In this document: in pieces, positions 1-36,924 of the stretch
Numbering within the stretch: the first letter of the stretch is position 1
How the letters are laid out: every line of letters begins with the position of its first letter
Assembly: GCA_947627635.1 (NCBI GenBank)
Contig: CANQWT010000005.1
Location: forward strand, 1-36,924
Direction: 5' to 3'
DNA: 36,924 bases
Source of the DNA: an uncultured Bacilli bacterium
GTDB lineage: Bacteria; Bacillota_I; Bacilli_A; RF39; UBA660
Position numbers and translations under genes: made by a program
The notes under the pieces: model-generated
Told to the model about the DNA's origin: nothing
Seen by the model: only the letters and a program-made list of their open reading frames with translations
The model's database searches: none

Positions 1-49
1 CTTCCTGAGTACTGACTGCGTATTTTTTTCGATTCTTAAATATGGCCAC
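1..49 (-). CDS. 5' end of a gene leaving the window; possibly acetyl-CoA carboxylase carboxyltransferase beta subunit (AccD)
   Basis: Only the first 16 codons are present, reading MAIFKNRKKYAVSTQE from a GTG at 49. An AAGGTG ribosome binding site lies about 5 bases upstream, and an extended -10 box lies further up. The short basic start with a KNRKKYA run resembles the beginning of Firmicute AccD proteins, which usually carry a basic KKKKYA-like stretch before the zinc ribbon. That resemblance is from memory and covers too few residues to be firm. That a gene starts here is well supported; its identity is a guess. Confidence 0.4.
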   Translation of the reverse strand, partial: MAIFKNRKKYAVSTQE

Positions 50-82
50 TTGAATCACCTTCATATACTCTTCTTCTTTATC

Positions 83-91
83 ATTATATCA
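83..91 (-). promoter_or_regulatory. extended -10 promoter of the edge gene
   Basis: On the minus strand TGATATAAT (an extended -10, TGnTATAAT) lies about 35 bases before the GTG start at 49. I see no convincing -35. The same TTTGATATAATG context occurs before the lipoprotein gene at 12529, which suggests a usual housekeeping promoter form in this genome. Confidence 0.55.
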
Positions 92-144
92 AACTTTTTT
101 CTTTACTACTAGCTTTTTTCATATATTTTTTTACGACTTTACTT

Positions 145-177
145 TCAAAAACAAAGATAGGCCTTTTATAGCCTATC
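145..177 (-). terminator. intrinsic terminator after the SASP gene
   Basis: GATAGGC and GCCTATC (156-162 and 171-177) form a perfect 7-bp stem with an 8-base loop. On the minus strand it is followed by a T-rich tract (TTTGTTTTTG). It lies 18 bases after the SASP stop and separates it from the edge gene. Confidence 0.8.
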
Positions 178-194
178 GTCTAAGTTAACTAATA

Positions 195-407
195 TTACTT
201 GTTAGTGTAACTTCCGCTTACTTGATTTAATCCATTTTGAACTAAACGACGAGTAATTTCACCACCAACTGAACCGTTAGCACGACTAGTAGCATCTGGT
301 CCAAGGTTTACACCAAATTCGTTAGCGATTTCATATTTCATTTTATCGATAGCTTGTTTAGCTCCTGGAACTCTCATTTTCATTGAACTAGAGTTTTGAC
401 TATTCAT
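195..407 (-). CDS. small acid-soluble spore protein, alpha/beta type
   Basis: A 70-residue DNA-binding protein of the spore core, which coats DNA in A-like form and is cut by the germination protease [13 protein letters not shown] fits the GPR cleavage region (consensus E-I-A-x-E-F/L-G). The later [20 protein letters not shown] matches the second conserved block, which contacts DNA. I chose ATG 407 because AGGAGG ends 8 bases upstream; the GTG at 416 lies inside that ribosome binding site. It is monocistronic, with its own terminator. It sits next to thiI, as sspA does in B. subtilis (from memory). Direct evidence that this lineage makes or made endospores. Confidence 0.95.
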
Positions 408-428
408 ATTTTTCACCTCCTACACTAA

Positions 429-457
429 TAGCTTGTGAAAAATACAAATTTTGATAC
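429..457 (-). promoter_or_regulatory. candidate sigma-G-type promoter of the SASP gene
   Basis: On the minus strand GTATC (457-453), a 17-base spacer and CAAGCTA (435-429) loosely fit the sigma-G pattern (GHATR and CATnHTA), each with one mismatch. SASP genes are classic forespore sigma-G targets, so a site is expected here; the match itself is weak. Confidence 0.25.
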
Positions 458-491
458 TGGAAATTTATTCCACTAAATTTTTTATAATTTC

Positions 492-1679
492 TTATAAAAA
501 TGCTTTAAATTCTTCTTGTTCTTCGCATCCTACCTTTATCACAAAAGTATTTTCAACCACTTCATCCAAAAGTTTTTCAAAATTTAAATTTTTTTCAATT
601 GCAAGACAAGTATCAAGCGTAGGGTTAATAACTGGATGCTTTGGAACAAAAACAGTACAACAGTCTTCATATGGTAAAATACTGATATCATAAGTTCCAA
701 TGTCTCTTGCAATATCCATAATTTCTAATTTATCAAGGCAGGCAACAGGACGAATGACTGGAAAGTTCGTAACAGCATTGATAACTTTCATCGAAGAAAG
801 AGTTTGAGAAGCTACTTGTCCTATCGATTCTCCGTTAATAATACATTTTGCTTTTTGTTTTTTACAAAGTCTTTCCATAATTCGATACATCATTCTTCGC
901 ATAATTGTAATCGTATAATCTGGTTTTCCATTTTTATAAATTTCTTCTTGGATTTTTGTAAAAGGAACAACATGAAGTTTCACATCACCTTGATATTTTG
1001 CTAAAACTCTCGCCAAAGAAATGACTTTTTCTCGTGCTTCTAAAGAAGTGTGAGGAAGAGCTTCAAAATAGACAGCTTCTAATTTGATACCTCTTTTTTG
1101 CGCAAGATATCCTGCAACAGGAGAATCAATTCCTCCACTCAGCATCAAAAGTCCTGTTCCTTGTACTCCCGTTGGATAACCACCCAAACCTTTATAGGAA
1201 TTAGTATAAATAAAAGCTTCCTTGTCTCTTATTTCCACATGAATTGTTAGAGTTGGATGGTGAACATCTACTCGTTTATTCTCACTATTTTTTAAAACAA
1301 CTCCACCTAAAACTTTTGCAAATTCCTGGGAAGTCAAAGGAAAAGCTTTATTGCTCCTTTTCACTTCTACTTTAAAGGTATCAAAATCTTCGCTTTTTAT
1401 AACTTCTTTTACCATTTCAGTGATTTCTTCTTCAATTGGCAAAACTTTATAAGCAATATTATAAGCATGTATTCCAAAGATAGTCTGTAATTTTTCTAAA
1501 ACTTGACTGAAATGTTCCTCATCCACTCTTATCAACATTCTTGACAAATCTCTTTGAATTTGAACATTCAAATTTTTTAACTGACTAGAAATACGGTCTA
1601 AAAGTGCTTTTACAAAATAGCTGCGATTTTTCTTTTTCGTTGTTAGTTCACCATACTTAATTAAAATGACTTTCTCCAT
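492..1679 (-). CDS. thiI: tRNA 4-thiouridine synthetase ThiI (short form, no rhodanese domain)
   Basis: A 395-residue cytosolic enzyme that adenylates U8 of tRNA and installs sulfur as 4-thiouridine. An N-terminal ferredoxin-like domain and a THUMP domain (roughly 60-165) precede the ATP-pyrophosphatase domain, whose PP-loop reads SGGIDSP at residues 181-187. Homologues with the extra rhodanese domain are about 480 residues; this protein ends without it, as in Bacillus. In that form the dedicated NifZ-type cysteine desulfurase passes sulfur straight to ThiI. That desulfurase gene is immediately upstream and overlaps this start by one base (TAATG), implying translational coupling. A role in thiamine thiazole synthesis is less likely without rhodanese. 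Confidence 0.96.
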   Translation of the reverse strand: MEKVILIKYGELTTKKKNRSYFVKALLDRISSQLKNLNVQIQRDLSRMLIRVDEEHFSQVLEKLQTIFGIHAYNIAYKVLPIEEEITEMVKEVIKSEDFDTFKVEVKRSNKAFPLTSQEFAKVLGGVVLKNSENKRVDVHHPTLTIHVEIRDKEAFIYTNSYKGLGGYPTGVQGTGLLMLSGGIDSPVAGYLAQKRGIKLEAVYFEALPHTSLEAREKVISLARVLAKYQGDVKLHVVPFTKIQEEIYKNGKPDYTITIMRRMMYRIMERLCKKQKAKCIINGESIGQVASQTLSSMKVINAVTNFPVIRPVACLDKLEIMDIARDIGTYDISILPYEDCCTVFVPKHPVINPTLDTCLAIEKNLNFEKLLDEVVENTFVIKVGCEEQEEFKAFL

Positions 1680-2812
1680 TAGTTTGCTCCTTTCTTAAAA
1701 TTTAATACAGCAAGTTCTTCTTTTAAAATTTTTAAAAATTGTTCTACTTCTTCTAAGGTATTATCTTTAGAAAAACTGACCCTAATAGAATGTGATGCGA
1801 CAATATCATCCTTCATAAGAGCTTTTAATACCTCACTTTGGTTTCCTTTAGAACAAGCTGTTTTGGTAGAAACATACACTTCTCTTTCTGAAAGTGCATG
1901 TAAAAGTGTTTCTGATTTGACAGTTGGAATACTAAAATTGACAATATATGGACTTCCTGCTTGATAACTATTGATGATAATACCGTCTATTTCTTGTAAT
2001 CCTTGTTCTAATTTTTCTTTGAGTTTGGAAACATGCTTAAAAGATAGAGTTTCACTTTCTTTTGCGAGACGAAGTGCCTTTGAAAAACTTGCGATAAGTG
2101 CAGGAGAAGGTGTCCCAGCTCGATAAATGCTTTGACTTTTTCCACCAAAAATAAGTGGAACTAATTGGATTTGTGCTTTTTTAACAAGACAAGCAATTCC
2201 TTTTAAACCAAAAAATTTATGTGCACTGCAAGTAAGCAAGTCAATGTTTTCTAAGGAAATAGGTAGTTTTCCAATGCTTTGTGTTGCATCCACATGAAAG
2301 AACGTTTTCGGATAATTTTGGATGATTTTTCCAATTTCTTCCACATTTTGTATAATACCAACTTCACTATTGACATGTTGAATACTGACAAGCAAAGGTT
2401 CACTTTCTAATTCTTTTTGTAAATCTTCTAAATCAATTTGTCCATTTTCTTGAAGTTTTAAGTAATGTATTTCTACTCCATTTTTTTCTAAATCATTGAA
2501 AAGCACTTGAAGAGATGCATGTTCTAGTGGAGTTGTTACTATTTTTTTGTTCCGAAAAGGATATGCTTTTAATATTCCTTGGACTGCCATATTATTTGCT
2601 TCACTAGCACTAGATGTAAAAATCACTTCTTCTTGCTTTACAGAAAGTAAATCTGCAACTTGTTTTGTTGCCTCATCTATCAACTTCTTTGCTTGATAAC
2701 CTAGTTGGTGCATCGAATTTGGATTTCCTATAAACTTCTTAGTTACTTCTGTAAATGTATCTAAAACTTCTTCATTTGGAATTGTTGTGGAAGCATTATC
2801 AAAATAAATCAT
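1679..2812 (-). CDS. cysteine desulfurase, NifS/IscS family (NifZ-like partner of ThiI)
   Basis: A 377-residue PLP enzyme that turns L-cysteine into alanine and an enzyme-bound persulfide. His99 in the LEHAS motif stacks on the cofactor. SAHKFFGLKG carries the Schiff-base lysine (Lys199). The active-site loop STKTACSKG carries the persulfide cysteine (Cys320). Length and motifs fit the IscS/NifS class. The start ATG has a strong AAGGAGGG site 5 bases upstream. It heads a two-gene transcript with thiI, the stop and next start sharing one base, so its likely job is sulfur supply to ThiI for tRNA modification rather than general Fe-S assembly. Confidence 0.95.
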   Translation of the reverse strand: MIYFDNASTTIPNEEVLDTFTEVTKKFIGNPNSMHQLGYQAKKLIDEATKQVADLLSVKQEEVIFTSSASEANNMAVQGILKAYPFRNKKIVTTPLEHASLQVLFNDLEKNGVEIHYLKLQENGQIDLEDLQKELESEPLLVSIQHVNSEVGIIQNVEEIGKIIQNYPKTFFHVDATQSIGKLPISLENIDLLTCSAHKFFGLKGIACLVKKAQIQLVPLIFGGKSQSIYRAGTPSPALIASFSKALRLAKESETLSFKHVSKLKEKLEQGLQEIDGIIINSYQAGSPYIVNFSIPTVKSETLLHALSEREVYVSTKTACSKGNQSEVLKALMKDDIVASHSIRVSFSKDNTLEEVEQFLKILKEELAVLNFKKGAN

Positions 2813-2837
2813 AGTAACCCTCCTTTTTTCTTGTTTT

Positions 2838-2843
2838 ATTATA
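2838..2843 (-). promoter_or_regulatory. -10 box of the cysteine desulfurase-thiI transcript
   Basis: TATAAT on the minus strand lies 26 bases before the start codon. The upstream -35 region is poor. It sits just after the terminator of the ezrA/pilin transcript, so this pair is transcribed separately. Confidence 0.5.
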
Positions 2844-2855
2844 CAATTAAATACT

Positions 2856-2882
2856 CAAAAAAGAAAGCATTAACGCTTTCCT
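2856..2882 (-). terminator. terminator of the ezrA - pilin-like transcript
   Basis: GAAAGC/GCTTTC (2863-2868 and 2875-2880) form a hairpin with a 6-base loop, followed on the minus strand by a run of six T. It lies about 30 bases past the pilin-like stop. Confidence 0.8.
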
Positions 2883-2912
2883 TATCTATAATATATCCTT
2901 AGCAAAGATAGT

Positions 2913-3560
2913 TTAATACTCAACTGTCTTTACTTTCTTTTCACTTCGATAGTAAGTTTTTTCCACAACTTTCAAATCTTTTTTGATTTCTTCAACGCTT
3001 TGATATTTTTTTAAGAGTGTTTCATTGACTGTTTCAATAAATAAAGCTTCTTCTAAATCTTTTTCTAATACGTCTTTATTATCCTTTTGATAATTATAGA
3101 AAGTTCTTTCAACGTCTTTTTTACTTTCTCTTTTCGTTTTCCAGTCTGAAACTTCATAAATATCGGCTTTCGTATCTCCTAATGCCATATTTTGAATGAC
3201 CATATTCCCACACCGTAAATCAACGAATTTCTTATCATCTTCAAAAACAACTTTAGACTCTTCTCTATTACAGTATCTGTCGCCATCAAATGGATTTTTG
3301 ATATCAACAACAATTCCTTCTTCTATCATTTTTGACAAGTAGAGACTTGTTGATGCATCTTCTGCATCTTCAAGCATTTGCATTGATATAGCATTTGTTC
3401 CCATCATCTTAGCATTGTATGCGAAAACTTTATACTTTTCACCCTTTTGACTATTAAGAGCAATTTGTAAAACGATAAAGGATAAAATTAAAGTGACCAT
3501 AGCCATGGTTAAAAGTTCGTAAGCACCAAACCCCTTATTGGATAGCTTCTTACTTACCAT
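2913..3560 (-). CDS. orphan type IV pilin-like (prepilin N-terminus) protein
   Basis: A 215-residue protein whose N-terminus, NKGFGAYELLTMAMVTLILS, is a textbook class III prepilin signal. A short basic leader ends in Gly10, the mature protein would start at Phe11, Glu is at +5 (Glu15), and a hydrophobic helix follows. A prepilin peptidase would cut after Gly10. The soluble part has an NPFDGDRYCN segment and a second Cys in LRCGN, a possible disulfide, then a charged helical tail. It starts within the last 11 bases of ezrA, so the two are co-translated. No pilus assembly ATPase, platform protein or peptidase is in this window. A role with EzrA at the division site is inference. Confidence 0.75.
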   Translation of the reverse strand: MVSKKLSNKGFGAYELLTMAMVTLILSFIVLQIALNSQKGEKYKVFAYNAKMMGTNAISMQMLEDAEDASTSLYLSKMIEEGIVVDIKNPFDGDRYCNREESKVVFEDDKKFVDLRCGNMVIQNMALGDTKADIYEVSDWKTKRESKKDVERTFYNYQKDNKDVLEKDLEEALFIETVNETLLKKYQSVEEIKKDLKVVEKTYYRSEKKVKTVEY

Positions 3561-5262
3561 AGAGTGATAACACCTTCTTCTCTATATTTTCATCAACCTG
3601 CTTTAGAGTTTTCAGACTTAATGATAAACTTGTTTTATAGTCTCCCTTTAGGAATAACTCACTTGCTTCATCAAGGCTTGTTTGAATATCACTATGTAAT
3701 AGGCGATAACGATTTCCATAAACGATAGTTTGTTCACAAATCTTTGCGGTACGTATCATATCTTCTGTTGTCGCAAGTAGTTTTAAAACAAGGTCTCTTG
3801 CTGTATCTACTCTTGTATTGAGTGTTTTGATAACAATAGGTTTCTTAGAAAGTTCTTTTACAACTTCTTTAATCGCTTCATTTGCTTCTTCAAGTTCTAC
3901 AAAATAATGGTCACTAATTAAAGGCAATTTAAAGGTTCGCATTTTAAACTTACATTCTTTTAATAATCGTTCAATTTCTTCAAGTTGTTCTTTAGCTCGT
4001 TGTTCATCATCATACATGTTTCCAAGTGATTTTAAAGCAACATCAAAAGATGCTTCTACTTGCTTTAAACGTAAAGTTAACTCATCCAGTTCTTTGGTTA
4101 CTTGTGAATATGGTGATGCTTTGGCTTCTACTTTATCTGTTAGCTTTTTATAATCATCACGAATAACTGTTAAAGTTTTATTAACTTCATCGATAATCTT
4201 GACATCTTCTTCTTTTAAATCATACATGGACTTAATATCACTTAATTGCAAATAAACGTCGGAAATTAGTTTTCCTGTTTTATCTAATTTATTTGAAAAA
4301 TCTTCAAGTCCTTCTTCATATACTTTTCTTGAAAGTCTCTCTTTTTCAAAATCAACAAAGATAGAATCTAAATAATCTAAAATAGTTTTCAACTCAAACA
4401 TACAGTCTTCTAAGTTTAAAACTCGAATACGGTCTAAAATGGTATCTACATTTTTTTTAGCTTCTTTCAAATTATAATCTAAGTTCATGTATTCGATAGG
4501 ATAACCTTTTTTGACCATTTCTTCTTCAGTTTCTTTAATCTCATCAATGCGTTTTGGTATCATTTGTTTACACATTAGCATTAAATCTGGAACTTCTTCA
4601 ACAATAATTCCCATATGTTCTATCATTGTATCAAGGGCTTTAACAATATGAACAACTTCATTGTATTCGTTTCGTTCCATACTTTGTTCAAAATCTAGGA
4701 AACGTTTTTCAATATTTTCAAGTTGTAAGGAAATGGCATCTTGCATTTCTTCATAAAGTTTTTTATGAGCATTATATTCACTATTCAACTGTCGATATTT
4801 TGTTTTTAATTTTGTAATAATACTTCTATATTTTTCTTCGCTTAAAGTAATTTCTTTAACTTGGTCTAATAAATGGTCTGCCATTTCTTTAACACGATAG
4901 GTCTCAAGTTCAATTTTAGCAATTTTCCGCTTTGCTTGGTCGTAATCTTTCTTTTCGATAGCATCATCTAATTCAATGAGTAAATCATCAATAACTGGTA
5001 GTTCTTCCTCCTTAATAATGGAAAACTTTTCTTGCCATTTCTGATATTTTTCTTCCATCTTTTCATTTTTAATGATTGGTTCTAGCTTAGATAGTTCTAA
5101 TAAAACTGGAGTACTGCCAATTAAGTTCTTTTCTCGCTCTAGTAATTCTCTAATTTTTTCATATCGTGTACGTCTTCTTTTTTTTACAAGGAAAAAAAGT
5201 ACCAATAAAATTATTGATATTACGATTATAATTGTGCCAATAATCAATAATTTGCCCTGCAT
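3550..5262 (-). CDS. ezrA: septation ring formation regulator EzrA
   Basis: A 570-residue division protein with one N-terminal membrane segment (LLIIGTIIIVISIILLVLFF), then a basic stop-transfer KKRRRTR, and the rest all coiled coil, matching the spectrin-like repeats of EzrA. Family members regulate FtsZ ring position and link it to wall synthesis; their usual length is about 560-575. I chose ATG 5262 over the GTG at 5271 because GAGGTGG lies 5 bases ahead of the former and contains the latter. The next gene (pilin-like) overlaps its end by 11 bases. It is divergent from rpsD, with its own TTTCAA-17-TATGAT promoter. Confidence 0.95.
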   Translation of the reverse strand: MQGKLLIIGTIIIVISIILLVLFFLVKKRRRTRYEKIRELLEREKNLIGSTPVLLELSKLEPIIKNEKMEEKYQKWQEKFSIIKEEELPVIDDLLIELDDAIEKKDYDQAKRKIAKIELETYRVKEMADHLLDQVKEITLSEEKYRSIITKLKTKYRQLNSEYNAHKKLYEEMQDAISLQLENIEKRFLDFEQSMERNEYNEVVHIVKALDTMIEHMGIIVEEVPDLMLMCKQMIPKRIDEIKETEEEMVKKGYPIEYMNLDYNLKEAKKNVDTILDRIRVLNLEDCMFELKTILDYLDSIFVDFEKERLSRKVYEEGLEDFSNKLDKTGKLISDVYLQLSDIKSMYDLKEEDVKIIDEVNKTLTVIRDDYKKLTDKVEAKASPYSQVTKELDELTLRLKQVEASFDVALKSLGNMYDDEQRAKEQLEEIERLLKECKFKMRTFKLPLISDHYFVELEEANEAIKEVVKELSKKPIVIKTLNTRVDTARDLVLKLLATTEDMIRTAKICEQTIVYGNRYRLLHSDIQTSLDEASELFLKGDYKTSLSLSLKTLKQVDENIEKKVLSLYGK

Positions 5263-5285
5263 CTTTTCCACCTCGTATTATTTAT

Positions 5286-5314
5286 ATCATATCAAATTAT
5301 CACTTTTTTTGAAA
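5286..5314 (-). promoter_or_regulatory. sigma-A promoter of ezrA
   Basis: TTTCAA (5314-5309), a 17-base spacer and TATGAT (5291-5286) preceded by TGA, i.e. an extended -10, on the minus strand. It lies about 25 bases before the ezrA start. Confidence 0.6.
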
Positions 5315-5353
5315 GGCTTTTCTTGAAGAAACGGGAAAAATTAGTGGATGTTG

Positions 5354-5382
5354 TTGACAAAGATGCATTTTTTCTTTATAAT
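5354..5382 (+). promoter_or_regulatory. consensus sigma-A promoter of rpsD
   Basis: TTGACA (5354-5359) and TATAAT (5377-5382) separated by exactly 17 bases: a perfect consensus, the strongest promoter in the window. Transcription should start near 5389, leaving a leader of about 150 bases. Confidence 0.92.
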
Positions 5383-5388
5383 CTAACT

Positions 5389-5530
5389 TGCATATTCAAA
5401 GAAACAGCATGCTTTTAGATGATTTAATGTGTTATTTAGACAAGTAACCTTTGCTGTTAGGCGAAGAGTAACTCCCTAAGTCATTAGGAAAGCAATTAGT
5501 TCCTATGGATTTGTAATCTATAGAAAGGAG
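5389..5530 (+). promoter_or_regulatory. rpsD 5' leader, probable S4 autoregulatory RNA
   Basis: About 150 bases separate the predicted start site from rpsD, with no ORF. The stretch contains short complementary segments (for example GTTAGG/CCTAAG and AATTAG/CTATGG regions near 5455-5505) and runs into the AAAGGAG ribosome site. In B. subtilis S4 represses its own mRNA through such a leader. That this one does the same is inference from gene identity and leader length; I have not folded it. Confidence 0.5.
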
Positions 5531-5537
5531 ATTAAAC

Positions 5538-6140
5538 ATGTCAAGATATACTGGACCTGAATATAAAAGAAGTCGTCGTGTTGGTTTTTCTCTTAGTGAA
5601 ACTGGTCGTGAACTTGCTCGTCGTCCTTATGGACCTGGACAACATGGAAATGCACGTAAAGGAAAAGCATCTGATTACGGAACACAATTAAAAGAAAAAC
5701 AAAAAGTACGTTTTATGTATGGACTTTCTGAACGTCAATTTAGAAAGACATTTGATGAAGCTTCAAAAGTAAAAGGTATTACTGGTGAAAACTTCTTAAG
5801 ATTCTTAGAGTCACGTTTAGATAACTTAGTTTATCGTATGGGTTTTGCAACAACTCGTCGTGGAGCAAGACAACTTGTCAATCATGGTCATATTACAGTT
5901 GATGGTAAAAAAGTTGATATTCCATCATTCCGTGTAAAACCTGGTTCAACAATTGCTTTAAAAGAAAACTCTCGTGACCACAAGGCTGTTAAAGAAGCAC
6001 TTGAAAAGGTAACAAGCCGTGTTGAATTTGTTACTTTTGATGAAGGAAAACTTGAAGGAACTTATGTAAGATATCCTGAACGTTCTGAATTGAACGCAGA
6101 TATTAACGAAGCACTCATCGTTGAATTCTACAATAAGTAA
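5538..6140 (+). CDS. rpsD: 30S ribosomal protein S4
   Basis: A 200-residue primary 16S rRNA-binding protein that nucleates assembly of the 30S body. The N-terminal [14 protein letters not shown] block and the S4 RNA-binding domain (around 90-150, [20 protein letters not shown] then NHGHITVDG) are clear, and the C-terminal [19 protein letters not shown] matches the family. The N-terminus lacks the four zinc cysteines, so it is the C-minus form. AAAGGAG lies 7 bases ahead of the ATG. It is monocistronic: strong promoter, long leader, and a hairpin terminator right after the stop. It lies between ezrA and tyrS, as in Bacillus. Confidence 0.98.
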
Positions 6141-6145
6141 AAATT

Positions 6146-6188
6146 AAAAAACTACTCACTGTTAAAGTCAGTAGTTTTTTTGTGTTTT
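6146..6188. terminator. bidirectional terminator between rpsD and the propeller gene
   Basis: ACTACTCAC and GTCAGTAGT (6151-6159 and 6167-6175) pair with one mismatch. T runs follow on the plus strand, and an A-rich flank (T-rich on minus) lies on the other side, so it can end both converging transcripts. Confidence 0.75.
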
Positions 6189-6194
6189 ATTATC

Positions 6195-7466
6195 CTAGTT
6201 TCCCTGATTATCAACTTTGATAATAAACTCTTTCATATCTTTATTGTTTGATAGTTTTTGACCATTGCTCTGTCCTGTTAAATAACAACCATTTTTATCC
6301 TTGATAATGGCACTAAAATAAGTTTCTTTATTTTTTTCTTTCCATTCTTTTGAAGCAATAATCTTTCCATCTTTGGTAAATGATGCAAATATTCCAGTAT
6401 AATCAAAAGCCCTTGTTGCCTCAGTAGAATTTTCCTTATTAAGAACAGCAGTATGTCCTACAAGATAAATCGTATTATTTTGAATAGCAATGTCATTAAA
6501 ACGGCTCATATCATTTTTCTTATAAGTTTTATCCCATAACATTTTACCGTTCTTATCATATTTTACAAGCAAAGCTTCAGTATGATAATCTTCTTTATCT
6601 TCACTACTCTTCTTACTTCCTACTACAATATAATTTCCACCTAGTTCTTCTATCGCAGAAAAACCAATGGTATCTGTACTACTATAATTCTTAGAGAAAA
6701 TACGTTTTCCATTCAAGTCATATTTTACAAAAATACCTGTTCTTGCCGCATCTTTTCCTACAACATAAATGGCATTATTCTCTTCATCAATTAGTAAATC
6801 ATTAAATGTTCCTGATTTACTACCACCATAGTTTGCTCTCCATACTTCTTTATCATCTTTAGAGTAGCGAATAATAATACCACCACCTCTATCATCAAAT
6901 CCTAGTGTCATGTTTTCAAAAATCGTCTGTCCAACTACAATGTAGCCACCATCACTTAAAGGTTTTACCTTTTTGAAAGTCGTATCCGCTAAAACGAGAA
7001 TTTCTTTTTTATCTAATACTTTTCCATCTTTATTATACTTTACAATAATACCGGTTCCAGTATTTTCCTTATTATCTTGTTTTGTCTTCTCATATTGACC
7101 TACCGCCACATAGTTTTTTCCAACTTTAGAGACATCATTATAAATACTGTTGTAGCCATCAAGGAAAGCTTCTTCAACTAATAATTTCCCATCTTTGTTA
7201 TATCTTGCAAAGCGTGCTTTTTGATAACCTTTTTGATAGCCAATTTTACTCTTTTTAAAATCACTAGAGCCAACTAAATAAAAGTCAGTACCATCTTTTA
7301 TAAAAGTTGAAGCAACACTACTATAAACTTTTTTTGCTTCACGAGAACAGTAAAGATATGCCAGATAAATTCCTTCTATAAGCAGTACAATAACACATAA
7401 AATTGCCAATACTTTCAAAACTTTAGAAAGCTTTTGTTTTGATAATTTTCTATCTTTTTTTTCCAT
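6195..7466 (-). CDS. membrane-anchored repeat protein, probable extracellular beta-propeller
   Basis: About 423 residues with an N-terminal membrane anchor (KVLAILCVIVLLIEGIYLAYLY) and a large outside domain. The outside part is built of about six repeats of roughly 50 residues. Each has a YxVVGQ-like strand and a KYNKDGKVL-like strand, with variants RYSKDDKEVW, KYDLNGKRIF, KYDKNGKMLW and SFTKDGKII. This pattern is typical of beta-propeller blades. No catalytic motif is visible and I cannot name a function. ATG 7466 is preferred: the ATG at 7478 directly abuts the AAAGG ribosome site. It is the third gene of the T-box-controlled aminopeptidase - tyrS transcript, 15 bases after tyrS. Confidence 0.7.
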   Translation of the reverse strand: MEKKDRKLSKQKLSKVLKVLAILCVIVLLIEGIYLAYLYCSREAKKVYSSVASTFIKDGTDFYLVGSSDFKKSKIGYQKGYQKARFARYNKDGKLLVEEAFLDGYNSIYNDVSKVGKNYVAVGQYEKTKQDNKENTGTGIIVKYNKDGKVLDKKEILVLADTTFKKVKPLSDGGYIVVGQTIFENMTLGFDDRGGGIIIRYSKDDKEVWRANYGGSKSGTFNDLLIDEENNAIYVVGKDAARTGIFVKYDLNGKRIFSKNYSSTDTIGFSAIEELGGNYIVVGSKKSSEDKEDYHTEALLVKYDKNGKMLWDKTYKKNDMSRFNDIAIQNNTIYLVGHTAVLNKENSTEATRAFDYTGIFASFTKDGKIIASKEWKEKNKETYFSAIIKDKNGCYLTGQSNGQKLSNNKDMKEFIIKVDNQGN

Positions 7467-7481
7467 ACAACATTCCATCCT

Positions 7482-8708
7482 TTAGACTAAAGTAAAAATA
7501 AAATATTTTTTCTTACCACGACGAATAACAAAATAAGTTCCATCAATGGCTTTATCTTGACTTAAAAGTTCAGTATCATCTTGCCATTTTTTACCATTTA
7601 CACTGATGCTTCCTGCACCAATGAACTCTCTTGCTTCTCTTTTACTACTACAAACTCCAGTAGTAACAAGAGCATCAAGTAATGATATGTCCTCTTCTAT
7701 TTTGTATTGTGTAACTCCTTTAAAAGCTTCTTCAACTTCTTTTTTAGTAAAGTTTTCTATTTCGCCCTTAAATAATTTTACGCTAATCTCTTTAGCTTCT
7801 TGGTAAGCCTCTTGTCCATGCAGAAAAGTAATCACTTCTTTCGCTAAAGCTTCATGGGCAAGACGTTTTTCAGGTTCTTTCTTTGTACTTTCTTCTAAAG
7901 CTTCTATTTCTTCTTTCGTTAAGAATGTTAAGAACTTCAAGTAATCAATGACCTTATCGTCCTCAGCATTGATTAGAAATTGATAAAGTTCATAAGGAGT
8001 TGTTTTTTCTTTGTCTAACCAAATTGCTCCTCCCTCACTTTTACCAAACTTAGTTCCGTCACTTTTAGTTAGAAGTGGCATCGTAAAACCATAAGCTTCT
8101 TGTCCTGTTTTCTTTCGAATTAAATCAATTCCTGCAGTAATATTACCCCATTGGTCTTGTCCTGCGACTTGAAGTGTACAGTTTTCTTTTTCATAAAGGT
8201 GTAAGAAGTCAAGTGCTTGCAGTAACATATAAGAAAACTCTGTATAAGTAATTCCACTATCTAATCTTCTTCGTACAATATCTTTATCCAACATATAGTT
8301 GATATTAAAATATTTTCCATAATCTCTTAAAAAGTCTGTCACACAAATTTCTTTAATCCAGTCATTATTGTTAACAACTTTGAAACCAAAAAGGTCTTCA
8401 GCTTGCTTTTTTAAACATTGAAAATTATGTTCTACTTCTTCTTTGGTAATCATCGGACGTTCACTTGTAGGCTTAGGGTCTCCTATTAAACCTGTTCCAC
8501 CTCCGATTAAAAGAATAGGATTATGCCCCGCATCTTTTAGTCTTTTGGAAATCAGAAAAGAAGAGAAATGACCAATGTGCATGCTGTCACCTGTTGGGTC
8601 TGTTCCAATATAAAAAGTAAGACCTCCTTGATTGATTTTTTCTTCAATTTCTGGACTTGATACATCTTTAATCAGTCCACGCCATTTTAATTCTTCAAAT
8701 ACTGTCAT
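7482..8708 (-). CDS. tyrS: tyrosyl-tRNA synthetase
   Basis: A 408-residue class I synthetase that charges tRNA-Tyr. The HIGH motif is at residues 44-47 (in DSMHIGHF), the KMSKS-equivalent is KFGKS at 220-224, and a C-terminal S4 RNA-binding domain (about 342-400, CSSKREAREFIGAGSISVNG) clamps the tRNA. Length fits bacterial TyrRS. AAAGGAG lies about 9 bases before the ATG, in the 14-base gap after the aminopeptidase gene. It is controlled by the T-box leader upstream of that gene, whose apparent specifier codon is UAC (Tyr). Confidence 0.97.
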   Translation of the reverse strand: MTVFEELKWRGLIKDVSSPEIEEKINQGGLTFYIGTDPTGDSMHIGHFSSFLISKRLKDAGHNPILLIGGGTGLIGDPKPTSERPMITKEEVEHNFQCLKKQAEDLFGFKVVNNNDWIKEICVTDFLRDYGKYFNINYMLDKDIVRRRLDSGITYTEFSYMLLQALDFLHLYEKENCTLQVAGQDQWGNITAGIDLIRKKTGQEAYGFTMPLLTKSDGTKFGKSEGGAIWLDKEKTTPYELYQFLINAEDDKVIDYLKFLTFLTKEEIEALEESTKKEPEKRLAHEALAKEVITFLHGQEAYQEAKEISVKLFKGEIENFTKKEVEEAFKGVTQYKIEEDISLLDALVTTGVCSSKREAREFIGAGSISVNGKKWQDDTELLSQDKAIDGTYFVIRRGKKKYFIFTLV

Positions 8709-8722
8709 CTAAAATACTCCTT

Positions 8723-9928
8723 TCACTCGATTACTAAGTTTCCATCTTTCATAATTGGAACTTGTCTTCCATCTTTCGTTGTCCCAATAATTTCCATATC
8801 ACTTGTACCAATCATAAAGTCAACATGAGTGCATGATGTATTGATACCTAATTTATAACATTCTTCTTGAGATAACTCAAGACCATTTTTTATGCATTCG
8901 TTAAAGCCACGTCCTAAAGCAAAATGACATGAAGCGTTTTCGTCATATAAAGTGTCTTGAAACAACACTTTTGAGTTGGAAATAGGAGAATTATCGTCTA
9001 CTAAAGCACACTCTCCTAAGTAATGAGCTCCCTCATCCATTTCAAAAATAGAATCCAAAACTTCCTTACCTTTCTTCGCATCCCAAAAAACAGCTCTTCC
9101 TTTTTCAAAACGAATATAAAATTCATCAATTAAAACATGATTATATAGAAGAGGTTTACTACTATAAACAATTCCTTCTGTTTTTCGATAATCAGGAGAT
9201 GCAAAGACTTCTTCACTTGGAAGGTTTACTAAATAAGAATTTTCTTTGGCACTTGTGAATAAATAAGCATCAGGAAGATAAACTGTAATATCTGTTCCTA
9301 AACTGTTCTTATAATGAAGGCTTTCTAAATTCAAGCGATTAAGAGCTTCAGCTTGTCTTCCTTTCTTTTCCATTTTTTCTTTCCAAAAAGAAATAGGGTC
9401 ATCTTGGTTATTGATATGACAAATTTCAAATACCATATCCCATAATTTCGAAGTTGCATCTTCTTCTAAAGGGAAAATTTCCTTTGCCCAAAATGGATTT
9501 GGAACTGCGAAAATACACCATGCAAGCTTAGACTGTAAATCCCGATATGTTTGAATTTGCTTTGCCATTTCTTGACTAACTTTTCCTAATTTCTTCTCAT
9601 CAACTCCATCCATAATATGAGGATAAGCTGAAGTAATAATCGCAAAAGCACTGTTTTTTAAGGCATACTCATTCATTTTACTTCTATCAAAAGAGGTATC
9701 TTTTAAACATTCTGAAGCACTTTTTGATTGAAGTAGCTCTCTTTGTCTTACAGGGTCTTTACTTTCAATATAAATATCTGTAATTCCAAGAGATGTTGCC
9801 TCTTCTACAAGAAGTTTCGTAAAATCTTCTAAATAAGGTTTTGTAACAATATAAAGTGGCTGTCCTTTTGAAACCTTTAAACAACCTTCTAAAATAAATT
9901 TTGCATACTTTCGTTTTAAATCAGTCAT
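8723..9928 (-). CDS. M29-family metallo-aminopeptidase (AmpS/PepS type)
   Basis: A 401-residue cytosolic dimetal aminopeptidase that frees N-terminal amino acids from peptides. The five expected metal ligands can be placed by motif: Glu in NLPSEEVF (near 240), Glu306 in LGECALV, His335 in NASCHFALG, and His368 and Asp370 in THVDFMIGT. Length is normal for M29. A GTG at 9994 would give 22 extra residues but lies inside the T-box antiterminator. AAGGAG at 9940-9935 supports ATG 9928 (spacing 6; ATG 9931 has only 3). It is the first gene after a tyrosine-type T-box and is followed by tyrS, so it may supply tyrosine from peptides when uncharged tRNA-Tyr builds up (inference). Confidence 0.93.
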   Translation of the reverse strand: MTDLKRKYAKFILEGCLKVSKGQPLYIVTKPYLEDFTKLLVEEATSLGITDIYIESKDPVRQRELLQSKSASECLKDTSFDRSKMNEYALKNSAFAIITSAYPHIMDGVDEKKLGKVSQEMAKQIQTYRDLQSKLAWCIFAVPNPFWAKEIFPLEEDATSKLWDMVFEICHINNQDDPISFWKEKMEKKGRQAEALNRLNLESLHYKNSLGTDITVYLPDAYLFTSAKENSYLVNLPSEEVFASPDYRKTEGIVYSSKPLLYNHVLIDEFYIRFEKGRAVFWDAKKGKEVLDSIFEMDEGAHYLGECALVDDNSPISNSKVLFQDTLYDENASCHFALGRGFNECIKNGLELSQEECYKLGINTSCTHVDFMIGTSDMEIIGTTKDGRQVPIMKDGNLVIE

Positions 9929-9943
9929 CATTTTCTCCTTTTC

Positions 9944-10156
9944 AAAAAAAACACGAAACAATCGACTTAAGGACGAATTGTTCCGTGGTACCACCTTACT
10001 TCAGTATATAAACTGCACTTTATCTTGTTAACGCCAAGGACGTTTCTTTATCAATGTGTTGTAATTCAAAGAAATCATTTTTTAAGTTTTCACCACCACT
10101 TAAATCTCTTATTTTAAATCAGTTCTTCTACTAGTCACATCTCACTTAAAGAATAG
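9944..10156 (-). promoter_or_regulatory. T-box riboswitch, probable tyrosine specificity
   Basis: The minus strand carries the T-box core AAGGTGGTACCACGG (9997-9983). It is followed by a terminator made of GGAACAATTCG/CGATTGTTTC and a run of eight T. The core's 3' part is shared between antiterminator and terminator. Upstream there is a stem I with AGAGA, a distal arm TTTAAGT/ACTTAAA around GGTGGTGAAA, and a K-turn-like AGTGA/GAT above the base. GATGTG/CACATT encloses the specifier loop, where TAC (10063-10061) followed by A fits tyrosine. Uncharged tRNA-Tyr would allow read-through into the aminopeptidase and tyrS. The class is certain by motif. The codon was placed by hand-folding and supported by tyrS downstream. 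Confidence 0.93.
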
Positions 10157-10161
10157 AGTTT

Positions 10162-10190
10162 ATTATGACAAACTTTTTATAATTTGTCAA
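10162..10190 (-). promoter_or_regulatory. promoter of the T-box transcript
   Basis: TTGACA (10190-10185), 17 bases, CATAAT (10167-10162) on the minus strand. A perfect inverted repeat TGACAAA/TTTGTCA (10166-10172 and 10183-10189) spans it. Confidence 0.85.
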
Positions 10191-10211
10191 TTTTCATCCA
10201 ATTTTTAAGAT

Positions 10212-10628
10212 TTATTTCTTTTCTTCTTTTTCAAGTTTTTCTAAAACTTCTGTAATGACATCAATTGCTTTAAGTCTTGCTTCTTCAGCAGTTTTTTCTA
10301 ATACAGGAGTTCCTTTTGCTACTGCATAACTTACTAATTCTTGACATTTTTTCTTGATTGCTTCTCCTTTTTTCTTGGCAATCTTTAAAGCCTTTTCTCT
10401 ATCTAAGTCTTCTAAGTCAGCTTTAATTTCATCAATTTTAGCCTCTACTTTTTCTTTAACTTCTTCAACATCAATTTCTTTAGCTTTATCCACTAGTTCA
10501 TCAAGCTTTGCTTTCAATTCTTTTCTTGTTTCACTTCCTTTTTTAGGTGCGAATAAAACTCCTAATCCTGCGCCTACTGCTGCCCCTAAGGCAAACTTTC
10601 CTAATCCACTACTCTTCTTCTTTCCCAT
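10212..10628 (-). CDS. YtxH-domain protein
   Basis: 138 residues. The N-terminus (SSGLGKFALGAAVGAGLGVLFAPKKGSETR) is the signature of the YtxH family: a glycine-rich short membrane segment, then an LFAPKKGSETR block. A long charged amphipathic helix follows. Family members are small membrane-associated proteins of unclear biochemical role, often induced by stress in Bacillus. The ATG at 10628 has AAAGGAG 10 bases upstream; the longer frame from 10676 has no site. It overlaps the ytxG-like gene by 20 bases and ends the lipoprotein operon. Confidence 0.85.
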   Translation of the reverse strand: MGKKKSSGLGKFALGAAVGAGLGVLFAPKKGSETRKELKAKLDELVDKAKEIDVEEVKEKVEAKIDEIKADLEDLDREKALKIAKKKGEAIKKKCQELVSYAVAKGTPVLEKTAEEARLKAIDVITEVLEKLEKEEKK

Positions 10629-10908
10629 CTGTATCAATCTCCTTTCCTTTTTTCTTAAATATTTTACAAATGGCATTTGAAACAGCCGTTACAACTGTAT
10701 CACTTAAAACAGAAACTTTGTCTGTAATTAAATCAATTATAGAAAAGAATCCATTTAAAGTCGTTAATTTCTTTTCAACATCATCTGCAATTCTATTGAC
10801 ATGATTTAAGGTTTCAATTGCTTTGGCAATAAAAATGATTAAAACAATTACTAAGACAATTAAAACGATATAAAGTGTAATTGGTAAAAAAGTTTGTAAA
10901 AACTCCAT
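10609..10908 (-). CDS. YtxG-like DUF948 membrane protein
   Basis: 99 residues. One N-terminal membrane helix (ITLYIVLIVLVIVLIIFIAKAI) is followed by NHVNRIADDVEKKLTTLNGFF, the pattern of DUF948 (YtxG). In B. subtilis ytxG and ytxH are neighbours near this same chromosomal region, and here they overlap, so the pairing is conserved. ATG 10908 has GAAGGTG 6 bases upstream and starts one base after the stop of the upstream acidic gene. Role unknown; an envelope-associated scaffold is plausible. Confidence 0.82.
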   Translation of the reverse strand: MEFLQTFLPITLYIVLIVLVIVLIIFIAKAIETLNHVNRIADDVEKKLTTLNGFFSIIDLITDKVSVLSDTVVTAVSNAICKIFKKKGKEIDTDGKEEE

Positions 10909-10909
10909 C

Positions 10910-11845
10910 CTATTCACCTTCCTTTTCTTCGTACATTGAATCAATTAAATCAAATAAGTTTTCTTCAACTTGTGCATCTTCCTTAATGTCTTCTTCTTTT
11001 CGTAAATCACTTCTTCTACCTGTTGCTTTTTCTTTACTGGCATCTTTATAATCTATATTATATTCTAACCCTAAATCTTCAAAATATTCCTCAGCATCGC
11101 CAACAGTCACTTTTGGTACAGTTGGAGTGTTGTCATCACTAATATCTAATAGTGCTTCTTCTGCTTCTTGTTGTGGTTCTTCATAATTACTTTCTTGTTC
11201 TTCTTTTGAAGTTAATTCTTCTTCAAAGATTTCATCATCTGTTGTCCCATAAGCTTTTGCTCTTACTGCATCTAAATCTATTTTACTATTGCTGGAATAA
11301 CTTGAAAGTCTTACTTCTTTCTTGGATACAACATCTTCTTTTTTATAATTCTTATCTAAGATACCATAGATAGGAGAAATAATTGGAGATGGAGTAAATA
11401 AAGCTTTATCTTTTTTCTTTTCAAACCCATACTCATGCATTTGAATTTCCACTTCTTGCTTTCTTCCTCCAGTATAAAGAGGTGGATGTTCTTCTCTTTG
11501 AGGTTTGATTTCTTCTTGATAAATAGGAGGCATTTTTTCTTCTTTTACGTCTAGGAATTCTTCTTCTTTCTCTTCAGGTACATTTTTTATTTCAGGCGTA
11601 TCCTCTTCTTTCACCTCAGTTAAATCAACAAAATCATCTTCATCCACAATTGGAAAAACAAAGTCTTTCTTTTCTTCGATAGCCTCTTCTACCTTTTCTT
11701 CTTTCTTATCTTCTTCCTTTGGTAAAACTATCTTTTTCGCAATAGGCTTTGGTTTTTGTTTTTCTTTAATTTTCTTTGGTTTTTCTTCTACTTCTACATA
11801 CTCTTCTTCAAAAAGAGCATTTTTAAGTTTGTCTAGTAATTTCAT
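10910..11845 (-). CDS. acidic, largely disordered protein with a conserved SPIISPIYGILDKNYK motif
   Basis: 311 residues, rich in Glu, Lys and Pro, with no signal peptide or membrane segment. The first 17 residues (MKLLDKLKNALFEEEYV) could be a short amphipathic helix, as in membrane-binding division proteins such as SepF; this is a resemblance only. The middle holds PSPIISPIYGILDKNYK (about 152-168), an ordered island in low-complexity sequence and the likely functional spot, probably a docking peptide. AGAGGTGG lies before the ATG. It sits between a lipoprotein gene (9-base gap) and ytxG/ytxH in one operon. I do not recognise its family with confidence. Confidence 0.75.
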   Translation of the reverse strand: MKLLDKLKNALFEEEYVEVEEKPKKIKEKQKPKPIAKKIVLPKEEDKKEEKVEEAIEEKKDFVFPIVDEDDFVDLTEVKEEDTPEIKNVPEEKEEEFLDVKEEKMPPIYQEEIKPQREEHPPLYTGGRKQEVEIQMHEYGFEKKKDKALFTPSPIISPIYGILDKNYKKEDVVSKKEVRLSSYSSNSKIDLDAVRAKAYGTTDDEIFEEELTSKEEQESNYEEPQQEAEEALLDISDDNTPTVPKVTVGDAEEYFEDLGLEYNIDYKDASKEKATGRRSDLRKEEDIKEDAQVEENLFDLIDSMYEEKEGE

Positions 11846-11854
11846 CTTCCACCT

Positions 11855-12529
11855 CTATTTTTTCTCTTCTTCTATTTGAATTTGGTCTTCCTCAGGCAAT
11901 TCATGTTCTGTATCAATAAATTGGTCTACTTTTAATTGATTATCAAAACTTTCAACTTCATCACCCTTAGGTTTTAAAATACTAAAAGTTTCTTCCTTAT
12001 AATGTAAGATATTTTCTCCAACTAAAGTCTCTAATACTTTTTTATTATAAGAAATTGAATTTAAGACCGTACTCATTTGGATTAAGGCTTCGTCTAAATC
12101 TTTTTCTTTAATATATGCTTCTATTTTCGCATAGTTATACATCTCTTCTACAAAGTAGTAACCATTTTCTCCAATTTGAGTAATCTCTAAATACCCTTTT
12201 TTCTTATTGTATTCTAGAGTACTAGAAAAGTAAGCATTACTATTTTCTTGAAATTCGCTCTTCTTTTTATGATAATAACTAATGACATCCACATAAAGAT
12301 AATAAGTATTTCCTTTTCCATCTTTCAAAGTCATATTATAATCGTTTTTAGCTTCTAACTTCATTCCCTTTGGTAAATAATATTTATATCCATCAAAGAT
12401 TTGATTAGAAAGGGTTATCTTCTTACTTAAAACCGTATCTAAAACGCTATCTATACTTTGATTTTGTATCACTTCACATCCTGTTGTAAGAAGGAGAATA
12501 CATAAAAGAACAGTTATTTTTATTTTCAT
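11855..12529 (-). CDS. probable lipoprotein
   Basis: 224 residues. The signal sequence MKIKITVLLCILLLTTGC ends in a lipobox-like TTGC (Cys18), so the protein is probably lipid-anchored on the outer face of the membrane. Thr rather than Leu at -3 is a slightly unusual lipobox. The mature part looks like one mixed alpha/beta domain (FDGYKYYLPKGMKLE, then YYLYVDVISYY and YYFVEEMYNYAKIEAYI) ending in an acidic tail. No known motif. It is first in the operon with the acidic protein, YtxG-like and YtxH-like genes, and has its own extended -10 promoter. Confidence 0.78.
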   Translation of the reverse strand: MKIKITVLLCILLLTTGCEVIQNQSIDSVLDTVLSKKITLSNQIFDGYKYYLPKGMKLEAKNDYNMTLKDGKGNTYYLYVDVISYYHKKKSEFQENSNAYFSSTLEYNKKKGYLEITQIGENGYYFVEEMYNYAKIEAYIKEKDLDEALIQMSTVLNSISYNKKVLETLVGENILHYKEETFSILKPKGDEVESFDNQLKVDQFIDTEHELPEEDQIQIEEEKK

Positions 12530-12549
12530 AATTCACCTACTCTTTTACC

Positions 12550-12558
12550 ATTATATCA
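12550..12558 (-). promoter_or_regulatory. extended -10 promoter of the lipoprotein operon
   Basis: TGATATAAT on the minus strand lies about 20 bases before the start codon; the -35 is weak. Near-identical to the promoter at 83-91. Confidence 0.55.
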
Positions 12559-12613
12559 AACTTTTTAAAGAATGCCTAATTTTTTTACACTTTGTTTATT
12601 TTGAAACTAGAAA

Positions 12614-12648
12614 GTTGAAAAAATAGATAGAATTTAGTCTCTATCCAT
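12614..12648 (-). terminator. terminator after the LRR gene
   Basis: ATGGATAGA and TCTATCTAT (minus strand; plus 12640-12648 and 12623-12631) form a 9-bp stem with one G-U pair. A T run follows, directly after the LRR stop codon. Confidence 0.8.
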
Positions 12649-12651
12649 TTT

Positions 12652-13350
12652 TTAATCACTAAAACTCTGATTACGATAATCATTTCTTATAATCAGTTTT
12701 TCTTTATTTTTCTGTACATATGGAGAGGTCATACTTTCACTTGGCAGATAAATTAAAGAAGAAGGTTTCATCGTATTCAAAAACTTATAATCGTAAAGAA
12801 CTGTATCTAGTAGAGATAATTTTTGTAAATTTTTAATACAATACTTCATACATTCTTGATGAATTAGAATACAACCATCTAAATTTAGTTCTTGCATATT
12901 TGGTTTATGCATAAATAATTCTAAACCAACTTCTACATCATTATATGGATATCTAAGAGAAAAACTTTCTATATTTTTATAAGTTTTAATAAAAGATAAA
13001 TCTTGATGATAACATTGTTCAAAAGCAATATTTTTAATATCACATAATTGACTTAGTTCTTCTTCTTTAATAAAAACACAATTGTGGAATTCAAGTGTTT
13101 CTAGTTGAGGAACTATTTTAGAAAGAATAGTTAAATCTTCTGGCATAACAATAGAAAGACTGACTATAACTGATTTTAATTTTTTTAAAGGAAGAAGTTC
13201 ATCAAAACTATATATTCTTTTTCCTTGGTCATCAACATTAGAAATTCGAATAGTTTCTAGGCTTTCTAAATCTTGTAATTGAAGGTCCTGTACGTTTTTA
13301 TTTTTTATGACTGAAGCATATTGTGCTAAAGTTTTATTTTGAATTTCCAT
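12652..13350 (-). CDS. leucine-rich-repeat protein, translationally coupled to the 2025-residue protein
   Basis: 232 residues with no signal peptide. It shows irregular leucine-rich repeats: LQDLESLETIRISN, LKKLKSVIVSL, VPQLETLEFHNC, KNIESFSLRYP, KPNMQELNLDGCILI and NLQKLSLLDTVLYD. These predict a curved protein-binding solenoid, probably cytoplasmic. The start is ATG 13350: a strong GGGAGGAGG lies upstream, and the ATG overlaps the giant gene's stop by one base (TAATG). A longer frame from 13380 has no ribosome site. The coupling means near-equal synthesis with the giant protein, so it is likely a partner, chaperone or immunity protein for it (inference). A terminator follows. Confidence 0.8.
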   Translation of the reverse strand: MEIQNKTLAQYASVIKNKNVQDLQLQDLESLETIRISNVDDQGKRIYSFDELLPLKKLKSVIVSLSIVMPEDLTILSKIVPQLETLEFHNCVFIKEEELSQLCDIKNIAFEQCYHQDLSFIKTYKNIESFSLRYPYNDVEVGLELFMHKPNMQELNLDGCILIHQECMKYCIKNLQKLSLLDTVLYDYKFLNTMKPSSLIYLPSESMTSPYVQKNKEKLIIRNDYRNQSFSD

Positions 13351-16300
13351 TAAATTTCCTCCTCCCTTAAATAGTCCCATAATTTTTGTAATATTTTTAA
13401 TTCTTTAATTGAATACTTTTGAGCAATTGTTCTTGCTCCATTTGAAGATGTAATATGGTTGTAATTTCCATCTTGAAGGAATGCATTAAAACTACTCATT
13501 CCTGCTCCTGGATACTTTGCATCATGAATTTGGATTACATGATTCATATCTCTGCTCATTTGTTCAAAATATTTTTTGAGTGGAAGTGCCGGTATTTTTT
13601 TCATGAGGTCTCTTGTTCCACCAGTTCTTGTAAATTCTAAATCACTACCAGTGGACATATATCTTCTAAGTGCTTTAATTCCTGCATTTCTTCCATAAAT
13701 AGAATCCATTGTTAAAATTGACCTACTTATAGTTTGTATTTCTGTATCACTTAATTTTTCAAAAGTTTCGCTTAGTTGAATTTCTCTTCCTGTTAAAGGA
13801 TAGATTTGGTCTAAGATATTCAGTTCAGTAATAGAATATTTTTTTACCAGATTCCTTGCTCCATTTGAAGATGTAATATGATTATAATTACCATCTTGAA
13901 GAAATGCTTTATAACTAGCAATTCCTGAACCATTATATTTTTGATTATGAGCTTCAATCGCTTCTAAAATGTCTTGTTGCATCACTTCAAAATAATTTCG
14001 AATTACAGATGAATCAATTTTTTGAATATTATATCGTGCATTATCTGTTCTTGTAAAGCCGACTGCCTCATTTGTTTGAAGATAACGTTTTAAAGCTCTA
14101 ATACCATAACCATATCCATGAACTGCATCTGTAATTCCAATTGCCGATAAAATTGTACTTATATCATCTTGAGTTAAAGTTGAATTTAGAGTTGATTTTA
14201 AAGAATTTGAAATATTATACTGTTTATAAATTTCATCTTCATCTGCAACATGTCGTCTTTGAAACTCTTCACTAGGTCCAAACCAATCATTTGAGAAATT
14301 GCATGATTTCCAAGTGACATCGACAGGAATAATTTGACCATCTATTTTTAAGACATTCCAAACATGTTTTTCAGCTTTTCCGTCATCGTGCCCATAACCT
14401 TTTCCTCTAACATATTCACAGTCAATATCTAAACGTTTACAAAGTTCACTATAAAGAGAAGAAAATCCTGCACAAACTAAACCTTTTTTACCAATTTCAT
14501 TATAATCTGTAATTCCCCTCAAGCTTGCAGTAATTAAATGACCATTTTTGTATTGATCAAAAGAGTGATTGTATGAAAAATGACTTGCAATTACTTCATA
14601 AAGTTGTTTTGCTCTATCATATGTTGGTAAACTTTTATCAACTCGACTTTCTAAATATTCGATTTCTCCAATAATCTTTTGCATTTCTAACCCTGTATAA
14701 GTCGTTCGATTTTGATACTTTGTACTATTGTATTTTTGTCTTAGATGACCATTTCCATCACCTAAACCATCTAATATTTGTACTTGTAATTTAGATAAAT
14801 CACTAATTTGGTTGAGCATAGTGCTTGAAATCTCTGCTGTAGAGTTAACAGTAATTTTACATCCTCCATTCTGTTGAATATGCTGATTTATGAATGGAAC
14901 ATATTGAACACCATTGGAATGACTTTCTATAGTTCCTTCATATTCTTTTACATTCTCTTTTTTAGAATTAAAAATGTCAAAAAATGCTAATTCTGGTTCA
15001 TCATCAATGGTCTCGTCTAAAGATACATGATTATCGATTTCTCCAATTTGAATTGAATTGGTAAGAGCTATATAACCTTGAATTTTTCCATATAGTTTCA
15101 TCAATTCATCAAAACTTTTTAATAAATCATCTGGAACTTGGTAATCTTGTCCTTGTTCAATTTGCGTCATAATAGTAGCAAGTCTTGGATCACTATCAAG
15201 AATAGCTGTGTATTGATTGAGTGTACTTTCCAAATCAAGTGGTGGTAAATTATTCCGTATTCTTGCTTCGTCTAAACTTAGTTTTTCTACTTCTAATCCT
15301 TGTAATTCTGCAACTCTTTTGATTTCATCGATTTCTTCTTGGGTTGCTTCATCTGTATAAAATGCTTTTGTAGCTTTTAGTGAGTGGTCCTTATTGAGCA
15401 TGAAAATTTCAGAATAAGCAGAGTATTTCTTATAATTCAATATTTCACCATTTGCTCTTAAATTGGCATCCAACGAATACTTCTCAACATATTCTGGCGA
15501 ATACAATTGACTAAATGATCCTGTTTCAAACCAATATCCACTACCTGAATTTTGCCAACTTGTTATAATACCTTCTTCTAGAGAAATAAATTTTCGAGAA
15601 AAGGAGCTTTCACTGCCTACATCCCATGAACCTGAATCTTCTGGACACAAGCTTAGAATATGATCCATATCCACTCCAAATTCATATCCAACATGACCAT
15701 ATCCAGCAAGTGGCATAACAGTATCTGTCACTAATGTTGTACATACTTTATCCATTACATTAACAGGTACAACTTTTCCTGATAGAACATGAACAAATTT
15801 TGCATTTTTTGCTTCAAAAAATTGTTTCCATCTTTTCTCATTTAATTTTGATAAATCATTCTCAATTGCCTCTAAAGTTACGTAAGCTTGTTCAATTTGA
15901 TCATAAATTTCATAAGTAATAGCATCTTGTTCTATATCAAATAACGATTGAACAGAAGCAACACAAGAAGAAGCTTTTAAATAAGCATCTTGTATTTTTG
16001 CATGTTCATCAGCAGTGAAGAAATCTGATTGAAACATATCTGCAAGGCCGTCCATAATTGCTTCAATACGTTCATGTATAAAAGTTGTATTTCCATAATA
16101 ATTATCCATGCCATTTTTCATAATATCATCATAGATTTCTTGATTCAACTGCTTCATAACGTCTTTAATAGCAAGTTGATTTTCTTCAAAAGTTAAATGG
16201 TTATCAAGACAATAATTTGTAAGCATATCTACATAGTTATCTGATTTGATTGGATAAATTTTATATTTTCCGTTTTGCTGTTTTACGGCACTACCAAAAT

Positions 16301-19300
16301 TTTCTAATGGAGTTATAGGATTTATAAAGCCATCGTTGAAACTTTGTAGTTTTTTCTTTAATTCAACAAATTCTTCTGTTCCAGTAAAATCTTGTACTTC
16401 CGTTCCCAATAATGTATTACTTGTCTCTACAGAAATCTGATGATCCAATTTTGCAACTTCTTCTTGAAATTCTGCTTGAACATTTACATCTTGATCAAAA
16501 AGATAATTTAAGAAACCTTGCATTTTTTCTCTTTGCTCTTGTTTTGCTTGATTTTCTTCTTCCATTTCCATTTGTTGTCTTGCTTCAATTTGAGAAGCAA
16601 AAGCCTGTGCTTCACTTACTCCTAAGTTGGATAACATATCACTTACTTCACTTCTTGATACCTGATATTCATCCATGATTTGAGTGGCGATACTTGTAGA
16701 GACATTATGAGTAATTTTTACTCCTCCAAAAACCCCAAAACAAACACCTGATACAAATCCTCCGATAAAGGCTTGTTGTAATTGATCAAGGAAACTAATA
16801 TTTGCCATCTTTTCTGCTTCTTCTATGGTATATCCATTTTCTAAGGCTTGGTTAATTTGTTGACTTCTATTACTTAAATCTCCTGATATCACTTCATCAA
16901 ATAAATAGTTGAGTACTTCTGTTGCAAACTCTTCTTCCCCTTCTACAAATGCCTGACTTAGGGTACTCGCACCAACATAAACAAGCTTAGAAGCAACGTT
17001 TGCTAAAGTATCATCTTCGATGGAATTTGCAATTTTTCCTACTAATTTAACGGTATTTTGTCCAAGTTTACTTTCTAGATTTAATAAATGTGATACTGAA
17101 TAACTTTCCATCGCACTTTCAACTACTGCAGAAGAAAAGGCTAAAGCTACTGCTTGTCCATCAGATAATCCTCGATCTAGTGCATCATTGATTGTTGATA
17201 CATAAGATCTTGATCCCATTAAGACAGCACTTAAAGCAGGGGTTGCTACTCCACCTGTTAATGCACTAATTCCAATCAAAGAAACAGAGTCTGACATACT
17301 CATTCCTGTATTGTAAATGAATGACCATAATTCTCCATTGTCATAGTTTTCTATTAAGTCTTGTGATATCTTTGCTCTCCATGTATCTCCTGCACTATAG
17401 ACATCTGTTCTTAATATTTGTTGATTTGTAATTAAAGCATTGAGAGATGCACAAGCAGCACTAATTCCTTCTATTGGAGTTACAAAAACCGAAGCAATGG
17501 ATGATAAAACTGGGTGTTCACTTGCAAACTCTTGATCTTTCTGTGTTTGATTACTCAACCACCGGTTGTCCATTTCATTTGTAATATCACTTAAATATTT
17601 ATAGGCAGTTTCATAGCCTTCTTTCTGATAGATATAGTTGAAGATACTTTTTTCTTCATCTGTCATTAACGGTGCCCATTCTTCATAATTATCAAGCATT
17701 TTATCTGTAGCTTGGATAAAAATAGTACCATCTTTATTCATTAGGGATGTTTCATTATTGGTTAACTGACTGCTATCGTTAATCATCGCACAAAGAACTT
17801 TCATTAAAGTCTCTTCTGAAGTAATGGTTATTGTATTAGAACTTCCATCCCAATTTGCACCTTGATAAGAAAAATCACATAAGTTTCCTGAACTATCAAA
17901 TTGGCCTTCATAATTAGTCATATCTAATATTTTAGTAAGGTCTTCTTCTATTCCTTCTTGTTCAAAACTATATTGTCCTAAGTCTTCTTTTCTTGTATAT
18001 GGATCAATATAATTCATGTAATAATCTACTTCTTCTTGAATTCCATTTTGATAAGCTTTATATTGAGCATTTTGGTTGATTAAAGCATCAATTTCTTCTT
18101 CAAGTTGTTTCATTTGTTCATCGGTGTTTTTATTTTCTAAGCTTTTAAAGTAGTTATCTAAATATTCATACTGACTATCACTTCCATCCCAACTATGGAA
18201 TGTATCTCCAAATAAAGGATCTATTTCCGTGAGGACTTGTTCTAGCTCTTTGATTTTTTCGTCTCCATACATTTCTTCATAAGTTAAAGGAGTGTATTCG
18301 TATTCAATGTCTTCGATTACTCCACTTGCATATGGATCATCATAGACATACTTTGTATTTCCATCTTCATCTTGATATTGATAAGCAACTATTTCACTTT
18401 CTAAGATATTTTCTAAACTTTCTCCACTTTGAAGTCTTCCTAGTATTCTTTGCCACGCTTCTTCTTCATTGCTTCCATTCTCTAAACTTCTTTTTTCTTC
18501 TTGTAGAGCTTCTAGTTTTTGCTGATTTTCATCTATTTTTTGTGAAACCTCTTCTAGTGTTGTACAGTCAAGACCCGCACTTTGAAGATAGGAAGCGATT
18601 AAAATTTCTTCATAACGACTTCGATCTTGTTCATCGTTTTCTATCTCTTGTAGTAACTCTTCGATTGTAATTTCACCAGATATTACTCTTTCGATATCTT
18701 CTTCTCTTAATCCGACTTTAGATAATTGTATTTTATATTCTTCAGCATCTAATTCAACTTGTGAAGATACTCCTTCTGTTTGAGTTGTTTCAGTACTTAC
18801 ATCAATACCTACTTGCATTGATTTTTCACCTGATGTGTTACTTGTTTCTATCCCATTCATTTCAATAGAAGTAGCATTTCCATTGGTATTTGTACTTCCT
18901 CCCATTGAAATATTTCCTTGACTTTTAGAAGAAGTTCCTGTTTGGTTCATAGAATTTGCTTGGCTTGTTCCTAAGTTTCCCGTACTTGCACTTGTTGTCC
19001 CATTTGAATTTGTGCTTGCATTCATTTCAACTTTAGTATTCGAGTTGATATTTCCTTGAGAATTTGCGGTAGTTTGAGTTTCTGCCTGGTTTGTATTTTG
19101 AGTAGTTGTGTTTTGTTGAACAGTAGTATCCACAGGTTCTTGTTCTTGTGAAGCTGCTTTTACTTCTTCGACTGAGACATCATTTTGTTGATTTTCTTGA
19201 ATGGTTGTAGGATCTACACTTGTTTGGGAATCTGTTTGATTAGCATTGGAAGAGGGATTTACGACATCATCTAAATCTATTGTTTCTGTTTGTGAAGAAG

Positions 19301-19427
19301 TTGTTGTGGCATTTGCTTGACTACTACTTTTAGAACCATATCTTTCAATAGTTCCTGATGTATCTTTTACTTTCGCAGTCATTGAAACTTTCTTAGGAAC
19401 ATTGATACTTACATTAACACCTGCCAT
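13350..19427 (-). CDS. 2025-residue multidomain protein with transglutaminase-like domain and tandem C-terminal repeats; candidate T7SS effector
   Basis: No signal peptide. The head (1-215) is rich in Ser, Thr, Asn and Gln and of low complexity. A Glu-rich helical part follows (about 225-650). Next is a hydrophobic region with segments such as VSLIGISALTGGVATPALSA and FIGGFVSGVCFGVFGG. A middle domain (about 1190-1430) is unrecognised. A transglutaminase-like domain (about 1595-1735) has Cys1652 (GLVCAGFSSLY), His1688 (EKHVWNVLKI) and Asp1703 (IIPVDVTW), the papain-like triad order. Two repeats of about 125 residues end the protein; both contain FLQDGNYNHITSSNGAR. GGAGGG precedes the ATG. Activity could be protease, amidase or cross-linking. 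Export by the nearby type VII system is inference. Confidence 0.8.
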   Translation of the reverse strand: MAGVNVSINVPKKVSMTAKVKDTSGTIERYGSKSSSQANATTTSSQTETIDLDDVVNPSSNANQTDSQTSVDPTTIQENQQNDVSVEEVKAASQEQEPVDTTVQQNTTTQNTNQAETQTTANSQGNINSNTKVEMNASTNSNGTTSASTGNLGTSQANSMNQTGTSSKSQGNISMGGSTNTNGNATSIEMNGIETSNTSGEKSMQVGIDVSTETTQTEGVSSQVELDAEEYKIQLSKVGLREEDIERVISGEITIEELLQEIENDEQDRSRYEEILIASYLQSAGLDCTTLEEVSQKIDENQQKLEALQEEKRSLENGSNEEEAWQRILGRLQSGESLENILESEIVAYQYQDEDGNTKYVYDDPYASGVIEDIEYEYTPLTYEEMYGDEKIKELEQVLTEIDPLFGDTFHSWDGSDSQYEYLDNYFKSLENKNTDEQMKQLEEEIDALINQNAQYKAYQNGIQEEVDYYMNYIDPYTRKEDLGQYSFEQEGIEEDLTKILDMTNYEGQFDSSGNLCDFSYQGANWDGSSNTITITSEETLMKVLCAMINDSSQLTNNETSLMNKDGTIFIQATDKMLDNYEEWAPLMTDEEKSIFNYIYQKEGYETAYKYLSDITNEMDNRWLSNQTQKDQEFASEHPVLSSIASVFVTPIEGISAACASLNALITNQQILRTDVYSAGDTWRAKISQDLIENYDNGELWSFIYNTGMSMSDSVSLIGISALTGGVATPALSAVLMGSRSYVSTINDALDRGLSDGQAVALAFSSAVVESAMESYSVSHLLNLESKLGQNTVKLVGKIANSIEDDTLANVASKLVYVGASTLSQAFVEGEEEFATEVLNYLFDEVISGDLSNRSQQINQALENGYTIEEAEKMANISFLDQLQQAFIGGFVSGVCFGVFGGVKITHNVSTSIATQIMDEYQVSRSEVSDMLSNLGVSEAQAFASQIEARQQMEMEEENQAKQEQREKMQGFLNYLFDQDVNVQAEFQEEVAKLDHQISVETSNTLLGTEVQDFTGTEEFVELKKKLQSFNDGFINPITPLENFGSAVKQQNGKYKIYPIKSDNYVDMLTNYCLDNHLTFEENQLAIKDVMKQLNQEIYDDIMKNGMDNYYGNTTFIHERIEAIMDGLADMFQSDFFTADEHAKIQDAYLKASSCVASVQSLFDIEQDAITYEIYDQIEQAYVTLEAIENDLSKLNEKRWKQFFEAKNAKFVHVLSGKVVPVNVMDKVCTTLVTDTVMPLAGYGHVGYEFGVDMDHILSLCPEDSGSWDVGSESSFSRKFISLEEGIITSWQNSGSGYWFETGSFSQLYSPEYVEKYSLDANLRANGEILNYKKYSAYSEIFMLNKDHSLKATKAFYTDEATQEEIDEIKRVAELQGLEVEKLSLDEARIRNNLPPLDLESTLNQYTAILDSDPRLATIMTQIEQGQDYQVPDDLLKSFDELMKLYGKIQGYIALTNSIQIGEIDNHVSLDETIDDEPELAFFDIFNSKKENVKEYEGTIESHSNGVQYVPFINQHIQQNGGCKITVNSTAEISSTMLNQISDLSKLQVQILDGLGDGNGHLRQKYNSTKYQNRTTYTGLEMQKIIGEIEYLESRVDKSLPTYDRAKQLYEVIASHFSYNHSFDQYKNGHLITASLRGITDYNEIGKKGLVCAGFSSLYSELCKRLDIDCEYVRGKGYGHDDGKAEKHVWNVLKIDGQIIPVDVTWKSCNFSNDWFGPSEEFQRRHVADEDEIYKQYNISNSLKSTLNSTLTQDDISTILSAIGITDAVHGYGYGIRALKRYLQTNEAVGFTRTDNARYNIQKIDSSVIRNYFEVMQQDILEAIEAHNQKYNGSGIASYKAFLQDGNYNHITSSNGARNLVKKYSITELNILDQIYPLTGREIQLSETFEKLSDTEIQTISRSILTMDSIYGRNAGIKALRRYMSTGSDLEFTRTGGTRDLMKKIPALPLKKYFEQMSRDMNHVIQIHDAKYPGAGMSSFNAFLQDGNYNHITSSNGARTIAQKYSIKELKILQKLWDYLREEEI
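13431..13481 (-). repeat. repeat copy 2 within the giant gene (C-terminal module)
   Basis: Encodes FLQDGNYNHITSSNGAR (residues 1983-1999), identical in protein to copy 1 at 13854-13904 but differing at several bases. The duplication is therefore old and the protein sequence is under selection. Each copy is the core of a module of about 125 residues that also shares FTRT and an ALxRYxxT helix. Confidence 0.9.
13854..13904 (-). repeat. repeat copy 1 within the giant gene (C-terminal module)
   Basis: Encodes residues 1842-1858, the same 17 residues as copy 2. It lies about 420 bases (about 141 codons) from the other copy. Confidence 0.9.
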
Positions 19428-19475
19428 ATTTTCCCTCCTTCCTATCTTTTATTTCGTCTATAATATACCAATTAT

Positions 19476-19484
19476 AGTATACCA
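19476..19484 (-). promoter_or_regulatory. extended -10 promoter of the giant gene
   Basis: TGGTATACT (TGnTATACT) on the minus strand lies about 50 bases before the ATG at 19427. There is no good -35. An overlapping TATAAT (19476-19471) is an alternative. Confidence 0.45.
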
Positions 19485-19502
19485 TATTTTTATCTATTTT
19501 GT

Positions 19503-19531
19503 TTGTGCATTTTCAAATTATCGTCTATAAT
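19503..19531 (+). promoter_or_regulatory. promoter of murJ
   Basis: TTGTGC (19503-19508), 17 bases, TATAAT (19526-19531), 24 bases before the murJ ATG. Confidence 0.65.
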
Positions 19532-19554
19532 AGGAATAGAATGTTGGTGATACA

Positions 19555-21189
19555 ATGAAAAAAGATACATTTATTAAAGGAGCACTGATTTCAACACTTT
19601 GTATTGTAATTAGTAAAATCCTAGGCATTATATATGTCATTCCGTTCCATGCCATTATCGGAACAAACGGAAGAGCTCTTTATGGTTATGCTTATAACAT
19701 CTATATGTTGTTCTTACAATTCTCAACGGTGGGTATTCCTTTAGCAATCAGTAAAATGATTAGCGAATATCACTCCTTAGGATATGAAGATGCCAAAAAA
19801 AGGACTTATCAGATAGCAATTCAAATTACCTTTACTATGGCAATTCTTTCGACCATTGTCTTATTTATTGGTGCACCAATGATTTCCAAAGCAATTATTG
19901 GAGGAATAGAAGGAGGAAATACTCAAGCAGACATTACATTTGTCTTAAGAGTTTCCACAACAGCTATTTTAATTTGTACAATGTTAAGTGCGATGCGTGG
20001 TTATTTACAAGGTCATAAATACATTTCTCCATCAGCTATTAGTCAAGTCATTGAACAACTAGTAAGAGTTATTATCATCATCATTGGAAGTTATGTAGCA
20101 ATGAAATTATGGGGAACCAAAGAAGCTGTAGGAATTGCTGTATTTGGAGCAACTGCAGGTGGAATTGCTGCCTTCATTTATCTTGAAAGAAAGATGATGA
20201 AAGAGAGAAAGAAAGAAAAAGAAGCAAATATAAAAATCTCAAAAGAAGAGAAAAAAATCAGTAATAAGCAACTTTTAAAACAATTGATAGCATATACCAT
20301 TCCGTTTGTTGTAGTATCTATTGCTGTTCCTCTATATAACACAATTGATATGTTTAGCATCGTAAAACCTCTTGTAAAATATACAAGTTTAAGTACTCAA
20401 GATGCAGAGACTGTTCTTGCGATTATCACAACATGGGGTGCGAAATTGAATGTAATTGTAACAGCAATTGCCTCAGGTCTTGTCGTTTCTGTACTTCCAA
20501 ATATTACCAGTGATTTTGTTCAAAAAAAAGAAAAAGCAGTCAACCATAAAATCAATAAAACATTGCAAATTATCATGTATTTTGTCTTACCAATGATTGT
20601 AGGGCTTGCCTTTTTAGCAGAACCAGTTTGGTGTGTTTTCTACGGTAAAAGTGCTTTAGGTGTGAGTGTATTTGCATATAGCATCGCAACAGCCCTATTC
20701 TATTCTGTCTTTTTAAATCTACATACAGTTCTTCAAGCAATTGATGACCATAAAGGAGCAAACACAGCTATTCTTCTTGGACTTTTAACAAAATTTATTT
20801 TGAACGTTCCATCCATTATTCTCTTTTCTAAATTAGGTCTTCCTGCTTATTATGGACCAATCACCGTCACAATCCTTGCATATATTGTTCCAATTTTAAT
20901 CAGTATTATCTCTTTAAAAAAGAATGTTCATACATCCTTTGCATCCACTATAAAGCAAACAGGAATTTCAGTTTTTGCTTGCCTTGTTATGGTTCTAGTA
21001 CTATTCTTATTAAAAATCTTCTTACCACTTAGTGGTGGCCGAATTTATTCCCTTCTTATCATTGCAATTTATGCATGTATAGGAATGCTTATTTATTTCT
21101 TTATTACAATTAAATTCCATTCTTTTGAAGAAATATTTGGTTGTAGTTTAAAAGATTTTATAGGACAAAAACTAAAAAGAAAAGAATAA
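19555..21189 (+). CDS. murJ: lipid II flippase MurJ / SpoVB-type MOP transporter
   Basis: 544 residues and about 14 membrane helices, of the MOP (polysaccharide biosynthesis) superfamily, which flips lipid-linked precursors across the membrane. The N-terminus (LGIIYVIPFHAIIGTNGRALYGYAYNIY, then LSTVGIPLAISK-like) closely resembles Bacillus YtgP, the MurJ that flips lipid II, and the length is the same as I recall it. A SpoVB sporulation paralogue is the main alternative. A cytoplasmic loop rich in Lys and Glu (about 215-240) is present. The ribosome site (GGTGAT) is weak. It stands alone on the plus strand between the giant gene and the type VII cluster, which may be chance or may reflect wall-related context. 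Confidence 0.88.
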   Translation: MKKDTFIKGALISTLCIVISKILGIIYVIPFHAIIGTNGRALYGYAYNIYMLFLQFSTVGIPLAISKMISEYHSLGYEDAKKRTYQIAIQITFTMAILSTIVLFIGAPMISKAIIGGIEGGNTQADITFVLRVSTTAILICTMLSAMRGYLQGHKYISPSAISQVIEQLVRVIIIIIGSYVAMKLWGTKEAVGIAVFGATAGGIAAFIYLERKMMKERKKEKEANIKISKEEKKISNKQLLKQLIAYTIPFVVVSIAVPLYNTIDMFSIVKPLVKYTSLSTQDAETVLAIITTWGAKLNVIVTAIASGLVVSVLPNITSDFVQKKEKAVNHKINKTLQIIMYFVLPMIVGLAFLAEPVWCVFYGKSALGVSVFAYSIATALFYSVFLNLHTVLQAIDDHKGANTAILLGLLTKFILNVPSIILFSKLGLPAYYGPITVTILAYIVPILISIISLKKNVHTSFASTIKQTGISVFACLVMVLVLFLLKIFLPLSGGRIYSLLIIAIYACIGMLIYFFITIKFHSFEEIFGCSLKDFIGQKLKRKE

Positions 21190-21219
21190 CAGTAATAATC
21201 ATGGTTGGAAAACAGATAA

Positions 21220-21252
21220 CCCCTTAGAACTTTCTAAGGGGCTTCTTATTTA
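21220..21252 (+). terminator. terminator of murJ, perhaps bidirectional
   Basis: CCCCTTAGA/TCTAAGGGG pair around a short loop (21220-21241), followed by CTTCTTATTT. It lies 30 bases past murJ and 67 bases before the converging small gene's stop. Confidence 0.8.
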
Positions 21253-21307
21253 CGATTTTCCTTTTGAAATTAAAAACAACGGAACTTAATTTAGAAAGGA
21301 AAAGTTT

Positions 21308-21550
21308 TTAGTTGAGTTTATTCACAAGAGAAGGAATAACATTATTAAGGCTTTGAATACAGTCTTCAATATTTTCCTGAACTTCTTTATAAATCTCTTT
21401 CCCATAAAACTGGTTGTTTACTTGAACATATTGATTGAGTGTCTCTTTCAATAGTGGTAATTCTCTATCATAAAAAATTAAGTCTTGATTGATTTGATTT
21501 AAAAGGTTTAATATCTTTCTATATTTTTGTTTTTCTAATGCTTCATCCAT
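21308..21550 (-). CDS. small helical protein, third of the T7SS-linked trio
   Basis: 80 residues, all predicted helix: YRKILNLLNQINQDLIFYDRELPLL, then NIEDCIQSLNNVIPSLVNKLN. There is no membrane segment or signal peptide. I chose ATG 21550 because GGAG lies 10 bases upstream; the ATG at 21559 is only one base from it. It starts one base after the stop of the 97-residue gene. Size and fold recall the small helical targeting/chaperone proteins (DUF5082/DUF5344 type) that accompany LXG-type T7SS toxins. That is analogy from context; no diagnostic motif is seen. Confidence 0.65.
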   Translation of the reverse strand: MDEALEKQKYRKILNLLNQINQDLIFYDRELPLLKETLNQYVQVNNQFYGKEIYKEVQENIEDCIQSLNNVIPSLVNKLN

Positions 21551-21551
21551 A

Positions 21552-21845
21552 TTATTCATTCTCCATTATCTTTTCTACAACATCCAATGTCTCTGTGTAT
21601 CTTGTTATAACATTTCTTAATATTCTACTATATTCTTCACGGTTTTTATTGATGGTTTGAAAGTTCATATCTAAGTTTGCACAAACATTTGAAATCTTAT
21701 TACTTTGGTCGCTTTTATAAATCTCTCCTGTAGAACCCAATAAATTCATAATTTCGTTCATTGTTTTCTTTTCTTCTTCACTATAAAACTCTATTTTTCT
21801 AATATCTTCCTGAAAATTATTTTCGCTTAATATTGCTCCATTCAT
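21552..21845 (-). CDS. WXG100-size helical protein
   Basis: 97 residues in two predicted helices: FQEDIRKIEFYSEEEKKTMNEIMNLLG, then a turn and LDMNFQTINKNREEYSRILRNVITRYTETLDVVEKIMENE. Length, hairpin layout and the long C-terminal helix resemble WXG100/ESAT-6-like and T7SS chaperone proteins, but there is no Trp-x-Gly turn. AGGAGG lies 5 bases before the ATG. It is second of three genes in one transcript, 9 bases after the 184-residue gene. Function inferred from size and position only. Confidence 0.7.
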   Translation of the reverse strand: MNGAILSENNFQEDIRKIEFYSEEEKKTMNEIMNLLGSTGEIYKSDQSNKISNVCANLDMNFQTINKNREEYSRILRNVITRYTETLDVVEKIMENE

Positions 21846-21854
21846 AAAAGCCTC

Positions 21855-22409
21855 CTATAAGTTCATGTCAAAATCACTAATTAAAATATCTTGAAAACGA
21901 GAAATACGAACAGAAACTTCTCTTTCTATTTCCTCAACCTTATCAAGAAATGATAGAACATTTCTTTTCAGCTCTTCTAATTTTTTTAGTTGCCTTTCAA
22001 GTTTATTTTTTATATCGATAATATCACTTTTCTCTTGATAAGAAAAACTCATATCAATATCATCAAATTGATGATAAATCTTTTTTAAATTGTCATAATA
22101 GTTATCAATTTGAGTGGTTAAGTTTCGTCTTGCTTCAATATCACAATAAATTTTTTGACCTAACTTACTATAATTATTATAAAGATACTGATAAAGAGAT
22201 TTTAAATCTTTAACTTGATCTAATACCTTTTCTGTATTATTTTTTTCTGTCACGATTTGTTCACTAAACTTGATTGAATCTGCATCTTGCCAATTTGAAG
22301 TTGCTTTATCTAAATGACTATATAAATTTAATTGGCATGTCTCCCAGTCCGTAATTAGTTGATTGAATCTTTGTAGTTCTTTTTGTAAATCATTGGTATT
22401 GATTTCCAT
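21855..22409 (-). CDS. helical protein with WXG-like turn, first of the T7SS-linked trio
   Basis: 184 residues, nearly all helix. The first 90 residues look like a WXG100 hairpin with the turn at SNWQDADS (Trp40), where Asp-Ala-Asp replaces the usual Gly. The second half (LKKIYHQFDDIDMSF... to ISRFQDILISDFDMNL) is a further coiled coil. No signal peptide. The ribosome site is poor (AAAGAAAG), which is unusual here and suggests low or regulated translation. It has its own promoter ATGACA-17-TATACT. Likely a T7SS substrate or chaperone. Confidence 0.7.
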   Translation of the reverse strand: MEINTNDLQKELQRFNQLITDWETCQLNLYSHLDKATSNWQDADSIKFSEQIVTEKNNTEKVLDQVKDLKSLYQYLYNNYSKLGQKIYCDIEARRNLTTQIDNYYDNLKKIYHQFDDIDMSFSYQEKSDIIDIKNKLERQLKKLEELKRNVLSFLDKVEEIEREVSVRISRFQDILISDFDMNL

Positions 22410-22452
22410 TTTATCACAATCTTTCTTTAAGGATTATCTTCTATTTAAGTCT

Positions 22453-22481
22453 AGTATATACCTTTTTCTTTTTTCTGTCAT
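22453..22481 (-). promoter_or_regulatory. promoter of the small helical trio
   Basis: ATGACA (22481-22476), 17 bases, TATACT (22458-22453) on the minus strand. The -35 hexamer ATGACA is the same as that of essC. Confidence 0.75.
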
Positions 22482-22514
22482 TATTTTAACTTCAGCTTTA
22501 CAGTTTGATTGCAA

Positions 22515-22548
22515 CAAAAAAAGAACAGCTTATAAAAGTTGTCCTTTT
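22515..22548 (-). terminator. terminator of the tandem WXG gene
   Basis: GGACAACTT/AAGCTGTTC (plus 22536-22544 and 22523-22531) pair with one mismatch and one G-U. Seven T follow on the minus strand. Confidence 0.85.
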
Positions 22549-22570
22549 CAAATTAGTCCTTTAGTATGAA

Positions 22571-23257
22571 CTAGTTTGCTCCGCCTTCACCAGCTCCATT
22601 GAATGCTGATGCAACATCTGTAGCAACTGAACCATACTTAGATACAGCTTTATTGATTTGGCTCATTAAGCTTTCATCACCTTCAGTTAAGAAACTGAAA
22701 ATTTTAGCTACAGCTTCATTGACTTTACCAAAGCAAGATTGAATAGCATCTGCTTGAGTTCCACCAAGGAATGCAGAGCTTGCATCTAAACCTGAAGCAA
22801 TAGTTTGTAACTTAGTTTGGATTTCAGATTGAACAGCTTCAAGTCCTGAAGCTACTCCTGCAGCTCCCTCTTCATTGATACCAACAACATTACCATTGCT
22901 TGCTTGAATTGCACTAACATTTAAAGACATTGCTGGTTGAGTAACTGTTTCAAGTGTAGTAGTGATTGCAGCTGTTGCTCCTCCTTCTTTTGAAGTATTT
23001 TGAGCCCAGTTATCTACTGCACTTTGAATAGATGCTCTAAAGCTATCAAAAGCTTCTTGAACTGTAGGTGCTGTTCCATCTACTGTTTCTTTAAAACTTG
23101 TAAAGAAATCTACTCCTTCTGGTGTATACCATTCTGTTGAAATTGGTGTAATAATACCTGATTCTAGAGTGTCAATAATATCTGTAGCAGCTTGTTCACA
23201 TGCAGTATTGATTTGTCCTCCTAATGCTTCAATTGCTTCTGTATTGTAACCTGTCAT
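22571..23257 (-). CDS. tandem WXG100-like protein, likely principal T7SS substrate
   Basis: 228 residues made of two helical hairpins in one chain. The first half has a WXG-type turn in TEWYTPEGVDFF (Trp43 to Gly48). The second has a GG turn in FLGGTQADAIQ (165-166). An Ala/Gly/Thr-rich segment joins them, and the tail (AFNGAGEGGAN) is flexible. ESAT-6-like proteins are normally about 100 residues and act as dimers; here the pair appears fused. ATG 23257 has GGAGGG 6 bases upstream; the longer frame from 23296 has none. It is monocistronic, with a strong extended -10 promoter, repeats over it, a leader of about 95 bases and a terminator. This suggests high, regulated expression. Confidence 0.82.
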   Translation of the reverse strand: MTGYNTEAIEALGGQINTACEQAATDIIDTLESGIITPISTEWYTPEGVDFFTSFKETVDGTAPTVQEAFDSFRASIQSAVDNWAQNTSKEGGATAAITTTLETVTQPAMSLNVSAIQASNGNVVGINEEGAAGVASGLEAVQSEIQTKLQTIASGLDASSAFLGGTQADAIQSCFGKVNEAVAKIFSFLTEGDESLMSQINKAVSKYGSVATDVASAFNGAGEGGAN

Positions 23258-23334
23258 TTCATTCCCTCCTTTTTTTGACACGTTTTTGAATAACATTTAC
23301 TTTGTAATAAAATAGATATACCTTTCAATTACAA

Positions 23335-23367
23335 ATGCTATCATGCTATCTAACTGTATTATAGCAT
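23335..23367. promoter_or_regulatory. operator-like heptamer repeats over the tandem WXG promoter
   Basis: ATGCTAT occurs at 23335-23341 and 23343-23349, and its inverse ATAGCAT at 23361-23367. The inverted copy overlaps the -10 box and the others flank the start of transcription. This is the layout of a repressor site, though the A/T-rich heptamer partly comes from the TATAAT itself. Confidence 0.5.
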
Positions 23368-23386
23368 ACCCTATTTTTATTTGAAA
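23358..23386 (-). promoter_or_regulatory. promoter of the tandem WXG gene
   Basis: TTTCAA (23386-23381), 17 bases, TATAAT (23363-23358) with a TGC extension on the minus strand. The 5' leader of about 95 bases contains an 8-bp perfect stem TTTGTAAT/ATTACAAA that could protect the mRNA. Confidence 0.75.
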
Positions 23387-23481
23387 ATACCATTTTACAT
23401 TTCTTGACGATTTTCTTGACAATAAAAATCCACGTCTAAGAGATATGGTTTATCCGTAGCTTTCTTTCGAATGCTACATAA

Positions 23482-23510
23482 CAAAAGAAAAGACAGGCAT
23501 TACCCGTCTA
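23482..23510 (-). terminator. terminator of the essC-esaB transcript
   Basis: AGACGGG/GCCTGTCT (plus 23503-23509 and 23491-23498) form a stem with one G-U, followed by TTTCTTTT on the minus strand. It lies just past the esaB stop. Confidence 0.8.
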
Positions 23511-23516
23511 TTTTTT

Positions 23517-23780
23517 CTACATCTTATGCATCAAAATCAGTTCTGTAGCATTTCTAATATCAGTTTGAATGACAATCTCATTATTTTGATAAACTCTTGC
23601 ACTATCTTTGTTGATTAAAACATATTCATCTTGAATGTTTAAGTTAACATTAGCAAGGTCTGCGACTGATTTTACTGCAAGTTTTTTAATTTTCCAAACT
23701 AGTTCATTCACAGGAATAAACAAATCAAAGTTTTGGTCTAATTCTGGAACAAATAATCGAACTAATACTTTGTTGTTCAT
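23517..23780 (-). CDS. esaB: EsaB/YukD ubiquitin-like T7SS protein
   Basis: 87 residues of ubiquitin-like fold. LVRLFVPELDQNFDLFIPVNELVWKIKKL followed by LINKDSARVYQNNEIVIQTDIRN matches the YukD/EsaB pattern. This small cytosolic component belongs to type VIIb systems; in Staphylococcus it is needed for, or modulates, secretion. Its ATG overlaps the essC stop by 4 bases (ATGA), so it is co-translated with the motor ATPase. A terminator follows directly, making essC-esaB a two-gene transcript. The usual neighbours EssA, EssB and EsaA are absent. Confidence 0.88.
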   Translation of the reverse strand: MNNKVLVRLFVPELDQNFDLFIPVNELVWKIKKLAVKSVADLANVNLNIQDEYVLINKDSARVYQNNEIVIQTDIRNATELILMHKM

Positions 23781-26700
23781 AACTCTTCCTCCTCTGTTAA
23801 ATCAGTCGATACAAATTTCATTAAATAAGCAGACATATCACTGATATAATAACCATATTTATTTCCATAGTCGATACTCATTTCTTTTGTAATCTTTCCA
23901 ATTCTAAATGTAGACTGATTTGCAAAACCATTACCAAGATAAATTCCATCCATATTGTTTTTAATTCCTGAATACCATGCATCATATTCCAAGGCTTTTA
24001 ACTGATTTGTACCATCGCAGAAAATTACTCTTGCATAATCACTAGCTTTTATTGCTTTAAAGAATTCTGTTAAAAGGTTGGTATCATTTACTAAACTCTT
24101 AAACTTATCAACACCATAAATAATGAAGATTGTCGTTCCCTTTTGAAGAGCTTTAACATAGTCAGTATATTGCTTTATTGCATCACTTAAATCACTATCA
24201 AAATAAGAGTCAACATTTTCTTTAACATTTGGAAGAAGCTTTAAGGAATCAATAAATGCAACTGTTGTATCTGGAATTCTTTTTAAGATTTGTACCAAAG
24301 ATTCCATAAATGGATTACAAATTGCAAGACGTAGAGCTGTAATAGAAGTTGAAGCTGCATTCATAAAGTCATGTGTAACCACATCCAAAGTATCCTTAGA
24401 TAATCCAATAGGAACATCTCTTAAAGTATGAATATCGTCCTGAATCACATCGACTGTAATATTTTTAGGGAGTTCTGGAATGTTCTTTGCTTTCTTACCA
24501 TATTTTTTAGAAAGCACATCTCCCATTTCTTTTAAGAACGTATTCAAATTTGTATCTTGTGGTACTAAAGATGCTGTTTGGAATTCGTTTACGTTTTCTT
24601 GGTGAACAAGTCCTCGTCCAAATGTATCCCTTGGAACAGTTTTATTTCGAACGTTAAAGACATTATAGTAATCTGTAACATCAGTTAAGTGAAGGACATA
24701 AATATTACTAAAGTTTTGAGTAATTCTTCTTCCTATCGTGCGAACACTATTACAACTAATGATAAAGACAACACCATAACGTTCACTATCTCTCGTATAA
24801 GAATTTAAGTAATCTGCAATTGTAGGGTTCATTTCAAATAATGCATCATAGTTGTTGATAACAATGACTAAAAGTGGAAGTTTTTCTTCATTCGCAGCAT
24901 TATATGATTGATAATCTCCTCCATAATCTACAAATTTCTTTTTCCTATCATTTAAAGTTTTTACAATAAGCTTTTGTAAATTTTTATATTTTTCATCATC
25001 ACCAGTAAAGACCATACCACCAATATGTGGAAAAGAACTAAATGTTCTAAATGATTCAGAACCATAATCAAAAATATAATAGTTCAATTCATCAACAGAG
25101 TGTAGCGCACAGCTTGAATAAATAATACTGTGAAGTAACATTTCAACTTCAGCACCATCAGCACCATAAATTAAAGTGTTACCTTGTTCTTGAATATTGT
25201 ATGTAAGCAAGCCTTGATTTTGTTTTTCAGGAGCATCATAAACTCCTAAAATTGCTTTGACTTGATAAGGTGTTGGAGCAAATTGATATTCTTTGACTAA
25301 ATCATTGACTAAAATAACAGGTGGAATATTTTCAAGCCATAGTCGTCTTGCTTTTTTATTTGCTTGCGTTGAAACATCGATGATGCTTTTTAAAATAGCT
25401 GGCAACTGTTCTCCTTTAGCTTCCAATTTAATTCCTGTATCTGCTTGAATACTTTTAATAAAGTTTCCGGTGTCATTGATAAAGTTAATGCTCTTATCCA
25501 CTTGTTTTACGATACTATCAGATGGGAAATATTTCGCCCCACACCATCCAGACTGTCCAAGTGCAAAATATTCATCATATCCAACTTGTAAATAGAAACG
25601 TCCTGTTTGCTTAAGAGAGGCAGCATCAGGTCTTTTCAACATTTCCTTACTATCTGATGCGTCTTGGACTTTTAAACAAACTCTAAATTTAGAGTTCGAC
25701 CAAATTTGGTCATTGACAACACCACTTGGTTTTTGAGTTGCCAAAATTAAGTGAACTCCAAGACTACGCCCAATACGAGCAACACTAATTAAGTTATCCA
25801 TAAAATCAGGTTGTTGGCTTTTTAATTCGGCAAACTCATCACAAATAATAAATAAATGAGGAACAGCTTCTTTGAGTCTTCCTTCATGATAGAAGCGTTG
25901 GTATTTATAAATATCAATAGTACTTTCTCCTAATTGGTCCCTTGCTTCATTAAAGACTTGTTGCCTTCTTTTAATCTCACTATCGATACTGACTAGAGTT
26001 CTATCAAGTTCTCCTTTATCAAGGTTGGTAATGGTTCCAGCAAGATGAGGTAAAATCATTCCTGCACCCTTGTTTTCAAAAGCAAAAGCAAGTCCACCAC
26101 CTTTATAGTCGATTAAGATAAAGGCAACATCATCTGGACTATAGTTGATAGCCATCGATAAAATATAAGTAATGATAAACTCAGACTTACCACTTCCAGT
26201 CATACCTGCGATTAAACCATGAGGTCCATGATATTTTTCATGTAAGTCCAAATACATAAATTCGCCTTGTTCATCCACTCCAACTTCTGCTCTTAAGCTT
26301 GCTGTTGAATCATTTGTATTCCAACGATTTAAGATATTTAATTGTTCTACTTTTCCAACTTTTTCCATTTCAAGGAATGTAACAGCATCTGGAAGTTGAG
26401 CAACCCCATTTTCAAATTCAATGGGGATATTCGCAAGGATTTTTGCCACTTGCATCATATTGATTTGATAATTTACTTCATCTTGGAACGTAATTTGTTC
26501 TTGTTTTTCATAAGAATTTTTTAATACACCTGAACTGTTTGTTCCAAGAGTAATAAAGTTGTTACATTTGCTTGGAAGTTTACTTAAACGTTCCTCTAAA
26601 ATAACAATACTAAATCCCAAATTCGCATCAATTTCAGTTAAATCTTTTAAGAAATCAAAACGTCTGACTTGGTCATAATCGTCAATCACAATAAAATAAT

Positions 26701-28315
26701 GAGGCTTAAAAAGTCTTGCATTTTCGCCTAAACTTTGTATTCTTACATTCATCTCCATCTGAAGATACTCTGCGACATTTTTAGAAGCTTCAGTATTGGA
26801 TGCGAAAAATCTAAAGTCACGTTGATTGTTAAAATTATGATTTGTATACTTTAAATAATCCCAGTAATGTTCATTTTCTTCATTGGTAAACACAACAACT
26901 TTTAAGTCTTCATAACTGTAAAAAGTTAATAGTTGAAGTAAAATATTGTTGGTAAAATAAGTTCTTTTGACAGGATTTCCCATAATAGCTGTGACTTTAT
27001 TATCATAGAAAGAATATCCAATTGGAACATTTAAAATATATTTATAAGAAGCAACGACTTCATCAGCTTGTTTTTTCAAAGCATCTTCATCGACAGTGAA
27101 CCCTTCTTCAGGGTATTCAACACTAACTTTTAAAAACTCATTTCCTGTTCCAATTCTAGTAACAAGAAAGTCACTTTGGTCAATTCTCTTATCCCAAAAA
27201 TGAAGTGTTCTAGTTTTTAATGCTTCTAAACAGTCTTCAAGAGAAAGTAAGTTTTCCAAAAGAATTTCTTTTTGAAGTCTTGACTCTTCTTCTAGTTCTT
27301 TTTTCTTTTCTTCTAAATAAGCATTATATTTTTTTATGAGTTCTTTCTTTTGACGTTCCTTTAGTTTCTTGTTATAGGCTTTTGTAATAATTGGCCACAC
27401 TAAAATAGAAGAAAGCATCGCACCACTCATTACTAAAGAAGTCCAAGAAGATGCAAGAGTTGCTTCACCAGAATTGATACGCATAATGGTGTTGACTAAC
27501 ATAGATACAGACATTACACCCATCGTCATCATTGGACCTAATGTTAAAATGAGAGGAAGCTCTTGTTGCTCACTTTGTCTTGGTGGTGGTGAAAACTTGA
27601 TTTTCTTCTCCTCTATCACTCTTCTAAGGCGAGGAGATTTTGAAAAATAATTTTCTTTTTGATACAATTCTTCATCTTTAAAATCTAATTTTTGAGGGGC
27701 ATCTTCCATTGGAAAAGAATAGGCTTGTAAATTAGCTTGTGGTTTTATGCTTATTTTTCCTTGAGGACATGTGATAAAGAGTAAGTTTTTCAAAAAGAAA
27801 AAGGAAATATCATAAAATTGAAATTGTTCACCATACTGAACATAGTGCATATTGTTAGAAATTGCACTTTGGTTGGCATAAATTAAGCAATTGTTTTTTT
27901 CTAATACAAGTTGACCTTTAGTAATATGGATTTTAATTGAAGCACCTTCTGCATAAGGAGTATTCACGGTAATTGTTGCTTCATTTTGATTTCCAAAAGT
28001 CATGTTTAAATCTTCTTTATAAGAATAAACTTTAAAAGTTTGGTCTAATAGCTCTTTGGTATAGATTAAATATTTTTTCTTTCTTTTTTCTAAAACATAA
28101 AACGAGTTTGGTAAAAGTTCTGTATCTGGAGTAATCATATTATTTAAATATACATTTGAAGTGTTTGTAGAATAAAGTACCCATTTACCATCACGAGCTT
28201 CTACATTGATTAAGGCTTCGTCTGTTTCTTTTTCATCAAAACGAAAACTTCCAGAAATTTCTTGAGGAAGAGAAAATCTTAATAATCGATTGGCTAAAAA
28301 CAAATAGATATGCAT
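23777..28315 (-). CDS. essC: EssC-type FtsK/SpoIIIE ATPase of the type VIIb secretion system
   Basis: 1512 residues, the motor and pore-forming core of T7SSb. Two FHA-like domains (about 1-200) lead into two membrane helices (about 254-315) and a helical/D0 region. ATPase D1 has an intact Walker A, GMTGSGKS (704-711), and Walker B LFIICDE (821-827). D2 (about 1030-1270) has GADGAEVE (1051-1058) where the P-loop should be and INNYDAL for Walker B, so it looks unable to hydrolyse ATP. D3 (after about 1300) is also degenerate. Length and order match the EssC/YukBA family. GGAGGGG precedes the ATG. It overlaps esaB and is divergent from the LysM-NAGPA gene. Confidence 0.95.
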   Translation of the reverse strand: MHIYLFLANRLLRFSLPQEISGSFRFDEKETDEALINVEARDGKWVLYSTNTSNVYLNNMITPDTELLPNSFYVLEKRKKKYLIYTKELLDQTFKVYSYKEDLNMTFGNQNEATITVNTPYAEGASIKIHITKGQLVLEKNNCLIYANQSAISNNMHYVQYGEQFQFYDISFFFLKNLLFITCPQGKISIKPQANLQAYSFPMEDAPQKLDFKDEELYQKENYFSKSPRLRRVIEEKKIKFSPPPRQSEQQELPLILTLGPMMTMGVMSVSMLVNTIMRINSGEATLASSWTSLVMSGAMLSSILVWPIITKAYNKKLKERQKKELIKKYNAYLEEKKKELEEESRLQKEILLENLLSLEDCLEALKTRTLHFWDKRIDQSDFLVTRIGTGNEFLKVSVEYPEEGFTVDEDALKKQADEVVASYKYILNVPIGYSFYDNKVTAIMGNPVKRTYFTNNILLQLLTFYSYEDLKVVVFTNEENEHYWDYLKYTNHNFNNQRDFRFFASNTEASKNVAEYLQMEMNVRIQSLGENARLFKPHYFIVIDDYDQVRRFDFLKDLTEIDANLGFSIVILEERLSKLPSKCNNFITLGTNSSGVLKNSYEKQEQITFQDEVNYQINMMQVAKILANIPIEFENGVAQLPDAVTFLEMEKVGKVEQLNILNRWNTNDSTASLRAEVGVDEQGEFMYLDLHEKYHGPHGLIAGMTGSGKSEFIITYILSMAINYSPDDVAFILIDYKGGGLAFAFENKGAGMILPHLAGTITNLDKGELDRTLVSIDSEIKRRQQVFNEARDQLGESTIDIYKYQRFYHEGRLKEAVPHLFIICDEFAELKSQQPDFMDNLISVARIGRSLGVHLILATQKPSGVVNDQIWSNSKFRVCLKVQDASDSKEMLKRPDAASLKQTGRFYLQVGYDEYFALGQSGWCGAKYFPSDSIVKQVDKSINFINDTGNFIKSIQADTGIKLEAKGEQLPAILKSIIDVSTQANKKARRLWLENIPPVILVNDLVKEYQFAPTPYQVKAILGVYDAPEKQNQGLLTYNIQEQGNTLIYGADGAEVEMLLHSIIYSSCALHSVDELNYYIFDYGSESFRTFSSFPHIGGMVFTGDDEKYKNLQKLIVKTLNDRKKKFVDYGGDYQSYNAANEEKLPLLVIVINNYDALFEMNPTIADYLNSYTRDSERYGVVFIISCNSVRTIGRRITQNFSNIYVLHLTDVTDYYNVFNVRNKTVPRDTFGRGLVHQENVNEFQTASLVPQDTNLNTFLKEMGDVLSKKYGKKAKNIPELPKNITVDVIQDDIHTLRDVPIGLSKDTLDVVTHDFMNAASTSITALRLAICNPFMESLVQILKRIPDTTVAFIDSLKLLPNVKENVDSYFDSDLSDAIKQYTDYVKALQKGTTIFIIYGVDKFKSLVNDTNLLTEFFKAIKASDYARVIFCDGTNQLKALEYDAWYSGIKNNMDGIYLGNGFANQSTFRIGKITKEMSIDYGNKYGYYISDMSAYLMKFVSTDLTEEEEL

Positions 28316-28340
28316 GTTCCCCTCCTTATTTTATATTATA

Positions 28341-28369
28341 AGGATAGCACAAACTTTTAAAAATGTCAT
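28341..28369 (-). promoter_or_regulatory. promoter of essC-esaB
   Basis: ATGACA (28369-28364), 17 bases, TATCCT (28346-28341) preceded by TGC (extended -10) on the minus strand. It is back to back with a very similar promoter for the divergent gene. Confidence 0.7.
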
Positions 28370-28377
28370 TATGTTTC

Positions 28378-28406
28378 TTGAGTTTCTAAGGAAAAAATGA
28401 TATCCT
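28378..28406 (+). promoter_or_regulatory. promoter of the LysM-NAGPA gene
   Basis: TTGAGT (28378-28383), 17 bases, TATCCT (28401-28406) preceded by TGA (extended -10). The unusual TATCCT -10 is shared with essC, and the two -35 boxes are only 8 bases apart, so co-regulation is likely. Confidence 0.7.
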
Positions 28407-28433
28407 AATAGAAAGAATAGAGGAAGTGATAGA

Positions 28434-31400
28434 ATGGCATATATCCCAGATCGAAAAGGAACAACGAGTGTTCAAACTGCGAAGACTTCTTCGGCAAAAC
28501 TAAATTCCGCAAGTAGTGTAGGAGCTGTGAAAACGACTACAGCACAAGGACAATACAGTCAAACTGCGAGCAATGTGGAACAAGTAAATTTAGATACGAC
28601 TTTTTCAACTGAAAAATCCACTAGTACAAACGTCAATTATCCAACATATAATGGAGAAACAACTCTTGTAGGTGTTGGACTTGATGAAAATGGAAATACT
28701 GTTGTTGTGGATGCAAACTATGGACAAACTCCGCCACCTGCACCTACTTTCTATCAAGAAGTGAAACAAGGTGATACACTTTCACAAATCGCAAGAGATA
28801 ATGATGTGAGCCTAGAAGAACTTTTAGAAGCAAATCCTGAGTTAAAAGATCATCCTGATGAAATCAATGTTGGGGATAAAGTAAAAATTCCAACTTCTAC
28901 CCAAAACAACAGTAGTCAAACAAATGCAGGAACTTCTAGTACCAGTCAAACACAAATGTCAGGTACAACTAGTTCTTCCTCTAATCAAACCAATGTAGGA
29001 GGTACAGGTACTGGAACCTCTAGTCAAGCAGATTTAAAAGGATATACAGTTCAAAGTGGGGATACTTTATCACAGATTGCAAGAGATAACGGGATAAGTG
29101 TTGAAGAACTTGCAAAGTTTAATAATATTGAAGACCCTAACTATATTGAAGTAGGACAATATATTCAAATCCCAAGTTCTACAGAAACAGTTGATTTAAG
29201 TCCTTTTATGACAAACTATGAAGTAAAACGAGGAGACACACTTTCACAAATTGCTAGAGAATATGGAATTGATTACCATTATCTTGCAGAAATCAACCAT
29301 ATTAACGATCCTAACTATATTGAAGTAGGTCAAACAATTATTATTCCAAATAAAGAAGCTATCAATCAATTTTTAAAAGAAAAATTGGATACTGCAATAG
29401 AACATATTCAAAACGGAGATAGTATCACAGATATTCTCGCAGACATTTTAAATACGCAAGAATTAGTTTCTAATTCAAACGCTGACAATAATGAAGAATT
29501 GATTTCTGATATAACCAAAAAATATCAAGAAATTATTCATGAAGCATTAGAAAATGGTACATTACAAGAAGCTACAACAACATTGATTGGAACGATTACA
29601 ACCGTTATTAGTGCAATGAAGAAAAGTGCACAACAGAAAAAAAATCTTGAAACAATGATGCAATTATGGGATGAACTTTTCCCAAAAGTAGCCGATGCAA
29701 TTCCAACAGAAGAAGAGGTTGCACAGCAAATGCAACAAATATGGGAACAACATTTTGGACAAGATACCCAACAAGAAGAGATTACTTCTCAAGAAGCTCT
29801 TGATATGGCACAACAACTTTGGAATGAACACTTTGGAGAAGCAACTGTACCAGAGGGAGAAGCAACAATTGACGAGAAAGAAGATATAGAAACTGAAACT
29901 GAAACTCAGACAGATCCTAATGCAGAATTTCCAAATGAAACAGCTCCTCCAGAAGCGCTTGATCAAATAGAAGATAAAGAAAATGTTGACACAACACCTG
30001 AAACGGAAACTACTGAAACAGAAATTCAGACAGAACCAATTACTGAAGCTTCTGAAACTGAGCCTGTTTCTGAAAGTGAAGAAACTGAAACGGAAGCTAT
30101 TCCAAATATTCCATTCCCAGCATTTCCTTCTATTGATGAGGAAAATCAAATGTCTGAAAGTGAAGCCATTGATCAGATGCAACAAATGTGGACAGAACAG
30201 TTTGGAGAAACTCCCGTGCCTGAGACGGAAACCATTCAAGATGAAGTAGATAATACCCAAAACATTACAATTGAAGAGGACGGTAACCAAACAGTAACCT
30301 ATGATGTAGATGATCAAACAACTACAAATGCAGAAGATATTATAGGACAAAATAGACAAGCTTTAGAAAATATGGATGAAGAACTAGAAACAAGAGAAGA
30401 TGAAATTGAAGGACAACATGAAATGAGTGAAGATGAAGCACTAAATCAAATTCTAGAAGATATCGATAATAATGACACAACGCCTGAAACGGAACCAATT
30501 ATTGAAACTCCAGAAACTGAAACAGAGGTTACCATACCTGAGACTGAAACAGAAATTCAGACAGAACCAATTACTGAAGCTTCTGAAACTGAGACGGAAG
30601 TTACGATTTCTGAACCTGAAACTGGGGGGGTAACAACTGAACCTATTTCTGAAAGTACGGAGACTGAAACAGAAAGACCAATTATCGAACCTCTTTATGA
30701 ACCTCAAACTGAAGCTATTTCACCATATCAGGATTTAATGGATGCTATTCCACCTTCTGAGGATAAAGAAATTGATTTTTCAGAAATTGTTCCTGGTTCA
30801 CCTGTTGCACTTGCAATTGAAAAATATAAAGATGAACTTATCAATGCTAAATATGCAGTTGTTACAAAAGATATTTTCATTGCAGTCACTGAAGATACAA
30901 TTGATGGAAGTCCACATTATGTATCTCATGTTGTGATTAACGATCCAAGCCAAATTCAAGGACTTTTAGCAAATGGTTCATATCGAAGTGGAATGGAAAC
31001 TCCAACAAGTGCAGCAACTAGAGCTGATACACGTCTTTTAATTAACGGAAGTCACTTTGATCAAGATACTATGGATGGAAGACAAGACCTAAGACCTGTT
31101 ATTAACGGAAATGTAAATTATAATCGCATGACAATTTTTGATGGAAAAGTAATGGAAGGAGACGCTGCAGGAAGTATGGAAATCTGTCTCGATAAAGATG
31201 GAAGACTTTTCACACCAAATATGGGTACTTCTTCGCAACAACTTGTAAATGACGGAGTAAAATTCTCATTTTCAAGTCAGGATTGTCACTTAATCAATAA
31301 TGGTAATTATAATGTAGATGGTCAGGATGGCCCTAAAGAAAGCTCTGTCATTGGTATGACAGAGCCCGGAGAATATTATATTCTAACTGGTGAATCAACA

Positions 31401-31586
31401 AATGTTGGAGAAGCAGATTATTTATGGAATAAAGGATGTACATTTGCAAAAAGTATGGATCAAGGTGGTAGTGTTGCACTTGTTATGAAGATTAACGGAG
31501 AACAAAAATTGATTAGAACTTCAACCTTTCCTCATACAGGACAGGAAGACGAACGAGCAGTCGGAGACTTCCTTGCCTTCTTCTAA
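28434..31586 (+). CDS. three-LysM protein with acidic repeat linker and C-terminal phosphodiester glycosidase (NAGPA) domain
   Basis: 1050 residues with no signal peptide. A Ser/Thr/Gln-rich head (1-100) is followed by three LysM domains (about 107-153, 203-247, 261-305; each has a GDTLSQIAR core) that bind peptidoglycan or chitin-like glycans. The linker (306-770) contains several IWEQHFG/LWNEHFGE/MWTEQFGE motifs and long Glu/Thr repeats. The C-terminal domain (about 800-1050) has NGSHF (871-875), a central GMTEPGEYYILTGE strand pair and MDQGGSVALV (1008-1017). This fits the NAGPA/DUF2233 phosphodiester glycosidase pattern (NGGFF, NLDGGGS). It should be wall-bound, acting on sugar phosphodiesters such as teichoic-acid-like links (inference). 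Divergence from essC suggests type VII export. AGAGGAAGTG precedes the ATG. Confidence 0.85.
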   Translation: MAYIPDRKGTTSVQTAKTSSAKLNSASSVGAVKTTTAQGQYSQTASNVEQVNLDTTFSTEKSTSTNVNYPTYNGETTLVGVGLDENGNTVVVDANYGQTPPPAPTFYQEVKQGDTLSQIARDNDVSLEELLEANPELKDHPDEINVGDKVKIPTSTQNNSSQTNAGTSSTSQTQMSGTTSSSSNQTNVGGTGTGTSSQADLKGYTVQSGDTLSQIARDNGISVEELAKFNNIEDPNYIEVGQYIQIPSSTETVDLSPFMTNYEVKRGDTLSQIAREYGIDYHYLAEINHINDPNYIEVGQTIIIPNKEAINQFLKEKLDTAIEHIQNGDSITDILADILNTQELVSNSNADNNEELISDITKKYQEIIHEALENGTLQEATTTLIGTITTVISAMKKSAQQKKNLETMMQLWDELFPKVADAIPTEEEVAQQMQQIWEQHFGQDTQQEEITSQEALDMAQQLWNEHFGEATVPEGEATIDEKEDIETETETQTDPNAEFPNETAPPEALDQIEDKENVDTTPETETTETEIQTEPITEASETEPVSESEETETEAIPNIPFPAFPSIDEENQMSESEAIDQMQQMWTEQFGETPVPETETIQDEVDNTQNITIEEDGNQTVTYDVDDQTTTNAEDIIGQNRQALENMDEELETREDEIEGQHEMSEDEALNQILEDIDNNDTTPETEPIIETPETETEVTIPETETEIQTEPITEASETETEVTISEPETGGVTTEPISESTETETERPIIEPLYEPQTEAISPYQDLMDAIPPSEDKEIDFSEIVPGSPVALAIEKYKDELINAKYAVVTKDIFIAVTEDTIDGSPHYVSHVVINDPSQIQGLLANGSYRSGMETPTSAATRADTRLLINGSHFDQDTMDGRQDLRPVINGNVNYNRMTIFDGKVMEGDAAGSMEICLDKDGRLFTPNMGTSSQQLVNDGVKFSFSSQDCHLINNGNYNVDGQDGPKESSVIGMTEPGEYYILTGESTNVGEADYLWNKGCTFAKSMDQGGSVALVMKINGEQKLIRTSTFPHTGQEDERAVGDFLAFF
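30012..30062 (+). repeat. 51-bp direct repeat, copy A (acidic linker)
   Basis: Identical over 51 bases to 30543-30593; encodes ETEIQTEPITEASETE within the Glu/Thr-rich linker. Perfect identity suggests recent duplication or ongoing homogenisation. Confidence 0.93.
30543..30593 (+). repeat. 51-bp direct repeat, copy B (acidic linker)
   Basis: Second copy, 531 bases downstream (177 codons, in frame). Recombination between copies would shorten the linker without breaking the reading frame. Confidence 0.93.
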
Positions 31587-32278
31587 TTGTCTTTTTCTAA
31601 ATAATACTGTTTTTCAATATTTAAATTTTCATCCATTTCATAAACAAAAGGAATACCTGTTGGAATTTCTAACTGCATAATATCCTTTTCACTGATGTTT
31701 TCTAAATACATTCTAATAGACCTCAATGAGTTTCCATGGGCAACAACTAAAACGTTTTGCCCTTTTTTTAAATGTTTTTCAATATTTTCCTTATAATAAG
31801 GAACAGTTCTTTCCATAGTATCTTTCAAACATTCTGTTAAAGGAAGCTCTTCTTTTTTTAAGTCTTTATATTTCATATCATTTCCAGGGTAACGTTCATC
31901 ATCAATGGTTAAGCAAGGGGGTTGCACATCATAACTTCTACGCCATAAATGAACTTGTTCATCACCATATTTTTTTCTTGTTTCATCTTTATTCAACCCT
32001 TGTAAAGCTCCATAATGGCGTTCATTTAAATGCCAATCTTGATATGTTGGGCACCCTTGTTGTAATATATCTTCAATAATGTCAAGAGTATCGATTGCTC
32101 TTTTTAACACAGAAGTATAGTAAACATTAAAAGGAATATTCTTTTTCTTTAAAAGAAGTCCTGCTTTTTTAGCTTCTTCCCTTCCTTTTTCTGTTAAAGC
32201 TACATCCGTCCAACCAGTGAAACGGTTTTCTTGATTCCAAACACTTTCACCATGTCTTACTAATACTAAATACATCAT
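31583..32278 (-). CDS. gpmA: 2,3-bisphosphoglycerate-dependent phosphoglycerate mutase
   Basis: A 231-residue glycolytic enzyme interconverting 3- and 2-phosphoglycerate. The catalytic histidine is in LVRHGES (His9); TGWTDVALTEKG, NERHYGALQGLNKDET and VAHGNSLRSI are all present. Length is normal for the dPGM class. AGGAGG lies 5 bases before the first of two adjacent ATGs. It converges on the LysM-NAGPA gene, sharing four bases at the stops (CTAA), and starts 9 bases after the ATPase gene, so it may share that promoter. Confidence 0.97.
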   Translation of the reverse strand: MMYLVLVRHGESVWNQENRFTGWTDVALTEKGREEAKKAGLLLKKKNIPFNVYYTSVLKRAIDTLDIIEDILQQGCPTYQDWHLNERHYGALQGLNKDETRKKYGDEQVHLWRRSYDVQPPCLTIDDERYPGNDMKYKDLKKEELPLTECLKDTMERTVPYYKENIEKHLKKGQNVLVVAHGNSLRSIRMYLENISEKDIMQLEIPTGIPFVYEMDENLNIEKQYYLEKDN

Positions 32279-32287
32279 ATTTTCCTC

Positions 32288-33562
32288 CTATTGTATATCC
32301 TTAAGGCAAAAGATAGCATAAACAGGCAAATAACGTACCCCTTTCTTTATAGAAAAATTATTTTCTGTAATTCGATAAGCATTTGTGACAATATATTTTT
32401 TCATAAAGACAGATAAGCTCTTAGACTTAGAACCTGCTTTTGTAGCAATCTCAAACGGAATAACTTGCCCCATACGATTTTGAATGACAAAATTGACTTC
32501 TGCTTTACCTTCAGATTGATAGTAATAAAGTGCATATCCTGCTTCTGCTAAAGTTTTGGCGATATGATTTTCATAAAGAGTTGCTTTCAAATCCTCATTT
32601 TCTAAAAACTGCTTTTTAGATAAATGAAGAAGCATCGACAAAATACCATCATCCGTAAAATAAAGTTTAAAGTGTTCCACTTCCTTACAAGAACTAAGTG
32701 GAGACTTTACTTGTCTTATCTTATAACTACGATAAACCAACTGTTTTTTTACCAAATTTTGGATAATACTTTCATATTCTTTTGCTCGGTGTCCAAAGCC
32801 AATTAGCCCATATTGGAACTTTTTGTTTTCTTTTAAAAGTTGTTTTGGCATACTTTTAAATACTTCAAGGCCTCTTGGAATATTGATTAAGTTTTCTTCC
32901 ATGGTCAGTTCGCCTTCCAAAATATCAAAGATTTTTTTCTGGATTGCTGAAATTTCACCATAAGACTTTTCTTCTATCGCTGCTTCTACAACTTCAGGAT
33001 AACCACCAGTTAATAAATACTGATAAAATAAATCTAGACTTTTCGCATGATAAGAATTACTTTTGTTCTTCATGAAAGCTTCTCGTATTTGTTTTGCAAC
33101 ATTGATTTCACCAATAGCTACTAAATACTCTTCAAAATCCATCTCATACATCATTTTATATTGGAATTCTTCTCCCTTAAAATGAGCAAGTAAATCCATT
33201 CTTGAAGTAATTGCTAGGACATGATAATCATTTTTTTCATAACCAAAGAGCTTGATACCCTTAATCACATTCATATCTTCTACATTATCAAAAATAATCA
33301 AAGTTTCATCAGGATAATAAACCTCTCCCACCATATCTGCTAAAATAAGAGCAAGTTTATCAATAGACCGTTCTTTCCTAAACAATTCAAGCAATGTTTG
33401 ATTTTCCAAAGTATCAATATAAATTGTACTCCTATAATAATTTTTTCCAAAAGCAAGTGCAGCATAAGTTTTCCCAATTTGTTTAGAGCCATATAACAAC
33501 AAAGGTTTTCTAATCACATCATTTTTCCATTTTTTAAAGACAGTTGTTATTTTTCGTTCCAT
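32288..33562 (-). CDS. AAA/DUF4143-type ATPase with decayed nuclease-like C-terminus
   Basis: 424 residues. The P-loop GSKQIGKT (about 25-32) and an LIIFDNVED Walker B-like strand form an AAA_14-type ATPase, followed by a winged-helix middle part. The C-terminal domain aligns by eye to the DUF4143 PDDEXK-like fold, but the usual EVDFV reads AEVNFV and the expected IEVKAG reads FEIATKAG. The acidic and lysine residues of that site thus look lost. Members of this family are common orphan ATPases of unknown role, sometimes near toxin-antitoxin genes. AAGGAGG precedes the ATG at about 10 bases. It has its own TTGACC-17-TATACT promoter. Confidence 0.85.
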   Translation of the reverse strand: MERKITTVFKKWKNDVIRKPLLLYGSKQIGKTYAALAFGKNYYRSTIYIDTLENQTLLELFRKERSIDKLALILADMVGEVYYPDETLIIFDNVEDMNVIKGIKLFGYEKNDYHVLAITSRMDLLAHFKGEEFQYKMMYEMDFEEYLVAIGEINVAKQIREAFMKNKSNSYHAKSLDLFYQYLLTGGYPEVVEAAIEEKSYGEISAIQKKIFDILEGELTMEENLINIPRGLEVFKSMPKQLLKENKKFQYGLIGFGHRAKEYESIIQNLVKKQLVYRSYKIRQVKSPLSSCKEVEHFKLYFTDDGILSMLLHLSKKQFLENEDLKATLYENHIAKTLAEAGYALYYYQSEGKAEVNFVIQNRMGQVIPFEIATKAGSKSKSLSVFMKKYIVTNAYRITENNFSIKKGVRYLPVYAIFCLKDIQ

Positions 33563-33595
33563 AAATTGATACCTCCTTACACATTTTATAAAATA

Positions 33596-33624
33596 AGTAT
33601 ATCTTTTTCCGATTTAAAGGTCAA
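33596..33624 (-). promoter_or_regulatory. promoter of the ATPase-gpmA transcript
   Basis: TTGACC (33624-33619), 17 bases, TATACT (33601-33596) on the minus strand, 34 bases before the ATG. Confidence 0.8.
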
Positions 33625-33696
33625 TCTATTCTTTAAAATATTTCATGATTTTTTCCTAATTTTTTATTCTTTTGTTCCACTTCCTTGAAAATATTG

Positions 33697-33702
33697 TATA
33701 AT
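33697..33702 (+). promoter_or_regulatory. -10 box before the PLC-like gene
   Basis: TATAAT lies 22 bases before the start codon. The best -35 (TTGTTC at 33672-33677) has a long 19-base spacer, so only the -10 is called. Confidence 0.45.
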
Positions 33703-33723
33703 ATGAAAAGAAAGGATGATAAG

Positions 33724-34692
33724 ATGCCCGCAACTGTAACACATGCTTATTTCGCCATGGACATTTATAATCAATTGCCCATTGGTTTAAAAAAACTTTT
33801 ATTGGATGAGAAAAAACGTCTTCGAATGTTTGCACAAAGTATGGACGCAATGTATTTCTATCATATTTTTCTACCTTATAAAGGAAAGAGACAACGACAA
33901 TTTGGAAGATATTTCCATCGCAATAATACACAAGCGTTCTTTATCAATTTAGTGAATTATATCAAATATAATGGTTATTATAAAAATAAAGAAGTCATGG
34001 CATTTTTATATGGACTGATTGCTCACTATGTATTAGATTCTACGATGCATCCATATATTATTGCTCAAACTGGGATTTATGATAAGAAAATCAAAGAGAC
34101 TGAGATTTATAAAAATAAACATGATGATGCAGAAACGTTATTAGACTTAATGATGATACAAAAAAACGAGACAGTATCACCACACGCTTTTAAGTTTTAT
34201 GACTACTGTTTTGACTTAACAGAATTTAGTCCCATTTTAAATGAAGTCATTGACTATGCATTTCAGGAAACATATGATGTGCACAATATGCACAAATACT
34301 ACTATCAAGCTTTAAAAGATTTTCGAACTTTTTTAAGATTTTTCCGTTATGATAGGACAGGAGTTAAGAAATTGGCTTATAATATTGGTGAACTTGTAAC
34401 TCTTAAAAAAACATTCTTATTCCATGTAATTTCCTATCATCAACCTCTAAAAAAAGTAAATCTCTATCGAAATTTGGAACACGAACCATGGCAAAATCCA
34501 AGTAAAAAAAGTGAAGAAAGTACGGCTTCTTTTGATGATTTATATGAAGAAGCATTAGAAAAAGCCATGAAAATTATTACTGGAGTGAATAACTATTTTC
34601 AAGAGAAAAAGAAAGTAGACTTAAAGAAATTATTTCCAAATATTTCCTATGTAACTGGAAAAAATTGTAATTTAAAAAGAAAAATAAAGTAG
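33724..34692 (+). CDS. zinc-dependent phospholipase C-like protein
   Basis: 322 residues. MPATVTHAYFAMDIY at the start, DAMYFYHIF, and GLIAHYVLDSTMHPYI carry the His and Asp ligands expected of the Zn_dep_PLPC family (His7, Asp41, His65, His101, Asp105, His109). There is no signal peptide, so unlike the secreted phospholipases it probably works inside the cell on an unknown substrate. ATG 33724 is preferred over the longer frame from 33685: AAAGGATG lies just upstream, and MPATVTHAYF is where I expect relatives to begin. The stop is 9 bases before the likely start of the DUF218 gene, so these two, and possibly the SpoIID-like gene, form an operon. Confidence 0.83.
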   Translation: MPATVTHAYFAMDIYNQLPIGLKKLLLDEKKRLRMFAQSMDAMYFYHIFLPYKGKRQRQFGRYFHRNNTQAFFINLVNYIKYNGYYKNKEVMAFLYGLIAHYVLDSTMHPYIIAQTGIYDKKIKETEIYKNKHDDAETLLDLMMIQKNETVSPHAFKFYDYCFDLTEFSPILNEVIDYAFQETYDVHNMHKYYYQALKDFRTFLRFFRYDRTGVKKLAYNIGELVTLKKTFLFHVISYHQPLKKVNLYRNLEHEPWQNPSKKSEESTASFDDLYEEALEKAMKIITGVNNYFQEKKKVDLKKLFPNISYVTGKNCNLKRKIK

Positions 34693-34700
34693 GTGATACT

Positions 34701-35270
34701 ATCAAACTAACAGACTATCAGGAAGAACAAATTGATTTAGAGCTAGCAAAAGAACTTCTTACTAAAAACATAGATGATACTCCAGTTTTAAGTGATTTAC
34801 TATTGGTCTTTGGTTGTCCTGGTGCAAAACATAGAAAAGCAAGAGTTCTTAAGGCTGTAGCTTTATACAAACAAGGTGTTGGTTCTAAAATTTTGTTTTC
34901 TGGTGGAAATGTTAAAGGAGTTTGTGAAGCAATTGAGATGAAGAAAGATGCGCTTCAATTAGGGGTTTCGGAAAAAGATATTTTAATTGAAGAGACATCT
35001 TTAAATACTTGTGAAAATATTATCGCATCACTTATAGTCATTGAACGAGCTTTCCACTTAGCAAATATCAAATCCATTTTACTTGTAAGTGATGAAGCCT
35101 ATCTTCAAAGAGTTTTACTCACAGCTAAAAAATACATGCCCAGTTTTATCCACTTTCACGGTGTAAAATCTTCTTATACAATAGAGAAAGAAACAGAAGA
35201 AAATTTAGTAATTGAAGCTAAAAAGTTAGTAGCCTATGCCAAGAAAGGTTACATTGCTGATGAAATTTAA
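34701..35270 (+). CDS. DUF218/YdcF-like protein; apparent ATC start codon
   Basis: About 190 residues. DLLLVFGCPGAKHRKARVLKAVALYKQGVGSKILFSGG is the first strand-helix-strand of the DUF218 (YdcF/SanA) Rossmann-like fold. ETSLNTCENI and ILLVSDEAYLQRVLLTAKK are the second and third conserved blocks. Members act on small phosphorylated or envelope precursors; substrate unknown. There is no signal peptide. No ATG, GTG or TTG occurs in frame at the N-terminus: AGGTGAT ACT is followed at 34701 by ATC AAA CTA ACA, ideally spaced. The next candidate, TTG 34803, would remove the first beta strand and has no ribosome site. Either ATC is used or a start has been lost. Confidence 0.72.
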   Translation: MKLTDYQEEQIDLELAKELLTKNIDDTPVLSDLLLVFGCPGAKHRKARVLKAVALYKQGVGSKILFSGGNVKGVCEAIEMKKDALQLGVSEKDILIEETSLNTCENIIASLIVIERAFHLANIKSILLVSDEAYLQRVLLTAKKYMPSFIHFHGVKSSYTIEKETEENLVIEAKKLVAYAKKGYIADEI

Positions 35271-35316
35271 TACATAATCTTTTGAAGAAAAAGCATACTA
35301 AAAACAGGTGATGAAT

Positions 35317-36324
35317 ATGTTTTTTAGATATGCTTATCGAAAAGAAAATGGAAAAACAGTACTCTATCTTTATAAAACTGCCAAATTTGAATTTGCTAAA
35401 GAAGCAATTGCACCTCATGAAGAAAAGTTTATGACTTTAGAAGATGAGGCAATTTCTTTTGTGAACAAGAAAAACTTACCACAGGAATTTGATAAACTTT
35501 GTTTAGTAGTAGATGGAAATATTATTAAATCTTTATCAAAAGAAGAAGTCGTTTCAAGTTCTATGAAAAAACAAGCAACCAACTACGATGAAACTTTATT
35601 CAAAGTCATTGTAAGAGAAAGTAATCAACAAGAGGAAATGAGCCTTTTTAAGTATTTAATCGGAACGCTTTTTGCGAATGCTTCTTTTCCCTTACACAAG
35701 GAAGCAATAAAAGCTCTTACAATTCTATTTAGAACTTATGCTTTAAGTCAAATGAAAGAAAAAGGCTTTATTGAAGCTCGTAATCCTTTTGTAATTTATA
35801 AAGAACCTTTACAATATAAATTTTCATACTCTAAACAATTTCAAGAAATTTATAATGTACTCAGAGAAGCTATTTTAGAAACACAAGGATTTTACTTGTT
35901 ATCAAATGGTACTTTTATTCAACCCTATATTCATTTTGTAAGTAGTGGAAGAACCAAAACCAATGGGAAAGATGCATATCTCATATCCAAAGAAAGTCTA
36001 TGGGATTTAAAAGCACCTAATTATCTTCAACAAACCTTCTTTTCCTATTCAACTTTGAAGACTAAATACTCCATAACAAAAGAAAACTTGAAACATTATA
36101 CAAGAAAAGAAATTGCCTATCTTTTAGGAATTCCATCCCTCAACTTTACTTGTATTGAAGAAAAAGAAGGCTTCACTATTTTATCAAGAGGTGTTGGAAA
36201 TGACCTTGGTCTTTCTATATTTGGGGCAAATTATTTGGCAGAACAGGGATTTAACTACTCTCAAATTTTAGCCTATTACTTTCAAAATATTGTGCTTTAT
36301 AAATTAAAGACGTTAAATCACTGA
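35317..36324 (+). CDS. SpoIID-like protein lacking catalytic residues
   Basis: 335 residues. LIGTLFANASFPLHKEAIKALTILFRTYAL aligns to the SpoIID core (VVAGEMPASFPxEALKAQAVAARTYAL). GFTILSRGVGNDLGLSIFGANYLAEQGFNYSQILAYYF aligns to its C-terminal block (GHGVGMSQYGAxxMAxxG). SpoIID is a lytic transglycosylase acting during forespore engulfment. Here the GEMP segment with the catalytic Glu is shortened and changed, and the GHGVGMSQ histidine is Asn, so activity is doubtful. No N-terminal membrane segment is visible, also unlike SpoIID. ATG 35317 has AGGTG 6 bases upstream; earlier start codons overlap that site. Confidence 0.78.
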   Translation: MFFRYAYRKENGKTVLYLYKTAKFEFAKEAIAPHEEKFMTLEDEAISFVNKKNLPQEFDKLCLVVDGNIIKSLSKEEVVSSSMKKQATNYDETLFKVIVRESNQQEEMSLFKYLIGTLFANASFPLHKEAIKALTILFRTYALSQMKEKGFIEARNPFVIYKEPLQYKFSYSKQFQEIYNVLREAILETQGFYLLSNGTFIQPYIHFVSSGRTKTNGKDAYLISKESLWDLKAPNYLQQTFFSYSTLKTKYSITKENLKHYTRKEIAYLLGIPSLNFTCIEEKEGFTILSRGVGNDLGLSIFGANYLAEQGFNYSQILAYYFQNIVLYKLKTLNH

Positions 36325-36883
36325 AAAATAAGTGATAACACTTTGAACAATGGAAGTGGCAACTTCATTTTGATATTTAGGATTTTGTAAATTCACTCTA
36401 TCATGATAATTCGATAGAAAACCACATTCAATTAAAACTCCAGGTACTCTTGTATTAGAGTATAAATAAAGGGTTGTTTTCTTTAAATGTCGCTTTGTGT
36501 TAAAATCTTTTTTAAACTGTTGCATTAGAATATCACCAAGAATTTTATTGTTACTGTTTATGGGATTATATAGCACTTCTTGACCTCTATATCCACTATC
36601 TTCATGATAATTCATATGAATGGAAAGATAAATATCACTTTTATTTTGTTGAATTTTTAAAATGCGTCGGTATAAATCGCCACGCTTTTTTTGTGCATCC
36701 CACTTGCTGGATAAATCTTCATCTTCTTCACGTATCATATAGACAATTGCTCCTTTTTCAAGAAGCTTTTGTTCTAAGACTTTGGACATTTCTAAATTGA
36801 TATCTTTTTCATAAATAGAACCTACAATAGCTCCAGGGTCCCTGCCTCCATGTGCAGGAATAGGAAAAGTCCAAAAATATCAT
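36313..36883 (-). pseudogene. CwlD-like N-acetylmuramoyl-L-alanine amidase with frameshifted N-terminus
   Basis: The intact frame (from about 36858) reads PAHGGRDPGAIVGSIYEKDINL, then LSIHMNYHED and GVLIECGFLSN. These are the zinc His, Glu and His and the catalytic Glu of Amidase_3, which cleaves the lactyl-peptide bond of peptidoglycan (CwlD-type enzymes act in spore cortex). This frame has no start and meets a stop just upstream. A second frame starts ATG 36883 as MIFLD. Removing the ten bases 36868-36859 joins them into MIFLDPAHGGRDPGA, the family's usual N-terminus. So the gene is probably broken, or the insertion is an assembly error. An internal start at ATG 36789 would lose one ligand. 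It converges on the SpoIID-like gene, overlapping by 12 bases. Confidence 0.75.
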
Positions 36884-36924
36884 TATTTATTAAAATTCAA
36901 TATTCCATTCTATTTCTATATCTC

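What the first reader, a model, noticed from the sequence alone, without database searches (positions are those of the whole stretch)
22571..23257. Fused tandem WXG100-like protein of 228 residues
Two helix-turn-helix units with turns at EWYTPEG and FLGG are joined in one chain. ESAT-6-like proteins normally form dimers of about 100-residue chains, and EssC binds one subunit. A single-chain pseudo-dimer would fix stoichiometry and give an asymmetric substrate. The gene has a strong promoter, a stable-looking leader and its own terminator.
Basis: partly seen in the sequence, partly recalled or inferred. Interest (0 to 1): 0.6.

Follow-up and report, generated by a model that had tools for sequence, protein, structure and literature searches.

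The report
Fused WXG100 pair beside EssC
A small bacterial secretion-system protein that elsewhere is two separate partner proteins has become one chain here, with one of its two signal turns lost, and a whole branch of the secretion motor EssC goes with the fused form.

Summary
The ORF is real (22571-23257, minus strand, 228 aa). AlphaFold2 gives two helical hairpins (turns at W43 and at FLGG163-166) joined by an ordered linker (pLDDT 87, pTM 0.82). The whole double architecture is conserved in 39 relatives, with W43 in 39/39, no W in the second turn (0/39) and a linker of never fewer than 30 residues. Relatives lie beside EssC and a small EsaB-like gene, in the slot where sister genomes carry two adjacent separate WXG100 genes. 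Profile comparison pairs the N-half with the first of those genes and the C-half with the second (40/40 jackknives; reversed controls negative). One genome of another family still has the two halves as neighbouring genes in the same order. In an EssC tree all 24 loci with the fused gene fall in one supported clade, beside a clade with a different double-WXG protein. So this is most likely a gene fusion of an EsxA/EsxB-like pair acting as the core Esx protein: a single-chain, asymmetric pseudo-heterodimer. Secretion, EssC binding and stoichiometry are inferred, not shown; Foldseek was uninformative. New variant of a known kind; EspB (fused PE-PPE) is the nearest precedent.

The parts
22571..23257 (-). 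dWXG: 228-aa fused double WXG100-like protein
   Evidence: ORF; homologues over full length; AF2 model pLDDT 87.1, pTM 0.82
22982..23257 (-). N-terminal hairpin, residues 1-92, turn W43-YTPEG; matches the first (EsxA-like) gene of separate WXG100 pairs
   Evidence: hhalign 94.7% to set A, 82.8% to set B
22874..22981 (-). linker, residues 93-128, ordered in the model; 30-49 residues in all 39 members (counted over alignment residues 92-128), exactly 30 in 27
   Evidence: pLDDT above 90 for residues 101-130; lengths
22574..22873 (-). C-terminal hairpin, residues 129-228, turn F163-LGG without W; matches the second (EsxB-like) gene
   Evidence: hhalign 94.2% to set B, 72.5% to set A; TIGR03930 E 1.7e-4, below cut-off
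23358..23387 (-). promoter-like site TTTTCA-18-TATAAT with extended -10
23264..23270 (-). Shine-Dalgarno AGGAGGG
   Evidence: sequence
22518..22549 (-). terminator-like hairpin and U-tract after the gene
   Evidence: fold -10.3 kcal/mol, z -1.88
23491..23509 (-). terminator-like hairpin after the EsaB-like gene, upstream of the dWXG promoter
   Evidence: z -3.86
23517..23780 (-). 87-aa EsaB/TsxB-position protein (assigned by position and size; only a weak ubiquitin-like Pfam hit)
23777..28315 (-). EssC ATPase, 1512 aa
   Evidence: TIGR03928 944 bits against cut-off 778
21855..22409 (-). 184-aa partner, two hairpins, first one WXG100-like (W40-x-D), conserved downstream neighbour
21552..21845 (-). 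97-aa WXG100/Lap-like small protein
   Evidence: ESAT6_2 E 3.5e-4, below cut-off; conserved position
21308..21559 (-). 83-aa small helical protein, conserved position
13350..19427 (-). 2025-aa candidate substrate with a transglutaminase-like domain (residues 1597-1703)
   Evidence: related large genes follow the same trio in L037, L039, L040

Best explanation
The gene is a fusion of two neighbouring WXG100 genes (an EsxA-like one followed by an EsxB-like one). Its product is the core Esx protein of a reduced type VII secretion system. It would fold as one chain into the four-helix bundle that EsxA dimers or EsxA/EsxB heterodimers make, hairpin 1 antiparallel to hairpin 2, with the linker of at least 30 residues running back along the bundle to allow that arrangement. 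The bundle would carry one composite EssC signal, made of W43 in the turn of hairpin 1 and the C-terminal tail of hairpin 2 around Y208; the reciprocal signal has lost its W. EssC would thus meet a substrate with one fixed orientation, exported folded and needed for export of larger substrates such as the one encoded after the trio downstream. Shown here: anatomy (predicted), homology of the halves, gene order, EssC association. Inferred: antiparallel packing, the joint W43/Y208 signal, export, role as licence for other substrates.
For: Full-length conservation in 39 proteins, W43 39/39, second-turn W 0/39, linker never under 30 residues. N-half to first-gene WXG100 set 94.7% (E 6e-8), C-half to second-gene set 94.2% (E 1.1e-7), cross-matches 82.8% and 72.5%, reversed profiles 1-8%, EsaB 0.2-0.3%; pairing N=A, C=B in 40/40 jackknives. 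Members with true WxG in the N-half (L097, L129, L136, L158) hit the separate-gene profile A at 3e-6 to 2e-5. Split form in G652: 121-aa gene hit by the N profile (2.5e-6), next gene, 28 nt on, 113 aa, hit by the C profile (4.7e-10), same order. Slot: EsaB is the nearest recognised T7SS gene upstream in 33 of 42 rows (28 within 460 bp), the 184-aa partner next downstream in 29; separate WXG100 pairs hold the same slot in sister genomes. EssC tree: 24 of 24 fused-type loci in one clade of 26 (SH-aLRT 98), sister to four loci with a 205-aa double protein. Own genome has no WXG100 at E<=1e-3 with TIGR03930 and no EssB or EsaA.
Against: No curated WXG100 cut-off is met by the window protein. The canonical PhixxxD/E tail is missing in the window protein (YGSVA) and present in 7 of 39 only. 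No expression, secretion or binding data.
Confidence: 0.75

Rival explanations
1. It is a fused WXG100 pair, but serves as a substrate-specific partner (Lap or chaperone type) of the large downstream protein and not as the core Esx protein.
For: WXG100-like partners sit next to their substrates in T7SSb loci (PMC10350083; PMC11217815), and the 184/97/83-aa trio and a large gene follow directly.
Against: It has its own promoter and terminators here, is kept in the EssC-EsaB slot with different large genes after it, and in L046 lies just before EssC, with no trio recognised beside it; one EssC clade almost always has it. The trio can fill the partner role.
Confidence: 0.15
2. It is an unrelated single helical bundle that only resembles WXG100 hairpins in helix content.
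For: Foldseek finds nothing significant; top matches are ferritin-like and designed bundles with poor superposition; sequence search of PDB finds no WXG100.
Against: Reversed-profile controls fail while true profiles match; graded intermediates with WxG; split homologues in another family; W43 invariant.
Confidence: 0.06
3. The fused protein still dimerises, so the working unit is a dimer of double hairpins (eight helices) and stoichiometry is not simplified. This is compatible with the fusion and core-Esx reading but not with the monomeric, one-signal mechanism.
For: EspB, the fused PE-PPE protein of ESX-1, forms heptamers (PMC10140165); two genomes carry two dWXG genes in tandem (L104, L105).
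Against: None tested here; the canonical unit is a two-hairpin dimer (PMC13355648), which one chain already supplies.
Confidence: 0.15

Closest known systems
EsxA homodimer (T7SSb) and EsxA/EsxB heterodimer (T7SSa), WXG100 family
   Same: Helical hairpins of about 100 residues with a W in the turn; gene beside EssC and EsaB; each half matches separate WXG100 genes of sister genomes
   Different: One chain in place of two; W kept in one turn only; conserved linker of at least 30 residues; C-terminal PhixxxD/E not kept in the window protein
EspB of ESX-1 (PE and PPE domains joined by a linker in one chain; PMC10140165)
   Same: Two T7SS hairpin domains fused in one polypeptide; WxG and YxxxD signal parts within one chain
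   Different: EspB is an ESX-1 substrate of PE/PPE type with a long C-terminal part, its linker is flexible and it is mycobacterial; dWXG holds the core-Esx slot, has a linker predicted as ordered and no extra domain
T7SSg/T7SSe of Garrett et al. 2024 (PMC11217815) with two TsxA proteins
   Same: Systems with a TsxA pair, TsxB and TsxC; T7SSg is similarly small
   Different: There the WXG100 proteins are separate; no fused TsxA is described; no Tad or beta-propeller gene was recognised beside this locus
LXG domain with Lap partners; EsaD with EsxB, EsxC, EsxD (PMC10350083)
   Same: Composite export signal built from hairpins; the trio downstream resembles such partners
   Different: dWXG has no toxin domain and sits in the core slot

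Membership tests
WXG100 (ESAT-6/EsxA) | Match to curated WXG100 model over its cut-off | tested here: not met
   Window protein PF06013 17.6 of 27.3 bits, TIGR03930 21.7 of 44.85 bits; the sister double type L125 does pass PF06013 (29.6 bits)
WXG100 (ESAT-6/EsxA) | Homology of each half to WXG100 proteins | tested here: met
   hhalign 94.7% and 94.2%, controls negative; split homologues
WXG100 (ESAT-6/EsxA) | Helix-turn-helix with WxG in the turn | tested here: inconclusive
   Hairpins predicted; W43 invariant, but WxG itself only in 4 of 39 and absent in the window (WYT); second turn has no W
WXG100 (ESAT-6/EsxA) | Chain of about 100 residues that dimerises | tested here: not met
   228 aa, double architecture in all fused relatives
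T7SS composite export signal | C-terminal PhixxxD/E | tested here: not met
   Window has Y208-GSV-A; 7 of 39 relatives have D/E at +4, 24 of 39 have an acidic residue at +2 to +5
T7SSb | EssC ATPase encoded at the locus | tested here: met
   TIGR03928 944 bits
T7SSb | EssB, EsaA and EssA present | tested here: not met
   No EssB or EsaA match in the own genome; EssA only chance-level 0.056; genome 96.5% complete
EspB / fused PE-PPE | PE and PPE sequence families | tested here: not met
   No PE or PPE model among hits
T7SS substrate | Secreted in an EssC-dependent way | not testable with these tools
   Needs experiment; organism uncultured

The most novel reading that the evidence does not exclude
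A previously undescribed T7SS subtype in small-genome Bacilli/Mycoplasmatota, defined by EssC, an EsaB-like protein and an obligatory single-chain EsxAB fusion with only one composite signal, so that EssC is engaged by a monomeric, one-sided activator.
Probability: 0.5. Interest if true: 0.7.

Novelty: new variant of a known kind. Interest (0 to 1): 0.58.

Why it matters
How many Esx dimers and which of their two ends activate the EssC/EccC motor is an open question, hard to answer with homodimers that present two equal signals. A natural one-chain, one-signal version, with its own EssC branch and graded intermediates, makes it testable. It also shows that core Esx genes can fuse, and that Esx type and EssC lineage go together in evolution.

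Tried and rejected
Direct search of named genomes with the single protein found nothing; the five-sequence alignment was needed. Viral contigs gave one short match of 42 residues, taken as chance. PDB sequence searches and Foldseek of the model gave no WXG100 match; many helical bundles, poor superposition: left as inconclusive. Other Pfam/NCBIfam hits (DUF2383, Pox_Ag35, ZorA) are below cut-off and typical of helical proteins. EsaB identity could not be confirmed against YukD by sequence. Homology of the 205-aa double type to dWXG is not shown by profiles (9%), only suggested by the sister EssC clades.

Full report
Observation. The ORF lies on the minus strand, 22571-23257, 228 aa. A Shine-Dalgarno sequence stands 6 nt before the ATG. 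A promoter-like site with extended -10 lies at 23387-23358; a terminator-like hairpin precedes it (23509-23491) and another follows the gene (22549-22518). The gene thus looks monocistronic. The leader is not unusually stable (z -1.1).

Anatomy. AlphaFold2 on a 12-sequence alignment gives mean pLDDT 87 and pTM 0.82: helix 6-40, turn at W43, helices 46-60 and 63-91, a linker, helix 129-156, turn at 163-166, helices 169-191 and 197-222. The linker is well predicted from residue 101 on. Foldseek against the PDB gave nothing significant. Since WXG100 dimers are two chains in the PDB and coordinates of the model could not be read, this is inconclusive rather than contrary.

Relatives. Matches occur in 34 of 386 genomes of the same family, most of them full length, and in 11 named records of uncultured Bacilli, Tenericutes and Mycoplasmatota (one binned as Methanobrevibacter, probably a binning error). 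In a class-wide sample of 395 genomes the full-length fused form was found only within the family. Across 39 distinct members W43 is invariant, W is never found in the second turn, and the linker (alignment residues 92-128) has exactly 30 residues in 27 members and never fewer. Such a minimum length is what an antiparallel pair of hairpins would need, because the end of hairpin 1 and the start of hairpin 2 then lie at opposite ends of the bundle; this is inference.

Fusion test. Sister genomes carry, after EssC and an EsaB-like gene, two adjacent separate WXG100 genes. Seventeen such pairs were split into a first-gene set A and a second-gene set B. The N-half of the fused family matches A best (94.7%, against 82.8% for B) and the C-half matches B best (94.2%, against 72.5% for A). 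Reversed A and B profiles give 1-8% and the EsaB control 0.2-0.3%. The pairing N=A, C=B won in 40 of 40 random half-samples (earlier version). Set A has WxG in 16 of 17 and set B in 10 of 17; [FYH]xxxD/E near the C-terminus is in 9 and 13 of 17. So the asymmetry of the fused protein (W in half 1, tail in half 2) follows a tendency already present in the separate pairs. Divergent fused members have a true WxG in the N-half (L097, L129, L136, L158) and match profile A at E 3e-6 to 2e-5. In G652, of another family, the two halves are separate neighbouring genes in the same order, 28 nt apart: the N profile hits the 121-aa gene (2.5e-6), the C profile the next, 113-aa gene (4.7e-10). Fusion is the simplest reading; fission is not excluded.

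Place in the system. EsaB is the nearest recognised T7SS gene upstream of the fused gene in 33 of 42 rows (a few are duplicate contigs), 28 of them within 460 bp; a 184-aa two-hairpin protein follows in 29, then 97-aa and 83-aa small proteins and a large gene. In the window that large protein has 2025 residues and a transglutaminase-like domain. The 184-aa protein has a first hairpin resembling EsxB/CFP-10 folds (TM up to 0.79 of the target, E not significant); with its neighbours it resembles the partner sets of LXG-type substrates such as EsxB, EsxC and EsxD of EsaD (PMC10350083). The genome has no EssB or EsaA, only chance-level EssA and no TIGR03930 WXG100 at E<=1e-3.

EssC tree. A first tree of 34 EssC proteins split fused-type from pair-type loci at one fully supported branch, but those loci had been picked by type. 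Forty more EssC loci were taken from the list without regard to their neighbours (picked by hand, not randomised). In the tree of 75 all 24 fused-type loci fall in one clade of 26 (SH-aLRT 98). The two others are L119, where the contig ends just past EsaB while the same genome has a fused gene on another contig, and L142, without a fused gene in the stretch read. The sister clade of four has a 205-aa protein with W in both halves, one of which passes the Pfam WXG100 cut-off. Several genomes hold two EssC systems, one of them (G338) with a fused gene beside one EssC and separate WXG100 genes beside the other.

Mechanism. In S. intermedius EsxA is a head-to-tail homodimer with two equal signals, each made of WxG of one chain and PhixxxD of the other, needed for its own export and for that of LXG toxins; EsxA export depends on a compatible EssC, and the authors note the motif may be within one polypeptide or assembled (PMC13355648). 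By analogy the fused protein would hold one signal, W43 plus the tail near Y208, and lack the other. The acid of PhixxxD is missing in the window protein, so recognition may have drifted along with EssC. The application to this protein is inference.

Novelty. The survey of T7SS variants describes one or two separate TsxA proteins and no fused one (PMC11217815), and literature searches found no fused WXG100 core protein; the library is incomplete. EspB is the known case of a fused hairpin pair, of PE-PPE type (PMC10140165). Hence: new variant of a known kind.

Noticed in passing
L124:6548-7228, L125:6300-6917, L126:2755-3372, L152:3195-3812: A second, different double-WXG protein of about 205 aa with W in both turns, beside EssC proteins that form the sister clade of the dWXG-linked EssCs.
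   Followed up: partly
L132:5557-7630: Three tandem 222-aa proteins with WTG in the N-half beside EssC; a possible third kind of double WXG protein.
   Followed up: no
L104:2169-3632 and L105:1893-3349: Two dWXG genes in tandem after EssC and EsaB: fused proteins that might again form heterodimers.
   Followed up: no
window 13350-19427: 2025-aa protein with a transglutaminase-like domain (residues 1597-1703); likely T7SS substrate, followed by a 242-aa gene that is conserved with it in L037.
   Followed up: partly
window 21855-22409: 184-aa protein, itself two hairpins, first one EsxB-like by Foldseek at non-significant E; conserved partner of dWXG.
   Followed up: partly
L045:7140-7895 and L043:14672-15403: Small Ser/Thr-kinase-like genes near dWXG with apparent HCDLK.SN motif, as in kinase-bearing T7SS subtypes.
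   Followed up: no
window 195-416: Alpha/beta-type small acid-soluble spore protein (PF00269, E 4e-19) in a 1.2-Mb genome.
   Followed up: no
L041: Record titled Methanobrevibacter MAG carries a dWXG locus; probably a mis-binned contig.
   Followed up: no
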